Source: Streptomyces sp. NRRL S-646 | Lineage (GTDB): Bacteria > Actinomycetota > Actinomycetes > Streptomycetales > Streptomycetaceae | DNA: 64,000 nucleotides | Direction of reading: 5' to 3' | NCBI RefSeq assembly: GCF_000720765.1 | Contig: NZ_JODC01000005.1 | Coordinates: forward strand, 372,001-436,000 | Part shown: positions 1-64,000 of the stretch, one piece after another | Position numbering within the stretch: the first letter of the stretch is position 1 | How the letters are laid out: every line of letters starts with the position of its first letter | Program-made: the position numbers and the translations under genes | Notes under the pieces: model-generated | Databases searched by the model: none | Told to the model about the DNA's origin: nothing | What the model saw: only the letters and a program-made list of their open reading frames with translations

Positions 1-2957
1 TCGTCGAGAAGCAGGTCGTGGAACCCATCGAGAACAACCTCGAAGCCGTGGACGGCATTTCGGGCGTCACCTCGACGGCCAGTGAGGGCAACGCCGTGAT
101 CATGGCGTCCTTCGACTACGGCAACGACACCAAGCAGCTCGTCGCCGACGTCCAGCAGGCCGTCAACCGGTCCCGCGCCCAGCTCCCGGACGACGTCGAC
201 CCGCAGGTCGTCGCCGGTTCCACCGACGACATGCCGACCGTCGTCCTCGCCGTCACCTCCGGCAAGGACCAGCAGGCCCTCGCCGACCAGCTCGACAAGA
301 CCGTCGTACCGGACCTGAAGGACATCGACGGCGTCGGCCAGGTCACAGTCGACGGCGTACGGGACCTGCAGGTCACCGTCACACCGGACGACAAGAAGCT
401 GGCGAAGGCCGGCCTGACCGCCCAGGCGCTGTCGCAGGCACTGCAGGCGGGCGGCGCGACCGTCCCGGCGGGCTCCTTCGACGAGGGCGGCCACAACCGC
501 ACCGTCCAGGTGGGCGGTGGCTACACCTCGCTCGCCCAGATCAAGGATCTGATGGTCACGGGCGGGGCCACTTCGGCCGCGGCCGAGAAACCGGTTCAGC
601 CGGTCCGCCTGGGTGACGTGGCCACCGTCACGCAGCAGCAGGCCACCGCCGACTCCATCACCCGCACCGACGGCAAGCCCTCCCTCGCCGTCACGGTCAC
701 CATGGACCACGACGGCAGCGCGGTCGCCATCTCGAACGCGGTCAAGGACAAACTCCCGGGCCTCCGCAAGGACCTGGGCTCCGGCACGAAGATCACGGTC
801 GTCAGCGACCAGGGCCCGGCGGTCTCGAAGGCCATCAGCGGCCTGACCACCGAGGGCGGGCTCGGCCTGCTCTTCGCGGTCCTCGTCATCCTGGTCTTCC
901 TGGCCTCGGTCCGCTCGACGCTGGTCACGGCGGTGAGCATCCCGCTCTCGGTCGTCCTGGCCCTGATCGTCCTGTGGACGCGCGACCTGTCCTTGAACAT
1001 GCTGACGCTGGGCGCGCTGACGATCGCCGTCGGCCGGGTCGTCGACGACTCGATCGTGGTCCTGGAGAACGTCAAACGGCACCTCGGCTATGGCGAGGAG
1101 CGCCAGGCGGCGATCCTGAACGCCGTCCGTGAGGTGGCCGGCGCGGTGACCTCCTCCACTCTCACCACGGTCGCCGTCTTCCTGCCGATCGGCCTGGTCG
1201 GCGGCATGGTGGGGCAGCTGTTCGGTCCGTTCAGCCTGACCGTGACGGCGGCCCTGCTGGCATCGCTCGTGGTGTCCCTGACGGTCGTACCGGTCCTGTC
1301 GTACTGGTTCCTGCGCGCCCCGAAGGACACGCCCAAGGACGCGGAGGAGGCCCGCCGCAAGGCGGAGGAGAAGGAGACGAGAAGCCGACTCCAGCGCTTC
1401 TACGTCCCCGTCCTGCGCTTCGCGACCCGCCGCCGCCTCACCAGCGTGCTGCTGGCGGTGGTGATCCTGGTGGGCACCTTCGGCATGGCGCCGCTGTTGA
1501 AGACGAACTTCTTCGACCAGGGCGAGCAGGAAGTCCTCACCGTCAAGCAGGAGTTGAAGCCGGGCACCAGTCTGGCGGCGACCGACGAGCAGGCGAAGAA
1601 GGTCGAGCGGCTGCTCGCCTCCGTGAAGGGCGTCAAGGACTACCAGGTGACGGTCGGCTCGTCCGGCTTCATGGCGGCCTTCGGCGGCAGCACGGACACC
1701 AACCATGCGTCGTACCAGGTGATGCTGAAGGACGACGCGTCGGCCACGCAGGTCCAGGACGACATCGAGTCGGGTCTGAAGACGCTCTCCGGCATCGGTA
1801 CGACGACGGTCTCGGCCGGTGACGGCTTCGGCAACCAGGACCTGAGCGTGGTCGTGAAGGCGGCCGACGGGGACGTCCTGCGCAAGGCCTCGGAGCAGGT
1901 GCGCACGGCGGTGGCCGGCCTCGACCACGTCACGGACGTCACCAGCGACCTCTCGCAGAGCGTGCCGCGCATCTCGGTCAAGGCCGACTCCCGTGCGGCG
2001 GCGGCCGGTTTCAACGACCAGACGCTGGGCGCGGCGGTGGCCGAAGCAGTAAAGGGCACCACGGCAGCCAAGGCGATCCTGGACGACACCGAGCGCGACG
2101 TGGTCATCAAGTCGTCGACCCCGGCGACGACGCTGACCCAACTGAAGAACCTGCAGCTGGGCCCGGTGAAGCTGGGTGACATCGCCACGGTGCAGCTGGT
2201 CGACGGTCCGGTGTCCATGACCCGGATCGACGGTCAACGAGCCGCCACCATCACCGCGAAGCCGACGGGCGACAACACGGGCGCGGTGAGCACCAAGCTG
2301 CAGTCCAGGATCAAGGCCCTGAAGCTCCCGGCGGGCGCCACGGCCGAGATCGGCGGCGTCACGTCCGACCAGGACAGCGCGTTCAAGAACCTGGGCCTGG
2401 CGATGCTGGCGGCGATCGCGATCGTCTTCATGCTGCTGGTGGCAACGTTCCGCTCACTGGCCCAGCCTTTGATCCTCCTGGTCTCCATCCCCTTCGCGGC
2501 GACGGGCGCGATCGGCCTCCTGGTGGTGACGGGCACCCCAATGGGCGTCCCCGCGATGATCGGCATGCTGATGCTGATCGGCATCGTGGTGACGAACGCG
2601 ATCGTGCTGATCGATCTGATCAACCAGTACCGCAAGCAGGGTTACGGCGTCGTGGAGGCCGTGGTGGAAGGCGGCCGCCACCGCCTCCGCCCGATCCTGA
2701 TGACGGCGCTGGCGACGATCTTCGCCCTTCTCCCCATGGCCCTGGGCGTCACAGGGGAGGGCGGCTTCATCGCCCAGCCCCTGGCGGTGGTCGTGATCGG
2801 CGGTCTGATCACATCGACCGTGCTGACCCTCCTCCTGGTCCCGACGCTGTACGCGATGTTGGAGCTCCGCAAGGAGCGGCGGGCCAAGAAGCGGGCGGCG
2901 AAGAGGAAGTCCCCGGAGCCCGAGGCGGCGGAGGCGCTGGAAGCCGCAGGCGTGTAG
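1..2957 (+). CDS. RND (HAE1/AcrB-type) efflux transporter, 5' end cut by window
   Basis: Inner-membrane proton-driven efflux pump of the RND superfamily. The frame is open from base 3 with no start inside, so the gene begins upstream; roughly 55-80 residues including TM1 are missing compared with the usual 1,040 or so. Visible are the paired porter domains, a first TM cluster (bases ~865-1310) carrying the TM4 acidic motif VDDSIVVLEN, and a second cluster (~2395-2860). The C-terminus is a Lys/Arg-rich cytoplasmic tail. Actinobacterial members often work without an outer-membrane channel; the substrate cannot be read from the sequence. The gene is followed directly by a strong hairpin, so it ends its transcription unit. 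Confidence 0.93.
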   Translation, partial: VEKQVVEPIENNLEAVDGISGVTSTASEGNAVIMASFDYGNDTKQLVADVQQAVNRSRAQLPDDVDPQVVAGSTDDMPTVVLAVTSGKDQQALADQLDKTVVPDLKDIDGVGQVTVDGVRDLQVTVTPDDKKLAKAGLTAQALSQALQAGGATVPAGSFDEGGHNRTVQVGGGYTSLAQIKDLMVTGGATSAAAEKPVQPVRLGDVATVTQQQATADSITRTDGKPSLAVTVTMDHDGSAVAISNAVKDKLPGLRKDLGSGTKITVVSDQGPAVSKAISGLTTEGGLGLLFAVLVILVFLASVRSTLVTAVSIPLSVVLALIVLWTRDLSLNMLTLGALTIAVGRVVDDSIVVLENVKRHLGYGEERQAAILNAVREVAGAVTSSTLTTVAVFLPIGLVGGMVGQLFGPFSLTVTAALLASLVVSLTVVPVLSYWFLRAPKDTPKDAEEARRKAEEKETRSRLQRFYVPVLRFATRRRLTSVLLAVVILVGTFGMAPLLKTNFFDQGEQEVLTVKQELKPGTSLAATDEQAKKVERLLASVKGVKDYQVTVGSSGFMAAFGGSTDTNHASYQVMLKDDASATQVQDDIESGLKTLSGIGTTTVSAGDGFGNQDLSVVVKAADGDVLRKASEQVRTAVAGLDHVTDVTSDLSQSVPRISVKADSRAAAAGFNDQTLGAAVAEAVKGTTAAKAILDDTERDVVIKSSTPATTLTQLKNLQLGPVKLGDIATVQLVDGPVSMTRIDGQRAATITAKPTGDNTGAVSTKLQSRIKALKLPAGATAEIGGVTSDQDSAFKNLGLAMLAAIAIVFMLLVATFRSLAQPLILLVSIPFAATGAIGLLVVTGTPMGVPAMIGMLMLIGIVVTNAIVLIDLINQYRKQGYGVVEAVVEGGRHRLRPILMTALATIFALLPMALGVTGEGGFIAQPLAVVVIGGLITSTVLTLLLVPTLYAMLELRKERRAKKRAAKRKSPEPEAAEALEAAGV

Positions 2958-2967
2958 TCGGCACATG

Positions 2968-3003
2968 GGGTCGGGCTCGCACGGTCGTGCGAGCCCGACC
3001 CCT
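2968..3003 (+). terminator. Rho-independent-type hairpin after the RND gene
   Basis: A perfect 16-bp stem (left arm 2968-2983, right arm 2988-3003) with a 4-nt loop starts 10 bases after the stop codon. There is no U-tract, as usual for Streptomyces terminators. Confidence 0.75.
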
Positions 3004-3113
3004 GCGACGAAGTCGGAGGAAGTCACCCCCACCTCCGGATCCGCCAGGCCGCCCGCCATCTCCGTTACGTATTCTGTGGCCTCGAACTGCCGTGCAGGGA
3101 AGGGGATTCGGGC

Positions 3114-5366
3114 GTGCCGCTGCGCAAGGACGACCCGAAATCGGTCGGCGGGTACAAACTGGTCGACCGGCTCGGCTCCGGCGGCATGGGGGTCGTCTAC
3201 TGGGGCAGATCACGCTCGGGCCGTGACGTCGCCGTCAAGGTGGTGCATGCCCAATACGCGGAGGACAAGGTCTTCCGCGCCCGCTTCCGCCAGGAGATCG
3301 AGGCCGTCCGCAAGGTCAGCGGCGCCTTCACCGCACCGGTCGTGGACGCCGACCCGGAGGCGGTACGGCCCTGGATGGCGACCCAGTACGTCCCGGGCAG
3401 CTCCCTCGCCGAACGGATCCGCGACCACGGTGCCCTGAGAGGCACCGAACTGCGCCGGCTGGCCCTGGGGTTGGTGGAGGCGCTGCAGGACATCCACCGG
3501 GCCGGCGTGGTGCACCGGGACCTCAAGCCCGCCAATGTCCTGATGTCCGAGGACGGCCCCCGCGTCATCGACTTCGGCATCTCCCGAGCCGCCGAGAACC
3601 ACCAGACCCTGACCGAGACCGGCCAGATGATCGGCACCCCGCCCTTCATGTCACCGGAACAGTTCACCGACGCCCGCACCGTCGGACCCGCCTCGGACGT
3701 CTTCTCGCTCGCCGCGCTCCTGGTCTTCGCGGCCACCGGACGCAGCCCGTTCGACGCCGACAGCCCGTACCTGACCGCCTTCCGGGTCGTCCACGAGCAG
3801 CCAGGACTGGACGGCGTACCGGGGCCGCTCCGCGCAGTCCTGGAGCGCTGTCTGGTCAAGGACCCCGCTGACCGGCCCCAACTGGACGTACTGGAAAAGG
3901 AGTTCGCCGAGGCCCTGCCCGAGCCCGACCCCAGGGACCCGGACACCACGGCCCTCCGCCTGGCCGACCTGAGGACCGTGGAGGAGACCGACGCCGGGAC
4001 CGGCCATGCGGGGCCCGGAAAGGCCACCCGGTCCGGGCGCACGCGACGCCGCAGGGTCCGTCCCCTGCTGGTGGCGGCCTGCACGGTGGGTGCGCTGGTC
4101 CTGGGGACGGGGTGGTACATACGGTTCGGGCCGGGCTTCCCCGACGGCGCCCCGGCGGCCGGTTCCGCCTCGTCCGCGGACTCCCGCTGGGCGGCGGTCC
4201 CCACCGGGTGGCAGCCCTGGCAGACGACGATGTCCGAGACGGCACAGCGGGGCGAGGTCCACGCGCTCGCGAAGGACAGCGCAGACGCGGGCGACGCCAC
4301 CTGCCAGACGTACGAGAACGCGGTCTACTGCGCGGGCAACAACATCCTCCCGGTCCGTCTGGACGGCCGTACCGGCGCCACCGTCTGGCGCTCCGCGCTC
4401 GCGACCTCCGCCGAGGGCGCGGACCGGGCGCGGGACAACTTCGAACTCCTCGGGGTGCGGGACGGCGCGATGCTTCTCCAGCACTACGTCTACGGGGCCG
4501 ACGGGGGCACGAAGGCGAGCATCGTCGCCCTCGACACCGAGAGCGGCGAGCAGCTGTGGGCCCGCCGGCGGAACAACGTCACCGTCGACCAGATCGTGTC
4601 CGGCGACCTCGTGCTGACCCCCGACCTCGCCGGCCGGCTGGTGACGGCCCGTTCCCCGCGCACCGGAGCCGACCGCTGGACCCTGCAGCTGCCCTCCGAC
4701 GACTACTGCCAGTTCACGACGGCCGGCTCCCGCCTGTATGCGCAGTGCTTCTCGGACGACGCGACCAAGGACGCCGTACTCCTGGAGCTGAACAAGGCCG
4801 ACGGATCGGTGCTCCGGCGGCTGAAGACCCCGTACACGAGCAGCCTGCTCGGCACCGTCGGCGGCCGGCTGGCCTTCGTGGTCGGCGGCGACACCGCCCC
4901 GGCGCGCCCGGAGGACCTGAAATTCGGCGAGATCTGGCTGCTCGACCCGGACACCGGCGCCGCCACCACGACAAAGCTGACGAAGATCTACGACGGCTCG
5001 GTGCGGCTGGCCGCCGACACTCTGTGGATCACCCAGGCCAACGGCCAGGTGACCGCCGTGTCCCCGCTGACCGGCAAACAGCGGTGGCAGACCAGGACCG
5101 ACGTCGAGGGCTCGGGACAGCCCACCTACGACGCCCGCACCCGCACCCTCTACCTGGCCAGCACCAGCGGCCGTGTCGCCGCGCTCGACAGCCGCAGGGG
5201 CACGCTGCTGTGGGAGACGGGCGCCCGCGCCGACCAGCTCGCGAGCGGCGACGTGACCAAGTCCAAGGTGCTGCTGTACGGCGGCGCGCTGGTCGCGACC
5301 ACCCCGGACGGCACCGTCTTCAGCCTGGACCCCGCGCACCCCGAGCGGAAACCCGTCTCGGGGTGA
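3114..5366 (+). CDS. Membrane Ser/Thr protein kinase with PQQ-like beta-propeller sensor (AfsK-like architecture)
   Basis: A 750-residue Hanks-type kinase. The N-terminal domain (~14-275) has the glycine loop GSGGMG at 21-26, the ATP lysine in VAVKVV (K42), the catalytic HRDLKPAN near 138, DFG and the SPEQ motif. A basic linker leads to one TM helix (~313-333), then an extracytoplasmic C-terminal half of PQQ/Trp-type propeller repeats (recurring LDGRTG, LDTESG, LDPDTG turns). This is the layout of AfsK, which controls secondary metabolism and tip growth, but identity with AfsK is not claimed. The GTG start gives the complete kinase N-lobe. It is convergent with nadA, with only 15 bases between the stops, and its own promoter must lie in the short gap after the RND terminator. 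Confidence 0.85.
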   Translation: MPLRKDDPKSVGGYKLVDRLGSGGMGVVYWGRSRSGRDVAVKVVHAQYAEDKVFRARFRQEIEAVRKVSGAFTAPVVDADPEAVRPWMATQYVPGSSLAERIRDHGALRGTELRRLALGLVEALQDIHRAGVVHRDLKPANVLMSEDGPRVIDFGISRAAENHQTLTETGQMIGTPPFMSPEQFTDARTVGPASDVFSLAALLVFAATGRSPFDADSPYLTAFRVVHEQPGLDGVPGPLRAVLERCLVKDPADRPQLDVLEKEFAEALPEPDPRDPDTTALRLADLRTVEETDAGTGHAGPGKATRSGRTRRRRVRPLLVAACTVGALVLGTGWYIRFGPGFPDGAPAAGSASSADSRWAAVPTGWQPWQTTMSETAQRGEVHALAKDSADAGDATCQTYENAVYCAGNNILPVRLDGRTGATVWRSALATSAEGADRARDNFELLGVRDGAMLLQHYVYGADGGTKASIVALDTESGEQLWARRRNNVTVDQIVSGDLVLTPDLAGRLVTARSPRTGADRWTLQLPSDDYCQFTTAGSRLYAQCFSDDATKDAVLLELNKADGSVLRRLKTPYTSSLLGTVGGRLAFVVGGDTAPARPEDLKFGEIWLLDPDTGAATTTKLTKIYDGSVRLAADTLWITQANGQVTAVSPLTGKQRWQTRTDVEGSGQPTYDARTRTLYLASTSGRVAALDSRRGTLLWETGARADQLASGDVTKSKVLLYGGALVATTPDGTVFSLDPAHPERKPVSG

Positions 5367-5381
5367 CAGCGGGGCACAGGG

Positions 5382-6566
5382 CTACGGCAGCGCCAGCATC
5401 CGCTCCAGGGCCAGCTTCGCGAACGCCTCGGTCTCCTTGTCGACCTCGATCCGGTTGACCAGGTTGCCCTCGGCCAGGGACTCCAGCGCCCAGACCAGAT
5501 GGGGCAGGTCGATACGGTTCATGGTCGAGCAGAAGCAGACCGTCTTGTCGAGGAAGACGATCTCCTTGCCCTCGGGCGCGAAACGGTTCGCGAGGCGGCG
5601 GACCAGGTTCAGCTCCGTGCCGATGGCCCACTTGGACCCGGCGGGCGCGGCCTCCAGGGCCTTGATGATGTACTCCGTCGAGCCGACGAAGTCCGCCGCG
5701 GCCACGACCTCGTGCCTGCACTCCGGGTGGACCAGCACGTTCACGCCCGGGATGCGCTCGCGCACGTCGTTCACCGAGTCCAGCGAGAACCGGCCGTGCA
5801 CCGAGCAGTGGCCGCGCCACAGGATCATCTTCGCGGCGCGCAGCTCGTCCGCCGTCAGCCCGCCGTTCGGCTTGTGCGGGTTGTAGAGGACGCAGTCCTC
5901 CAGGGACATGCCCATGTCGCGGACGGCGGTGTTGCGCCCGAGGTGCTGGTCGGGCAGGAACAGCACCTTCTCACCCTGCTGGAAGGCCCACTCCAGGGCC
6001 TTCTTGGCGTTGGACGAGGTGCAGATCGTGCCGCCGTGCTTGCCCGTGAACGCCTTGATGTCCGCGGACGAGTTCATGTACGAGACCGGCACGACCTGCT
6101 CGGCCACGCCGGCCTCCGTCAGCACGTCCCAGCACTCGGCGACCTGCTCGGCCGTGGCCATGTCCGCCATCGAGCACCCGGCCGCGAGGTCCGGCAGGAC
6201 GACCTTCTGGTCGTCGGAGGTCAGGATGTCCGCGGACTCCGCCATGAAGTGCACACCGCAGAACACGATGTACTCGGCCTCCGGACGCGCCGCCGCGTCC
6301 CGGGCCAGCTTGAACGAGTCACCCGTGACGTCGGCGAACTGGATGACCTCGTCGCGCTGGTAGTGGTGGCCGAGCACGAAGACCTTGTCGCCCAGCTTCT
6401 CCTTGGCCGCGCGGGCACGGGCCACCAGGTCCGGGTCGGACGGGGACGGCAGGTCGCCGGGGCACTCGACGCCCCGCTCGCTCTTCGGGTCGGCCTCGCG
6501 GCCGAGCAGCAGCAGGGCGAGAGGAGTCGGCTGTACGTCGAGCTCCGGGGTCTGGGCGGTGGTCAC
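5382..6566 (-). CDS. nadA: Quinolinate synthase NadA
   Basis: Condenses iminoaspartate with dihydroxyacetone phosphate to quinolinate in de novo NAD synthesis; a cytosolic [4Fe-4S] enzyme. The 394-residue protein shows the family blocks VLGHHYQRDEVIQFAD, GVHFMAESADIL, HPECRHEV and KTVCFCSTMNRI, with the cluster cysteines among them. The start chosen is the GTG at 6566, because an AAAGGG ribosome site lies 8 bases upstream; a GTG three codons earlier is possible. The nadB and nadC genes are not next to it. The upstream region carries an 8-bp inverted repeat around a TATGAT box, suggesting repressor control. Confidence 0.95.
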   Translation of the reverse strand: MTTAQTPELDVQPTPLALLLLGREADPKSERGVECPGDLPSPSDPDLVARARAAKEKLGDKVFVLGHHYQRDEVIQFADVTGDSFKLARDAAARPEAEYIVFCGVHFMAESADILTSDDQKVVLPDLAAGCSMADMATAEQVAECWDVLTEAGVAEQVVPVSYMNSSADIKAFTGKHGGTICTSSNAKKALEWAFQQGEKVLFLPDQHLGRNTAVRDMGMSLEDCVLYNPHKPNGGLTADELRAAKMILWRGHCSVHGRFSLDSVNDVRERIPGVNVLVHPECRHEVVAAADFVGSTEYIIKALEAAPAGSKWAIGTELNLVRRLANRFAPEGKEIVFLDKTVCFCSTMNRIDLPHLVWALESLAEGNLVNRIEVDKETEAFAKLALERMLALP

Positions 6567-6627
6567 GACACGCACCCTTTCTGTTCTGCGGGAGGTTCTG
6601 CTGGAAGTTCTGCGGACGTGCTTCTCG

Positions 6628-6671
6628 TCGAACTGACGCTATCTATCATAACCCGCTTCACGTCAGTTTGA
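6628..6671 (-). promoter_or_regulatory. Candidate nadA promoter with flanking inverted repeat
   Basis: On the minus strand a -10-like TATGAT lies at 6650-6645. It is bracketed by AACTGACG (6631-6638) and CGTCAGTT (6661-6668), perfect 8-bp arms 22 bases apart, extendable with one mismatch. This geometry suits a dimeric repressor controlling nadA; the regulator is not identified. Confidence 0.5.
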
Positions 6672-6845
6672 CGATGGTCATAACGTCGATGTGACATGAA
6701 TCCCGATGAGCCGTTTTCCGCTCGCCATCGCATGTGCGAGCATGAAGGAGGCACCGAAAACAGGCGCCCGGCCCGGAATGAATCCGCGGCCTTGCCGGTT
6801 GCACCAGTCGGCAAGCAGTCTCCGTACAACCCGGGAGAGATGTAG

Positions 6846-7202
6846 ATGTCCGTATCGGACGAGACCAGCACCGTCACCGACGGCATCATCCTGTCCGACG
6901 CCGCTGCGGCGAAGGTCAAGGCCCTGCTCGACCAGGAAGGCCGTGACGACCTGGCCCTGCGCGTCGCCGTTCAGCCCGGCGGCTGCTCCGGCCTGCGCTA
7001 CCAGCTCTTCTTCGACGAGCGTTCGCTCGACGGCGACGTGGTGAAGGACTTCGGCGGCGTCAAGGTCGTCACCGACCGTATGAGCGCCCCGTACCTGGGT
7101 GGCGCGTCCATCGACTTCGTCGACACCATCGAGAAGCAGGGCTTCACGATCGACAACCCGAACGCGACGGGCTCCTGCGCCTGCGGCGACTCCTTCAGCT
7201 AA
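6846..7202 (+). CDS. HesB/IscA-type iron-sulfur cluster carrier (ErpA-like)
   Basis: A 118-residue A-type carrier that receives Fe-S clusters and passes them to apoproteins. The three conserved cysteines are present: C47 in GGCSGL and C111/C113 in the C-terminal CACGDSF. A GGGAGAG ribosome site precedes the ATG. It is divergent from nadA, itself an Fe-S enzyme, and sits before the adoK/cta/qcr block, in the position of Rv2204c in M. tuberculosis (from memory). A perfect hairpin follows, so it appears to be transcribed alone. Confidence 0.92.
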   Translation: MSVSDETSTVTDGIILSDAAAAKVKALLDQEGRDDLALRVAVQPGGCSGLRYQLFFDERSLDGDVVKDFGGVKVVTDRMSAPYLGGASIDFVDTIEKQGFTIDNPNATGSCACGDSFS

Positions 7203-7236
7203 GCCTTGCTGAGCTGCTGAACAACTGAACAAGCCG

Positions 7237-7271
7237 AAGGCGGCGGCCCCCTCCGACGGGGCCGCCGCCTT
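7237..7271. terminator. Bidirectional terminator between convergent genes
   Basis: A perfect 14-bp stem (7237-7250 with 7258-7271) and a 7-nt loop lie between the HesB gene and the stop of the membrane-protein gene on the other strand. The stem begins AAGG and ends CCTT, giving short U-runs in both directions. Confidence 0.8.
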
Positions 7272-7286
7272 CGTGTACCCGGAGGG

Positions 7287-9095
7287 CTACTGCACCCCGG
7301 CCGTATTACCCGGCAGCCGCTGCCCCGGGTTCGGCAGCAGGATCTCCTTGCCGTCGGTGCCGACGACCTTCCGGTCGCCCAGCGGCCGGTCCAGTTGCAC
7401 CGTCTTGTCGATCGCCTTGGCGATCATGATGCAGATCTTGCCCTTCCAGGGCGTCTCGGTCACTTTCACGGTCACCTTGTCGGAGCTCTCGTTCGCCGTC
7501 GCCTTGTAGTCGGCGCACACCCCGCCGGTGAAGCCCAGGCTCAGCTCCTTGCCGTCGGTGGTGTAGTAGTCCACCTTGACGTCACGGGTGGCCGGCGCCG
7601 AGGACGGCCCGCCACTCGACGGTGTCGCCGGCGGAGTGGGCTCCCCGGACGGCGTCGTCGAGTTCGAGGCCAGGTACCTCGGGTCGACGGCCGGATACGT
7701 CACCGTGAAGCCGTTCTGCGCGCCGGCGCCCTTCACCTGGAACAGCCAGGACGGCACCAGAGCCTGCCGCCCGTCCACCGCATGCACGGCCAGCCCGAAG
7801 ACCGCACCGCCGACGGTGACGGTCTGCTTCGCCGGCGTCGCGCCCGCCCCGGACGTCGACTGCCCGCACGGCGCCTCCAGCCGGTCCTTCAGCGGTACGG
7901 GGCTGGCGCAGCCGCCGATGCCCATGCGGTGGTCGGTCGTGGGCGCCGAGTTCATCAGGTCCAGCGTCTTCCGCGCACCCAGCACGGGGTACGTGTCGCC
8001 CTTCACCGGAGCCTTCAACTGACCACTGCCGCCCACCACTTCGCCGTGGGAGCCGACGGTCAGCCCGGTCGTCCAGCCGTACGTGGGCAGCCCGCCGACC
8101 AAGGGGTTCGCGTTCACCACCCGCTGGGCGCCCATGACCTGGCTCGCGTCCACCTTCGCGTCGTCCTGGCCGACCGCCTTCAGCACCGGCGCCGCGGCCT
8201 TCTTTGCGGCGGCCTCACTCACCGTGTCGCCGGCCGGGTTCGCGGGATCCTTCGTGCACGCGATGACCTTCTGACAGGCGTCGGTGCCGGCCGCGTACCG
8301 GTGGAACGTCCACGTCCCCGGCGCCTGCCTGTCCACCACCAGACTCGGCCCGGATCCGTCCTTGTCCGGCCCGACCTGCCAGGCCTGCCCCTGCGCCACC
8401 GGCGTCCCGTCCAGCCCGAGGGCCTCGGCCAGCCGCGCCACCTCGTCCTTGGTGACCTCGCCGGCCGCCCGGTACACGGGCGCCGAGTCCGGCCCGTCGG
8501 GCAGCGCGCCGGCGGCCTTGTACTGCACGCCGTACGGGTTGGGCTCCCCGGGCGCGATCCCGTTCGTACCCCCCTCGGAGTAACCGTCGAGTGCGAGCGG
8601 CGGGGGAGTGGTGCCGTCGCCGGAGGCCCCGGAGCCCGTACGGCCGCCGGACCCGCCGGAGGCCGATGCAGTGAGGTACGCCCCGCCGCCTCCCACCAGC
8701 AGCACGGCAGCGGCGACGGAGGCGATGAGCACGGGGGAGCGGCGGCGGGACGGGTGGAGTTCCTCCGCGTCCGGACCGGGGGTGGCGTCGGGAATCTCGG
8801 AGTCGCCCTCGTCGAACGTCGGAGCCTTGGCAACCTCGGTCTCTTCGGCGACCTCGGGCGCCCCGACCACGGCGGTCTCCTCGCCCGCGCCGGTCGCCTC
8901 GACCTCGGCGTCCTCCCCCTCGGCTCCGCTCTTCTCCGCGCCGGCTTCCTCTTCAGGAGCGTCCGCATCGCCCTCCGTGACGCCCGGAGCCTCGGCGCCC
9001 ACGGCGCCCTGCTCCTCCACGGCACCCTGCTCCTCGGGGGAGTCGGCGGCGCCGTTCTCGTCCGGGGCGTCGTTGTCGGGTCGCTCGGTGTTCAC
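7287..9095 (-). CDS. Single-pass membrane protein, acidic cytoplasmic N-terminus, unknown extracytoplasmic domain
   Basis: 602 residues, function not recognised. Residues ~1-115 are almost all Glu, Ala, Gly, Asp and Val, i.e. disordered and strongly acidic. A basic patch (RRR) and one TM helix (~120-142) follow, then a Gly/Ser linker and a ~440-residue extracytoplasmic region. That region contains a Pro/Thr/Ser-rich stretch near 480-500 and a few cysteines that could form disulfides. The position matches Rv2203 in the conserved mycobacterial order (from memory), next to respiratory genes, so an envelope or respiratory accessory role is possible but only inferred. The ATG start is preceded by GGAG on the minus strand. 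Confidence 0.8.
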   Translation of the reverse strand: MNTERPDNDAPDENGAADSPEEQGAVEEQGAVGAEAPGVTEGDADAPEEEAGAEKSGAEGEDAEVEATGAGEETAVVGAPEVAEETEVAKAPTFDEGDSEIPDATPGPDAEELHPSRRRSPVLIASVAAAVLLVGGGGAYLTASASGGSGGRTGSGASGDGTTPPPLALDGYSEGGTNGIAPGEPNPYGVQYKAAGALPDGPDSAPVYRAAGEVTKDEVARLAEALGLDGTPVAQGQAWQVGPDKDGSGPSLVVDRQAPGTWTFHRYAAGTDACQKVIACTKDPANPAGDTVSEAAAKKAAAPVLKAVGQDDAKVDASQVMGAQRVVNANPLVGGLPTYGWTTGLTVGSHGEVVGGSGQLKAPVKGDTYPVLGARKTLDLMNSAPTTDHRMGIGGCASPVPLKDRLEAPCGQSTSGAGATPAKQTVTVGGAVFGLAVHAVDGRQALVPSWLFQVKGAGAQNGFTVTYPAVDPRYLASNSTTPSGEPTPPATPSSGGPSSAPATRDVKVDYYTTDGKELSLGFTGGVCADYKATANESSDKVTVKVTETPWKGKICIMIAKAIDKTVQLDRPLGDRKVVGTDGKEILLPNPGQRLPGNTAGVQ

Positions 9096-9242
9096 CGCAT
9101 CGCTCCTTCGCCTGCACAGCTGTCCTGTGACCCTGACCCGGCCCTGTCAAAACGGCCTGCTGGAGGGTCGTATCGCACATCCCCTTCACGGGGGACGGCG
9201 ATGGGACGCAAGGGAGGAGCGCGCGGTTCCCTTCACATGCGC

Positions 9243-9261
9243 CGGCCCGGCTACCGGGCCG
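9243..9261 (-). terminator. Hairpin after the 69-residue protein gene
   Basis: Perfect 8-bp arms CGGCCCGG and CCGGGCCG with a 3-nt loop, 21 bases past the stop codon of the small minus-strand gene. Confidence 0.5.
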
Positions 9262-9282
9262 TAGTGGACTACAGACCCGTAC

Positions 9283-9492
9283 TCAGTCGCCGTAGTCCGA
9301 CATCGAGTCCAGCAGCCGGGCCGACTTCGGCGGCACGATCACGCCGTGGATGAGTGACGGGGAGACCGGGCGGGAAGTGATGCGGTCGGGGGCGGCCCAG
9401 TGGGGGACCATCCGGGCGCAGTCGCCGCGCAGCGACGCGAGGTCGCCTTCCAGGTCGACCGGGACCGGGGCATGGACCTTCAGGTTCGTCAT
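9283..9492 (-). CDS. Small conserved-looking protein, function unknown
   Basis: A 69-residue ORF filling the gap between the membrane-protein gene and adoK, divergent from adoK. Composition is ordinary for a folded or peptide-like cytoplasmic protein, with no TM segment, no signal peptide and no cysteine motif. It has a PHWAAP segment and a Ser/Pro-rich middle, and ends in SMSDYGD. The ribosome site is weak. Support comes from third-position GC bias and the terminator hairpin just downstream; the gene may instead be spurious. No function is proposed. Confidence 0.55.
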   Translation of the reverse strand: MTNLKVHAPVPVDLEGDLASLRGDCARMVPHWAAPDRITSRPVSPSLIHGVIVPPKSARLLDSMSDYGD

Positions 9493-9621
9493 AGCGGAAC
9501 CGTATGCACGCCGAAGCCGGCGAAGAAAGATCTACTATCGGGTAGTTTTGGCCACTTCAGAGCCCGGCTACGACCCGGTAGCGTGAAGTGTCAACCCGTC
9601 TCCCACAGGAGAGTCCCCGCC

Positions 9622-10596
9622 GTGCGCATCGCAGTCACCGGCTCCATCGCCACCGACCACCTCATGACCTTCCCCGGCCGCTTCGCCGACCAGCTCGTCG
9701 CGGACCAGTTGCACACGGTCTCGCTCTCCTTCCTGGTCGACAACCTCGACGTACGCCGGGGCGGCGTCGGAGCGAACATCGCCTTCGGCATGGGTCAGCT
9801 CGGCACGACCCCGGTCCTGGTCGGCGCCGCCGGCTTCGACTTCGACGAGTACCGCGCCTGGCTGGACCGGCACGGCGTCGACACCGAGTCGGTCCGCATC
9901 TCCGAGACCCTGCACACCGCCCGCTTCGTGTGCACGACGGACGCCGACCACAACCAGATCGGCTCCTTCTACACGGGCGCCATGAGCGAGGCCCGGCAGA
10001 TCGAGCTGAAGACCGTCGCCGACCGCGTGGGCGGCCTCGACCTGGTCCTGATCGGCGCCGACGACCCGGAGGCGATGCTCCGCCACACCGAGGAGTGCCG
10101 CTCCCGGTCCATCCCCTTCGCCGCCGACTTCTCCCAGCAGATCGCCCGGATGAACGGCGACGAGATCCGGATACTGCTGGAGGGCGCCACATACCTCTTC
10201 TCGAACGAGTACGAGAAGGGTCTGATCGAGTCCAAGACCGGCTGGACGGACGCCGAGATCCTCGCCAAGGTCGGCCACCGCGTCACCACCCTCGGCTCGC
10301 GCGGCGTCCGCGTCGAGCGGACCGGCGAGGACCCGATCGAGGTCGGCTGCGCGGAGGAGGAGCGCAAGGCCGACCCCACGGGCGTCGGCGACGCCTTCCG
10401 TGCCGGCTTCCTCTCGGGCCTCGCCTGGGGCGTCTCCCTGGAGCGCGCAGCCCAGGTCGGCTGCATGCTCGCCACGCTCGTCATCGAGACGGTCGGCACC
10501 CAGGAGTACCAGCTGCGCCGCGCCCACTTCATGGACCGGTTCGCCAAGGCCTACGGCGACGAGGCCGCAGCCGAGGTCCAGAAGCACCTGGCCTGA
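9622..10596 (+). CDS. adoK: Adenosine kinase of the ribokinase/PfkB family (AdoK type)
   Basis: A 324-residue PfkB-family kinase close, from memory, to mycobacterial AdoK (also 324 residues), which makes AMP from adenosine. Visible are the start AVTGSIATDHLM, the substrate motif RRGGVGANIAFGMGQLG, the GAMSEAR block, and the anion-hole/catalytic segment DPTGVGDAFRAGFL with the catalytic Asp. The GTG at 9622 has an AGGAGA site 9 bases upstream; longer upstream frames lack one. It is convergent with the desulfurase-TusA fusion, the two stop codons being one base apart, so the two mRNAs overlap at their 3' ends. A general sugar-kinase role cannot be excluded. Confidence 0.82.
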   Translation: MRIAVTGSIATDHLMTFPGRFADQLVADQLHTVSLSFLVDNLDVRRGGVGANIAFGMGQLGTTPVLVGAAGFDFDEYRAWLDRHGVDTESVRISETLHTARFVCTTDADHNQIGSFYTGAMSEARQIELKTVADRVGGLDLVLIGADDPEAMLRHTEECRSRSIPFAADFSQQIARMNGDEIRILLEGATYLFSNEYEKGLIESKTGWTDAEILAKVGHRVTTLGSRGVRVERTGEDPIEVGCAEEERKADPTGVGDAFRAGFLSGLAWGVSLERAAQVGCMLATLVIETVGTQEYQLRRAHFMDRFAKAYGDEAAAEVQKHLA

Positions 10597-10597
10597 G

Positions 10598-11977
10598 CTA
10601 CGACACCCGGCGGACCACGTATGCAGCACCGTGGTCCGCCGGCTCCTCACCCACGTACTCCTGGCCCCGCATCTCGCACCACGCCGGGATGTCCAGCCGC
10701 GCCGCCTCGTCGTCGGACAGGACACGCACCGTGCCGCCCACCGGCACATCCCCGATGACCTTGGCGAGCTCGATGACGGGAATCGGGCAGCGCTTGCCGA
10801 GCGCGTCGACGACCAGGGCGTCGTCCTGCTGCACGGTCGCCGCCGGAACCGGCGCCCCCAGCTTCTCCCGCACCCCCGCCACCGCGCCCGGCAGCACCGC
10901 CAGGAACCGCTCGACGTCCTCCTCGGGCGTCCCCATCGGCAGCGAAACCCGCACATTCCCCTCACTGAGCACCCCCATCGCCTTCAGCACATGGCTGGGC
11001 GTCAGCGTGCTGCTGGTGCAGGACGACCCGGAGGAAACGGAGAAACCCTCCCGATCCAGCTCATGCAGCAATGTCTCCCCATCGACATAGAGACAGGAGA
11101 AGGTGACGATCCCCGGCAGCCGCCGCTCCGGATCCCCGACCACCTCCACGTCCGGAACCGACCGCGGCACCCGCACCCGGATCCGCTCCGTCAGCTCCCG
11201 CAGCCGTACCGCCTCTTGTCCAGCCTCCGCCCGCACCGCCCGCAACGAGGCGGCTGCGGCCACGATCCCCGGCAGATTCTCGAACCCGGCGGCCCGCCCC
11301 GACTCCCGCTCGTCCGCAGGCCCTTGGGACACGAACCGCACGCCTTTTCGTACGACGAGCAGCCCGACACCCGAGGGCCCGCCCCACTTGTGCGCACTGG
11401 CCGTAAGCAGGGACCAGTCACCCTCGACCGGCCCCCACCCCAGCGACTGCGCCGCATCCACCAGCAACGGCACGCCGGACTCCCGGCACACGGCAGCCAC
11501 TTCGGCCACCGGCTGCTCGGTCCCCACCTCGTGGTTGGCCGACTGAAGACAGGCCAGCGCGGTGTCCGGGCGGAGGGCGTCCGCGTACGACGCCGGAGTC
11601 ACCCTGCCCCGCCGGTCCACCTCGATCTGCGTGACGCTCCCACCGCCGGCCTCGTGCGCGTCAGCCGCATGGAGCACCGAGGAGTGTTCGACCGCCGACA
11701 CGATCAGGTGACGCCCAACCCGGTGACGCCCGGCCAACGCCCCCGCGATTCCGGCATGCACGGCCCGGGTGCCGGAAGAAGTGAAGACCAGCTCGTCGGC
11801 ACGGCAGCCCACGGCCTCGGCAGCGGCCTCCCGAGCGGCGTCCAGCAACATCCGCGCCCGCCGCCCTTCGCGATACAGCCGTGCAGGGTCGGCCCACCCC
11901 TCATCCAGCGAGGCCAGCAGCGCCTGCCGGGCAACGGGATGAAGAGGAGCACTGGAAGCAGCATCGAAGTAGCCCAC
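10598..11977 (-). CDS. Cysteine desulfurase fused to a C-terminal TusA sulfurtransferase domain
   Basis: 459 residues in two parts. Residues 1-~370 form a class V aminotransferase-fold cysteine desulfurase of the IscS/NifS type: PLP lysine K197 in SAHKWGG, the VEHSS block, and the active-site cysteine C320 in SGSSCTS. Residues ~385-440 form a TusA/SirA domain with its sulfur-accepting cysteine C397 in GKRCPIPV and a second cysteine, C434, in PAWCEMRG. The fusion would put the persulfide donor and the first relay carrier in one chain, plausibly for tRNA thiolation, Moco or other sulfur transfer rather than Fe-S scaffold loading. It lies next to adoK and upstream of ctaC, divergently. Confidence 0.9.
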   Translation of the reverse strand: MGYFDAASSAPLHPVARQALLASLDEGWADPARLYREGRRARMLLDAAREAAAEAVGCRADELVFTSSGTRAVHAGIAGALAGRHRVGRHLIVSAVEHSSVLHAADAHEAGGGSVTQIEVDRRGRVTPASYADALRPDTALACLQSANHEVGTEQPVAEVAAVCRESGVPLLVDAAQSLGWGPVEGDWSLLTASAHKWGGPSGVGLLVVRKGVRFVSQGPADERESGRAAGFENLPGIVAAAASLRAVRAEAGQEAVRLRELTERIRVRVPRSVPDVEVVGDPERRLPGIVTFSCLYVDGETLLHELDREGFSVSSGSSCTSSTLTPSHVLKAMGVLSEGNVRVSLPMGTPEEDVERFLAVLPGAVAGVREKLGAPVPAATVQQDDALVVDALGKRCPIPVIELAKVIGDVPVGGTVRVLSDDEAARLDIPAWCEMRGQEYVGEEPADHGAAYVVRRVS

Positions 11978-12015
11978 ACGGCAACGCTAAACCGCCGTTC
12001 ACTGCAACGCCCTAA

Positions 12016-12086
12016 AGGGGCGCGGGGCAATGACACCAGCGGCTCCGCCGCGGGGCGCGACCGGCCCCCACAAACCCGCAGCCGCC
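12016..12086 (+). repeat. Dispersed GC-rich intergenic repeat, copy 1 (long form)
   Basis: Begins AGGGGCGCGGGG, contains the self-complementary core GCGGCTCCGCCGC, then GGGCGCGACC, and ends CCCGCAGCCGCC. It shares this order with the copies at 16407, 24204 and 38684. It lies in the divergent gap between the desulfurase-TusA gene and ctaC. Confidence 0.8.
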
Positions 12087-12148
12087 AATCCAGCTAACCC
12101 GCGGGGTGAGTAGGCACCCCTCCCCGCGAACCCCCGGAGGGCGTCGGC

Positions 12149-12179
12149 TAGGGTTTGGTCCGCATAAACATCCAAACCC
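12149..12179 (+). promoter_or_regulatory. Candidate ctaC promoter element with inverted repeat
   Basis: TAGGGT, a good Streptomyces -10 box, at 12149-12154 overlaps the left arm of a perfect 8-bp inverted repeat: GGGTTTGG at 12151-12158 and CCAAACCC at 12172-12179, 13-base spacer. A -35 is not clear. It lies ~85 bases before the ctaC start. Confidence 0.45.
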
Positions 12180-12263
12180 CTGCCCGACGCAGGGCGGCGA
12201 CCGACCACCGAAGAAGGCAGGCCGCAGCCAACCGCGCGGGCGAGACTCTCGGGAAGGCGCTAC

Positions 12264-13226
12264 GTGAGTCCCAACGGCTCCGACCGCTCGCCGCGGCGCC
12301 CGATGCGGCGGAAGCTGCTGCAGGCAATGACCGCGGGCCTGGTCCTGGCGACCGCCACCGGTTGCACATACAAGGACTTCCCCCGCCTTGGTATGCCCAC
12401 CCCCACCACGGAAGAGGCTCCGCGGATCCTCTCCCTGTGGCAGGGCTCCTGGGCCGCCGCGCTCGCCACCGGCGTGCTGGTGTGGGGCCTGATCCTGTGG
12501 AGTGCTTTCTTCCACCGGCGCAGCCGCACGAAGGTCGAAGTTCCTCCGCAGACCCGGTACAACATGCCGATCGAGGCGCTGTACACGGTGGTTCCGCTCG
12601 TCATCGTCTCGGTGCTGTTCTACTTCACGGCCCGCGACGAGTCGAAGCTGCTCAGCCTCTCCGACAAGAAGCCCGACGTCACTGTGAACGTCGTCGGCTT
12701 CCAGTGGAGCTGGGGCTTCAACTACATCGAGCCCGTCGCCGGTTCCACCGGTGACGCGAAGACCGACAAGAACCTGGCCGCCATTCCGGACCGGTTCAAG
12801 AACGACTTCCCGGCGAGCGCCGGCGGTGTTTACGACGTCGGTACGCCGGCCACCAGGAACCCGCAGACCGGCAACCCGGGTCCGACGCTGTGGCTGCCCA
12901 AGGGCAAGACGGTCCGCTTCGTCCTGACCTCGCGTGACGTCATCCACTCCTTCTGGGTGGTGCCGTTCCTGATGAAGATGGACGTCATCCCGGGCCACAC
13001 CAACTCCTTCCAGGTGACCCCCAACAAGGAGGGCACCTTCCTGGGCAAGTGCGCCGAGCTCTGCGGCGTCGACCACTCCCGGATGCTGTTCAACGTGAAG
13101 GTCGTCTCCCCGGAGCGCTACGAGCAGCACCTCAAGGACCTCGCCAAGAAGGGGCAGACCGGTTACGTTCCCGCCGGCATCGCGCAGACGAGCCACGAGA
13201 AGAACCGGGAGACGAACAACCTGTGA
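12264..13226 (+). CDS. ctaC: Cytochrome c oxidase subunit II CtaC (lipoprotein form)
   Basis: A 320-residue subunit II of the aa3 oxidase; it accepts electrons from the bc1 complex at its CuA centre outside the membrane. A signal peptide ends in a lipobox with C34 (ATGC). Two TM helices lie at ~62-83 and ~103-121. The cupredoxin domain carries all CuA ligands: H228 in DVIHSFW, then C263, E265, C267, H271 and M274 in the [12 protein letters not shown] block. The insert between residues 155 and 205 is typical of actinobacteria. The stop overlaps the ctaD start in GTGA, so translation is coupled. Confidence 0.95.
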
Positions 13227-14593
13227 GCATCGTCAACGAACCCCAGGGCGCCGCGGCGGAGTCCCACTACGCGGACGAGCTGCCGGTCCGGCGCAAGCAG
13301 CCCGGCAACGTGGTCATCAAGTGGCTCACCACCACTGACCACAAGACGATCGGGACGCTCTACCTCGTCACGTCGTTCGCGTTCTTCCTGATCGGCGGCG
13401 TGATGGCGCTGCTCATGCGCGCCGAGCTGGCCCGTCCGGGCCTGCAGATCATGTCGAACGAGCAGTTCAACCAGGCGTTCACGATGCACGGCACGATCTG
13501 TTCGGCTCGACGATCGCGGTGGGCGGCTTCCTCACCCCGTCCGGTGCGGCCGACTTCGGCTGGTTCGCCTACTCCCCGCTGTCGGACGCGGTCCGCTCGC
13601 CGGGCATCGGCGCCGACCTGTGGATCATGGGTCTGGCCTTCTCCGGCTTCGGCACGATCCTCGGTGCGGTCAACTTCATCACCACCATCATCTGCATGCG
13701 CGCCCCGGGCATGACCATGTTCCGCATGCCGATCTTTGTGTGGAACGTGCTGCTGACCGCGGTGCTGGTCCTGCTCGCCTTCCCCGTCCTCGCCGCCGCG
13801 CTGTTCGCGCTGGAGGCGGATCGGAAATTCGGGGCACATGTCTTCGACGCGGCCAATGGCGGCGCGTTGCTGTGGCAACACCTCTTCTGGTTCTTCGGCC
13901 ATCCAGAGGTGTACATCATCGCGCTGCCGTTCTTCGGCATCATCTCCGAGGTCATCCCGGTCTTCTCCCGTAAGCCGATGTTCGGCTACATGGGCCTGAT
14001 CGGCGCGACCATCGCCATCGCGGGTCTGTCCGTGACCGTGTGGGCCCACCACATGTACGTCACCGGCGGCGTACTGCTCCCGTTCTTCTCCTTCATGACG
14101 TTCCTCATCGCCGTACCGACCGGCGTGAAGTTCTTCAACTGGATCGGAACGATGTGGAAGGGGTCCCTGCTTCTGGACGCTGTTCATCGGCTTCCACGGC
14201 ACGTTCCTGGTCCAGCACTGGCTGGGTGCCGAGGGCATGCCGCGTCGTTACGCGGACTACCTCGCGGCCGACGGCTTCACCGCCCTGAACACGATCTCGA
14301 CGATCAGCTCGTTCCTGCTCGGCATGTCGATCCTGCCGTTCCTCTACAACGTGTGGAAGACGGCCAAGTACGGCAAGCCGGTCGGCGTCGACGACCCGTG
14401 GGGCTACGGCCGCTCGCTCGAGTGGGCGACGTCCTGCCCGCCGCCGCGGCACAACTTCCTCACCCTGCCGCGGATCCGAAGCGAATCCCCGGCGTTCGAC
14501 CTGCACCACCCTGAGATCGCCGCTCTCGACCAGCTCGAGAACGCGCCTCACGGTGAGAAGGCTCTGGCTGGTGGCAAGGAGGCCGGCAAGTGA
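13223..14593 (+). pseudogene. ctaD: Cytochrome c oxidase subunit I ctaD, broken by two internal frame-changing deletions
   Basis: Subunit I of the aa3 oxidase in three pieces. Frame A (13223-13498, 92 codons) runs to the heme-a ligand motif TMHGTI. Frame B (13498-14169) resumes at [10 protein letters not shown] and holds GHPEVY and the CuB pair in WAHHMY. Frame C (14171-14590) resumes at FWTLFIGF and runs to the stop. About 40 residues expected after MHGTI and about 80 after KGSL are absent, the latter covering the HFHYV segment with the heme a3 and second heme a histidines. The two gaps shift the frame in opposite senses, so the end is back in frame. About 456 codons remain of an expected 575 or so. 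The flanking cta genes are intact, so an assembly or sequencing artefact is as likely as real loss. Confidence 0.9.
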
Positions 14594-14988
14594 AGGTTCA
14601 GGGCAAGATGTTCATGTGGCTGAGCGTCTTCGTCCTCGCCATGGCGGTGGTCTATGGCGTGTGGTCGAAGGAGCCGGCCGGTACGACGGCGCTCTTCCTG
14701 GCCTTCGGTCTGTGCATCATGGTCGGCTTCTACCTCGGCTTCACGGCCAAGCGGGTCGACGCGGGTGCGATGGACAACAAGGAGGCGGACGTCGCGGACG
14801 ACGCCGGCGAGGTCGGGTTCTTCAGCCCGCACAGCTGGCAGCCGCTGGCCCTCGGGCTCGGTGGTGCGCTCGCCTTCCTGTCGATCGCGATCGGCTGGTG
14901 GCTGCTGTACTTCTCGGCGCCGATCATCATGGTCGGCCTGTACGGCTGGGTCTTCGAGTACTACCGCGGTGAGAACCGCACCCAGTAG
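14590..14988 (+). CDS. ctaF: Cytochrome c oxidase subunit IV CtaF (actinobacterial)
   Basis: A 132-residue actinobacterial-type subunit IV of the aa3 oxidase, not related to the subunit IV of proteobacteria. TM helices are seen at ~8-27, ~34-52, ~80-100 and ~104-122, with a short acidic loop ([13 protein letters not shown]) between the second and third. The GTG start overlaps the ctaD stop in GTGA, placing it in the ctaCDF unit, and the unit ends at a 12-bp hairpin just downstream. Confidence 0.93.
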
Positions 14989-15005
14989 CACGCGAAGAGC
15001 ACATC

Positions 15006-15043
15006 GGGAGCCCGGACACTCCGTAAGGAGCGTCCGGGCTCCC
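15006..15043 (+). terminator. Terminator of the ctaCDF unit
   Basis: A perfect 12-bp outer stem (15006-15017 with 15032-15043), extended by an inner CTCC/GGAG pair around GTAA, then ACTTTTG. Confidence 0.8.
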
Positions 15044-15120
15044 ACTTTTGCCCCAATACCGTTACCTCGTACGGATTACACCGCGCGCCGTCCTTGACGA
15101 ACGTCCATAGCGTGAGGGAC

Positions 15121-16380
15121 ATGAACCACTCTCCGCGCACCCGCACCGTCGTCAGCTGCACTCTGCTGGTGATCGCCCTCGGCGCGGGCGGCACCGCTTG
15201 CAGCAGCGGGGGCAACCCGCTGGCCGCCAAGCCGTACGACGCGACGGACCAGCTCTCCTTCAAAGGCCTCAAGGGCGGCGCGAAGAAAGCCGACCCGGAC
15301 AAGGCCCTCGAGGTCACCGCCGAGGACGACGGCCGCATCACGGACGTCACGGCCACGGACGCCGCAGGCCGCTTCGTGGCGGGCGAACTCTCCGCCGACG
15401 GCACCCGCTGGCACAGCACCTCTCCGCTCGCCGCCAACGCCCACTACACGGTGCGGGTGAGCACGGAGGACGGGGACGGGGCGCCGGGCCGCAAGGTCCT
15501 CACCTTCGACACCAGCATCCCCACCACCAAGAAGCGCCTGGACGTGAAGTTCGGGCCCGACTCCGGCGACTACGGCGTCGGACAGCCCGTCACCGCCCAA
15601 CTGAACCGGCCCGTCAAGGACAGGACACAGCGCGCCATCGTCGAACGGGCACTGCGGGTGGACTCGGTCCCCGCCGTGCAGGGCGCCTGGCACTGGGTGG
15701 ACGACAAGGAACTCCACTACCGCCCCAAGGACTACTGGCCCGCCCACACCACCGTCCAGGTGCACAGCAACCTGGACGGCATCAAGGTCGGCGACCGCCT
15801 GTGGGGAGCCAAGAGCAAGCCGCTGAAGCTCACCATCGGCGACAGCATCATCGCCGTCACCGACGCCTCGGCGCACTCCATGACCGTGTACAAGAACGGC
15901 GACGACATCAGGGAACTCCCCGTCACCACCGGCAAGCCCGGCTTCGAGACCCGCAACGGCGTCAAGGTCGTGCTGGGCAAGCAGTCCTTCGTACGCATGC
16001 GCAGCGCCACCGTGGGCATCGCCGAAGGCAGCGCCGACTCCTACGACCTGCCCGTCTACTGGGCCACCCGCCTCACCTGGAGCGGCGAGTACGTGCACGC
16101 CGCCCCCTGGTCCGTGGGCTCCCAGGGCTACGCCAACGTCAGCCACGGCTGCACCGGCATGAGCACCGGCAACGCCGAATGGTTCTTCAACACCATCCAC
16201 GAGGGCGACGTGGTGAAGGTCGTCAACTCCAACGGCGACACCATGGAGCCCTTCGGCAACGGCTTCGGCGACTGGAACCTGGCCTGGAAACAGTGGCGCC
16301 AGGGCAGCGCCCTGGTGGCCGGCAAACCCGACGGCCCGAGCCCGGACGACGTGGCACGACTGCGCCCACAGAGCGTGTGA
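15121..16380 (+). CDS. L,D-transpeptidase lipoprotein (YkuD domain)
   Basis: 419 residues; makes 3-3 cross-links in peptidoglycan outside the membrane. A signal peptide ends with lipobox cysteine C27 (GGTAC). Two Ig-like domains (~45-250) precede the YkuD catalytic domain. The catalytic motif is SHGCTGMS, with H342 and C344, and a C-terminal extension wraps the domain as in mycobacterial LdtMt2. The ATG at 15121 follows GAGGGA; a TTG 27 bases upstream would lengthen the signal peptide needlessly. It sits inside the oxidase cluster but on its own transcript, between two terminator-like regions. Confidence 0.92.
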   Translation: MNHSPRTRTVVSCTLLVIALGAGGTACSSGGNPLAAKPYDATDQLSFKGLKGGAKKADPDKALEVTAEDDGRITDVTATDAAGRFVAGELSADGTRWHSTSPLAANAHYTVRVSTEDGDGAPGRKVLTFDTSIPTTKKRLDVKFGPDSGDYGVGQPVTAQLNRPVKDRTQRAIVERALRVDSVPAVQGAWHWVDDKELHYRPKDYWPAHTTVQVHSNLDGIKVGDRLWGAKSKPLKLTIGDSIIAVTDASAHSMTVYKNGDDIRELPVTTGKPGFETRNGVKVVLGKQSFVRMRSATVGIAEGSADSYDLPVYWATRLTWSGEYVHAAPWSVGSQGYANVSHGCTGMSTGNAEWFFNTIHEGDVVKVVNSNGDTMEPFGNGFGDWNLAWKQWRQGSALVAGKPDGPSPDDVARLRPQSV

Positions 16381-16406
16381 GCGGGCCTCAGGGGCAGTGG
16401 GCCTCA

Positions 16407-16480
16407 AGGGGCGCGGGGCTGTATTCGATGTGCGGCTCCGCCGCGTGGGCGCGACAAGCCACAACGAACCCGCAGCCGCC
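16407..16480 (+). repeat. Dispersed GC-rich intergenic repeat, copy 2 (long form)
   Basis: Same blocks as copy 1: AGGGGCGCGGGG, GCGGCTCCGCCGC, GGGCGCGAC, CCACAACGAACC, CGCAGCCGCC. It lies between the stop codons of the convergent L,D-transpeptidase and receiver genes. Confidence 0.85.
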
Positions 16481-16503
16481 TCGAAACCAGCTGCCCCGAG
16501 CTA

Positions 16504-16908
16504 CTAGGCGCTCTGCTGGAGACTCTTACGCCGCAACAAAGAAGCCAACGCGGCGGCGAACTCCACAGGCTCCACCGGCAAGGTGACCGCCGCATCCGCC
16601 CGACTCCACGTGGCCAGCCACGCATCCTGGGGCCGCCCAATGAGCAAAAGCACCGGCGGGCAGTTGAACACCTCGTCCTTGATCTGCCGGCACACCCCCA
16701 TGCCCCCCAAGGGCACCGCCTCGCCGTCCAGGACGCAGACGTCGATCCCGCCCCGGTCCAGCTCCTTGATGACGGCGGCCGGCGTCGCACACTCCAGGAA
16801 CTCGACGACGGGAACGTCGGGAGCGGGCCTGCGCCCGGTCGCGAGCCGCACCTGTTCGCGGGTGTTGGAGTCGTCGCTGTAGACCAGCACCGTGGCGGTC
16901 GGCTGCAT
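16504..16908 (-). CDS. Degenerate response-regulator receiver protein
   Basis: 134 residues with the length and secondary structure pattern of a stand-alone CheY-like receiver. The acidic pair (D12, D13) and a possible acceptor aspartate D61 in VCVLDGE are kept. The switch Thr/Ser is replaced (LLLIGR) and the conserved Lys before the last helix is missing (TLPVEP), so normal phosphorylation switching is unlikely. No output domain and no partner kinase lie nearby. It stands between the L,D-transpeptidase gene and ctaE, on the opposite strand to the cytochrome genes. Its role is unknown; a protein-protein switch is the most that can be inferred. Confidence 0.8.
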   Translation of the reverse strand: MQPTATVLVYSDDSNTREQVRLATGRRPAPDVPVVEFLECATPAAVIKELDRGGIDVCVLDGEAVPLGGMGVCRQIKDEVFNCPPVLLLIGRPQDAWLATWSRADAAVTLPVEPVEFAAALASLLRRKSLQQSA

Positions 16909-17053
16909 AGTTCCTCCGAGACGTCAGCGTCGTACGGAAAGGCCCGATGGGGCGGATGTTACTCCGTTCAACACCACGTCAACACCGGTATGGACGGCAG
17001 CAACACTCCGAACGGCACCCCCCGGAGTGAGGGCGGGATAAGCGACCGACATA

Positions 17054-17674
17054 ATGTCGGTCGTGGCGACAGCAACGACAGTAGAAACCGGGCACGCGCA
17101 CCCGTCGGTCAACCGGCCGAACCTCACCAGCGTCGGAACCATCATCTGGCTGAGTTCCGAGCTGATGTTCTTCGCGGCCCTCTTCGCGATGTACTTCACC
17201 CTGCGATCGGTGACCGGTCCGGATCACTGGAAGGAGATGGCGAGCCATCTCAACCTTCCGTTCTCCGCGTCCAACACCACGATCCTGGTGCTCTCCTCCC
17301 TCACCTGCCAGCTCGGCGTGTTCGCCGCCGAGCGCGGGGACGTGAAGAAGCTCCGGGGCTGGTTCATCATCACGTTCGTGATGGGTGCGATCTTCATCGG
17401 CGGTCAGATCTTCGAGTACACGGAGCTGGTGAAGGAGGACGGGCTCTCCCTGTCCTCGGACCCGTACGGCTCGGTGTTCTACCTGACCACCGGGTTCCAC
17501 GGCATGCACGTGACGGGCGGCCTCATCGCCTTCCTGTTCGTTCTCGGCCGCACCTACGCGGCCAAGAGGTTCACCCACGAGCAGGCGACCGCGGCCATCG
17601 TCGTGTCCTACTACTGGCACTTCGTCGATGTCGTGTGGATCGGCCTCTTCGCCACGATCTACCTGATCAAGTAG
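17054..17674 (+). CDS. ctaE: Cytochrome c oxidase subunit III CtaE
   Basis: 206 residues with five TM helices, the actinobacterial short form of subunit III. Conserved features include the [10 protein letters not shown] helix, the acidic residue in GQIFEYTEL, the FHGMHVTGG motif and [15 protein letters not shown] at the end. It supports subunit I stability and proton uptake in the aa3 oxidase. No good ribosome site precedes the ATG. The qcrCAB genes follow 80 bases downstream and are probably co-transcribed, which fits the bc1-aa3 supercomplex of actinobacteria. Confidence 0.94.
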
Positions 17675-17754
17675 CCGGGCCCGTTCCCGCGTGCGCCCGC
17701 GAGGCGCACAACCCACAAGCATCGACGCAGAAGATCCTGACACCGGGGTAATCC

Positions 17755-18564
17755 GTGAAAAAGCTCTCCGCACGACGACGCCATCCCATGGCGGCTCTCG
17801 TCGTCCTACTCCTCGCGCTGGCATGCACCGGGGGGCTGTACGCCGCGTTCGCACCCGCGAGCAAGGCGCAGGCCGATGACACCGCCCAGTCCCTTGCCAT
17901 CGACGAGGGCAAGAAGCTCTACTCCGTGGGCTGCGCCAGCTGCCACGGCACCGGCGGTCAGGGCACCACCGACGGTCCGAGCCTCGTCGGCGTGGGCGCC
18001 GCGGCCGTCGACTTCCAGGTCGGCACCGGCCGTATGCCGGCCCAGCAGCCGGGCGCTCAGGTCCCGAAGAAGAAGGTCATCTACACGCAGGCCGAGATCG
18101 ACCAGCTTGCCGCGTACATCTCCTCCCTCGGCGCCGGCCCGTCCATCCCGACGAAGGCGCAGTACGGCCCGGACGGTGCCGACATCGCCAAGGGTGGCGA
18201 GCTGTTCCGCACCAACTGCGCGCAGTGCCACAACTTCACCGGCAAGGGCGGTGCGCTGACGCACGGCAAGTTCGCGCCGAGCCTCGAGGGCGTCGACCCG
18301 AAGCACATCTACGAGGCCATGCAGACCGGCCCCCAGAACATGCCGTCGTTCCCCGACACCACGATGTCGGAGCAGAACAAGAAGGACATCATCGCGTACC
18401 TGAACGCGGTCAACGGTGACGACACCGAGAGCCCCGGCGGCCTTGAGCTGGGCGGACTCGGCCCGGTCTCCGAGGGCCTGTTCGCCTGGATCTTCGGACT
18501 CGGCGCGCTGATCGCGGTCGCCGTCTGGGTCGCCGCTCGGACCGCAAAGGCCAAGAAGTCATGA
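17755..18564 (+). CDS. qcrC: Di-heme cytochrome c subunit of the bc1 complex, QcrC
   Basis: 269 residues. An N-terminal signal/anchor (~12-32) and a C-terminal TM helix (~243-262) enclose two cytochrome c domains, each with one heme site: C60-A-S-C-H64 and C155-A-Q-C-H159. In actinobacteria this di-heme subunit replaces a soluble cytochrome c and hands electrons straight to CuA of CtaC. The GTG start follows an 80-base gap after ctaE. Its stop overlaps the qcrA start in ATGA, indicating translational coupling. Confidence 0.95.
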   Translation: MKKLSARRRHPMAALVVLLLALACTGGLYAAFAPASKAQADDTAQSLAIDEGKKLYSVGCASCHGTGGQGTTDGPSLVGVGAAAVDFQVGTGRMPAQQPGAQVPKKKVIYTQAEIDQLAAYISSLGAGPSIPTKAQYGPDGADIAKGGELFRTNCAQCHNFTGKGGALTHGKFAPSLEGVDPKHIYEAMQTGPQNMPSFPDTTMSEQNKKDIIAYLNAVNGDDTESPGGLELGGLGPVSEGLFAWIFGLGALIAVAVWVAARTAKAKKS

Positions 18565-19628
18565 GTAGCCAAGACATTCCAGAAGAGAACCTGCCTGCCG
18601 AGCACTCCGCAGGACACAACGAGCACGGTGCGGTGACCGTCGCGGACGAGAAGAACCCGTTCGCGGACCCCGGTCTGCCGCCCCACGAGCACCGGGTGCA
18701 GGACATCGACGAGCGGGCCGCCAAGCGGTCCGAGCGTGTGGTGGCCATGCTGTTCACGGTCTCGATGCTGGCAACGGTCGGGTTCATCGCCTCGTACGTG
18801 GCGATCCCGCACGACAAGTCGATCTACGTGTTCCCGATCGGCCACATCAACGCGCTGAACTTCGCGCTCGGCCTGACCCTGGGCCTCGCGCTGTTCGCCA
18901 TCGGCGCGGGCGCGGTCCACTGGGCCCGCACCCTGATGTCCGACGAGGAGATCGCCGACGAGCGGCACCCGATCGAGGCGTCCCCCGAGGTCAAGGCCAA
19001 GGTCATGGCCGACTTCAAGCAGGGCGCCAAGGAGTCCGCGCTCGGCCGCCGCAAGCTCATCCGCAACACGATGTTCGGTGCGCTGGCCCTGTTCCCGCTC
19101 TCCGGCGTCATGCTGCTGCGCGACCTCGGACCGCTGCCGGGGACCAAGCTCCGCCACACGCTGTGGTCCAAGGGCAAGCTGCTCGTCAACATGAACACCA
19201 ACGAGCCGCTGCGTGCCTCCGACGTCGCGGTCGGCTCGCTCACCTTCGCCAAGCCCGAGGGCCTGGAGGAGCACGACGAGAACTTCCAGACCGAGATCGC
19301 CAAGGCGGCCCTGATGATCGTCCGGATCCAGCCGGACAACATCAAGGACAAGCGCGAGCTCGAGTGGTCGCACGAGGGCATCGTGGCGTACTCGAAGATC
19401 TGCACCCACGTCGGTTGCCCGATCTCCCTGTACGAGCAGCAGACGCACCACGTGCTGTGCCCCTGCCACCAGTCCACCTTCGACCTGTCCGACGGTGCCC
19501 GGGTGATCTTCGGCCCCGCCGGTCACGCCCTGCCGCAGCTGCGCATCGGCGTGAACGACCAGGGCTACCTCGAGGCGCTCGGCGACTTCGAAGAGCCCGT
19601 CGGTCCTGCATTCTGGGAGCGCGGATGA
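18561..19628 (+). CDS. qcrA: Rieske iron-sulfur subunit of the bc1 complex, QcrA
   Basis: 355 residues, longer than mitochondrial Rieske proteins. It has a ~55-residue disordered N-terminus, three TM helices (~60-80, ~98-120, ~168-186) and a C-terminal Rieske domain. The [2Fe-2S] ligands are C281 and H283 in CTHVGC, and C300 and H303 in CPCH; C286 and C302 form the usual disulfide. The overlap with qcrB is 4 bases (ATGA). It takes electrons from menaquinol at the P side and passes them to QcrC. Confidence 0.95.
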   Translation: MSSQDIPEENLPAEHSAGHNEHGAVTVADEKNPFADPGLPPHEHRVQDIDERAAKRSERVVAMLFTVSMLATVGFIASYVAIPHDKSIYVFPIGHINALNFALGLTLGLALFAIGAGAVHWARTLMSDEEIADERHPIEASPEVKAKVMADFKQGAKESALGRRKLIRNTMFGALALFPLSGVMLLRDLGPLPGTKLRHTLWSKGKLLVNMNTNEPLRASDVAVGSLTFAKPEGLEEHDENFQTEIAKAALMIVRIQPDNIKDKRELEWSHEGIVAYSKICTHVGCPISLYEQQTHHVLCPCHQSTFDLSDGARVIFGPAGHALPQLRIGVNDQGYLEALGDFEEPVGPAFWERG

Positions 19629-21259
19629 GCACCAACGAGAACACCGAGTCCCGGCGCGGCAAAGCGCCGGCCGGCGAGCGCGTCGCCGACTGGGCCGACG
19701 GCCGGCTGGGGATCTACTCCCTGGCCAAGACCAACATGCGCAAGATCTTCCCCGACCACTGGTCGTTCATGTTGGGCGAAGTGTGCATGTACAGCTTCAT
19801 CATCCTCATCCTCACGGGTGTGTATCTGACGCTGTTCTTCCACCCGTCGATGAACGAGGTGGAGTACCACGGCAGCTACATCCCGCTGCAGGGCCAGATG
19901 ATGTCCGAGGCGTTCAACTCGACCCTGCACATCTCCTTCGATGTGCGCGGTGGTCTGCTCATCCGGCAGATCCACCACTGGGCCGCGCTGATCTTCCTCG
20001 CGGGCATGTTCGTGCACATGATGCGTGTGTTCTTCACCGGCGCGTTCCGCAAGCCGCGTGAGGTCAACTGGATCTTCGGCTTCCTGCTGTTCGTCCTGGG
20101 CATGTTCACCGGCTTCACCGGTTACTCGCTGCCGGACGACCTGCTCTCCGGCACCGGTGTCCGCTTCATGGAGGGCGCGGTCCTGTCCGTGCCGATCGTC
20201 GGCACGTACCTGTCGATGTTCCTCTTCGGCGGCGAGTTCCCGGGCGGCGACTTCGTGGCCCGGTTCTACTCGGTCCACATCCTGCTGCTGCCGGGCATCA
20301 TGCTCGGCCTGATGGTGGGCCACCTGATCCTGGTCTTCTACCACAAGCACACGCAGTTCGCGGGTCCCGGAAAGACGAACAACAACGTCGTCGGCATGCC
20401 GCTGCTGCCGGTGTACATGGCGAAGGCCGGCGGCTTCTTCTTCCTGGTCTTCGGCGTCATCACGGCCATCGCGGCGATCGCCTCGATCAACCCGATCTGG
20501 GCCATGGGCCCGTACCGTCCGGACCAGGTGTCGACCGGCGCCCAGCCCGACTGGTACATGGGCTTCTCCGAGGGCCTGATCCGTGCCATGCCGGGCTGGG
20601 AGATCAACCTGTGGGGCCACACGCTCGTCCTGGGCGTGTTCATCCCGCTGGTGATCTTCCCGCTGGTCCTGGTCTCGATCGCGGTCTACCCGTTCATCGA
20701 GTCCTGGGTCACCGGCGACAAGCGCGAGCACCACATCCTGGACCGCCCGCGCAACGCCCCGACGCGTACCGCGTTCGGCGCCGCGTGGATCTCCTGGTAC
20801 TTCGTGCTGATGGTCGCCGGCGGCAACGACCTGTGGGCCACGCACTTCCACCTGTCGATCAACGCGATCACCTGGTTCGTCCGAGTCGCGTTCTTCGTCG
20901 TGCCGGTGCTCACCTTCATCGCCACCAAGCGGATCTGTCTCGGCCTCCAGCGCCGCGACAAGGACAAGGTGCTGCACGGCCGCGAGTCCGGCATCATCAA
21001 GCGCCTGCCGCACGGTGAGTTCATCGAGGTGCACGAGCCCCTCAGCCAGGACGCCCTGCACACCCTCACGGCGCACGAGCAGTACAAGCCGGCCGAGATC
21101 GGCCCGACGGTCGACGAGAACGGCGTCGAGCGCAAGGTCAAGGGCTCCGAGCGGCTGCGCGCCAAGCTCAGCGAGGCGTACTACGGCGAGGAGTCCCAGA
21201 TTCCGAAGCCGACCGTCGAGGAGTACAGGGAGATCACGAGCGGCCACGGCCACCACTGA
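19625..21259 (+). CDS. qcrB: Cytochrome b subunit of the bc1 complex, QcrB
   Basis: 544 residues: eight or nine TM helices with the heme-ligating histidines (HHWAALIF...HMMR; FYSVHILLLPG...HLILVFYHKH), the Qo-site region, and a ~120-residue hydrophilic C-terminal extension peculiar to actinobacteria. The menaquinol-oxidising core of the bc1-aa3 supercomplex, and the equivalent of the mycobacterial drug target. The ATG overlaps the qcrA stop. A 15-bp hairpin follows, closing the ctaE-qcrCAB unit. Confidence 0.96.
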   Translation: MSTNENTESRRGKAPAGERVADWADGRLGIYSLAKTNMRKIFPDHWSFMLGEVCMYSFIILILTGVYLTLFFHPSMNEVEYHGSYIPLQGQMMSEAFNSTLHISFDVRGGLLIRQIHHWAALIFLAGMFVHMMRVFFTGAFRKPREVNWIFGFLLFVLGMFTGFTGYSLPDDLLSGTGVRFMEGAVLSVPIVGTYLSMFLFGGEFPGGDFVARFYSVHILLLPGIMLGLMVGHLILVFYHKHTQFAGPGKTNNNVVGMPLLPVYMAKAGGFFFLVFGVITAIAAIASINPIWAMGPYRPDQVSTGAQPDWYMGFSEGLIRAMPGWEINLWGHTLVLGVFIPLVIFPLVLVSIAVYPFIESWVTGDKREHHILDRPRNAPTRTAFGAAWISWYFVLMVAGGNDLWATHFHLSINAITWFVRVAFFVVPVLTFIATKRICLGLQRRDKDKVLHGRESGIIKRLPHGEFIEVHEPLSQDALHTLTAHEQYKPAEIGPTVDENGVERKVKGSERLRAKLSEAYYGEESQIPKPTVEEYREITSGHGHH

Positions 21260-21286
21260 TCGCTGCGGCTCGCCACGCCACGGCAG

Positions 21287-21321
21287 AAGGGCCCCCGTCC
21301 GGTCTTCGGACGGGGGCCCTT
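21287..21321 (+). terminator. Terminator of the ctaE-qcrCAB unit
   Basis: A perfect 15-bp stem (21287-21301 with 21307-21321), 5-nt loop GTCTT, followed by TTCC. Confidence 0.88.
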
Positions 21322-21391
21322 TTCCGTGTCCTGAGCTGGATAGGGTGGCCTCACACTCGTTTCTTCTTCTACGACGACCAGGAGCGGCCTT

Positions 21392-22456
21392 ATGAGCGCT
21401 GTGACCCCCGCTGGAGGCGACACCGCGGCGGGCCGTTCCTGGCCCCTGCTGCTGAACGGCCTGCTGGACGGCCACGACCTCACCGCCGACGACACCGCCT
21501 GGGCGATGGACCTGATCATGCGCGGCGAGGCGACCGACGCCCAGATCGCCGGGTTCGCGGTGGCGCTGCGCGCCAAGGGCGAGACGGTCGAGGAGATCAC
21601 CGGACTGGTCCGGACGATGTACGAGCACGCGAACGTGATCGAGGTGCCGGGCCGGACCGTCGACATCGTCGGTACGGGCGGTGACGGCGCGAAGACGGTG
21701 AACATCTCCACGATGTCGTCGATCGTCATCGCCGGTACGGGCGCCAAGGTCGTCAAGCACGGCAACCGGGCCGCCTCCTCCGCGTCCGGCGCCTCGGACG
21801 TCCTGGAGAAACTGGGCGTCAATCTGGAACTGACGCCGAAGCGGGTCGCGGAGGTCGCCGAGGAAGCCGGCATCACGTTCTGCTTCGCCATCAAGTTCCA
21901 CCCGGCACTGCGTCATGTGGCCGCCGCACGCGGCCAGTTGGGCATCCGTACGACCTTCAACGCCCTGGGGCCGCTGACCAACCCGGCGAAGGTGAAGGCT
22001 CAGGCGGTGGGCGTCGCCGACCCGCGCCTGGCTCCCCTCATCGCGGGCGTCCTGGCCGAGCGCGGCAACTCCTCCCTCGTCTTCCGCGGCGACGACGGCT
22101 TCGACGAACTGACCACGACGGCAACCTCGCGGGTCTGGATCGTCCGCGACGGCAAGGTCACCGAGGAGACCTTCGACCCGCGGGACGTCGGCATCGAGCT
22201 GGTCCCCGTGGAGGCCCTGCGGGGCGCCGACCCGTCGTACAACGCGGAGGTCGCCCGCCGCCTCCTCGACGGCGAGCAGGGCCCCGTACGGGACGCCGTA
22301 CTGCTGAACTCGGCGGCCGCGCTCGTGGCCCTCGACCCGGGCAACGGGACTCTCGCCGAGCAGATCCGGGCCGGCATGGACAAGGCGGCGCAGTCGATCG
22401 ACTCCGGCGCGGCCAAGCGGGCCCTGGAGCGCTGGGTGGCGGCCAGCAACGCATAG
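21392..22456 (+). CDS. trpD: Anthranilate phosphoribosyltransferase TrpD
   Basis: 354 residues; joins anthranilate to PRPP in tryptophan synthesis. The PRPP loop [17 protein letters not shown], the [18 protein letters not shown] block and [12 protein letters not shown] are all present. A CAGGAG ribosome site precedes the ATG and a TAGGGT -10-like box lies near 21340. It is alone here, the trpEG fusion being 26 kb away. Its terminator is shared with the promoter of the next, riboswitch-controlled unit. Confidence 0.96.
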
Positions 22457-22465
22457 CAGGGGAGT

Positions 22466-22501
22466 GCGGTCCCGTAATTCGGACACGAGTTGCGGGACCG
22501 C
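22466..22501 (+). terminator. trpD terminator hairpin
   Basis: Perfect 9-bp arms GCGGTCCCG (22466-22474) and CGGGACCGC (22493-22501) with an 18-nt loop, 10 bases after the trpD stop. The right arm overlaps the -35 of the next promoter. Confidence 0.65.
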
Positions 22502-22519
22502 GATCACTTCACGTACGTT
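22490..22519 (+). promoter_or_regulatory. Promoter of the SAM-IV riboswitch transcript
   Basis: -35 TTGCGG at 22490-22495, 18-base spacer, -10 TACGTT at 22514-22519. The expected start near 22526 falls just before the first helix of the riboswitch at 22528. Confidence 0.5.
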
Positions 22520-22527
22520 CCTGTCCA

Positions 22528-22680
22528 GGTCATGAGTGACAGTCATGAGGCCCCGGCCGACTGTCCGGCAACCCTCCGTCCGTGGCGGGGTGCCCCGGGT
22601 GAAGACCAGGCCGTAGGCAGCGAGGTCTACGGCAAGCGCGGGCCCCTCGAACAACCAGGGGTCCTGGTCGTCGAGGAGCC
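22528..22680 (+). promoter_or_regulatory. SAM-IV riboswitch with SD-sequestering expression platform
   Basis: The aptamer core matches the SAM-IV class of actinobacteria: P1 GGTC (22528-22531) pairing with GACC (22604-22607), the GATC-less ATGAGTGACAG left side, GCCCCGGC, GCCGGCAACCCTCC, and GGGGTGCCCCGGGTGAAGACC. Next comes a CCGTAG/CTACGG hairpin (22611-22632). A long hairpin follows (22641-22650 with 22671-22680, one mismatch, and an inner ACCAGG/CCTGGT stem) whose 3' side contains GAGGAG, the ribosome site of a six-codon ORF starting at 22685. SAM binding would therefore be expected to close translation of that ORF. It precedes a SufS-like cysteine desulfurase gene. The class is recognised from memory of its consensus. 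Confidence 0.88.
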
Positions 22681-22684
22681 TTCC

Positions 22685-22705
22685 GTGAGCAAGCGAATGC
22701 GATAG
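22685..22705 (+). CDS. Six-codon mini-ORF controlled by the SAM-IV riboswitch
   Basis: GTG AGC AAG CGA ATG CGA TAG encodes MSKRMR. It has the best ribosome site of the whole transcript, GAGGAG at 22673-22678, 6 bases before the start. That site lies in the 3' arm of the riboswitch expression-platform hairpin, so this ORF and not the desulfurase 100 bases further on is the direct translational target. The peptide holds methionine, lysine and arginine codons. Likely roles are coupling ribosome traffic to the downstream gene or protecting the message; the peptide itself may have no function. Confidence 0.6.
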   Translation: MSKRMR

Positions 22706-22806
22706 GGCCGCAGAGCCCCGCCTCCGCATCCCCTTTCACCTTCACACCCACGCTTGAGTCATGCGCTCGCGGGGTGAACTCAGCCTGCACCCACGGGAGT
22801 TCCGTC

Positions 22807-24168
22807 ATGTCTGTCTCTACCGCTGCCGCCGTCACCTCCATTTGCGCCCCGCTGCCCGTTCTGGGACGGGATGTCACCGTCCCGCTCGTCACGGGCGGCG
22901 AAGTCACCTACGCCGCGCTCGACTATGCGGCCAGCGCCCCCGCCCTGCAGCGCGTCTGGGACGACGTGGCCGCCTACGCGCCCTACTACGGCAGCGTCCA
23001 CCGCGGCGCCGGCTACCTCTCCCAGCTGTCGACCGACCTCTTCGAGAACGCCCGCCGGACCGTTGCCGAGTTCCTGGACTGCCGGGCCGACGACCAGCTG
23101 ATCTTCACCCGCTCCACGACGGACTCCCTCAACCTGCTGGCGCAGGCGCTCCCGGCCGGCTGCCAGGTCTTCGTGTTCGAGACCGAGCACCACGCCAGCC
23201 TGCTGCCCTGGAGGGATGCCAGGGTCACCTGCCTCGACGCCCCGCGCACCCCGCAGCAGGCCGTCGAGACCCTGGAGCGCGCCCTCGCCGACCGCGACCC
23301 GTACGGTCCCGCCCTGGTCTGCGTCACCGGCGCCTCGAACGTCACCGGCGAGCTGTGGCCGGTGCGCGAGCTCGCCGCTGCCGCCCATGCGCACGGCGCC
23401 CGTATCGTCCTGGACGCCGCCCAGCTCGCCCCGCACCACCCGGTCTCCGTGCAGGACCTCGACGTCGACTGGGTCGCCTTCTCCGGCCACAAGCTGTACG
23501 CGCCCTTCGGCTCCGGCGTGCTGGCCGGCCGCGCCGACTGGCTGCAGGCCGCCGACCCCTACCTCGCGGGCGGCGGCGCCAGCCGCAAGGTCACCCGGCG
23601 CGCGGACGGCGGCGTGGACGTGGAGTGGCACGACAGCGCCGCCCGCCACGAGGCCGGCTCCCCGAACGTGATCGGCGCCTACTCCATCGCCTCCGCCTGC
23701 AAGGCCCTCACCGAGGCCGGCTTCGACACCCTGGTCGCCCGCGAGCAGCACCTGATCGACACCGTCCGGGCGGGCCTCGCCGAGGTGCCCGACGTGCGGA
23801 TCCTCTCCCTCTTCGGCGACGACGCCCCCCGCGTCGGCGTGATCTCCTTCGTCGTCGAGGGCTGGAACAGCTCGCACTTCGCCGCCGCGCTCTCCGCCGA
23901 GTACGGCATCGGCGTCCGCGACGGCCTCTTCTGCGCGCACCCGCTGGTCAGGACCCTGCTCGGCAGCGACCCCCAGACCCAGGGCGAGTGCGGCGCCCCC
24001 GAGGCCGCCCCCGGCGAGAAGTCCCTCAACGCGATCCGCGTCAGCTTCGGCGCCGGCACCCCCGACGAACACGTCGAGCGCTTCGTCACCGCCGTGAAGG
24101 AACTGGTGGCCGACGGCGCGAAGTGGCAGTACCGCACAGAGGACGGCCGCTGCGTCCCGGCAGTCTGA
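22807..24168 (+). CDS. SufS-like cysteine desulfurase / class V aminotransferase under SAM-IV control
   Basis: 453 residues of PLP class V fold. The PLP lysine is K229 in FSGHKLYAPFG, and the SufS-type active-site cysteine is C376 in RDGLFCAHPL; TEHHASLLPW and SPNVIGAYS are further family blocks. The ATG at 22807 has GGGAG 7 bases upstream; a GTG at 22774 lacks a site. It is not in a suf operon and is controlled by S-adenosylmethionine. This suggests it supplies sulfur for methionine/SAM-related biosynthesis, or that it acts on a sulfur amino acid as a lyase, rather than general Fe-S assembly. Substrate unknown. Confidence 0.85.
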   Translation: MSVSTAAAVTSICAPLPVLGRDVTVPLVTGGEVTYAALDYAASAPALQRVWDDVAAYAPYYGSVHRGAGYLSQLSTDLFENARRTVAEFLDCRADDQLIFTRSTTDSLNLLAQALPAGCQVFVFETEHHASLLPWRDARVTCLDAPRTPQQAVETLERALADRDPYGPALVCVTGASNVTGELWPVRELAAAAHAHGARIVLDAAQLAPHHPVSVQDLDVDWVAFSGHKLYAPFGSGVLAGRADWLQAADPYLAGGGASRKVTRRADGGVDVEWHDSAARHEAGSPNVIGAYSIASACKALTEAGFDTLVAREQHLIDTVRAGLAEVPDVRILSLFGDDAPRVGVISFVVEGWNSSHFAAALSAEYGIGVRDGLFCAHPLVRTLLGSDPQTQGECGAPEAAPGEKSLNAIRVSFGAGTPDEHVERFVTAVKELVADGAKWQYRTEDGRCVPAV

Positions 24169-24203
24169 TCCAGCCCGTCAGGGGCAGCGGCTTTTCAGCT
24201 TTC

Positions 24204-24276
24204 AGGGGCGCGGGGCTGTATCAATTTGCGGCTCCGCCGCGTGGGCGCGACCAGCCACGACGAACCGGCTGTCGCA
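24204..24276 (+). repeat. Dispersed GC-rich intergenic repeat, copy 3 (long form)
   Basis: AGGGGCGCGGGG, GCTGTATC, GCGGCTCCGCCGC, GGGCGCGACCAGCCAC, GACGAACC, then GTCGC. It lies between the convergent desulfurase and RAM-domain genes. Confidence 0.85.
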
Positions 24277-24310
24277 GACGAACCGTGCCCCGCAGACGCT
24301 CAGGCGTCGA

Positions 24311-24592
24311 TCACGAGTCCAGCCCGATGGCGAACGCGGCTTCCAGGTCATGCTGCGAGTAGGTACGAAACGCGACGTGCGTATCCGTCGCCTCCACGCC
24401 GGGGATCTTGCTGATGCTCCCGGGGATCACGTCAGCAAGATCCTCGTGCTGACTCACCCGCACCATCGCGATCAGGTCATACGTCCCGGTCACGGAAAAG
24501 ACTTCACTCACGCTCTCCAGCGAAGCGATCCGCTCCGCGATCTCGGGGATCCGGTCCACGCTGGTCTTGATGAGGACGATCGCGGTGATCAC
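24311..24592 (-). CDS. Stand-alone RAM (Lrp/AsnC ligand-binding) domain protein
   Basis: 93 residues that make up only the C-terminal effector domain of Lrp/AsnC regulators (RAM fold). There is no helix-turn-helix, so it cannot bind DNA in the usual way. The motif TGTYDLIAMVRV is the usual ligand-pocket strand. Such proteins form ring-like oligomers that bind amino acids. It is translated from a GTG overlapping the rhomboid stop (GTGA), so the two are coupled. Its partner is unknown. Confidence 0.9.
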   Translation of the reverse strand: MITAIVLIKTSVDRIPEIAERIASLESVSEVFSVTGTYDLIAMVRVSQHEDLADVIPGSISKIPGVEATDTHVAFRTYSQHDLEAAFAIGLDS

Positions 24593-25323
24593 GGCTGGTT
24601 CTCTCCCTCGGGGGCCGTTGCTGGGGCGGACCTCACTCTAGTCGTACGGCCGAATCGGACCCAGGCGTAGACGAAGCCCAGGCCGAAGCCCACCAGGTGG
24701 GCCAGATAGGCCACCCCCGGCCCCGTCGCCGCATGCCTGGCCGCCAGCCACTGCAGGGCCACCCAGAAGGGCAGCACGATCCAGGCGGGGAAGCGCAGGG
24801 GGAGGAAGAAGAGGAACGGCAGAAGACTGGTCACCCGGGCGCCGGGGAACAGGTAGAGGAAAGCGCCCAGGACCGCGGAGATCGCCCCGGACGCGCCGAC
24901 CAGGGACTGCTGTGACGTGGAATTGGCCGCCGCGTACCCCAGCAGGGCGAGGTAGCCGCAGCCGACGTAGAAGAGGGTGAACTGGACGCGGCCCATCCGT
25001 TCCTCGGTCATCGCCCCGAAGACATAGAGAAAGAGCATGTTGCCGAGCAGGTGCACCCAGCTGCCGTGGACGAACAGGGCCGTGGCGGGGGTCAGGGCGG
25101 CTCTGGGGGAGCCCTGGAACAGCTCGGCCGGGACCACGCCCCAGCGGTGGAAATAGGCGCGCTGGGCGGCGAGCAGCGCGTCGCCGGAGCCGTGGACCGG
25201 ATTGAGGCCGGCGGCCGGGCCGGTCACGAAGAGCAGACAGCACAGAGTGATCAGCGTGTACGTCATGGGCGCCGAGGGGCGCCGGATCGCTCTGCCGACG
25301 GTCGCGCTCCACTTGCCGATCAT
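24589..25323 (-). CDS. Rhomboid-family intramembrane serine protease
   Basis: 244 residues with six TM helices. The catalytic serine is in GASGAISA and the histidine in LAHLVGFGLGF; HGSWVHLLGNMLFLYVFG is the usual L1/TM2 segment. It cuts TM helices of membrane proteins; the substrate is unknown. The ATG at 25323 is chosen because it gives a normal short cytoplasmic N-terminus; the frame is open a further 34 codons upstream, but that part looks non-coding and no ribosome site helps decide. It is coupled to the RAM-domain gene by a 4-base overlap. Confidence 0.88.
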   Translation of the reverse strand: MIGKWSATVGRAIRRPSAPMTYTLITLCCLLFVTGPAAGLNPVHGSGDALLAAQRAYFHRWGVVPAELFQGSPRAALTPATALFVHGSWVHLLGNMLFLYVFGAMTEERMGRVQFTLFYVGCGYLALLGYAAANSTSQQSLVGASGAISAVLGAFLYLFPGARVTSLLPFLFFLPLRFPAWIVLPFWVALQWLAARHAATGPGVAYLAHLVGFGLGFVYAWVRFGRTTRVRSAPATAPEGENQP

Positions 25324-25488
25324 GAACACAGAGCATGACGTAACGGGACGCAGTCGCACAGACCGCCTCGCCGCCGTGGACGGGCAGGCGGCGAGTCCGC
25401 GCCAGGCCGTAGGGTTACGAGCCACACGCCCGGGGAAGCTGGGGCGTCACTGACAATAGAAGGCCTAGAAGGAAAGAGCACAGGCACG

Positions 25489-25728
25489 ATGACGGTTCCC
25501 CTCCCGACCGCCACGACGCGGTGGCGCTGCACCCTCTGCGGCAACCTCACGCGTTTCGACGTGACCCGCTCGTCGAAGGTCGTCGAGTACGTCCACCTCG
25601 ATCTGGCCGGTGAGCCCAAGGTCGAGGAGCGCGAGGTGGTCAGTGAGACCATCGAGTCGGTGCGCTGTCGCTGGTGCAACGCGGTGGATCAGGTGGAACT
25701 CGTGGACAGGCCGGGCGCCGACTCCTGA
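25489..25728 (+). CDS. Small zinc-ribbon protein
   Basis: 79 residues with two CxxC knuckles, CTLC at 14-17 and CRWC near 60-63, separated by a beta-rich stretch (VEYVHLDLAG...EEREVVSETIES). This is a typical zinc ribbon. AAGGAAAG precedes the ATG. It ends 33 bases before the NYN-domain gene and is probably co-transcribed with it. Zinc ribbons of this size often bind nucleic acid or a partner enzyme; no specific function is recognised. Confidence 0.8.
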   Translation: MTVPLPTATTRWRCTLCGNLTRFDVTRSSKVVEYVHLDLAGEPKVEEREVVSETIESVRCRWCNAVDQVELVDRPGADS

Positions 25729-25761
25729 GGGAGCGGCCCCACAGGTAATGGGGTGTGACGG

Positions 25762-27105
25762 ATGGTGGAGACCACAGGCGGGGGGCCGGGCGACGGCACC
25801 GCCGAGGTGCTTGACCGTCCGCTGCCCGACGGAGTGCGCCGCAGGGTCGTCCAGATCGTCTCGGACGGCTTCGGCGGGCTGACCGTCGGCGAACTGCCCG
25901 CACAGCTCAGGCAGTACGCCCGGTTCGCACCGAACCGGCGGGCCAAGTTCGCCGGCAACGCGATGGCGGCCGCACTGGAGACCGATCCGCTGTTCCGGCA
26001 GCGCATCGGGGAGAAGCTCAGAGAGGCCCAGCCGGAACTCACCGGCGCTCTCGACTCCGGCTCGCCGCCCCCGGCCGCGGATCCGCTCGACGTGGCGGCC
26101 GCGGCCTATGTTCTGCGGCCCACCGGCTGGGTGAAGCTCGTGACCGCGGCCGGCGAGGAGGCCCAGCGGGCCGATGCCGAGCGCGCCGACGAGGAGAGCC
26201 GCGCCGAGCTGGAGCGGCTGCGCGCGGAGGTCGACCGGGCCCGGGAGCAGACCCGGGTCGACACCGAGCGGCTCCGTGCCGAGCTGGACGCAGCCAAGAA
26301 GGAGGCCGACTCGCTGCACCGCAAGCTGCGAGCGGCCCTCAGCGACGTCAAAAGGGGCGAGGCCGCCCTGCGCAAGATCCAGGGCGAGATCGAGACCGTA
26401 CGCACCGAGGGGCAGGCGCAGGTGTCCGCCGCCGAGAGTGAGTCCCGGCGGCTGAAGTCGCGGCTCGGGGAGGCGGAGGCCGCCCTGGAGGCCACGCGCA
26501 AAGCAGCGCGCGAGGGGCGCAGTGTCGAGGACATGCGCGTGCGCCTGCTTCTGGACACCGTCCTGGACGCGGCCCAAGGGCTGCGCCGGGAGCTGGCGTT
26601 GCCGCCCGTGTCCGTACGGCCGGCGGAGACCGTCGATGCGGTCGAACCGGGACGGATGACCCCGAAAGACATCGCTGCCCGCGCTTTGTCCGAAAATGAC
26701 CCCGCGATCCTGGACCAGCTGCTCGCGCTGCCGCAGGCACACCTGGTCGTCGACGGCTACAACGTCACCAAAACGGGTTATCCCCAAATGCCTCTGGAGA
26801 AGCAGCGGTTGAGGCTCCTCGGCCAGCTTTCGCAACTCGCTGCACAGACCGGCGCCGAGGTCACCTGCGTCTTCGACGGGGCGGAACTGGCCGCTCCGGT
26901 GCTGCTCGCGCCGCCGCGCGGAGTGCGGGTGCTGTTCTCCAAAGCGGGCGTCACCGCGGACGAGTTGATCCGCCAGCTGGTGCGCGCTGAGCCGCCCGGG
27001 CGGCCCGTCATCGTCGCTTCCACGGACCGCGAGGTGGCCGACGGAGTGGCCCGCGCGGGGGCGCGCCCCATCGCCTCGGCGATGCTCCTGAAGCGGCTGT
27101 CCTGA
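25762..27105 (+). CDS. NYN-domain (YacP-like) putative RNase with central coiled coil
   Basis: 447 residues in three parts: an N-terminal helical domain (~15-125), a long Ala/Arg/Glu coiled coil (~133-270), and a C-terminal NYN/PIN-like domain (~325-447). The NYN motifs LVVDGYNVTK (acidic metal ligand) and VIVASTDREVADGV are intact, so metal-dependent RNase activity is expected, as for B. subtilis Rae1/YacP. The coiled coil is unusual for the YacP family and would make a dimer or tether to a larger complex. It follows the zinc-ribbon gene closely. Confidence 0.85.
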   Translation: MVETTGGGPGDGTAEVLDRPLPDGVRRRVVQIVSDGFGGLTVGELPAQLRQYARFAPNRRAKFAGNAMAAALETDPLFRQRIGEKLREAQPELTGALDSGSPPPAADPLDVAAAAYVLRPTGWVKLVTAAGEEAQRADAERADEESRAELERLRAEVDRAREQTRVDTERLRAELDAAKKEADSLHRKLRAALSDVKRGEAALRKIQGEIETVRTEGQAQVSAAESESRRLKSRLGEAEAALEATRKAAREGRSVEDMRVRLLLDTVLDAAQGLRRELALPPVSVRPAETVDAVEPGRMTPKDIAARALSENDPAILDQLLALPQAHLVVDGYNVTKTGYPQMPLEKQRLRLLGQLSQLAAQTGAEVTCVFDGAELAAPVLLAPPRGVRVLFSKAGVTADELIRQLVRAEPPGRPVIVASTDREVADGVARAGARPIASAMLLKRLS

Positions 27106-27259
27106 GCCGTTTCCCTGGCCGCTGTCCCGAAGGTCGAACTTCTGGGTTTAGTGCCCGAATTGGCGCAATCGTCACGCAACGTAGCGTCAACCTCGCGTCA
27201 CCGCACGTGGGTTATGTGCAAAGAATGCATTGCGTCACTAAGATTTTTCACGCGAGGAT

Positions 27260-27289
27260 TTGAAGTGATCACAGGAAGGTCACTAAGGT
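27260..27289 (+). promoter_or_regulatory. Candidate promoter of the first NlpC/P60 gene
   Basis: -35 TTGAAG at 27260-27265, 18-base spacer, -10 TAAGGT at 27284-27289. The palindrome GTGATCAC occurs on the -35 edge (27265-27272) and again downstream of the start (27312-27319), so both may be sites for one regulator. Confidence 0.45.
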
Positions 27290-27341
27290 CTGGCCTCGAA
27301 CCTCCGAACGGGTGATCACTCACAAGAAGGAGCCCGCCTCC

Positions 27342-28376
27342 GTGGCGTCCCATCGTCGACCGAAGCAGCCGAGCCGGGCTCGTGTGACCGTGCTCACCAC
27401 CGCAGCTGCTGCCGCTGTTGCTATCAGCGCCCAGGCCGCGAATGCCGCGCCGAGCGAGAAGCCCTCCAAGGACGAGGTCAAGGCCAAGGTCGACAAGCTC
27501 TACGAGGAGGCCGAGCAGGCCACCGAGAAGTTCAACGGCGCCAAGGAGAAGCAGGAGAAGCTCCAGAAGGAGATCTCCACCATCCAGGACAACGTCGCCC
27601 GGGGCCAGGAGGATCTGAACCAGCTGCGTGACTCCATCGGCCTGGCGGCTGCCGCGCAGTACCGCACCGGCAGCATCGACTCGTCCCTCCAGCTCTTCCT
27701 GTCGTCGAACCCGAACGACTACCTGGACAAGGCGTCCACCGCCGACCAGCTCAGCGCCCAGCAGGTCGAGGCGCTGAAGAAGATCCAGGAGAAGCAGCGC
27801 GAACTCGCCCAGGAGCGGGCCGAGGCCTCCGACAAGCTCAAGGACCTCGCCTCCACCCGCACCGAACTGGGCAAGAAGAAGAAGGACATCCAGGGCAAGC
27901 TCGCCGAGGCGCAGAAGCTGCTCAACTCGCTGACGGCCGCGGAGCGGGCGGCGCTCGCCGCCGCCGACGCCCGCGCCAGCCGCTCGGCCAGCGAGCGGGT
28001 GGACCTCGGCGGCGCGACCGCCGCCTCCGGCCGGGCGCAGGCGGCCTTCGACGCCGCCAAGACCCAGATCGGCAAGCCGTACGTCTACGGCGCCACCGGC
28101 ACCGCCTCCTACGACTGCTCGGGCCTGACCTCCTGGGCCTACGCCCAGGCCGGCGTCTCGATACCGCGCACCTCGCAGGCGCAGGCCAACGCCGGCACGC
28201 GGATCTACTCCGAGAGCCAGCTCCAGGTCGGCGACCTCGTGCTCTTCTACGGCGACCTGCACCACGTCGCCCTCTACGCGGGCAACGGCATGGTGCTGCA
28301 CGCCCCGCGCACCGGAACGACCGTGCGCTACGAGTCGATCGGCAACATGCCGTTCCAGTTCGGCGTCCGGATCTGA
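27342..28376 (+). CDS. Secreted NlpC/P60 peptidoglycan hydrolase (RipA-like)
   Basis: 344 residues: a signal peptide ending near AANAAPSE, a coiled-coil domain (~35-215) rich in Glu, Lys and Gln, then the NlpC/P60 domain. The catalytic cysteine is in YDCSGLTSW, the histidine in HHVALYAGNG and the third polar residue in LHAPR. It cleaves D-glutamyl-diaminopimelate bonds; the coiled coil commonly inhibits or targets the enzyme. GTG 27342 is preceded by AAGGAG 9 bases upstream; an in-frame GTG at 27312 has no site. A paralogue follows in tandem. Confidence 0.93.
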   Translation: MASHRRPKQPSRARVTVLTTAAAAAVAISAQAANAAPSEKPSKDEVKAKVDKLYEEAEQATEKFNGAKEKQEKLQKEISTIQDNVARGQEDLNQLRDSIGLAAAAQYRTGSIDSSLQLFLSSNPNDYLDKASTADQLSAQQVEALKKIQEKQRELAQERAEASDKLKDLASTRTELGKKKKDIQGKLAEAQKLLNSLTAAERAALAAADARASRSASERVDLGGATAASGRAQAAFDAAKTQIGKPYVYGATGTASYDCSGLTSWAYAQAGVSIPRTSQAQANAGTRIYSESQLQVGDLVLFYGDLHHVALYAGNGMVLHAPRTGTTVRYESIGNMPFQFGVRI

Positions 28377-28457
28377 CACGCGCCCCTGAGGATCCGTTTC
28401 AAGATCAGGACACGGGTCCGCCCGAACGGGCGAATTACGTGAACCCGCACTGACCCC

Positions 28458-28493
28458 ACGCCCCGCCCATGACCTGCGTCAGAGGCGGGGCGT
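28458..28493 (+). terminator. Hairpin between the two NlpC/P60 genes
   Basis: 10-bp arms (28458-28467 with 28484-28493) plus an inner TGAC/GTCA pair, 81 bases past the stop of the first gene. Function as a terminator is inferred. Confidence 0.5.
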
Positions 28494-28613
28494 CACGTTG
28501 TGTTGCCACGGAGGTCTTTGGCCGCTGCCCCACCGCGGGGCTACTGTCTGCCGCGTTTCCCTGCTGCGGCGGGGAGGCAGTCCTTGTCGCCAGCGGAAGG
28601 AGCGCGGCTTCCC

Positions 28614-29633
28614 GTGGGGTCTCATCGTCGCCTTGCACCGACGTCCGGGTTCAACCGGGGCGCCGGCACCGCCTTGTGTGTGCTGTCCGCCGCGGCTTCC
28701 GCCCTCGGCGCCGTCCCGGCCGACGCCGCTCCGTACGACCACACCCGGGCCGAGGTGGACCGTCTCTACGCGGAGGCCGAGAAGGCGACCGAGGCCTACA
28801 ACAAGGCCGACGAGCACGCCGACGCACTGCGCAGGCAGGTGAGCGACGCGCAGGACCTGATCGCCCGGCAGCAGGACCGCATCAACACCATGCGGGAGTC
28901 GCTCGGTTCGCTGGCCGGCGCCCAGTACCGCTCCGGCGGCCTCGATCCGACCCTCGCCCTGCTCTTCTCCGACAACCCGGCCGACTACCTCGACAAGGCC
29001 TCCGTGCTCGACCGGATCACCGCCGAGCAGACCGGCGAACTCAGGGACCTGCAGTCCGCGATGCGGGGCGTCGCCCAGGAGCGCGCCGAGGCGGTCGGCA
29101 AGCTCGCCGAGCTGGACAGGAGCCGCAAGGCCGTCGCCACCCACAAGAAGATCGTCGAGCGGAAACTCGCCGAGGCCCGCCGGCTGCTCAACTCCCTGCC
29201 GTACGGGGAACGTGCCGCCTACGGCCGCGCCTCCCGGGACGGCCGCGGCGAGCTCTTCCCCGACTTCGGCAGCGCCCTCCCGGCCTCGGCCCGGGCGGCC
29301 GCCGCGATGGCCGCCGCCCGCTCCGCGCTCGGCATGCCGTATGTCTGGGGCGCCACCGGCCCCTACGGCTTCGACTGTTCGGGGCTGATGCAGTGGTCGT
29401 ACGCGCAGGCCGGGGTCCAGCTGCCGCGCACCTCGCAGGAGCAGGCGTACGCGGGCCGGCAGATCCCGCTCTCCGAGGCGCGCCCCGGCGACCTGGTCGT
29501 CTACCGGTCCGACGCCAGCCATGTCGGGATGTACATGGGCAACGGCCAGGTGATCCACGCGCCCTACCCGGGCGCGCCCGTGCGCTACGACCCGGTGGAC
29601 ATGCTGCCGGTGTCCTCGGTCACGAGGGTCTGA
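28614..29633 (+). CDS. Second NlpC/P60 peptidoglycan hydrolase
   Basis: 339 residues with the same design as its upstream neighbour: signal peptide (to about VPADAAPY), coiled coil, and NlpC/P60 domain with FDCSGLMQW, SHVGMYMGNG and IHAPYPG. The two look like a tandem duplication that has diverged. GTG 28614 is chosen from the AAGGAG at 28597-28602 (11-base spacing); earlier in-frame starts add a non-secretory N-terminus. The hairpin upstream suggests separate transcription, so the pair may act at different growth stages. Confidence 0.9.
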   Translation: MGSHRRLAPTSGFNRGAGTALCVLSAAASALGAVPADAAPYDHTRAEVDRLYAEAEKATEAYNKADEHADALRRQVSDAQDLIARQQDRINTMRESLGSLAGAQYRSGGLDPTLALLFSDNPADYLDKASVLDRITAEQTGELRDLQSAMRGVAQERAEAVGKLAELDRSRKAVATHKKIVERKLAEARRLLNSLPYGERAAYGRASRDGRGELFPDFGSALPASARAAAAMAAARSALGMPYVWGATGPYGFDCSGLMQWSYAQAGVQLPRTSQEQAYAGRQIPLSEARPGDLVVYRSDASHVGMYMGNGQVIHAPYPGAPVRYDPVDMLPVSSVTRV

Positions 29634-29665
29634 CCAACCGCCCCTGTCGGCCTTACGATCGGAAA

Positions 29666-30856
29666 GTGGCTGGTCGTGGGCGGGCGTCGAGGTTCTCAGT
29701 GGTGGCGCTCGTGCTGCTGCTCGTCTCACTGGTGGCATGCGGCGGGCGGCCCGCCGGCGGCAGCGCCGAGGCCGATCTGCAGCGGCTCCTCGACCGGCGG
29801 TCCACCGCCGTCCTCGACCGCGACCGGGCGGCCTTCCTGAAGACGGGCACACCGAGCTGGTTCGAGAACCTGCGCGGGGTGCCGCTGGCGGCCTGGTCGT
29901 ACCGTGTGACCGCCCTGCACCGTTCCGGCGACGAGGCGACCGCCGACGCCGAACTGCGCTACCGCATCGAGGGATACGACAACGCCCCCGTCACCGTCGG
30001 CCGCACCCTGAGCCTCTCCCGGAAGGGAGAGGGGCAGTGGTACGTGGACGCGGACAGGCCCGCCAGGAAGTCCTCCCAGCAATTGTGGGACCAGGGCGCG
30101 GTGACCGTCGTACGCGGCAGCCACAGCATCGTTCTCGGCACCGGGCAGTCCAGCGAGGCGCTGCACTCGTACGCGGACCTCGCGGACCGCGCGGTGCCTG
30201 CCGTGTCCGGGGCCTGGGGCAGCGACTGGGCGGGGCATGTGGTGGTGCTCGTGCCGGGGTCGGTGGAGGGCATGGCGGGGCTGCTCGGCTCGCCCGCCTC
30301 CCAGTACCGCGGGATCGCGGCGGTCACCACGGGTGAGGTGGGCGGCCCGCCGACCGCGCCCGCGGACCGCATCATCGTCAACCCGGACGCGTACGCCCTC
30401 CTCGGCCCGCTGGGCAAGCAGGTCGTGCTCACCCACGAGACCACTCATGTCGCGACCCGTGCCCACACCAACGCGGCCACCCCGCTGTGGCTGTCCGAGG
30501 GGTACGCGGACTGGATCGGCTACCTCGGCACCGGCCGCACCGCGGCCGAGGCCGCGCCCGAACTGTCGCGCGCGGTGAGCGAGGGGCGGGTGCCGGAACA
30601 CCTGCCCACCGACAAGGACTTCGGCTTCAGCGGCGACGCGACCAAGCTGGCGCAGGCCTACGAGGGCGGTTGGATGGCCTGCCGGCTGATCGCCCAGCAG
30701 TGGGGTCTCGAGCGGCTCGGGCAGTTCTACCGCTCAGTCGGCGACCACCAGCGGCGGGCGGGCTCGGTGGAGGATGCGATGAGGAAGGTGCTGGGGACGA
30801 CGCCGGAGAAGTTCACCGGGCAGTGGCGGGACTACCTCCGGGCTCAACTCGGCTGA
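29666..30856 (+). CDS. Lipoprotein with HExxH metallopeptidase-like domain
   Basis: 396 residues. A signal peptide carries a lipobox, SLVAC. The central part (~30-215) resembles an SnoaL/NTF2-like region with alternating strands. The C-terminal part has a gluzincin zinc site: HETTH, then the third ligand glutamate in WLSEGYADWIG about 20 residues later, as in M1 or Mop-type peptidases. The domain is anchored outside the membrane, next to two cell-wall hydrolases. The GTG start is 32 bases past the NlpC/P60 stop, with only a weak ribosome site. The substrate is unknown. Confidence 0.85.
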   Translation: MAGRGRASRFSVVALVLLLVSLVACGGRPAGGSAEADLQRLLDRRSTAVLDRDRAAFLKTGTPSWFENLRGVPLAAWSYRVTALHRSGDEATADAELRYRIEGYDNAPVTVGRTLSLSRKGEGQWYVDADRPARKSSQQLWDQGAVTVVRGSHSIVLGTGQSSEALHSYADLADRAVPAVSGAWGSDWAGHVVVLVPGSVEGMAGLLGSPASQYRGIAAVTTGEVGGPPTAPADRIIVNPDAYALLGPLGKQVVLTHETTHVATRAHTNAATPLWLSEGYADWIGYLGTGRTAAEAAPELSRAVSEGRVPEHLPTDKDFGFSGDATKLAQAYEGGWMACRLIAQQWGLERLGQFYRSVGDHQRRAGSVEDAMRKVLGTTPEKFTGQWRDYLRAQLG

Positions 30857-30902
30857 TCCGGCCGGGCGATGGCCTCCCCGAGCCGGACGGGAGCGGGCGG
30901 CG

Positions 30903-32138
30903 TCAGGGGGAGGTCGAGGTCTCCCTGGTGCGGGTGGCCTGCGTGGGCAGGGGCGGTACGGGCTCGCGGGAGACCGTCGACTGCCACAGTTCCACGGCCC
31001 CGAGCACGGAGGCGACGACCAGCAGGCCGTTGCGGGCGACGAGGAGGGTGACGCCGAGGGTGTCGCTCGCGACGACGTGCTGGAACCAGAGGGGGAACTC
31101 CAGCACCGTCACGAAGGCGGCCGCGAGGACCAGCGCCACGGGCACCCCCATCCGGCTGCTCCGGAAGCACAGGCAGACGGCCGCCAGACCGACCAGCCAC
31201 ACCATGTACTGCGGACTGATCACCCGGCTGGTGACCGTGAACATCAGCACCCCCACGAAGGCCGCATCCGCGAGCGTGTTCGGCAGGAACCGCGTGGCCA
31301 TCAGCCGCCACAGCAGCAGCCAGCCGAAGACGACGCCGGTCAGGAACAGGGCGGCGGAGCTGACCAGACCGACATACGGGCCGAGGAATTCGATCGAGCC
31401 GTAGTTCAGCAGCACCTGGCCGTTCCAGCCGAACTGCCGGGCGATGTGGAAGACGAGGGAGCCCAGCGACTCCACCTCGGTGCCCCGGTTGCGCTGGAAG
31501 GTCAGAAAGGCGAACGCGCCGGGCATGGTCACCGAGAACAGCGCGGCCAGCGCGGCCACCGTCGCCACCGCCCAGGCCCAGGTGGCGCGCTTGCGGACGC
31601 CGACCAGCAGCAGCGCCGGCCACACCTTCAGCATCGCCCCGAAGCCCACCAGGACGCCCATCACGCGCGGATGCCGGGCGCCCGCGAGCAGCCCGGCCAC
31701 GGCCACCGCGGTGACCATCACGTCGTAGCGTGCGTACACGGTCGGACCGAGCAGCGGTACGCCCAGCACCCACACCCAGGCGCCGCGCACGGTCTTGCCG
31801 GGGCGCAGGCCCGCGTACAGCAGCAGGGACAGGACGACCAGGTCCGCCAGGAAGGCGAGGACGAAGAAGGCCGTCGCATAGTCGAGGAAGCCCAGCAGCG
31901 CGGGGGAGAGGATCGGGAGGGCGGCGGCGGGCGGGTACTGCCAGGTGACGTCGTCCAGCGGGAAGGTGCCGTGGCGCAGGGTCTCGTACCAGCCCTGGTA
32001 GATCACGGACACGTCGCTCGTGACGTCCGGGCCGGGAAAGACGAACACCTTGAGGACGAACAGCAGCAGCACCAGCCTGGTCAGGCCCCAGGTCACCAGC
32101 AGTCCCGCAAGGGGCCGCCTTCCGCCCGCAATGTCCAC
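30903..32138 (-). CDS. GT-C glycosyltransferase of the GT87 type (polyprenol-phosphate mannosyltransferase-like)
   Basis: 411 residues with about ten TM helices. The first extracytoplasmic loop carries acidic residues (GPDVTSDVSVIY), typical of GT-C enzymes that use polyprenyl-phosphate sugars. The position and fold recall mycobacterial Rv2181, an alpha-1,2-mannosyltransferase of lipomannan, but the acceptor in Streptomyces is not known. The Ser/Thr/Arg tail is short and cytoplasmic. It is divergent from a GT4 enzyme, which suggests a shared glycolipid pathway. The start is a GTG (32138). Confidence 0.85.
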   Translation of the reverse strand: MDIAGGRRPLAGLLVTWGLTRLVLLLFVLKVFVFPGPDVTSDVSVIYQGWYETLRHGTFPLDDVTWQYPPAAALPILSPALLGFLDYATAFFVLAFLADLVVLSLLLYAGLRPGKTVRGAWVWVLGVPLLGPTVYARYDVMVTAVAVAGLLAGARHPRVMGVLVGFGAMLKVWPALLLVGVRKRATWAWAVATVAALAALFSVTMPGAFAFLTFQRNRGTEVESLGSLVFHIARQFGWNGQVLLNYGSIEFLGPYVGLVSSAALFLTGVVFGWLLLWRLMATRFLPNTLADAAFVGVLMFTVTSRVISPQYMVWLVGLAAVCLCFRSSRMGVPVALVLAAAFVTVLEFPLWFQHVVASDTLGVTLLVARNGLLVVASVLGAVELWQSTVSREPVPPLPTQATRTRETSTSP

Positions 32139-32266
32139 CGGAGCCCCGTTTCAGTCCGCTTCCCGTTCCGGTCTTGAGGGGAACATGATGTCCTGTGCAG
32201 CTGTGTGCTTGCCATAAACGTGGCCGTGCCGAGCTGTCTGCGACCCGTTGGATAAGGTCGGCGGCG

Positions 32267-33409
32267 ATGCACAAGACCCTGATCGTGACGAACGACTTCC
32301 CGCCCCGCCCGGGCGGTATCCAGGCGTTTCTGCACAACATGGCACTGCGGCTCGACCCCGACCGCCTCGTCGTCTACGCCTCCACCTGGAAGCGCAGCCG
32401 GGAGGGGATCGCGGCCACGGCCGCCTTCGACGCCGAGCAGCCCTTCACCGTCGTACGCGACGCCACGACGATGCTGCTGCCCACGCCGGGCGCGACCCGG
32501 CGGGCGGTCGGGCTGCTGCGCGAGCACGGCTGTACGTCGGTGTGGTTCGGGGCGGCGGCACCGCTCGGCCTGATGGCACCGGCCCTGCGCAAGGCGGGCG
32601 CCGAGCGGCTGGTGGCCACGACCCACGGCCACGAGGCCGGGTGGGCGCAGCTGCCGGCCGCGCGGCAGCTGCTGCGCAGGATCGGGGAGTCGACGGACAC
32701 GATCACCTACCTCGGCGAGTACACGCGCTCGCGGATCGCCACTGCCCTGACCCCTGAGGCGGCCGGACGGATGGTGCAGCTGCCGCCGGGCGTCGACGAG
32801 AAGACCTTCCACCCGGAGTCGGGCGGCGACGCGGTCCGGGCGCGGCTCGGCCTCACCGACCGGCCGGTGGTCGTGTGCGTGTCCCGGCTGGTGCCGCGCA
32901 AGGGCCAGGACACCCTCATCCTCGCCATGCCCCGCATCCTGGCCGCCGAGCCGGAGACGGTGCTGCTGATCGTCGGCGGCGGCCCTTACGAGAAGGACCT
33001 GCGGCGACTGGCCGACGAGACCGGCGTCGCCGACTCCGTGCGCTTCACGGGCGCCGTGCCCTGGTCCGAGCTGCCCGCCCACTACGGCGCCGGGGACGTC
33101 TTCGCGATGCCGTGCCGGACACGGCGGGGCGGGCTGGATGTGGAGGGGCTGGGGATCGTGTACCTGGAGGCGTCGGCCACCGGCCTGCCGGTCGTGGCGG
33201 GGGACTCGGGCGGCGCCCCCGACGCCGTACTCGACGGCGAGACCGGCTGGGTCGTACGAGGCGGCTCCGCCGAGGAGACCGCCGACCGCATCACGGTGCT
33301 CCTCGGCGATGCGGAACTCCGCCGCCGGATGGGGGAGCGGGGCAGGGAGTGGGTCGAGGAAAGGTGGCGGTGGGATTTGCTCGCCGAGCAGCTGAAGCGG
33401 CTTTTTTAG
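32267..33409 (+). CDS. GT4 glycosyltransferase, PimB-like mannosyltransferase
   Basis: A 380-residue GT-B enzyme. The N-terminal block is TNDFPPRPGGIQAF, with the nucleotide site VCVSRLVPRKGQDTLI and the EX7E region EGLGIVYLEASATGLPVVAGDSGG. It is similar, from memory, to PimB' (Rv2188c), which transfers the second mannose onto phosphatidylinositol mannoside. A role in mannosylated phosphoinositide synthesis is therefore likely. The ATG has no clear ribosome site. Its stop codon TAG lies inside the start of a dispersed repeat, the last two bases being shared. Confidence 0.85.
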   Translation: MHKTLIVTNDFPPRPGGIQAFLHNMALRLDPDRLVVYASTWKRSREGIAATAAFDAEQPFTVVRDATTMLLPTPGATRRAVGLLREHGCTSVWFGAAAPLGLMAPALRKAGAERLVATTHGHEAGWAQLPAARQLLRRIGESTDTITYLGEYTRSRIATALTPEAAGRMVQLPPGVDEKTFHPESGGDAVRARLGLTDRPVVVCVSRLVPRKGQDTLILAMPRILAAEPETVLLIVGGGPYEKDLRRLADETGVADSVRFTGAVPWSELPAHYGAGDVFAMPCRTRRGGLDVEGLGIVYLEASATGLPVVAGDSGGAPDAVLDGETGWVVRGGSAEETADRITVLLGDAELRRRMGERGREWVEERWRWDLLAEQLKRLF

Positions 33410-33455
33410 GGGCGCGGGGAACTGCGCGATCAACCACACACAGCCCGCAGTCGCC
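33408..33455 (+). repeat. Dispersed GC-rich intergenic repeat, copy 4 (short form)
   Basis: AGGGGCGCGGGGAACTGCGCG, then CAACCACA and CCCGCAGTCGCC. It lacks the GCGGCTCCGCCGC core of the long form and matches the copy at 41636. It overlaps the stop of the GT4 gene and follows a run of seven T. Confidence 0.75.
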
Positions 33456-33462
33456 AGACTGA

Positions 33463-35178
<1,716 letters not shown>

Positions 35179-35200
35179 GCCGTCGTAGGACCGGGGCGTG

Positions 35201-36997
35201 CTACTTCGCGTAGATCGCCTCGATCTCGTCCGCGTAGTCCTTCGCCACCACATTGCGCTTGAGCTTCAGGGACGGCGTCAGGTGGCCGGACTCCTCGGTG
35301 AACTGGGAGGACAGAATGCGGAACTTCCGCACCGATTCCGCCTTCGACACCGCGGCGTTGCCGTCGTCGATTGCCGACTGGATCGCGGCCTGCAGGTCCG
35401 CGTCCTCGCGCAGCGACGCCGCGGTGGAACCCGCCGGCTTGCCGTGCTCGGCGGCCCAGCGGCCCAGGAACTCGTCGTCGATGGTGACCAGCGCGCCCAC
35501 GAACGGCCGCCCGTCGCCCACCACCATGCACTCCGCGACCAGGGCGTGCGCCCGGATGCGGTCCTCGATCACGGCCGGGGCGACGTTCTTGCCGCCCGCG
35601 GTGACGATGATCTCCTTCTTGCGGCCGGTGATCCTGAGATAGCCGTCCTCGTCGAGGGTGCCGATGTCACCGGTGTGGAACCAGCCGTCGGCCAGCGCCT
35701 CCGCGGTCGCCGCCTCGTTGTTCCAGTACCCCTTGAACAGGTGCTCGCCGTGCAGCAGCACCTCGCCGTCGTCCGCGATACGGATCACCGAGCCGGGCAG
35801 CGGCTGGCCGACCGTGCCGATCTTCTGGCGGTCCCAGGGGTTGAAGGCGGTGGCGGCACAGGACTCGGTCAGGCCGTAGCCCTCCAGGACCGAGAAGCCG
35901 ATGCCGCGGAAGAAGTGCCCGAGGCGCTCGCCCAGGGGGGCGCCGCCGGAGATGGCGTACTCGCCGCGGCCGCCGAGCACCGCGCGCAGCTTGCTGTAGA
36001 CGAGCTTGTCGAACGTCTTGTACTTGATCTTCAGGCTGAGCGACGGGCCGGACGGGGTGTCCAGCGCGCGGCTGTACGCGATCGCGGTGTCCGCCGCCTT
36101 GTCGAAGATCTTGCCCTTGCCGTCCGCCTGCGCCTTGGCGCGCGCCGAGTTGTAGACCTTCTCGAAGACGCGCGGGACGCCGAGGATCAGCGTCGGCCGG
36201 AACGAGGCCAGCTCGTCGGTGAGGTTCTTGATGTCCGGGACCAGGCCCAGCTTGATCGGCGCCATCATCGGCGCGATCTGCACCAGCCGGCCGAAGACGT
36301 GCGCGAGCGGCAGGAACAGCAGCACCGAGCAGTCGCCCGTGCGGAACAGCGGGCGCAGCCGCTCCACGATGTTGCCGCACTCGGCGAAGAAGCTGCGGTG
36401 GGTGAGCACACAGCCCTTGGGGCGGCCGGTGGTGCCGGAGGTGTAGACGATCGTCGCCGGGTCGTCGGCCCGCGCCAGCGAGCTGCGGTCCTCGACCATT
36501 GCGTCGGTGACGTCCTTGCCGGTGTTGCCCAGCTCCTCCAGCGCACCGGCCTCGATCTGCCAGACGTGCTTGAGGGCGGGCAGCGACTCGCGCACCGACT
36601 CGACGGCGGCCGCATGGTTGTCCAGCTCGACGATCATGGCGGTGGCGCCCGAGTCGGACAGGATCCACTGCACCTGCTCCGGCGAGCTGGTCTCGTACAC
36701 CGGCACGGTGACCGCGCCGGCGCTCCAGATCGCGAAGTCCAGCAGCGTCCACTCGTAGCGGGTGCGGGACATCAGGCCGACCCGGTCGCCGGGCTGGACG
36801 CCGGAGGCGATGAGCCCCTTGGCGGCCGCGTGCACCTCGGCCAGGAAGGTCGTAGCCGTCACGTCCTGCCACTGGCCGCCCACCTTGCGGGCGATCACGG
36901 CCACATCGGGATGCTGCGCGGCGTTTCTGCGGACGATGTCGGTGAGGTTGCCGTCCGCAGGGACCTCGTACAAAGCCGGAAGGCTGAACTCGCGCAA
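35201..36997 (-). CDS. Long-chain acyl-CoA synthetase (FadD15-like)
   Basis: A 598-residue AMP-forming ligase that activates fatty acids to acyl-CoA at the membrane. The P-loop is YTSGTTGRPKG, followed by the linker GYGLTESCAAT, WFHTGDIG, and the C-terminal lysine motif LTPSLKLKRN. Gene position and sequence recall Rv2187 (FadD15). The start is a TTG (36997), clearly set by AGGAG 8 bases upstream. It is convergent with the cholesterol oxidase gene. Substrate chain length is inferred from the family only. Confidence 0.92.
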   Translation of the reverse strand: MREFSLPALYEVPADGNLTDIVRRNAAQHPDVAVIARKVGGQWQDVTATTFLAEVHAAAKGLIASGVQPGDRVGLMSRTRYEWTLLDFAIWSAGAVTVPVYETSSPEQVQWILSDSGATAMIVELDNHAAAVESVRESLPALKHVWQIEAGALEELGNTGKDVTDAMVEDRSSLARADDPATIVYTSGTTGRPKGCVLTHRSFFAECGNIVERLRPLFRTGDCSVLLFLPLAHVFGRLVQIAPMMAPIKLGLVPDIKNLTDELASFRPTLILGVPRVFEKVYNSARAKAQADGKGKIFDKAADTAIAYSRALDTPSGPSLSLKIKYKTFDKLVYSKLRAVLGGRGEYAISGGAPLGERLGHFFRGIGFSVLEGYGLTESCAATAFNPWDRQKIGTVGQPLPGSVIRIADDGEVLLHGEHLFKGYWNNEAATAEALADGWFHTGDIGTLDEDGYLRITGRKKEIIVTAGGKNVAPAVIEDRIRAHALVAECMVVGDGRPFVGALVTIDDEFLGRWAAEHGKPAGSTAASLREDADLQAAIQSAIDDGNAAVSKAESVRKFRILSSQFTEESGHLTPSLKLKRNVVAKDYADEIEAIYAK

Positions 36998-37222
36998 GAC
37001 TGCTGCTCCTAATAAGGCGCCGGCGCCACGACGTTGTGTGATGCGACGGTGGGTCCAAGGCTCGGGCAGGTGCTCAGAGATTCAGTGGTTGAAATCCCGA
37101 GCACGACTGGACTGCCCGGACGTTACCCGCCGGTATGGCTTCTTCGACAGGGGGTCCCGGCGAGATGTTCGCTGCGTCACACAGGTTGGTGTTCCTTTGC
37201 GTACGGTAGTCCACCCGCTAAC

Positions 37223-37236
37223 TGACTGGCCAGTAA
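37223..37236 (+). promoter_or_regulatory. Palindrome, candidate TetR-type operator
   Basis: ACTGGCCAGT (37225-37234) is a perfect 10-bp palindrome within a near-symmetric 14-bp TGACTGGCCAGTAA. It lies 57 bases before the phosphoesterase gene and 226 before fadD, in the divergent gap. Confidence 0.4.
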
Positions 37237-37292
37237 CGGCAGGACCGGCCGCCACTGTTCACGTACACCCCACACGCTTACCCTTGATCGCC

Positions 37293-38090
37293 ATGGCATC
37301 CACACCACCCGGCAACCGCAGGACACGGGTCCATGTGGTCAGCGACGTGCACGGCAACGCCCGTGACCTGGCCAGGGCCGGCGAGGGTGCCGATGCCCTG
37401 ATCTGTCTGGGCGACCTGGTCCTCTTCCTCGACTACGCCGACCACTCGCGCGGGATCTTCCCCGACCTGTTCGGCGAGGAGAACGCCGACCGCATCGTCG
37501 AGCTGCGCACCGCCCGCCGCTTCCAGGAGGCGCGGGAGTTCGGGGCCCGGCTGTGGGGCGGCATCGGCACGGACCGGGCCGCCGCGATCGAGCAGGCGGT
37601 GCGCAAGCAGTACGCCGAGATGTTCGCGGCGTTCCCGACACCGACGTACGCCACCTACGGCAATGTCGACATGCCACCCCTGTGGCCGGAGTACGCGGGC
37701 CCGGGTACGACCGTGCTCGACGGCGAGCGCGTGGAGATCGACGGCCGCACCTTCGGCTTCGTCGGCGGCGGCCTCAAGTCCCCCATGCGCACCCCGTACG
37801 AGATCAGCGACGAGGAGTACGCGGCGAAGATCGAGGCCGTCGGCGAGGTGGACGTGCTGTGCACCCACATCCCGCCGGAGGTGCCCGAACTGGTCTACGA
37901 CACGGTGGCACGCCGCTTCGAGCGGGGCAGCCGGGCGCTGCTGGACGCGATCCGCCGCACCCGCCCCCGGTACGCGCTGTTCGGTCACGTCCACCAGCCC
38001 CTGGTACGGCGCATGCGGATCGGGGCCACGGAGTGCGTGAACGTGGGGCACTTCGCGGGGACCGGGAAGCCCTGGGCGCTTGAATGGTGA
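37293..38090 (+). CDS. Calcineurin-like metallophosphoesterase
   Basis: 265 residues with the phosphoesterase motifs in order: SDVHGN, GDLVLF, YGNVDMP and GHVHQP, each giving metal ligands. No signal peptide, so it is cytosolic. Substrates of the family range from nucleotides to phosphoproteins; nothing here fixes one. The ATG at 37293 is chosen because it starts just before the first motif; no ribosome site is seen and longer frames upstream look non-coding. It is divergent from fadD. Confidence 0.85.
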   Translation: MASTPPGNRRTRVHVVSDVHGNARDLARAGEGADALICLGDLVLFLDYADHSRGIFPDLFGEENADRIVELRTARRFQEAREFGARLWGGIGTDRAAAIEQAVRKQYAEMFAAFPTPTYATYGNVDMPPLWPEYAGPGTTVLDGERVEIDGRTFGFVGGGLKSPMRTPYEISDEEYAAKIEAVGEVDVLCTHIPPEVPELVYDTVARRFERGSRALLDAIRRTRPRYALFGHVHQPLVRRMRIGATECVNVGHFAGTGKPWALEW

Positions 38091-38203
38091 ATGAACGCAG
38101 GTGGGGGTGAAGGCGGGTGCCGACGTGCGCGGTAGCCTTCACGCTGCGCGCACGATGCGCACGACGACTTCTTTACCGGCCCGCATCTGGAGGAGCCACG
38201 GCG

Positions 38204-38647
38204 ATGGCGGAACACACCAGCTCGAGCATCACGATCGAGGCGGCACCGGCCGACGTCATGGGGGTGATCGCAGACTTCGCGCGCTACCCGGACTGGACCG
38301 GTGAGGTGAAGGAGGCGGAGGTCCTCGAGACGGACGCCCAGGGCCGCGCCGAGCAGGTCCGCCTCGTCATGGACGCGGGCGCGATCAAGGACGACCAGGT
38401 GCTGGCGTACACCTGGACCGGTGAGAACTCGGTCTCCTGGACCTTGGTCAAGTCGCAGATGCTGCGGGCGCTGGACGGCTCGTACATCTTGAAGCCGGCG
38501 GGGGCGGGGGCGACCGAGGTCACCTATCAGCTGACCGTGGACGTCAAGATCCCGATGCTCGGGATGATCAAGCGGAAGGCTGAGAAGGTCATTATTGACC
38601 GGGCTTTGGCGGGGTTGAAGAAGCGGGTGGAGTCGGGGGAGAAGTAA
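38204..38647 (+). CDS. SRPBCC (START/polyketide-cyclase-like) protein
   Basis: 147 residues forming a single SRPBCC fold with a hydrophobic cavity. The start is well set by GGAGGAG before the ATG. It is similar in size and position to Rv2185c. The following ArsA-like ATPase gene is in the same order as Rv2184c. It may bind a lipid or isoprenoid; the ligand is not known. An inverted copy of the dispersed repeat separates it from the ATPase gene. Confidence 0.88.
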   Translation: MAEHTSSSITIEAAPADVMGVIADFARYPDWTGEVKEAEVLETDAQGRAEQVRLVMDAGAIKDDQVLAYTWTGENSVSWTLVKSQMLRALDGSYILKPAGAGATEVTYQLTVDVKIPMLGMIKRKAEKVIIDRALAGLKKRVESGEK

Positions 38648-38683
38648 CGGGTCTTGCCATGGGGGTGCTTGTGGGAGTCCGGG

Positions 38684-38750
38684 CGCGGGTTCGTTGTGGC
38701 TGGTCGCGCCCACGCGGCGGAGCCGCACATTGACACAGCTCCGCGCCCCT
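38684..38750 (-). repeat. Dispersed GC-rich intergenic repeat, copy 5 (long form, inverted)
   Basis: Read on the minus strand: AGGGGCGCGGAGCTGTGTC, GCGGCTCCGCCGC, GGGCGCGACCAGCCAC, AACGAACCCGC. The only copy in opposite orientation; it lies between the SRPBCC and ATPase genes. Confidence 0.85.
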
Positions 38751-38778
38751 AGGGGCGTCTGAGTTACCGTTCAGCCTC

Positions 38779-39954
38779 ATGCGCACCATCCTGATCACCG
38801 GGCCCGGCGGTAGCGGTCGTACGACAGTCGCGGCCGCCACTGCCTTGGCTGCCGCTCGCGAGGGAACCCGCACCCTCGTCCTGAGCGCTGACCGCACCGA
38901 CACCCTCGGTGCTGTCCTCGGCGTGACGACCGGCCCGGCGCCCGCCCGCGTCGCCCCCAACCTCACCGCCTGGCGTCCCGATGCCGTCGCCGGGTTCCGG
39001 GACGACCTTGCCGCCTTCCAGGAACGCGCTGCCAACGTCCTCGATCTCCTCGGGGCCTCCCGGCTGGATGCCGAGGAGGTCACCCCCCTGCCCGGTGCCG
39101 AGGAGCTGACGCTCCTGCGTGCCCTGCGGGACGCGGCCCTCGCGGAGGCTCACGACCTGCTGGTCGTCGATCTGCCGCCGACCCCGCAGGCGCTCGCCCT
39201 GCTGGCCCTGCCCGAAGAGCTGCGCCGCTATCTGCGCCGGCTGCTGCCGCCCGAGCGGCAGGCGGCCCGGGCCCTGCGGCCCGTTCTCGGGCGGCTGGCC
39301 GGGATCCCCATGCCCTCGGAATGGCTGTACGAGACGGCCGCCCGCTGGGACAGCGAACTCGGCGCCGTCGAGGCGGTCCTCGCCGACCGGGACACCGTCG
39401 TACGGCTGGTCGCCGAACCAGGACCGGCCGGTGCCGACGCCGTGCACTCCGCCGGGCTCGCCCTGGCCCTGCACGGCCTGCGCCCCGACAGCGTGGTGGC
39501 CAACCGGGTGCTGCCGGAGGGCGCGAGCGGCTGGCTCGCCGGGCTCGTCGCCCAGCAGCGCAAGGCCCTGGAGGAGTGGCAGGAGCCGTACGACGTCCGG
39601 ACGGTCGCCCACCTCGGCCGCGACCCCCGGGGCATGGACGACCTCGCCGCACTCGCCGTCCCCGGCGCCCTGGACGTCAACGACACGACCTCCACCGTCG
39701 AGTGGCCAGTCGCCGACCGGCTCGCCGACGACGGCGTGCTCGTCTGGCACATCCCGCTGCCCGGCGCCATACGCGACGACCTCGACCTCATCCGGCGGGG
39801 CGACGAACTCGTCGTCGCGGCAAGCCAGTTCCGCCGTATCGTGCCGCTGCCGTCCGTCCTGCGCCGCTGCACCGTCGAGGGGGCCGCGCTGCGCGAGGGA
39901 GAACTGCGCATCCGGTTCGTACCCGACCCGGATCTGTGGCCTCAGAGGCCGTGA
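38779..39954 (+). CDS. ArsA/GET3-like ATPase with altered P-loop
   Basis: 391 residues of the SIMIBI class, like Rv2184c. The N-terminal P-loop reads GPGGSGRTT: the family has a deviant GKGGxGKT/S, and here the signature lysine pair is Pro and Arg. Other motifs are VLSADRTD (the A' region) and VVDLPPTPQALALL (switch II). With Lys replaced by Arg, nucleotide binding may persist while hydrolysis is weak. It may handle membrane proteins or lipids with its neighbours rather than arsenite. No arsenic genes are near. Confidence 0.82.
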   Translation: MRTILITGPGGSGRTTVAAATALAAAREGTRTLVLSADRTDTLGAVLGVTTGPAPARVAPNLTAWRPDAVAGFRDDLAAFQERAANVLDLLGASRLDAEEVTPLPGAEELTLLRALRDAALAEAHDLLVVDLPPTPQALALLALPEELRRYLRRLLPPERQAARALRPVLGRLAGIPMPSEWLYETAARWDSELGAVEAVLADRDTVVRLVAEPGPAGADAVHSAGLALALHGLRPDSVVANRVLPEGASGWLAGLVAQQRKALEEWQEPYDVRTVAHLGRDPRGMDDLAALAVPGALDVNDTTSTVEWPVADRLADDGVLVWHIPLPGAIRDDLDLIRRGDELVVAASQFRRIVPLPSVLRRCTVEGAALREGELRIRFVPDPDLWPQRP

Positions 39955-40011
39955 ACCACGTACGCCCATTCGGGTAACGTCGTAGAGACGAACCGTAGTC
40001 AGGAGGTCGTC

Positions 40012-40512
40012 ATGAGCGAAGAGCGCCCGCCGTCCGACGCCGGCAATCACGAGGTGATCGACGAGGTGCGGGCGACCGACGCCGACGCCTGGGAGAAGGC
40101 GTGTGCCGAGGACCTCGCGGCGGAGAAGGCCCGCCGCCGTGCCGAGCACGGCCAGCCGCCGATCTCGGCCGGCGAGGAACTGCGCAAGCTCGTCGACGCC
40201 GTATCGGAGAAGCTGTCGTCGATCCAGTCGCCGCTGCTCGGCTCCGTCGCCGGACCGGCCGCCCAGCAGGTGGTGAAGCAGGTCGTCCAGCAGGCGAAGG
40301 CCGCGGTCGAGCCCGTCATCGAACGCAATCCGGACGTCTTCGACCACCTCGCCGCCGCGGGCAACGAACTGCTCGCCGCCTACCGTTCCGCGGTCCAGGC
40401 CCAGGAACAGCGCTGGACGAGCCGTACGACGGACCTGCACAAGGATCTGGACGAGCGCCGGGACGGCGACGAGGGCGGCACCGGTCCCGGGCAACGCATC
40501 GACCTGGACTGA
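40012..40512 (+). CDS. Conserved actinobacterial protein of unknown function (DUF5304-like)
   Basis: 166 residues, mostly helical, charged at both ends. The middle (~50-120) has heptad-like amphipathic helices (LRKLVDAVSEKLSSIQSPLLG; VVKQVVQQAKAAVEPVIE). No TM helix, no signal peptide, no cysteine. AGGAGG precedes the ATG. The position resembles Rv2183c in the mycobacterial order. It may be a partner of the ATPase upstream; that is inference from position only. Confidence 0.8.
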   Translation: MSEERPPSDAGNHEVIDEVRATDADAWEKACAEDLAAEKARRRAEHGQPPISAGEELRKLVDAVSEKLSSIQSPLLGSVAGPAAQQVVKQVVQQAKAAVEPVIERNPDVFDHLAAAGNELLAAYRSAVQAQEQRWTSRTTDLHKDLDERRDGDEGGTGPGQRIDLD

Positions 40513-40644
40513 CACCTCCCCACACCCCTCCCTCAGGCCTCGCCGCCCTGTTCCCGCCTGCCCAGCGATTGGACGTCGAGGCCTTGGCGGCAGGGCCTCG
40601 GGTACGGTTGGCCGTAGCGGGGCTCGACCGAAACTGAGGGATTC

Positions 40645-41598
40645 ATGGGACTCACCATCGGCGTCGACATCGGCGGCACCAAGATCGCGGCCGGCGTGGT
40701 CGATGAGGAAGGCAACATCCTCTCGACGTACAAGGTGCCGACCCCGGGCACGCCCGAGGCGATCGTGGACGCCATCGCCTCCGCCGTGGAGGGCGCACGC
40801 GCCGGGCACGAGATCGTGGGCGTGGGCATCGGTGCGGCCGGGTACGTCAACCGCCAGCGCTCGGAGGTCTACTTCGCGCCCAACATCGACTGGCGCAACG
40901 AGCCGCTGAAGGCCAAGGTCGAGGCCCGCGTGGGCCTGCCGGTCGTCGTGGAGAACGACGCCAACGCGGCCGCATGGGGCGAGTACAAGTTCGGCGCGGG
41001 CAAGGGCCACCGCAACGTCATCTGCATCACCCTCGGCACCGGCCTCGGCGGCGGCATCATCATCGGCAACAAGCTGCGCCGCGGGCACTACGGCGTGGCC
41101 GCCGAGTTCGGCCACATCCGCATGGTGCCGGACGGCCTGCTGTGCGGCTGCGGCAGCCAGGGCTGCTGGGAGCAGTACGCCTCCGGGCGCGCCCTCGTCA
41201 GATACGCCAAGCAGCGCGCCAACGCCACCCCCGAGAACGCCGAGATCCTGCTCGGCCTCGGTGACGGCAGCCCCGACGGCATCGAGGGCAAGCACATCTC
41301 CATGGCCGCCCGCCAGGGCGACCCCGTCGCCGTCGACTCCTACCGCGAGCTCGCCCGCTGGGCCGGCGCGGGCCTCGCCGACCTGGCCTCCCTCTTCGAC
41401 CCCTCCGCCTTCATCGTCGGCGGAGGCCTCTCGGACGAGGGCGAACTGGTCCTCGACCCGATCCGCAAGTCCTACAAGCGCTGGCTGGTCGGCGGCAACT
41501 GGCGGCCGGTGGCCGAGGTCATCGCCGCCCAACTGGGCAACAAGGCGGGCCTGGTCGGAGCAGCGGACCTGGCTCGGGAGCCCGACCCCATCATGTGA
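40645..41598 (+). CDS. glkA: ROK-family glucokinase GlkA
   Basis: 317 residues, the length of S. coelicolor GlkA, which phosphorylates glucose and is needed for glucose repression. The ATP motif is GVDIGGTKIAAGVVD, with catalytic ENDANAAAWGE and the ROK zinc motif CGCGSQGCWEQYASG. A TGAGG ribosome site precedes the ATG. pfkA lies 5 kb further on. A short-form repeat follows the stop. Confidence 0.96.
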   Translation: MGLTIGVDIGGTKIAAGVVDEEGNILSTYKVPTPGTPEAIVDAIASAVEGARAGHEIVGVGIGAAGYVNRQRSEVYFAPNIDWRNEPLKAKVEARVGLPVVVENDANAAAWGEYKFGAGKGHRNVICITLGTGLGGGIIIGNKLRRGHYGVAAEFGHIRMVPDGLLCGCGSQGCWEQYASGRALVRYAKQRANATPENAEILLGLGDGSPDGIEGKHISMAARQGDPVAVDSYRELARWAGAGLADLASLFDPSAFIVGGGLSDEGELVLDPIRKSYKRWLVGGNWRPVAEVIAAQLGNKAGLVGAADLAREPDPIM

Positions 41599-41635
41599 CG
41601 CCGATTTCCTGCGAGACGGCCACTGCGCTTCCGTA

Positions 41636-41683
41636 AGGGGCGCGGGGAACGGCGCGACAAGCCACGACGAACCGGCAGTCGCC
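41636..41683 (+). repeat. Dispersed GC-rich intergenic repeat, copy 6 (short form)
   Basis: AGGGGCGCGGGGAACGGCGCG, then CAAGCCACGACGAACC and GGCAGTCGCC. Collinear with copy 4 at 33408. It lies between glkA and the next gene. Confidence 0.8.
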
Positions 41684-41726
41684 CACAAACCTCGCGCCCC
41701 GAGCCTTTGGGCGTACATTGATCCAC

Positions 41727-42473
41727 ATGGAGCTGCTGCCCAACTCCCACACGGAACCGGACGGTTCAGCCGTCATCCGAGTCCTCAGCTACAACATCCG
41801 CTCCATGCGCGATGACACGGACGCCCTGGCCAGGGTGATCACCACCTGCGCCCCCGACCTGGTCCTCATCCAGGAAGCCCCCCGCTTCTTCCGCTGGCGC
41901 AAGAAACTCGCCCGCCTGGCCGCGGCCTCCGGCCAGGTGATCCTCACGGGCGGTGCGACAGCCTCCGGACCGGCGATCCTGTGCAGTCTGAGGGCCACGG
42001 TCGAGCGCACGGAAGACGTCCTCCTCCCGCTCACCCCCGGCCTGCACCGCCGCGGCTTCGCCACGGCAGTGATCCGCTTCGGCGGCACCCGTCTGGGCGT
42101 GGTCAGCTACCACCTCTCCCTGCAGGCGGACGAGCGGTACGACCAGGGCGGCATGCTCCTGGACCGCCTCGCCGGCCTGGGCGTCGATCACGCGATCGCC
42201 GGCGGCGATCTCAACGACCGCCCCACCGGCCGTACCTTCCGCCGGCTCGCCGAGGACCTCCAGGACTGCCGGGTGATCGCCCCCTGGGGCAGCGAGTTCA
42301 CCTTCACGCCGGTCGCGCCCTTCCAGCGCATCGACGCGATCTTCGCCACCAAGGGCATCGAGGTACTCGGCTGCGGGGTCCCCCTCGGCCTCCCCGGAGT
42401 CACGGAGGAAGACCTGAGGGCGGCCACGGACCATCTTCCGGTGCTGGCCGCCCTCAGAATCCCAGCTGCCTAG
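41727..42473 (+). CDS. Endonuclease/exonuclease/phosphatase-fold protein
   Basis: 248 residues of the EEP fold: SYNIRSM (Asn), LIQEAPRFF (metal-binding Glu), GDLNDRPTG (Asp/Asn pair) and the final TDHLPVLAAL (catalytic Asp-His). All catalytic residues are present. No signal peptide. Members hydrolyse DNA, phosphoinositides or nucleotides; the substrate is unknown. The ATG at 41727 lies 7 bases after a TACATT -10-like box, so the mRNA may be leaderless. Its stop overlaps that of the convergent membrane-protein gene. Confidence 0.85.
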   Translation: MELLPNSHTEPDGSAVIRVLSYNIRSMRDDTDALARVITTCAPDLVLIQEAPRFFRWRKKLARLAAASGQVILTGGATASGPAILCSLRATVERTEDVLLPLTPGLHRRGFATAVIRFGGTRLGVVSYHLSLQADERYDQGGMLLDRLAGLGVDHAIAGGDLNDRPTGRTFRRLAEDLQDCRVIAPWGSEFTFTPVAPFQRIDAIFATKGIEVLGCGVPLGLPGVTEEDLRAATDHLPVLAALRIPAA

Positions 42474-43036
42474 ACGACGGCTCCGCGCCCCGGGTCGTCG
42501 TCGTCCTCGTCGTCCGTCTTCATCCGCATCACCAGCGTGGCGAAACCGCCCAGGAAGCCGCCGATGCCGAGCGTGGCCAGCCACCAGGTCATGTCCCAGC
42601 TGAGCAGCACCGCCAGCAGGAGCAGGATCGGACCGCCGATCACCCCCAGCCAGGCGAACTTCGCGGTCGTGTCGGCGGTGGGCAGCGGCGGCGGTTCCGG
42701 CGGTACGAAGTGGCCCTCGTCGTCCTCGTCGAAGTCGTCCTCGGACGGCGCGGCGGCCGTGTAGTCACGCGGGCCGACGCCGGGCGCGAAGGAGACGGAG
42801 CCGCCCAGGGGCTTCTTCGGCTTCTCCTGCTTCGGTGCCTCACCCTCGGAGTCGTCGTTGGTCTCCGGCTCGAGCAGCGCCAGGTCCTCGACCGACTTGA
42901 ACGGCTTGCTGCCCGGCGGGTCCTTCGGCTCCTCGCCGTAACCGGCGACGATCGCGGCCCACGCGGCGTCCTCGTCGAAGGGGACGCCCTGCTCCTCCGG
43001 CTCGCGGTCCTCGCGGTCCGAGTCGTGCTCAGCCAC
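42470..43036 (-). CDS. Acidic protein with C-terminal TM hairpin, unknown
   Basis: 188 residues. The N-terminal ~120 are acidic, Pro-rich and disordered (runs such as DDFDEDDEGH). Two TM helices follow (~128-146 and ~150-170), and the tail is again acidic (DDEDDDD). The start is the GTG at 43036, overlapping the last bases of the upstream esterase gene; an AAGGGA site lies ahead of it. Likely co-transcribed with the esterase. No domain is recognised and no function is proposed. Confidence 0.78.
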   Translation of the reverse strand: MAEHDSDREDREPEEQGVPFDEDAAWAAIVAGYGEEPKDPPGSKPFKSVEDLALLEPETNDDSEGEAPKQEKPKKPLGGSVSFAPGVGPRDYTAAAPSEDDFDEDDEGHFVPPEPPPLPTADTTAKFAWLGVIGGPILLLLAVLLSWDMTWWLATLGIGGFLGGFATLVMRMKTDDEDDDDPGRGAVV

Positions 43037-43826
43037 CTGCGGCCGTCCCTTCCTTGCCGACACTGGGTGCGAGCCGGCCGATGAACGCGAGGCTCTCTTC
43101 GAAAATCCGGTCCGCATCGTGGTCCAACGTCGCCACGTGGTAGCTCTGTTCCAGCAGTATCTCCGTCACATCCCTCGACGAGACCCGGCCGAGGATCCGC
43201 GCCGAGTCGGCCGGCGGCACGACGTGGTCCTGCGGGCTGCGCAGCACCAGCAGCGGCTGCGTGACCTGCGGCAGCTCGCCGTCGACCAGCCGGAAGAAGT
43301 TCCGCAGGGAGTGCGCCGCGTGCAGCGGCACCCGGTCGTAGCCCAGCTCGGCGCTGCCCTCCTTCGCGATGTCGCTGGCGATCCCCTTCGACGTACGCAC
43401 GAGATGGCGGGCCACGGGAAGCGCGTACGGGGAAAAGCCGTGCATGCGGTTCGCCGGGTTGACGACCACCACGCCGCGGACCGCCTCCCCGTGCTTCGCC
43501 GCCAGGCGCAGAGCCAGGGTGGCGCCCATGGACAGGCCGGCCACGAACACGTCGCTGCAGCGCTCGCGCAGGGACCGCAGCTCACGGTCCACCTCGGCGT
43601 ACCAGTCCTGCCAGCCGGTGAGCTGCATGTCCTCCCAGCGGGTGCCGTGCCCGGGCAGCAGCGGCAGTGAGACCGTGAGGCCGCGCTCGGCGAGATACTC
43701 GGCCCAGGGGCGCAGCGACTGGGGGGAACCGGTGAAGCCGTGGCAGAGCAGGACGCCGACCTCCCCGCCCTCGTGGCGGTACGGCTCGGCTCCAGGAAGG
43801 ACCGGCACCTTCGGTCTCCTGTTCAT
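43029..43826 (-). CDS. Alpha/beta-hydrolase carboxylesterase (Est30-like)
   Basis: 265 residues. The oxyanion region is VLLCHGFTGSPQSL, the nucleophile elbow GLSMG, the acid in LRSPQDHVVPP and the histidine in QSYHVATLDHD: a full triad. The size and order fit the small carboxylesterases or monoacylglycerol lipases. The ATG at 43826 is used, though a GTG 36 bases upstream is possible. It is divergent from plsC, so a link to lipid turnover is reasonable but inferred. Confidence 0.87.
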   Translation of the reverse strand: MNRRPKVPVLPGAEPYRHEGGEVGVLLCHGFTGSPQSLRPWAEYLAERGLTVSLPLLPGHGTRWEDMQLTGWQDWYAEVDRELRSLRERCSDVFVAGLSMGATLALRLAAKHGEAVRGVVVVNPANRMHGFSPYALPVARHLVRTSKGIASDIAKEGSAELGYDRVPLHAAHSLRNFFRLVDGELPQVTQPLLVLRSPQDHVVPPADSARILGRVSSRDVTEILLEQSYHVATLDHDADRIFEESLAFIGRLAPSVGKEGTAAGG

Positions 43827-43955
43827 GAGAGTTGAGAGTGACGTGAAGTCCAGGTGCTTCACCGTACGCGACCGCACTGACACCGACCAGGGTCGTCGGC
43901 TCCTTCGACAGTGCTCCGGGTTAAGGTCTGACCGACGGAAACGGGAGGCACACGG

Positions 43956-44687
43956 GTGTTGTACGGCACGATGAAGGTTGCCATCGGGGGGCCGCTGAAG
44001 GTCGCCTTCAGGCCCTGGGTGGAAGGCCTGGAGAACATTCCGGCGGAGGGCGCCGCCATCCTGGCGAGCAATCACCTCTCCTTTTCCGACTCGTTCTTCC
44101 TGCCCGCGGTCCTCGACCGCAAGGTCACTTTCATCGCCAAGGCCGAGTACTTCACGACGCCCGGCGTGAAGGGCCGTCTGACGGCCGCCTTCTTCAAGGG
44201 CGTCGGCCAGCTCCCGGTGGACCGCTCCGGCGCACGCGGCGCGGGCGAGGCCGCGATCAAGAGCGGTATGGAGGTCCTGGAGCGAGGTGAGCTCTTCGGC
44301 ATCTACCCGGAGGGCACGCGCTCGCCGGACGGGCGCCTCTACCGCGGCAAGCCCGGTGGTCTCGCGCGCGTGGCGCTGGCCACCGGCGCGCCGGTCATCC
44401 CGGTCGCGATGATCGACACCGAGAAGATCCAGCCGCCGGGGAAGGTCATGCCCAAGCTGATGCGCCCCGGCATCCGCATCGGCAAGCCCCTCGACTTCAG
44501 CCGCTACCAGGGCATGGAGCACGACCGCTTCGTGCTGCGCGCGGTCACCGACGAGGTCATGTACGAGATCATGAAGCTCTCCGGCCAGGAGTACGTCGAC
44601 ATGTACGCGACCGCGGCCAAGCGGCAGATCGCGGACGCGGCGAAGGCCGAGAAGGAACAGGCCAAGAAGGAGAAGCCCGGGGCCTAG
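43956..44687 (+). CDS. plsC: 1-acyl-sn-glycerol-3-phosphate acyltransferase PlsC
   Basis: 243 residues; makes phosphatidic acid at the membrane. The acyltransferase motifs are NHLSFSD (HX4D), YPEGTRSPDG and PVIPVAMI. The GTG start is preceded by GGGAGG 7 bases upstream. The Lys/Glu-rich C-terminus is cytoplasmic. It matches Rv2182c in the mycobacterial order. A related acyl acceptor, such as a PIM, is possible given the GT4/GT87 neighbours. Confidence 0.93.
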   Translation: MLYGTMKVAIGGPLKVAFRPWVEGLENIPAEGAAILASNHLSFSDSFFLPAVLDRKVTFIAKAEYFTTPGVKGRLTAAFFKGVGQLPVDRSGARGAGEAAIKSGMEVLERGELFGIYPEGTRSPDGRLYRGKPGGLARVALATGAPVIPVAMIDTEKIQPPGKVMPKLMRPGIRIGKPLDFSRYQGMEHDRFVLRAVTDEVMYEIMKLSGQEYVDMYATAAKRQIADAAKAEKEQAKKEKPGA

Positions 44688-44714
44688 GCTCTCGGTCGAG
44701 GGGGGTGGGGGGAC

Positions 44715-45929
44715 ATGCCCAAGCGCGAGCGTGTCATGAGGATGTCGGTCGAGCAGCCGCTGTGGCGTGCGCTGACCGCGTACCGGTTGCTCACGATGCT
44801 GTACGCGGTCGGCCTGTTCGCCACCGCCTACGACGAGTACGACCACGCGGGCGTCGCCATCGTCTACTACGTCGTCCTGTTCGTGTGGACGCTCGCCACC
44901 CTGCCCCGCGTCCAGAGCGCGGCCGCCTGCACCAAGCGCTTCCTCGCGGTCGACCTCGCCATCGCGCTCACCGGCATCCTGCTGACCCCGCTGGCCGCCA
45001 ACGACCAGCACATCCACAACGGCGGCCCCACCCTGCCGTCGATATGGACCGCCGGCTCGGTCCTCGCGTACGCCATCAAGGGCGGCTGGCGCTGGGCCGC
45101 GTTCGCGTCGACGCCGGTCGCCGCCGCCAACCTGATCGAGCGCGGCGCCCCCGCCCGCGACACCGTCCACAACGTGATCCTGGTCTGGGTCGCCTCGATC
45201 GCCATCGGCTACGTCGTCGAGGTCGCCCGTGCCTCCGAGCGCACCCTCGCCCGCGCCCTGGAGATCGAGGCCGCAACCCGGGAGCGGGAGCGGCTCGCCC
45301 GCGACATCCACGACGGCGTGCTCCAGGTGCTGGCCATGGTGCAGCGCCGGGGCGCGGTGATCGGCGGCGAGGCGGCAGAGCTGGGCCGGATGGCCGGCGA
45401 GCAGGAGGTCGCGCTGCGCACCCTGGTCTCCGGCGGGCTGGTCCCCATCTCCCGGGTGTCGGAGGACGCCGCCGAGGGCGCGGTCGTACGGGCCGTGGAG
45501 GAGCCGTCGTACGACGAGGACGGTCCGGTGGACCTGCGGGTGCTGCTCGCCCCGTACGCCGCCGCGAAGGTCAGCTTCGCCGAACCGGGAGCGGCCGTTC
45601 TGCTGCCCAGACCCGCCGCGAGGGAGCTGGCCGCGGCCGTCGGCGCCGCCCTGGACAACGTGCGCAGGCACGCCGGCGAGGACGCGCGCGCGTGGATCCT
45701 TGTCGAGGACGAGCCCGACGAGGTCGTGGTGACCGTACGGGACGACGGCCCCGGCATCCCCGAGGGCCGGCTCGCGCAGGCCGAGGGGGAGGGGCGGCTC
45801 GGGGTCGCCCTGTCGATCCGCGGCCGGCTGCGCGACCTCGGCGGCAGCGCCGAACTGATCTCGGTGCCCGGCCAGGGCACGGAGGTCGAACTGAAAGTAC
45901 CGAAGGACGCGAAGGCGGGGCATCGATGA
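44715..45929 (+). CDS. macS: Membrane histidine kinase MacS
   Basis: 404 residues: five or so N-terminal TM helices (~20-185), a HisKA_3 dimerisation domain with the phospho-histidine in ARDIHDGVLQVL, then an HATPase domain with N-box DNVRRHA and DDGPGIPEGR. It pairs with the NarL-type regulator that overlaps its stop. From memory the pair is MacRS of S. coelicolor (SCO2120/SCO2121), which controls morphogenesis and antibiotic output through membrane-protein genes. The signal is unknown. The start at 44715 follows GGGGTGGGG. Confidence 0.88.
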   Translation: MPKRERVMRMSVEQPLWRALTAYRLLTMLYAVGLFATAYDEYDHAGVAIVYYVVLFVWTLATLPRVQSAAACTKRFLAVDLAIALTGILLTPLAANDQHIHNGGPTLPSIWTAGSVLAYAIKGGWRWAAFASTPVAAANLIERGAPARDTVHNVILVWVASIAIGYVVEVARASERTLARALEIEAATRERERLARDIHDGVLQVLAMVQRRGAVIGGEAAELGRMAGEQEVALRTLVSGGLVPISRVSEDAAEGAVVRAVEEPSYDEDGPVDLRVLLAPYAAAKVSFAEPGAAVLLPRPAARELAAAVGAALDNVRRHAGEDARAWILVEDEPDEVVVTVRDDGPGIPEGRLAQAEGEGRLGVALSIRGRLRDLGGSAELISVPGQGTEVELKVPKDAKAGHR

Positions 45930-46603
45930 GTGAGCAGCAGGGCGCGATCAAGGTCATGGTGGTCGACGACCACCCCATGTGGCGCGACGCCGTCGCCCGT
46001 GACCTGACCGAGTCCGGCTTCGACGTGGTCGCCACCGCGGGCGACGGCGACCAGGCCGTGCGCCGCGCCAAGGCCGCCGGCCCCGATGTGCTCGTGCTCG
46101 ACCTGAACCTGCCCGCCAAGCCCGGCGTCCAGGTCTGCAAGGAGCTCGTCGGCCACAACCCTGCGCTGCGCGTCCTGGTGCTGTCGGCGAGCGGAGAGCA
46201 CGCCGACGTCCTGGAGGCGGTGAAGTCGGGTGCGACCGGCTATCTGCTGAAGTCGGCGTCCACGGACGAACTGCTGGACGCGGTGCGCCGCACGGCCGTC
46301 GGCGACCCGGTGTTCACACCGGGTCTGGCCGGACTGGTCCTCGGCGAGTACCGCCGCCTCGCCTCCGAGCCCGCGCCCGCCCCGGACACCGACCAGCCGG
46401 GCGCCCCGCAGCTCACCGACCGCGAGACCGAGGTGCTGCGCCTGGTCGCCAAGGGCCTGAGCTACAAGCAGATCGCCGAACGCCTGGTCATCTCCCACCG
46501 CACGGTCCAGAACCACGTCCAGAACACCCTCGGCAAGCTCCAGCTGCACAACAGGGTGGAGCTCGTCCGGTACGCCATAGAGCGCGGACTCGACGACGAG
46601 TAA
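45926..46603 (+). CDS. macR: NarL/LuxR-type response regulator MacR
   Basis: 225 residues. The receiver domain (~8-125) has the acidic pair VVDDHP, acceptor aspartate in VLDLNLP, switch residue in VLSASG and lysine in YLLKSAS, all present. The LuxR helix-turn-helix is at ~158-220 (LTDRETEVLRLVAKGLSYKQ). The ATG overlaps the macS stop (ATGA). It is the cognate DNA-binding partner of MacS. Confidence 0.9.
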   Translation: MSEQQGAIKVMVVDDHPMWRDAVARDLTESGFDVVATAGDGDQAVRRAKAAGPDVLVLDLNLPAKPGVQVCKELVGHNPALRVLVLSASGEHADVLEAVKSGATGYLLKSASTDELLDAVRRTAVGDPVFTPGLAGLVLGEYRRLASEPAPAPDTDQPGAPQLTDRETEVLRLVAKGLSYKQIAERLVISHRTVQNHVQNTLGKLQLHNRVELVRYAIERGLDDE

Positions 46604-46700
46604 GAGCTGGACCGGTAAGAGCTAACCGCCGCGAAGGCTTGACGGCGGGTAAACCAACCGCCCGCTGATTCACCGGAATTGCCCTTCCCGCCCATCCCTC

Positions 46701-46716
46701 TGTGACCTGGATCACC
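46701..46716 (+). promoter_or_regulatory. CRP-like site upstream of pfkA
   Basis: TGTGA (46701-46705), six bases, then TCACC (46712-46716): one mismatch from TGTGA-N6-TCACA. It ends 45 bases before the pfkA ATG. Confidence 0.45.
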
Positions 46717-46761
46717 ATTAGCGTGGCTGTCACCAGGCAACTGCGGCGAAGGGACATTTCC

Positions 46762-47790
46762 ATGCGGGTCGGAGTACTGACCGGAGGCGGCGACTGCCCC
46801 GGACTCAACGCCGTCATCCGGGGCATCGTCCGCAAGGGCGTGCAGGAGTACGGCTACGACTTCGTCGGCTACCGGGACGGCTGGCGCGGACCACTCGAAG
46901 GCGACACCGTCCGCCTCGACATCCCCGCAGTGCGCGGCATCCTGCCCCGCGGCGGCACCATCCTCGGCTCCTCGCGCACCAATCCCCTGAAGCAGGAGAA
47001 CGGCATCCGCCGGATCAAGGAGAACCTCGCCAAGCAGGAGGTCGAGGCGCTCATCGCGATCGGCGGCGAGGACACCCTGGGCGTGGCGGCGCGCCTCACC
47101 GACGAGTACGGCGTGCCCGTCGTCGGTGTACCGAAGACGATCGACAACGACCTGTCCGCGACCGACTACACCTTCGGCTTCGACACCGCGGTCGGCATCG
47201 CCACCGAGGCCATCGACCGTCTGCACACCACCGCCGAGTCCCACATGCGCGTCCTGGTCTGCGAGGTGATGGGCCGGCACGCCGGCTGGATCGCCCTCCA
47301 CTCCGGCCTCGCGGGCGGCGCCAACGTCATCCTCATCCCCGAGCAGCGCTTCGACCTCGAACAGGTCTGCGCCTGGATCACCTCCCGCTTCAAGGCCTCG
47401 TACGCCCCCATCGTGGTCGTCGCCGAGGGCGCCATGCCCAAGGACGGCGACGTGGTCCTCAAGGACGAGTCGCTGGACTCCTTCGGGCACGTCCGCCTCT
47501 CCGGGGTCGGCGAATGGCTCGCCAAGGAGATCGAGAAGCGCACCGGCAAGGAAGCCCGCACGACCGTCCTCGGTCACATCCAGCGCGGCGGCACCCCGAG
47601 CGCCTTCGACCGCTGGCTCGCCACCCGCTTCGGCCTGCACGCCATCGACGCCGTCCACGACGGCGACTTCGGCAAGATGGTCGCCCTGCGCGGCACCGAC
47701 ATCGTCCGCGTCCCGATCGCGGAGGCGACGGCGAAGCTCAAGACGGTGGACCCGAAGCTGTACGAGGAAGTCGGGGTCTTCTTCGGCTGA
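46762..47790 (+). CDS. pfkA: 6-phosphofructokinase PfkA (group III)
   Basis: 342 residues. Motifs are GGGDCPGLN, IGGEDTLGVA, PKTIDND and MGRHAGW. The position that sets phosphoryl-donor preference reads GGEDT, like PPi-type enzymes, instead of GGDGS; Streptomyces PfkA of this type is nevertheless known as an ATP enzyme. The ATG follows AAGGGAC. The gene is convergent with trpEG, sharing a 10-bp hairpin. A CRP-like site stands in its promoter region. Confidence 0.94.
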   Translation: MRVGVLTGGGDCPGLNAVIRGIVRKGVQEYGYDFVGYRDGWRGPLEGDTVRLDIPAVRGILPRGGTILGSSRTNPLKQENGIRRIKENLAKQEVEALIAIGGEDTLGVAARLTDEYGVPVVGVPKTIDNDLSATDYTFGFDTAVGIATEAIDRLHTTAESHMRVLVCEVMGRHAGWIALHSGLAGGANVILIPEQRFDLEQVCAWITSRFKASYAPIVVVAEGAMPKDGDVVLKDESLDSFGHVRLSGVGEWLAKEIEKRTGKEARTTVLGHIQRGGTPSAFDRWLATRFGLHAIDAVHDGDFGKMVALRGTDIVRVPIAEATAKLKTVDPKLYEEVGVFFG

Positions 47791-47815
47791 TCCTTCGGCC
47801 GACGAGGGAACGGAA

Positions 47816-47840
47816 GTCTGGGGGCTGCGAGCCCCCAGAC
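47816..47840. terminator. Bidirectional terminator between pfkA and trpEG
   Basis: GTCTGGGGGC (47816-47825) and GCCCCCAGAC (47831-47840): perfect 10-bp arms with a 5-nt loop, between the two convergent stops. Confidence 0.75.
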
Positions 47841-47842
47841 GG

Positions 47843-51333
<3,491 letters not shown>

Positions 51334-51360
51334 CAGGGGTGCCTGTTACAGGGGCGTGAA

Positions 51361-51392
51361 TGGGGCGCGGATCACATACGATCCGCGCCCCA
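51361..51392 (+). terminator. Terminator of the DAHP synthase gene
   Basis: A perfect 12-bp stem (51361-51372 with 51381-51392), 8-nt loop, then CTCCACTTTTG. Confidence 0.8.
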
Positions 51393-51426
51393 CTCCACTT
51401 TTGCGGCTCCAGCGTGCCGGGTAAGG

Positions 51427-51445
51427 TTAGGTTAGCCTCACCGAT
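51427..51445 (+). promoter_or_regulatory. Iron box (DmdR1/IdeR-type) before bfd
   Basis: TTAGGTTAGCCTCACCGAT agrees with the 19-bp actinobacterial iron box (TTAGGTTAGGCTCACCTAA-like), differing at only a few places. It ends 41 bases before the bfd start and would repress the gene when Fe(II) is plentiful. Confidence 0.8.
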
Positions 51446-51486
51446 CAACGGGGATGGCACTTCGATCCCGCCGGGAGGTGAACCGC

Positions 51487-51720
51487 GTGTTCGTCTGCAG
51501 TTGCTTCGGCATCACAGAGCAGCAGGTCAAGAAGCACGCGGAGGACGGTGCCTGCACCCCCCGCCAGATAGCGTCGGCCTGCAAGGCGGGCACGGACTGC
51601 GGTTCGTGCGTACGCCGTATCCAGGCGCTGCTGGGAAGGGACGCATGCCCGCGGCGGGACCTCGCCGACCGGGGCAAGCCGGTGCTGTCCGAGATCGCTG
51701 ACCTCGAGGAAGCGGCCTAG
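51487..51720 (+). CDS. bfd: Bacterioferritin-associated ferredoxin Bfd
   Basis: 77 residues with four cluster ligands, CSC at the N-terminus and CGSC in CKAGTDCGSC, as in Bfd [2Fe-2S] proteins that reduce bacterioferritin iron to release it. The GTG at 51487 follows GGAGGTG by 6 bases; a longer frame is rejected. It is preceded by an iron box, so expression should rise in low iron. The bfr gene is convergent, 20 bases away. Confidence 0.93.
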   Translation: MFVCSCFGITEQQVKKHAEDGACTPRQIASACKAGTDCGSCVRRIQALLGRDACPRRDLADRGKPVLSEIADLEEAA

Positions 51721-51740
51721 CCCTCCGCCGGCTGCCGGGC

Positions 51741-52220
51741 TCAGCTCTCCGGCTGCTCGATCAGCTGCGCGATGTAGAGCGCCTCGCCGAGCTTCTCGAC
51801 CAGTTCCAGCTGCGTGTCGAGGTAGTCGATGTGGTGCTCCTCGTCCTCGAGGATCGACTCGAAGATGTTCGCGGACGTGATGTCGCCCTTTGCGCGCATG
51901 ACCTCGATGCCGCGCTTGAGCCGGTCGATCGCCTCGACCTCGATCTGCCGGTCCGCCTCGAACATCTCCTTGACGGTCTGTCCCACCCGCACATGGAAGA
52001 GCCGCTGGTAGTTCGGCAGCCCCTCCAGGAAGAGGATCCGGTCGGTGAGCACCTCCGCGTGCTTCATCTCGTCGAACGACTCGTGCCGCGTGTACTTGGC
52101 GAGTTTCGTCCAGCCGAAGTTCTCCTGCATCTTCGCGTGCAGAAAGTACTGGTTGATCGCGGTCAGCTCGCCGGTGAGCTGTTCATTGAGGAATTCGATG
52201 ACCTCGGGGTCGCCCTGCAT
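51741..52220 (-). CDS. bfr: Bacterioferritin Bfr
   Basis: 159 residues, a 24-mer iron store. Ferroxidase ligands are present (E18 region, ESFDEMKHAE, EDEEHH), together with the heme-binding methionine in DEMKH. Start codon ATG 52220 with AAGGAG upstream. It is paired with bfd, so iron storage and release are encoded together; bfd alone has the iron box. Upstream, ACTTACT is repeated on the minus strand (~52290-52316), purpose unknown. Confidence 0.94.
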   Translation of the reverse strand: MQGDPEVIEFLNEQLTGELTAINQYFLHAKMQENFGWTKLAKYTRHESFDEMKHAEVLTDRILFLEGLPNYQRLFHVRVGQTVKEMFEADRQIEVEAIDRLKRGIEVMRAKGDITSANIFESILEDEEHHIDYLDTQLELVEKLGEALYIAQLIEQPES

Positions 52221-52393
52221 CGCAGAGGCTCCTTCCAGGCGGGGGAACTGGCGGGTTGCGCCGCATGATTGCACCGGCGACGAAGATCGTCCAGTAAGTC
52301 TTCGCTTAGTAAGTAAGTGCATGCTTAGTGCTAATTGCCCCGGTTTGGCGGGGGCGGTCAAGGGCACCGCCCGAGGTCTGTCAGGATGGAGTC

Positions 52394-53041
52394 ATGGGTC
52401 AGCCGGTGGAGCGTGAATCGGGAGAACGCGATTCAGGAGGAGCAGCACAGTCCGAGCTTCCCCCGGGGCAGCGTCTGCAGCGCGGCTGGCCGGTCACGCA
52501 TTACGGGCCCGTTCCCAAGTTCCGCCCGGAGCGCTGGGAGTTCAGGGTCTTCGGTGCCACGGCGGACGGCGAGAAGCGCTGCTGGACCCACGAGGAGTTC
52601 ACGGCTCTGCCGTACACCACCGTCGTGGCCGACCTGCACTGCGTCACGAAGTTCAGCATGCTCGGCGCCGAATGGGGCGGCATTCCGGCTCGTACGATCC
52701 TTGAGTTCGCACCGCCCGCGCCCACGGTCACCCATGTGATGGTGTGGGCCGAATACGGATTCAGTTCGAACCTGCGCCTGGCGGATTTCGCCTCCGAGCG
52801 GACCATCTTCGCCACCCACAAGGACGGCGAACTGCTGACCGCGGAACACGGCTTCCCGCTGCGTCTCGTCGTACCCCATCTGTATGCCTGGAAGGGCCCC
52901 AAGTGGGTGCGCGGTGTGGAGTACATGACCGCCGACCGCCGTGGCTTCTGGGAGGAGCGCGGCTACCACAACATCGGCGACCCCTGGAAGGAACAGCGCT
53001 ACTCCTACCAGGAGGAGCCCGGGGAGGGCCCCGAGCTCTGA
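52394..53041 (+). CDS. Sulfite-oxidase-type molybdopterin oxidoreductase
   Basis: 215 residues forming only the Moco-binding domain of the sulfite oxidase family. The metal-ligand cysteine is in DLHCVTKFS; RLVVPHLYAWKGPKWV is a further family block. No signal peptide, so it is not the periplasmic YedY-type. Electron acceptor unknown; no heme domain or b-type partner is adjacent. AGGATGGAG precedes the ATG. It is divergent from bfr across 173 bases of AT-richer DNA. Confidence 0.85.
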   Translation: MGQPVERESGERDSGGAAQSELPPGQRLQRGWPVTHYGPVPKFRPERWEFRVFGATADGEKRCWTHEEFTALPYTTVVADLHCVTKFSMLGAEWGGIPARTILEFAPPAPTVTHVMVWAEYGFSSNLRLADFASERTIFATHKDGELLTAEHGFPLRLVVPHLYAWKGPKWVRGVEYMTADRRGFWEERGYHNIGDPWKEQRYSYQEEPGEGPEL

Positions 53042-53057
53042 TCCCGGTCTTCGCTGG

Positions 53058-53579
53058 TCAGTGGTGGTATCCGTGCACCACCGCATGGCCCTTGCCGCGG
53101 CCGATCATCCACTTGTTGACGGGTGTCGTCACGAAGAAGGCGAGCGCCAGCGAGATCGCGAGCGACCCCCAGAACAGCAGGTCGGAAAGTTCCGCGTCCA
53201 TCGCGTCCGGCCACAGCACGATCACGCCGTTGTCGATCAGCTCCATCACGGCGATGGACAGGGTGTCCGCGGCCAGCGCCACCCGGAAGGCCGTACGGAA
53301 GTCGACGCCGGCGCGCAGCACCCCGCGCAGCGTGAGCGAGTAGCCGAAGAAGAACGCCAGGACGATGGCGAGGATCGTCGTCGGGACGTTGCCCCAGCCG
53401 AGGGCCGTGCCGATCACCATGCCCAGCACCTCGCCGATGGCGCAGCCGGTGAGGCAGTGGAGGGTGGCCTGCGCGGCCATGCTCCAGGTGGCGGCCCCCG
53501 GGTGATGGTGTGCGTCCGCGCCCGTGTGTGCGTGTGCGTGCGCATCTGCGTCCGTATGCGCGTGTGCCTCGTGCTGCAT
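53058..53579 (-). CDS. His-rich-N-terminus DUF4396 membrane protein, possibly copper-related
   Basis: 173 residues. The first ~30 are full of histidine (alternating His and Ala/Asp), a likely metal-binding tail. Four TM helices follow; the first TM has C-L-T-G-C, two cysteines that could bind metal. The ATG at 53579 is used; a TTG 4 codons upstream is possible. A CsoR-like inverted repeat lies 49 bases before the start. Copper-linked expression is therefore likely, and a copper-handling role is inferred. The biochemical function of DUF4396 is not known to me. Confidence 0.82.
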   Translation of the reverse strand: MQHEAHAHTDADAHAHAHTGADAHHHPGAATWSMAAQATLHCLTGCAIGEVLGMVIGTALGWGNVPTTILAIVLAFFFGYSLTLRGVLRAGVDFRTAFRVALAADTLSIAVMELIDNGVIVLWPDAMDAELSDLLFWGSLAISLALAFFVTTPVNKWMIGRGKGHAVVHGYHH

Positions 53580-53627
53580 GACTGCCCCCAATGTCAGGTA
53601 ACGGCTCCTGTACCGAGCAGGAACCGT

Positions 53628-53644
53628 ATACCCCCCAGGGGTAT
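53628..53644 (-). promoter_or_regulatory. CsoR-like operator
   Basis: ATACCCC (53628-53634), CCA, GGGGTAT (53638-53644): perfect 7-bp arms and 3-base spacer, the pattern of actinobacterial CsoR sites (TACCC..GGGTA). It lies upstream of the DUF4396 gene only; the nfo gene ends 12 bases further on. Confidence 0.7.
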
Positions 53645-53655
53645 TCCGGAACGGG

Positions 53656-54525
53656 TCAGGAATCGCGCAGTTTCTTCAGCCGCTCCACATCGGCCGCATG
53701 CCCCTCCTTGCCGCCGGGCGTCTCGATGATCAGCGGTACGCCCTCGGTGGCGGGGTGGGTCATCAGCGCCCGGAACGGGTCCTCGCCGATGTGACCTGCG
53801 CCGATGTTCTCGTGGCGGTCCTTGTGCGCGCCGACCACGTCCTTGGAGTCGTTGGCGTGGATCAGCTTCAGCCGGCCCTCGCCGACCGTGTCCACCAGCA
53901 GGTCCAGGGTCTGGTGCATGCCGCTGGGCCCGGTCAGGTCGTGGCCGGCCGCGAAGATGTGGCAGGTGTCCAGGCAGACGCCCAGCTTCGGATGGGCGTC
54001 CAGCGCCTCGAAGTACGGCCCGAAGTCCCAGGTCCGCGAGCAGAGCGAGGCACCCTGTCCGGCCGTCGACTCCAGCAGTAGGAACGGGTCGTCGTCGTGG
54101 GTGAGCTCGTCCAGCAGCGGCAGCAGGTGCTCCCGTACCTGCTTCAGCGCCACGGACCGGTCCCGGCCGCCCGTCGCGCTGCCCGTGTGCACCACCACGC
54201 CGAGCGCCCCGATCTCCCGCCCGCGCCGCAGCGAGTGCCGCAGCGACTCCACCGACTTCTCCACGGTCGCCTCGGTGTGCGAGCCGAAGTTGATCAGGTA
54301 GGGGGCGTGGACGTACGCCGGGATCGACTCGGCCGCGCACACCTCGCGGAACTCCTCGTCCTGCCGCGGATTGCCGGCGGGCGTGGCCCAGCCGCGCGGG
54401 TTGGCGACGAAGACCTGCACGGTCTCGGCCTTCAGGTCGTGGGCGTAGGACAGACCGACGGAGTGGAGACCACCGGCCACGGGGACGTGGCCGCCGACGG
54501 GGTTGCGGGACTGCTGACTCTTCAC
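53656..54525 (-). CDS. nfo: Endonuclease IV (Nfo)
   Basis: 289 residues, TIM-barrel AP endonuclease of base excision repair. Zinc ligands are in YVHAPYLINFGS, VVHTGSA, LLLEST, VCLDTCHIFAAGHD, LIHANDSKD, HENIGAGHIG and IIETPGG: all nine ligand blocks are present. GTG start. It follows the PASTA kinase by 34 bases and may be co-transcribed with it. Confidence 0.93.
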   Translation of the reverse strand: MKSQQSRNPVGGHVPVAGGLHSVGLSYAHDLKAETVQVFVANPRGWATPAGNPRQDEEFREVCAAESIPAYVHAPYLINFGSHTEATVEKSVESLRHSLRRGREIGALGVVVHTGSATGGRDRSVALKQVREHLLPLLDELTHDDDPFLLLESTAGQGASLCSRTWDFGPYFEALDAHPKLGVCLDTCHIFAAGHDLTGPSGMHQTLDLLVDTVGEGRLKLIHANDSKDVVGAHKDRHENIGAGHIGEDPFRALMTHPATEGVPLIIETPGGKEGHAADVERLKKLRDS

Positions 54526-54559
54526 CCGTTCAGGGTGTCATGCGCTGCGACCTGCTCCG

Positions 54560-56485
54560 TCACCGGATCTTGATGGTGATCGTCGACCCCTTGGGGGCCG
54601 TCTCCCCGCCCTTCACGGACTGGTTCTTGACGGTGTCGCCGAACAGGCCGAGCAGACCGCGGTCCTCGTCGACCTTGAAGCCGGCGCCCTCCAGGGCCTT
54701 GTGCGCGTCGTCCACGCTGTCGCCGGTGACGTCCGGGACCTCGACCATCTCCGGGCCCTTGGACAGCGTCAGAGTCACCGTGTCGCCGTCGGCTGCCTGG
54801 CTGTCGCCCGCGGGCGTCTGCGCCGCGACCTGGCCCTTGTCGTACTCGGAGTTGATCTGCGCGGAGGCGACCTTCACCGTCAGGCCGGCGTCCTCCAGGT
54901 CGGCCTTCGCGTCCGCCAGGTCCTCACCCGTGACGTCCGGCACGTCCACCGGGCTGCCCTTGCTGACGACCAGGGTGATCGCCGAACCCGCGTGCCGCTT
55001 GGTGCCCGCCTCGGGGGTCGTGGAGATCACGGAGCCCTTCGGGACGTCGTCGCTGAACTCCCGGGTGATCATGCCCGGTTCGAGCCCGCTCTTCTTCAGC
55101 CGGGCCCTCGCCTCGGCCAGCGGCCGCGCCGACACGTCGGGCACCTGCACGGTCTCCGGGCCGTCGGAGATGGTCAGCGCCACGGACCTGTTGTCGCGGA
55201 TGCGGGTGCCGGGCGCGGGGTCCGAGCTGATGACCGTGCCCCGCTGCACCGTGTCGCTGTACGCGTGCCTGACCGCGCCGAGGTCGAGGCCTGCCTTCTG
55301 CAGCTGCTGGGTGGCCTGCGTCTGGGTCTTCGCCAGCACCGGCGGGACCTTGGTGAACTGGCCGGAGTTGATGTACCACACGCCCGTGCCGACCCCGAGT
55401 ATCAGGAGCACGGCGACGAGAACTGCGAGCGGACCGCGCCGGGAGCGCGCGCCACGGCGCCGCGGCGGCAGCGGCGGGGGTGTCTCCAGCCGGCTGGTGC
55501 GGAGGAACCGGCCCTCGTCCTCGTTCACCGGCAGCGGGCGCTGCACAGTCAGCGCGCGCGGGATCACACTCGTACGGTCCTCGGAGATGCTCCGGTGGTC
55601 CGCGGCGAAGGCCTGCGGCGGCACCGCGTCCAGCTGGTCCGCGCTGAGCGCGGCGCGCACCTCGCGGGCCTGCGCGAGCAGCGCCACCGCGTCCTGCGGG
55701 CGGAGGCCGGGGGTGCGCGCGGTCGCCGACGCGACCAGCTCGTCCAGCCGGTACGCCAGCCCCGGCACGGCGGCCGACGGCGGCGGGACGTCCTCGTGGA
55801 TGTGCTTGTAGAGGACCGTGGCCGGGGAGTCCCCGCCGTGCGGACGGTCGCCGGTCAGCATCTCGTACAGGACGACACCGCACGCGTACACGTCGACCCG
55901 GGGGTCGGCCGTGCCGTGTTCTATCTGCTCGGGAGCGAGGTAGGAGACGGTGCCGAGGACGGTGCCGGTGGTGTGGGTGACCGTGTCCACGGACCGCACC
56001 AGCCCGAAGTCGGCGACCTTGACCCGGCCGTCGTCCCCTATCAGCACGTTCTCCGGCTTCATGTCCCGGTGTACGAACCCGGCGCGGTGCGCGGCGCCGA
56101 GCGCGGCGAGCACCGGCTCCAGGATGTCCAGGGCGGCGCGCGGCTGCAGCGCCCCGCGCTCGCGCAGCACGTCACGCAGGGTGCACCCGGCGACGTACTC
56201 CATGGCGAGGTAGACGTACGACCCGTCGGTGCCCTGGTCGAAGACCTGCACCACGTTCGGATGGGCCAGCCGCGCGACCGACTTCGCCTCGCGGATGAAC
56301 CGGTCGACGAAGGTGCCGTCGGCCGCGAGCGTCGGGTGCATCACCTTGAGCGCGAGCACGCGGTCGAGGCGGGTGTCCAGGGCCCTGTAGACCGTGGCCA
56401 TCCCGCCGACCGCGATCCGCGCGTCCACGCGATAGCGCCCGTCGAGCACCTGCCCGACCAGAGGGTCCTGAAGGGTCGTATCCAC
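54560..56485 (-). CDS. Transmembrane Ser/Thr kinase with four PASTA domains (PknL-like)
   Basis: 641 residues. The kinase domain (~1-280) has VGGMATVY, K47, HRDMKPEN with D141, and DFG with D159. A Pro/Arg juxtamembrane region leads to a TM helix (~350-375), then four PASTA repeats which bind peptidoglycan or lipid II outside the cell. GTG start at 56485. Its position near a DAHP synthase and an Rv2175c-like gene matches Rv2176 (PknL). The 123-residue DNA-binding protein 4 kb further on is its probable substrate, by analogy. Confidence 0.92.
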   Translation of the reverse strand: MDTTLQDPLVGQVLDGRYRVDARIAVGGMATVYRALDTRLDRVLALKVMHPTLAADGTFVDRFIREAKSVARLAHPNVVQVFDQGTDGSYVYLAMEYVAGCTLRDVLRERGALQPRAALDILEPVLAALGAAHRAGFVHRDMKPENVLIGDDGRVKVADFGLVRSVDTVTHTTGTVLGTVSYLAPEQIEHGTADPRVDVYACGVVLYEMLTGDRPHGGDSPATVLYKHIHEDVPPPSAAVPGLAYRLDELVASATARTPGLRPQDAVALLAQAREVRAALSADQLDAVPPQAFAADHRSISEDRTSVIPRALTVQRPLPVNEDEGRFLRTSRLETPPPLPPRRRGARSRRGPLAVLVAVLLILGVGTGVWYINSGQFTKVPPVLAKTQTQATQQLQKAGLDLGAVRHAYSDTVQRGTVISSDPAPGTRIRDNRSVALTISDGPETVQVPDVSARPLAEARARLKKSGLEPGMITREFSDDVPKGSVISTTPEAGTKRHAGSAITLVVSKGSPVDVPDVTGEDLADAKADLEDAGLTVKVASAQINSEYDKGQVAAQTPAGDSQAADGDTVTLTLSKGPEMVEVPDVTGDSVDDAHKALEGAGFKVDEDRGLLGLFGDTVKNQSVKGGETAPKGSTITIKIR

Positions 56486-56603
56486 GCAGGTGAGTGTACG
56501 AGCCGCGACTGACAGGGCTGCCGGTTCGGGTGAGATCGGAGCGGGACTGCAGCCGAGCTGTGACGGACGTCGCACCGACTTCCGGATCTTGTCGAACGTG
56601 CGT

Positions 56604-57401
<798 letters not shown>

Positions 57402-57602
57402 TCAGCCTCCTTGGACGGCGGTGAGGACCTCGACGCGGTCCCCCTCACAGAGGGAGGTCGACGGCCACTGCGCGCGCGGGACGACGGTTTCGTTCAGGGC
57501 GGCTGCCACTCCGGAGGGGGCCGGGGTCAGCGCGCGTACGACGGTGTCGAGAGCCGTGCCGGAAGCGAACTGGCGGGGCTCTCCGTTGACGGAGATGTTC
57601 AT
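57402..57602 (-). CDS. thiS: Sulfur carrier protein ThiS
   Basis: 66 residues, ubiquitin fold, ending in the functional Gly-Gly that becomes the thiocarboxylate. Overlaps thiO by 4 bases (ATGA) and precedes thiG by 3. Confidence 0.95.
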   Translation of the reverse strand: MNISVNGEPRQFASGTALDTVVRALTPAPSGVAAALNETVVPRAQWPSTSLCEGDRVEVLTAVQGG

Positions 57603-58753
57603 GCGGGCTGCTCCAGGAGCGCGAAACGCTTCGGGGTGAACGGGCGGGCCTCGTCCGGGAGTTCACCGGTGGCCAGGGCGTGCGCCATGACGTCGCCGGT
57701 GACCGGGGTGAGCAGCACGCCGTTGCGGTAGTGGCCGGTGGCCAGCAGCAGACCGGGCAGTTCCGTCGGGCCGAGCAGCGGCGCGTTGTCCGGGGAGCCG
57801 GGGCGCAGACCGGCCCGTGTCTCCGTCAGCGGCAGCTCGGTGATCCCGGGGACGAGCTCGTGCGCGTCGCGCAGCAGCTCGTACACACCGCCCGCGGTGA
57901 CCGTCGTGTCCCAGCCCAGCTCCTCGCTGGTCGCGCCGATCACCAGCTCGCCGCTCTCGCGCGGCACCAGGTAGACATGGCTGCCGCGCACGACGGCGCG
58001 CACCGTGCGGCTCAGGAACGGCGCGTACCGCTTCGGCACGGTCAGCCGCAGCACCTGCCCCTTCACGGGGCGTACGGGCGGCAGCACCTCGTCCGGGACG
58101 CCCGGCAGCCGTCCGCTGAGGCTGCCGGCGGCCAGGACCAGCTGACCCGCGCCCAGCTCGGCGCCGTCGGTCGTGGTGACGCCGCAGGCCCGGTCCCGTA
58201 CGACATGCAACCGCTCGGCCCACGTCCGGTGGAACACGACTCCGGCCCGCTCGCACGCGGCCACCAGCGCGCGTGCCAGCCGCCGCGGGTCGATCTGGTG
58301 GTCGCCGTCGACCCTCAGCCCCCCGCGCACACCCGGTGCGAGCATCGGCTCCAGACGCCGGCAGTCGCGCCCCGAGAGCCACTCCGACTCCAGGCCCGAC
58401 TCCCGCTGCAGGGCGTGCAGTTCGCGCAGATGGGCACGGTCGTCGGAGTCCAGGGCGACGGCGAGCGTGCCGCACTGGCGGTAGCCGAGGTCGTGGCCGG
58501 TGAGGTCGGTGAGCTCGGCCGCGAAGTCCGGGTAGCGGCGGGCCGAGGCCAGGTTGAGGCCGAGCAGGGTCTGCTCGCCGTAGTGCAGCTCCGTGACCGC
58601 GGCCAGCATCCCGGCGGCCACCTGGGCGGCCCCGCCGCCCGGTTCGGGGTCCACGACGGCCGTGGCGAAGCCGCGCTGCGCAGCCCGCCAGGCCGTGACC
58701 AGGCCGATGATTCCGCCCCCGATGACGAGGACGTCTGACGTACGTGACGACAT
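57599..58753 (-). CDS. thiO: Glycine oxidase ThiO
   Basis: 384 residues, FAD enzyme that turns glycine into dehydroglycine for the thiazole ring. FAD motif IGGGIIGLVTAWRAAQRG, central substrate region HQIDPRRLA, C-terminal GHYRNGVLLTPVTG. ATG 58753 with GGGAGGGG upstream; that site adjoins the last helix of the TPP riboswitch, so translation is the likely control point. First gene of the thiOSG operon. Confidence 0.94.
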   Translation of the reverse strand: MSSRTSDVLVIGGGIIGLVTAWRAAQRGFATAVVDPEPGGGAAQVAAGMLAAVTELHYGEQTLLGLNLASARRYPDFAAELTDLTGHDLGYRQCGTLAVALDSDDRAHLRELHALQRESGLESEWLSGRDCRRLEPMLAPGVRGGLRVDGDHQIDPRRLARALVAACERAGVVFHRTWAERLHVVRDRACGVTTTDGAELGAGQLVLAAGSLSGRLPGVPDEVLPPVRPVKGQVLRLTVPKRYAPFLSRTVRAVVRGSHVYLVPRESGELVIGATSEELGWDTTVTAGGVYELLRDAHELVPGITELPLTETRAGLRPGSPDNAPLLGPTELPGLLLATGHYRNGVLLTPVTGDVMAHALATGELPDEARPFTPKRFALLEQPA

Positions 58754-58771
58754 GGGCGTCCAGCCCCTCCC

Positions 58772-58856
58772 TTCGCCGGCATGACCCGGATCAGGTTCGT
58801 ACGGTCGGAGGCCGCCAGCCTCCCTCTCAGCCCGGTGCGTCCGGGCTCCCGCGAGT
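58772..58856 (-). promoter_or_regulatory. TPP riboswitch (THI element) of thiOSG
   Basis: On the minus strand: TCGCGGGAGCCCGG, GGGCTGAGAGGGAGGC, GCCTCCGACCGTACGAACC, TGATCCGGGTCATGCCGGCG, then the ribosome site GAAGGGAGGGG. The CTGAGAG and CCTGATCCGGGTCA boxes are diagnostic. It ends ~18 bases before the thiO start, so it acts on translation. Confidence 0.95.
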
Positions 58857-58915
58857 GCTTGTACGTTGGCCACCCTAGCCCGACACTCCTCGCCTCTGTA
58901 AGGGAGCCTTCCGTC

Positions 58916-59266
58916 ATGCCCCGCTCGCTGGACGGCCTCGTCCTCGCCCCCGTCGCCGACCAGGCCCCAGGTCAGGTGGGTACGCGGACCCGGTTCACTT
59001 ATCACGAGCAGGGCGGCGAGATCTGGGCCGAGTACGCGGGCGGCGAGGTCGTGCGCGGGCATCTGGTGGGTACTCGGTCAGGTGACCGATTGGACTTCCG
59101 GTACGTCCAGCTGGGGCACGACGGGACGACGTCCTCGGGGCACTGCGTCTCGACTGTCGTGGAGCTGCCGGACGGGCGCGTGCGGCTTGAGGAGACCTGG
59201 GAATGGGAGTCGCAGCCGGGCAGCGGCACCAGTGTTGTGGAGCAGGTCACTGAGCCCGACTCCTGA
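58916..59266 (+). CDS. Small beta-barrel-like protein of unknown function
   Basis: 116 residues rich in beta strands, alternating short turns; no cysteine motif, TM or signal. It has an N-terminal SLDGLVLAPV and the repeated strand-turn pattern of a lipocalin-like or avidin-like barrel (GEIWAEYAGGEVVRGHLVG; WEWESQPGSGTSVVEQV). TAAGGGAG precedes the ATG. It is divergent from the TPP riboswitch. The name 'N-acetylglutamate synthase', sometimes attached to such proteins, is not supported. Its stop codon falls within the operator of the following gene. Confidence 0.78.
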   Translation: MPRSLDGLVLAPVADQAPGQVGTRTRFTYHEQGGEIWAEYAGGEVVRGHLVGTRSGDRLDFRYVQLGHDGTTSSGHCVSTVVELPDGRVRLEETWEWESQPGSGTSVVEQVTEPDS

Positions 59267-59292
59267 CTGACAAACAGTCAGTTGTCTATGGT
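59263..59292 (+). promoter_or_regulatory. Promoter with TetR-type operator for the flavoprotein gene
   Basis: CTGACTG (59263-59269) and CAGTCAG (59275-59281) are perfect 7-bp arms, 5-base spacer. They cover the -35 region of a promoter whose -10 TATGGT (59287-59292) ends 6 bases before the GTG start, implying a leaderless mRNA. Confidence 0.6.
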
Positions 59293-59298
59293 GATCAG

Positions 59299-60540
59299 GT
59301 GAGCGAGCAGACGCGGGAAGTGAGCACGTCACCGGGGCGGCGCGTGGTCGTCGTCGGCGCGGGCATGGCCGGTGTACAGACCGCGGTCGCCCTGCGCGAA
59401 CAGGGCTTCACCGGCACCGTGACGGTGATCGGCGCCGAGCCCCACCAGCCGTACGACCGGCCGCCGCTGTCCAAGGCCGTCCTGCTCGGCAAGTCCGAGG
59501 GCTCCGCCTTCGACGTCGACTTCGAGGCGCTCGGCATCGAACTGCGACTGGGGTGCGAGGTGCTCGGCGTGCGCCCCGGCGAGCACGAGCTGGACACCGA
59601 GACCGGGCTCGTGCCGTACGACGTCCTGGTCCTCGCGACCGGCGCCGAACCGATCACGCTGCCGGGCACCGAGGGCGTGCCCGGCGTGCATCTGCTGCGC
59701 ACCCTGGACGACGCCGAACGGCTGCGGCCCGTGCTGGCGCGGCAGCACGACATCGTGGTGGTCGGCGCGGGCTGGATCGGCGCGGAGTTCGCCACGGCCG
59801 CGCGCGAGGCGGGCTGTGCGGTGACCGTCGTCGAGGCCGCGGACCGGCCGCTCGCGGGCGCGCTGCCCGCCGAGGTGGCGGCGCCGATGGCCGCCTGGTA
59901 CGCCGACGCAGGCACCGAGCTGCGTACGCACGCGCGCGTGGAGCACATTGAGCCGGGCGCGGTCGTCCTCGACGACGGCTCCCGGCTGTCCGCCGGTGCG
60001 GTCGTGGTCGGCATCGGTGCACGCCCCGCCACGGCCTGGCTGGCCGGTGCCGGCATCGAGCTCGGCGCGCACCACGAAGTCGTCGCCGACGCCTACCTGC
60101 GCACCTCGGCACCGGATGTCTACGCGGTCGGCGACTGCGCCTCTTTCCCTTCCGGACGGTACGGCGAGCGCCTGCTGGTCCACCACTGGGACAACGCCCT
60201 CCAGGGCCCGCGCACAGTCGCCGCGAACATCATCGGCGAGACCACCGGCGAGCCCCCCGCGGCCTACGACCCGGTCCCGTACTTCTGGTCCGAGCAGTTC
60301 GGCCGCTTCGTCCAGTACGCCGGCCACCACACCGCCGCCGACACGACCCTGTGGCGCGGCGACCCCGCGGGCCCCGCCTGGTCCGTCTGCTGGCTGCGCG
60401 AGAGCCGCCTGGTCGCCCTGCTGGCGGTGGGCAGGCCGAGGGACCTCGCACAGGGCAGACGGCTGATCGAGGCGGGCACCCCGATGGACCCGCAGCTGCT
60501 GGCGGACCCGGCGCGGCCCATGAAGACGGCCACGGCGTAG
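59299..60540 (+). CDS. FAD/NAD(P)-dependent ferredoxin-reductase-type oxidoreductase
   Basis: 413 residues with two Rossmann sites: FAD GAGMAGVQTAVALREQG and NAD(P)H GAGWIGAEFATAAREAG, plus the third FAD motif DVYAVGDCA and a C-terminal domain. The family includes the reductases of P450 and dioxygenase systems; no ferredoxin or oxygenase gene is adjacent. GTG 59299 lies 6 bases after the -10 box, so leaderless. Control by a TetR-type regulator is inferred. Confidence 0.88.
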   Translation: MSEQTREVSTSPGRRVVVVGAGMAGVQTAVALREQGFTGTVTVIGAEPHQPYDRPPLSKAVLLGKSEGSAFDVDFEALGIELRLGCEVLGVRPGEHELDTETGLVPYDVLVLATGAEPITLPGTEGVPGVHLLRTLDDAERLRPVLARQHDIVVVGAGWIGAEFATAAREAGCAVTVVEAADRPLAGALPAEVAAPMAAWYADAGTELRTHARVEHIEPGAVVLDDGSRLSAGAVVVGIGARPATAWLAGAGIELGAHHEVVADAYLRTSAPDVYAVGDCASFPSGRYGERLLVHHWDNALQGPRTVAANIIGETTGEPPAAYDPVPYFWSEQFGRFVQYAGHHTAADTTLWRGDPAGPAWSVCWLRESRLVALLAVGRPRDLAQGRRLIEAGTPMDPQLLADPARPMKTATA

Positions 60541-60631
60541 TACGCAGGACGGCGGCCACGACGGGCGGCGAAACCCCAGGTCGGACGATTCTGGCTTCCG
60601 ACTGTCAGTGCGGGATGGCAGGCTTGATTCC

Positions 60632-61003
60632 GTGACCGAGATTGACGCAAAGATCGAAGCTCTCGTCCCCGCCTGGCTCACCCTCCCCGACATCGCAGAG
60701 ATGCTCGATGTCGAGGTGACGCGTGTGCGGCAGCTGGTCAAGGAGGGCCAGCTCATCGCCGTACGCCGAGGTGAGAACCGCGCGCTGCACGTCCCCGCCG
60801 CATTCATCGACGAGGCCGAGCAGAAGGTCGTCAAGGGCCTGACCGGGACCCTGACGCTCCTGAGGGACGACGGCTTCACCGACGAAGAGATGATCGAGTG
60901 GCTCTTCACCCCCGACGACAGCCTGCCCGGCACCCCCGCGCAGGCTCTGAGCGAGAATCGCGGTACGGAGGTGAAGCGCCGGGCCCAGGCGCTCGCCGTC
61001 TGA
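60632..61003 (+). CDS. Rv2175c-like DNA-binding protein, candidate kinase substrate
   Basis: 123 residues. An N-terminal winged or excisionase-like HTH (LTLPDIAEMLDVEVTRVRQLVKEG...AVRR) is followed by a helical C-terminal part. Size and motif fit mycobacterial Rv2175c, a DNA-binding protein phosphorylated by PknL, whose gene sits beside it. Here the corresponding PASTA kinase is 4 kb away, separated by thiOSG. No Thr cluster at the very N-terminus resembling the known phosphosite is obvious, so phospho-control is inference. Start GTG with a weak ribosome site. Confidence 0.82.
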   Translation: MTEIDAKIEALVPAWLTLPDIAEMLDVEVTRVRQLVKEGQLIAVRRGENRALHVPAAFIDEAEQKVVKGLTGTLTLLRDDGFTDEEMIEWLFTPDDSLPGTPAQALSENRGTEVKRRAQALAV

Positions 61004-61059
61004 TCCGAACAGGCTGAACCGAACACCGTCCGGCGTAAGGGCCGAGGTCCGCGCAGGCA

Positions 61060-61121
61060 GGGCCGCGGCCGTGGCTCACTGCGGCCCGCAGAAACCCACG
61101 GCCACGGCCGGCCCGCGGCCC
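61060..61121 (+). repeat. GC-rich inverted repeat before thiE
   Basis: Left arm around GGCCGCGGCCGTGG (61061-61074) pairs with CCACGGCC (61096-61103) and, in register further on, CCACGGCC/CGCGGCCC (61103-61121). It may be a terminator for the preceding gene or leader structure of thiE. Confidence 0.4.
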
Positions 61122-61162
61122 GTATACCGCCGAACAGGAACGACACCACGGGGGACCCTCGT

Positions 61163-61819
61163 ATGCCCGACACCGCCACCACCGCACGCGCCGAGCTCGC
61201 CGACGCCCGCGTCTACCTCTGCACGGACGCCCGCAGGCGCCAGGGCGACCTGCCGGAGTTCCTGGACTCCGTCCTGGCGGGCGGGGTCGACATCGTGCAG
61301 TTGCGCGACAAGGGCATGGAGGCGGCCGAGGAGCTGGAGCACCTGAAGGTCTTCGCCGACGCCTGCGCCCGGCACGGCAGGCTCCTCGCCGTCAACGACC
61401 GCGCGGATGTCGCGCACGCCGCCGGGGCCGACGTGCTCCACCTCGGCCAGGGCGACATCCCGGTCCCCGCGGCCCGCGCGATCCTCGGCGAGGACGTCCT
61501 CGTGGGCCGCTCCACCCATGCCGAGTCCGAGGCCGCCGCGGCCGCCGTCCAGGAGGGCGTCGACTACTTCTGCACCGGCCCCTGCTGGCCGACCCCCACC
61601 AAGCCCGGCCGCCACGCCCCCGGCCTCGACCTGGTCAGGTACACCTCCTCTCTGGGCACCGAGCGCCCCTGGTTCGCCATCGGCGGCATCGACCTCGGCA
61701 ACCTGGACGAGGTGCTCGAGGCCGGTGCCCGCCGCGTCGTGGTCGTCCGTGCGATCACGGAGGCCGACGATCCGGGCGCGGCGGCGCAGGAGTTCGCGAA
61801 GCGGCTGCGGAGCGCGTAG
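61163..61819 (+). CDS. thiE: Thiamine-phosphate synthase ThiE
   Basis: 218 residues, TIM barrel; couples HMP-PP and thiazole phosphate. Motifs: [39 protein letters not shown], and [16 protein letters not shown]. Own transcription unit, away from thiOSG; no second TPP riboswitch is visible before it. ATG start. Confidence 0.95.
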
Positions 61820-61853
61820 CGCAGGCCCGATCGGGGTCTGTCGTCCGGCGTAT

Positions 61854-61967
61854 TTGTCCGATGGGCGCCAGACGGATTGTCCGACGGAATGCGTGGCAGC
61901 TTGTCGCACGGAATGCCCGGCTGCTTGTCCGAAGAATGTCCGCCGGGTTGTCCGATAGGTGGACAAC
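61854..61967 (+). repeat. Phased array of five TTGTCCGA repeats upstream of metF
   Basis: TTGTCCGA at 61854, 61877, 61925 and 61948, plus a variant TTGTCGCA at 61901: start-to-start spacing 23, 24, 24 and 23 bases. Units 2 and 3 also share CGGAATGC. The last unit begins an inverted repeat, GTTGTCC (61947-61953), 7 bases, GGACAAC (61961-61967). It lies 35-150 bases before the metF -35. Confidence 0.75.
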
Positions 61968-62001
61968 AAATAGACAAATCGGGCAAATATCCCGCATCCG
62001 G

Positions 62002-62030
62002 TTGGGGAGCCGTCGCCCCCTGACTAACCT
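62002..62030 (+). promoter_or_regulatory. Leaderless promoter of metF
   Basis: -35 TTGGGG at 62002-62007, 17-base spacer, -10 TAACCT at 62025-62030. The -10 ends 6 bases before the metF ATG, so transcription should start at or very near it. Confidence 0.6.
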
Positions 62031-62036
62031 GCGGGT

Positions 62037-62960
62037 ATGGCCCTCGGAACCGCATCCACCAGGACTGACCACGCGCGCACGGTGCGTGACATGCTCGCGA
62101 CCGGCAAGACGACGTTCTCGTTCGAGTTCTGGGCTCCGAAGACGGAGAAGGGCGAACGCAACCTCTGGAACGCGCTCCGCAGGGTCGAGGCCGTGGCCCC
62201 GAGCTTCGTCTCCGTGACGTACGGGGCGGGTGGCTCCACCCGCGCGGGCACGGTGAAGGCGACCGAGCAGATCGCCGCCGACACCACGCTCACCCCGGTC
62301 GCCCACCTCACCGCGGTCAACCACTCCATCGCCGAGCTGCGCAACATCATCGGCCAGTACGCCGACGCCGGGATCCGCAACATGCTCGCCGTGCGCGGTG
62401 ACCCGCCCGGCGACCCCATGGGCGACTGGGTGCCGCACCCGACGGGACTGACCTACGCCGCCGAGCTCGTCCAGCTCATCAAGGAGTCGGGCGACTTCTG
62501 TGTCGGCGTCGCGGCCTTCCCGGAGATGCATCCGCGTTCCGAGGACTGGGACACGGACGTCGCCCACTTCGTGGACAAGTGCCGGGCCGGCGCCGACTAC
62601 GCCATCACCCAGATGTTCTTCCAGCCGGAGTCCTATCTGCGGCTGCGTGACCGAGTCGTCGCGGCCGGCTGCGACACCCCCGTCATCCCCGAGGTGATGC
62701 CGGTGACCAGCGTGAAGATGCTGGAGCGGCTGCCGCAGCTCAGCAACGCCGTCATCCCCTCCGCCGTGAAAGAGCGGATCCTCACAGCAAAAGACGATCC
62801 GACCGCTGTACGCTCCATTGGCATCGAATTCGCCACGGAGTTCTGCGCGCGGCTGCTGGCCGAGGGAGTGCCCGGACTGCACTTCATCACGCTCAACAAC
62901 TCCACGGCGACGCTGGAAATCTACGAAAACCTGGGCCTGCACCACCCCCCGCAGGCCTAG
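62037..62960 (+). CDS. metF: Methylenetetrahydrofolate reductase MetF
   Basis: 307 residues, FAD TIM barrel; makes 5-methyl-THF for methionine synthesis. [41 protein letters not shown] and [10 protein letters not shown] are the folate/FAD motifs. Leaderless ATG; no ribosome site. The upstream repeat array is the likely regulatory element. Matches Rv2172c position. Confidence 0.94.
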
Positions 62961-63016
62961 ACCGGCCGCACGGGTATACGACACACTGCGTAGCGGCGAC
63001 TCGGAGAGGGGCGTAC

Positions 63017-63985
63017 ATGGGCTGGACGGTCCTCTACATCGCGTTCGGAATTGTGGCGCTGTGGCTGCTGGGCGAGGTGCTGCTGCAGTACAAGGCGCGC
63101 CTGCGCTGGCGGCTGCTCGCCTTCGCCGGCTTCCTCGGCGTCGTACTCGGGGTGCTGATCCCCTCGGTGGTCGTCATCGGTCTCGGCGCTGCCGCGTTCG
63201 CGGTCGGCCAGACCTACGTCACGCTGTCGTTCCGCCGCGGCTTCGCGTCCGGCTGGGCGGTCAGCCGGACGGGCATCGGGGGCGTCAGCAAGCGCCGCCG
63301 CGGCGAACCGGACCACCAGGACCCGACCCTGGAGGTCTCCGACCTCGAGCCGGACGACGGCGGCCACGACGACCAGGGCGTCTACAACCGCGAGAGCGTG
63401 TCCTACGGCAACGAGGACGACTACGACCGCGACGACGTCTTCACGCCCGCCCGCTCCTCCCAGCCCACCCCCGCCGAGTCCACCGCGGTCTACGAGCCGC
63501 AGCCCCTGCCCGAGGACACCGGCTCTTACGGCATATACAGCGACCCCGCGTACGCCGCCGCCGACACGTCCTACGCGAACACGGGGCAGTCCCAGGACCA
63601 GTACGCGACGGCCGCCCAGGGAGCCGACCAGTCCTACGGGTACGACTACTCCGGCTACAACCAGCAGCAGTACGGCTACGACACCACCGGGCAGCAGCAG
63701 TACGCCGCCTACTCCGACCCGTACATCGGCACCCAGACCTACGGCGGCGGCTACGACGCCTACGGCCAGTACGGTCAGCAGGGCTACGGCCAGGACCAGT
63801 ACGCCACCGGCACCTACGACGGCCAGACCCCGTCCGGCGGGGTGTGGGTCCCGCAGCAGCGCACCGACGAGGCCTACGGCGGCGAGCTCCCGCAGGAGCA
63901 GCCCTACCCCTACCAGGACAACGGCCAGGGGCAGGGGCAGGGGCAGGCTCAGGGGAACGGATACGACGAGCAGTACCGCTTCTGA
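63017..63985 (+). CDS. Membrane protein with Tyr/Gln/Gly-rich low-complexity tail
   Basis: 322 residues: TM helices at ~3-22 and ~32-62, a basic region, then an acidic stretch with Asp/Tyr (~105-150), then ~150 residues dominated by Tyr, Gln, Gly, Asp and Ser in loosely repeated units such as YGQYGQQGYGQD and YGYDYSGYNQQQ. No enzyme domain. The tail is prion-like in composition. TCGGAGAGG precedes the ATG. No function is recognised; a scaffold or phase-separating role is speculation. Confidence 0.8.
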   Translation: MGWTVLYIAFGIVALWLLGEVLLQYKARLRWRLLAFAGFLGVVLGVLIPSVVVIGLGAAAFAVGQTYVTLSFRRGFASGWAVSRTGIGGVSKRRRGEPDHQDPTLEVSDLEPDDGGHDDQGVYNRESVSYGNEDDYDRDDVFTPARSSQPTPAESTAVYEPQPLPEDTGSYGIYSDPAYAAADTSYANTGQSQDQYATAAQGADQSYGYDYSGYNQQQYGYDTTGQQQYAAYSDPYIGTQTYGGGYDAYGQYGQQGYGQDQYATGTYDGQTPSGGVWVPQQRTDEAYGGELPQEQPYPYQDNGQGQGQGQAQGNGYDEQYRF

Positions 63986-64000
63986 AATGCGCAGTACCGT

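Follow-up and report, generated by a model that had tools for sequence, protein, structure and literature searches.

A SAM-IV riboswitch in Streptomyces appears to regulate a conserved six-codon ORF ahead of a cysteine-desulfurase-like gene

The SAM-IV riboswitch that precedes a cysteine-desulfurase-like gene in Streptomyces is followed by a minimal upstream open reading frame (uORF), six codons long, gated, present genus-wide and built around an invariant CGA-AUG core. We consider it fairly likely that the riboswitch regulates the ribosome-binding site of this dedicated mini-ORF and that the mini-ORF in turn relays a positive effect onto the enzyme gene, probably by way of Rho-linked early termination. 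If true, a metabolite riboswitch would act on its gene solely through a dedicated minimal ORF, genus-wide in a group of antibiotic producers. As far as sequences can tell, the firm part of this picture consists of the anatomy of the leader, its conservation, a signature of translation, the direct arrangement found elsewhere and three losses that place control onto the enzyme.

Results

Anatomy of the leader

The window, that is the whole 64,000-nucleotide stretch of Streptomyces sp. NRRL S-646 that was analysed (contig NZ_JODC01000005.1, positions 372,001 to 436,000), carries a SAM-IV aptamer on the plus strand at 22528–22644, which matched the covariance model RF00634 of Rfam with 113 bits (E 4.5e-20) against a gathering score of 38. 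Scanning the whole genome with the same type of model returned no second SAM-IV match. The class was reportedly defined by Weinberg in 2008; that the leader RNA binds SAM, and that the aptamer thus serves as a SAM sensor, we infer from the direct versions described below and from SAM-IV in general.

Behind the aptamer, the Shine–Dalgarno (SD) sequence GAGGAG (22673–22678, plus strand) is separated by a six-base spacer from the start codon of the mini-ORF (22685–22705, plus strand; GTG-AGC-AAG-CGA-ATG-CGA-TAG, encoding MSKRMR), which is supported by conservation and by per-base change counts on a tree. Its frame stays open farther upstream, where a TTG stands at 22490, and the conserved SD belongs to the GTG. 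The ribosome site that appears to be under SAM-IV control is that of the mini-ORF and not that of the enzyme, as the original prediction had claimed: GAGGAG serves the GTG at 22685.

The enzyme gene (22807–24168, plus strand) begins with an ATG 101 nt 3′ of the mini-ORF stop and has its own SD, GGGAG, at 22795–22799 on the same strand. Its product of 453 amino acids is a class-V aminotransferase-fold, cysteine-desulfurase-like enzyme (Pfam PF00266, 254.6 bits). The best NCBIfam family was SufS with 252.2 bits, below the cut-off of 475.1, so the exact function is not fixed and 'desulfurase' is a label only. Of the predicted desulfurase some 100 bases on with its own GGGAG, the position and the SD were confirmed, and the assignment of the enzyme fell short of the SufS cut-off. 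Between the stop of the preceding gene (22456) and the aptamer there is also an inverted repeat, GCGGTCCCG...CGGGACCGC, at 22466–22501, probably the terminator of that gene.

Conservation of the mini-ORF in the genus

Of the 199 genomes examined from the genus, 194 contained SAM-IV. A 24-base mini-ORF pattern with up to three mismatches had a single match in the 10.7 Mb genome of NRRL S-646 (control matches, 0), which speaks against a chance occurrence, and occurred in 186 of the 199 genomes, with positions checked among the matches listed; a few genomes contained an extra match, probably by chance. Eight genomes with SAM-IV lacked the pattern. Inspected singly, five of them proved to have diverged mini-ORFs (L116, L118, L120, L121 and L122) and three had none; the main-locus exceptions without a mini-ORF are L115, L117 and L119.

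Leaders were fetched from 293 loci, and 290 could be oriented by the aptamer profile; L082, L083 and L293 gave no match and were dropped. The genus set comprised 197 loci after exclusion of L088, a duplicate of the window's own locus. The pattern NTG-N6-CGA-ATG-N3-TAG, which requires CGA, ATG and TAG, stood behind the aptamer in 176 of the 197, with 12–84 nt between the aptamer and the start codon. The remaining 21 are 18 SAM-IV copies at other genes and the three main-locus exceptions. In 176 of 179 fetched enzyme-type loci the mini-ORF is kept with its start codon and SD, a length of exactly six codons, the CGA-ATG pair and the TAG, and the prediction thus passed the comparison across Streptomyces on which it had depended. 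Among the main-locus leaders we found no altered versions; those that failed the pattern were without any mini-ORF. An enzyme homologue lay downstream at each of the three exceptions and at 174 of the 176 mini-ORF loci; at L122 and L226, the two loci where none was found, the available sequence stops 67 and 392 nt past the aptamer.

The exact IUPAC form of the pattern occurred in at least 119 stretches of a collection of named genomes. Among the 119 matches listed, 117 lay within 110 nt 3′ of a SAM-IV aptamer; the other two begin so close to the edge of the retrieved sequence (58 and 72 bases) that there is no room for a whole aptamer. The name Streptomyces was carried by 75 of 80 listed entries, the other five being Actinacidiphila, Streptantibioticus, two 'Actinobacteria bacterium' and one labelled Microtetraspora glauca.

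Evidence for translation

The minimum number of changes at each base was counted on a FastTree phylogeny of enzyme fragments, which contained 171 tips with the mini-ORF, 2 without it and 6 outgroup sequences. For the three bases of each codon the counts were 4, 0 and 0 in the start codon, 3, 17 and 12 in codon 2, 15, 7 and 1 in codon 3, zero throughout codons 4 and 5, 6, 7 and 52 in codon 6 and again zero throughout the TAG. The SD region gave 11–33 changes per base, and the spacer past the hairpin that follows the mini-ORF mostly 32–61. Start codons (n=176) were GTG in 167 cases, ATG in 7 and TTG in 2, with only G, A or T as first base, and a GGGAG- or GAGGAG-type SD was located 5–9 nt 5′ of the start in all 176. 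Codon 6 encodes Arg in 165 of 176 mini-ORFs, using all four CGN codons (CGA in 92 of the 165). A free wobble base in codon 6, together with exchange among valid start codons only, is the signature of a translated frame.

Codon 4 behaves differently. CGA is rare in the enzyme fragments (8 of 1,376 Arg codons, 0.6%), but codon 4 never departs from it, which indicates that it is kept as a codon or as the sequence CGAATG and not merely as Arg. The invariance of CGAATG at all six bases, a third-codon position included, would also be expected if the conserved stretch were an RNA or DNA site and no translated frame. Such a site would not account for 52 changes in the third base of codon 6 next to 6 and 7 at its neighbours, nor for starts that are exchanged only for valid ones behind an SD that never leaves its 5–9 nt range, and we give this explanation hardly any credence.

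The internal Met codon is invariant at position 5; a second Met occurs in at most 11 and a Cys codon in 4 of the 176 mini-ORFs. None of the 176 thus contains the series of codons for the amino acid under control that marks a classical leader-peptide attenuator.

Two candidate stems, mutually exclusive, around the SD

The candidate ON stem, stem I (22640–22664, plus strand), pairs GGGCCCC (22640–22646) with GGGGTCC (22658–22664). In the minimum-energy fold, the candidate OFF stem, stem II (22645–22676, plus strand), pairs CCTCGA (22645–22650) with TCGAGG (22671–22676) over the SD, in agreement with the earlier statement that GAGGAG is hidden in the expression-platform hairpin. The mean probability that the SD of this leader is unpaired was 0.17 in the predicted fold. 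Stems I and II share bases and are mutually exclusive.

Stem I (GGNNCCC with its complement, 7 bp, GU allowed) was found in 161 of 162 genus leaders that are not short, compared with a mean of 4.8 (maximum 12) of 162 when the downstream sequence was shuffled. Its arms alternate as pairs, GGACCCC/GGGGTCC (95) versus GGATCCC/GGGATCC (22). The SD:anti-SD 5-mer of stem II was present in 115 of 162 leaders, a count taken without shuffle control. We presume that the two stems exchange with SAM. Contrary to the prediction of this model, folding with the pseudoknot strand withheld produced no overall drop in SD accessibility: counting changes above 0.02, access was lower in 7 and higher in 3 leaders of the short class (n=12), lower in 29 and higher in 44 of the mid class (n=111), and lower in 20 and higher in 16 of the long class (n=51). 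Fourteen of the 176 leaders have just 12–17 nt from aptamer to start codon, insufficient for both stems, so the gate there must operate otherwise; the aptamer itself may close the SD in these cases.

A hairpin at the stop codon and a C-rich stretch

The G of the TAG is also the first base of a short hairpin (22705–22718, plus strand) formed by GGGC (22705–22708) and GCCC (22715–22718). Of 170 distinct tails, 159 can form a 4-bp stem at the stop, where shuffled tails gave a mean of 90 (standard deviation 5.9, maximum 106). Change counts were 0–6 and 12–24 in the arms and 42–63 in the loop. The 24 nt after the AUG had a mean fold z of −1.5 relative to shuffles, with 111 of 121 below zero, whereas later windows ranged from −0.44 to +0.07. 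Paired variants exist, for example GGCG/CGCC and GAGC/GCTC; in such C-rich tails, chance partners are expected for several variant arms. The fifth pair covaries weakly (61 of 144 versus 48.9), and in the sequence of NRRL S-646 an alternative fold is slightly better than the stop-codon hairpin. The hairpin is followed by a C-rich, G-poor stretch (22719–22757, plus strand), by its base composition a candidate Rho loading region; pooled over the 176 loci, positions +12 to +42 from the stop contained 50% C and 14% G.

The stop-codon hairpin and its pyrimidine tail might themselves be the terminator, which a ribosome on the mini-ORF would block with no need for Rho. The model for this is the E. coli ampC attenuator, where a ribosome on a minute ORF keeps the terminator from forming, as in the relay proposed here; unlike the SAM-IV leader, it senses growth rate and has no aptamer. 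Because the hairpin begins inside the stop codon, a ribosome there must melt it. At least three U within 8 nt of the hairpin were counted in 59 of the 150 loci with GGGC/GCCC (26 of the 176 loci fall outside this set), but the other 91 have 0–2 U, and the stem is short; over the 34 nt from the stop, 134 of 154 distinct segments fold with energies between −6 and −12 kcal/mol. With a short stem and few U, this is not the strong GC hairpin with a U run of a classical attenuator, and we judge intrinsic termination to be unlikely.

A direct arrangement in other families and in three lineages of the genus

Outside the genus, 92 loci were oriented and 56 of them had an enzyme homologue downstream. 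The enzyme start could be placed by script in 52 of the 56, and in 50 of these it had its own SD and lay 15–98 nt from the aptamer; at L079 and L263 the scripted start is wrong, and an SD-led GTG is visible closer to the aptamer. No complete SD-led ORF of at least three codons was found ahead of the enzyme in 46 of the 50. Loci with such an ORF are L062, L101, L111 and L273, none of which has Arg-Met. Outside the genus the aptamer for the most part gates the enzyme with no intermediate ORF, and the enzyme start there occupies the place of the genus mini-ORF (15–98 versus 12–84 nt from the aptamer). At L062 the gated uORF has 13 codons and its TGA overlaps the enzyme ATG as ATGA, from its sequence likely a coupling version of the relay.

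In the three exceptions within the genus the gated SD belongs to the enzyme. At L115 it now stands ahead of GTG-TCT-GTC, which looks like a fusion of the mini-ORF start to codon 2 of the enzyme; at L119 GTG-AGC reads on into the enzyme; at L117 the enzyme ATG stands in the place of the mini-ORF. On the tree they are three separate losses, each adjoining a mini-ORF carrier, with support for the placements of 0.81, 0.465 (L117, low) and 0.857. As the gate is set straight on the enzyme in both the direct and the fused versions, a ribosome that translates the mini-ORF is expected to promote expression of the enzyme. The direct versions and the three lineages that have lost the relay are also natural controls.

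A model for the proposed relay

The SD of the enzyme is distant and outside the gate, so control should run through transcription or the fate of the mRNA. At low SAM, stem I would form and free the SD, and a ribosome would translate GTG-...-CGA-ATG-NNN-TAG. While this ribosome occupied CGA-AUG or the TAG, its leading edge would lie over the stop-codon hairpin and the first part of the C-rich stretch, and with this RNA shielded the RNA polymerase would run on into the enzyme gene, to be translated from its own SD. With SAM bound, the SD would be hidden, no ribosome would load, and the bare hairpin and C-rich RNA would lead to an early end of transcription, most likely by Rho. The direction of this response is suggested by the direct versions and by SAM-IV in general, while the termination step and a pause on CGA-AUG are our postulates. 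A point against the proposal is that a six-codon ORF can protect no more than a few tens of bases, which falls short of a usual Rho loading site.

In S. clavuligerus, the accessible text of a transcription study describes a premature unit with SAM-IV ahead of an aminotransferase class V gene, its drop into the gene being among the most extreme of that study (PMC8269248); we assume that this leader contains the mini-ORF. One Rho of S. lividans is described there as responding poorly to bicyclomycin. Term-seq-mapped ends may, as the same source allows, also arise by processing, and early 3′ ends could then be decay products of a message that is shielded from RNases by a ribosome near its 5′ end or by the hairpin. 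Such protection would account for a positive relay at any distance, but leaves the invariant CGA-AUG and the C-rich stretch unexplained, and we find it improbable.

Alternatively, ribosomes leaving the mini-ORF might restart on the enzyme. The uORF of M. tuberculosis ppe2 offers a published case of uORF-dependent expression by termination–reinitiation, as described in the part of the paper available (PMC11260477), and the ATGA overlap at L062 could serve the same purpose. The Streptomyces leaders are built differently. From mini-ORF stop to enzyme start there are 53–292 nt (median 106, 171 loci), neither the overlap nor the closeness used in reinitiation, and all three frames are used alike (56/57/58), which makes tight translational coupling unlikely; the enzyme moreover has its own SD. 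We therefore regard restarting as distinctly improbable. Of the routes named in the original prediction, coupling, mRNA protection and Rho access, termination fits best, and a relay remains the best reading of the locus.

Given usual ribosome footprints, a ribosome with P-site CGA and A-site AUG would have its front edge near the base of the hairpin. This geometry may favour a pause, with sensing of Met-tRNA as a further possibility, in line with the second input that the original prediction had seen in the Met codon. A tentative extension of the relay, which we hold to be rather doubtful, is that the aptamer admits the ribosome to a programmed pause whose length reads a second signal. The pause would arise from a P-site CGA, a rare codon, next to an A-site AUG, together with a hairpin starting five bases on, within the stop codon; the second signal would be charged Met-tRNA or the speed of CGA decoding, so that SAM and methionine supply would be combined on the mini-ORF. 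If true, the CGA-ATG pair would be a general actinobacterial sulfur sensor module. In any case, the invariant CGA-AUG and the stop-codon hairpin offer a compact, testable ribosome-pause element.

Relation to known systems

Riboswitch-gated uORFs that work with Rho or reinitiation are already known from M. tuberculosis, according to the available parts of two papers (PMC12810186, PMC11260477), and the ligand-gated relay that had been called an unusual design is thus rare but has precedents. In the first, the Mbox controls the uORF rv1805A before pe20, with Rho-dependent termination. It shares with the Streptomyces leader an actinobacterial host, a ligand-controlled SD on a conserved uORF instead of the operon's main gene, an anti-SD with an anti-anti-SD, and premature termination, the last two being candidate or presumed elements in Streptomyces. 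Unlike SAM-IV, the Mbox senses magnesium, and its uORF encodes a small protein that has a homologue elsewhere (PMC12810186, accessible part), whereas the mini-ORF has six codons, an invariant core and a hairpin at its stop codon. In the second, a B12 riboswitch before ppe2 acts with the uORF uPPE2, again a relay between aptamer and gene and described in the available text as indispensable (PMC11260477). There the coupling uses an AUGA stop–start overlap, in contrast to an enzyme start that lies well beyond the mini-ORF in any frame.

Cys-rich leader peptides of actinobacteria are likewise short ORFs before sulfur genes for which Rho has been suggested (NCBIfam NF042934; PMC1262725, as far as the accessible text goes), but they contain runs of Cys codons where the mini-ORF has one invariant Met codon. 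The SAM-IV loci of other actinobacterial families have the same aptamer family, enzyme family and SD distance, and differ in the absence of the mini-ORF. The literature we searched, in which few subscription journals were covered, yielded no paper that, judged by its listing, deals with a SAM-IV-gated uORF, and no mention of the peptide 'MSKRMR'. For S. lividans, SAM-IV has been reported before SLIV_26975, and in the available part of that study a table of eight leader peptides apparently has none at SLIV_26975 (PMC8079986), which suggests that SAM-IV leaders get annotated without their uORFs.

Other uORFs behind SAM-IV aptamers

A scripted check of the 92 oriented non-genus loci found five Arg-Met uORFs, all with CGA-ATG: L072 (MNHHRMRR), L089 (MCIRRMCCR), L092 (MSCQRMPRR), L098 (MTCRMPF) and L104 (MTCRMRR). 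Reading by eye added a sixth, L259 (MCRCRMTGVAGA). Five families other than that of the genus thus have SAM-IV-gated uORFs with the CGA-ATG pair, and in three of them a putative MetZ-like gene was seen downstream. The longest ORF behind L089, L092, L098 and L104 carries the N-terminal motif SFETxQxHAGQ or its beginning, which we take to be MetZ-like. The hairpin after the uORF core was more stable than in shuffles at L072 (z −2.1) and L098 (z −1.7, with the script anchored at an earlier CGAATG on the L098 start codon), and not clearly lower in energy at L089, L092, L104 and L259.

We also considered the same CGA-ATG mini-ORF at other Met genes and rejected it for the Rfam Streptomyces-metH and -metK leaders of the NRRL S-646 genome. 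No CGA-ATG uORF was seen near either; CGAATG occurs near metH only within apparent coding sequence and near metK on the opposite strand.

At L094 (MARSPMRCCCQ), L105 (MRASLHPLTRCCCR), L097 and L070, SAM-IV is followed by short uORFs with Cys codons before MetZ-like genes, possibly for combined sensing of SAM and cysteine. Family f3, which includes the Cys-rich uORF loci L094 and L105, is at a guess mycobacterial. Within the genus, 16 of the 18 other SAM-IV copies (L046–L058, L060, L061 and L124) have a different, conserved and longer leader peptide downstream, which contains HIDL or VDLLR and, close to its end, a C; its length is 38–54 codons in the 10 translated by script. Two of these peptides were tested; one scored 32.6 bits with the NCBIfam family 'putative leader peptide' (cut-off 27), and the other was unmatched. 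These copies present a pairing of a SAM riboswitch with a Cys-type leader peptide. Elsewhere in the window, a TPP riboswitch is located at 58751–58862 on the minus strand (63.3 bits).
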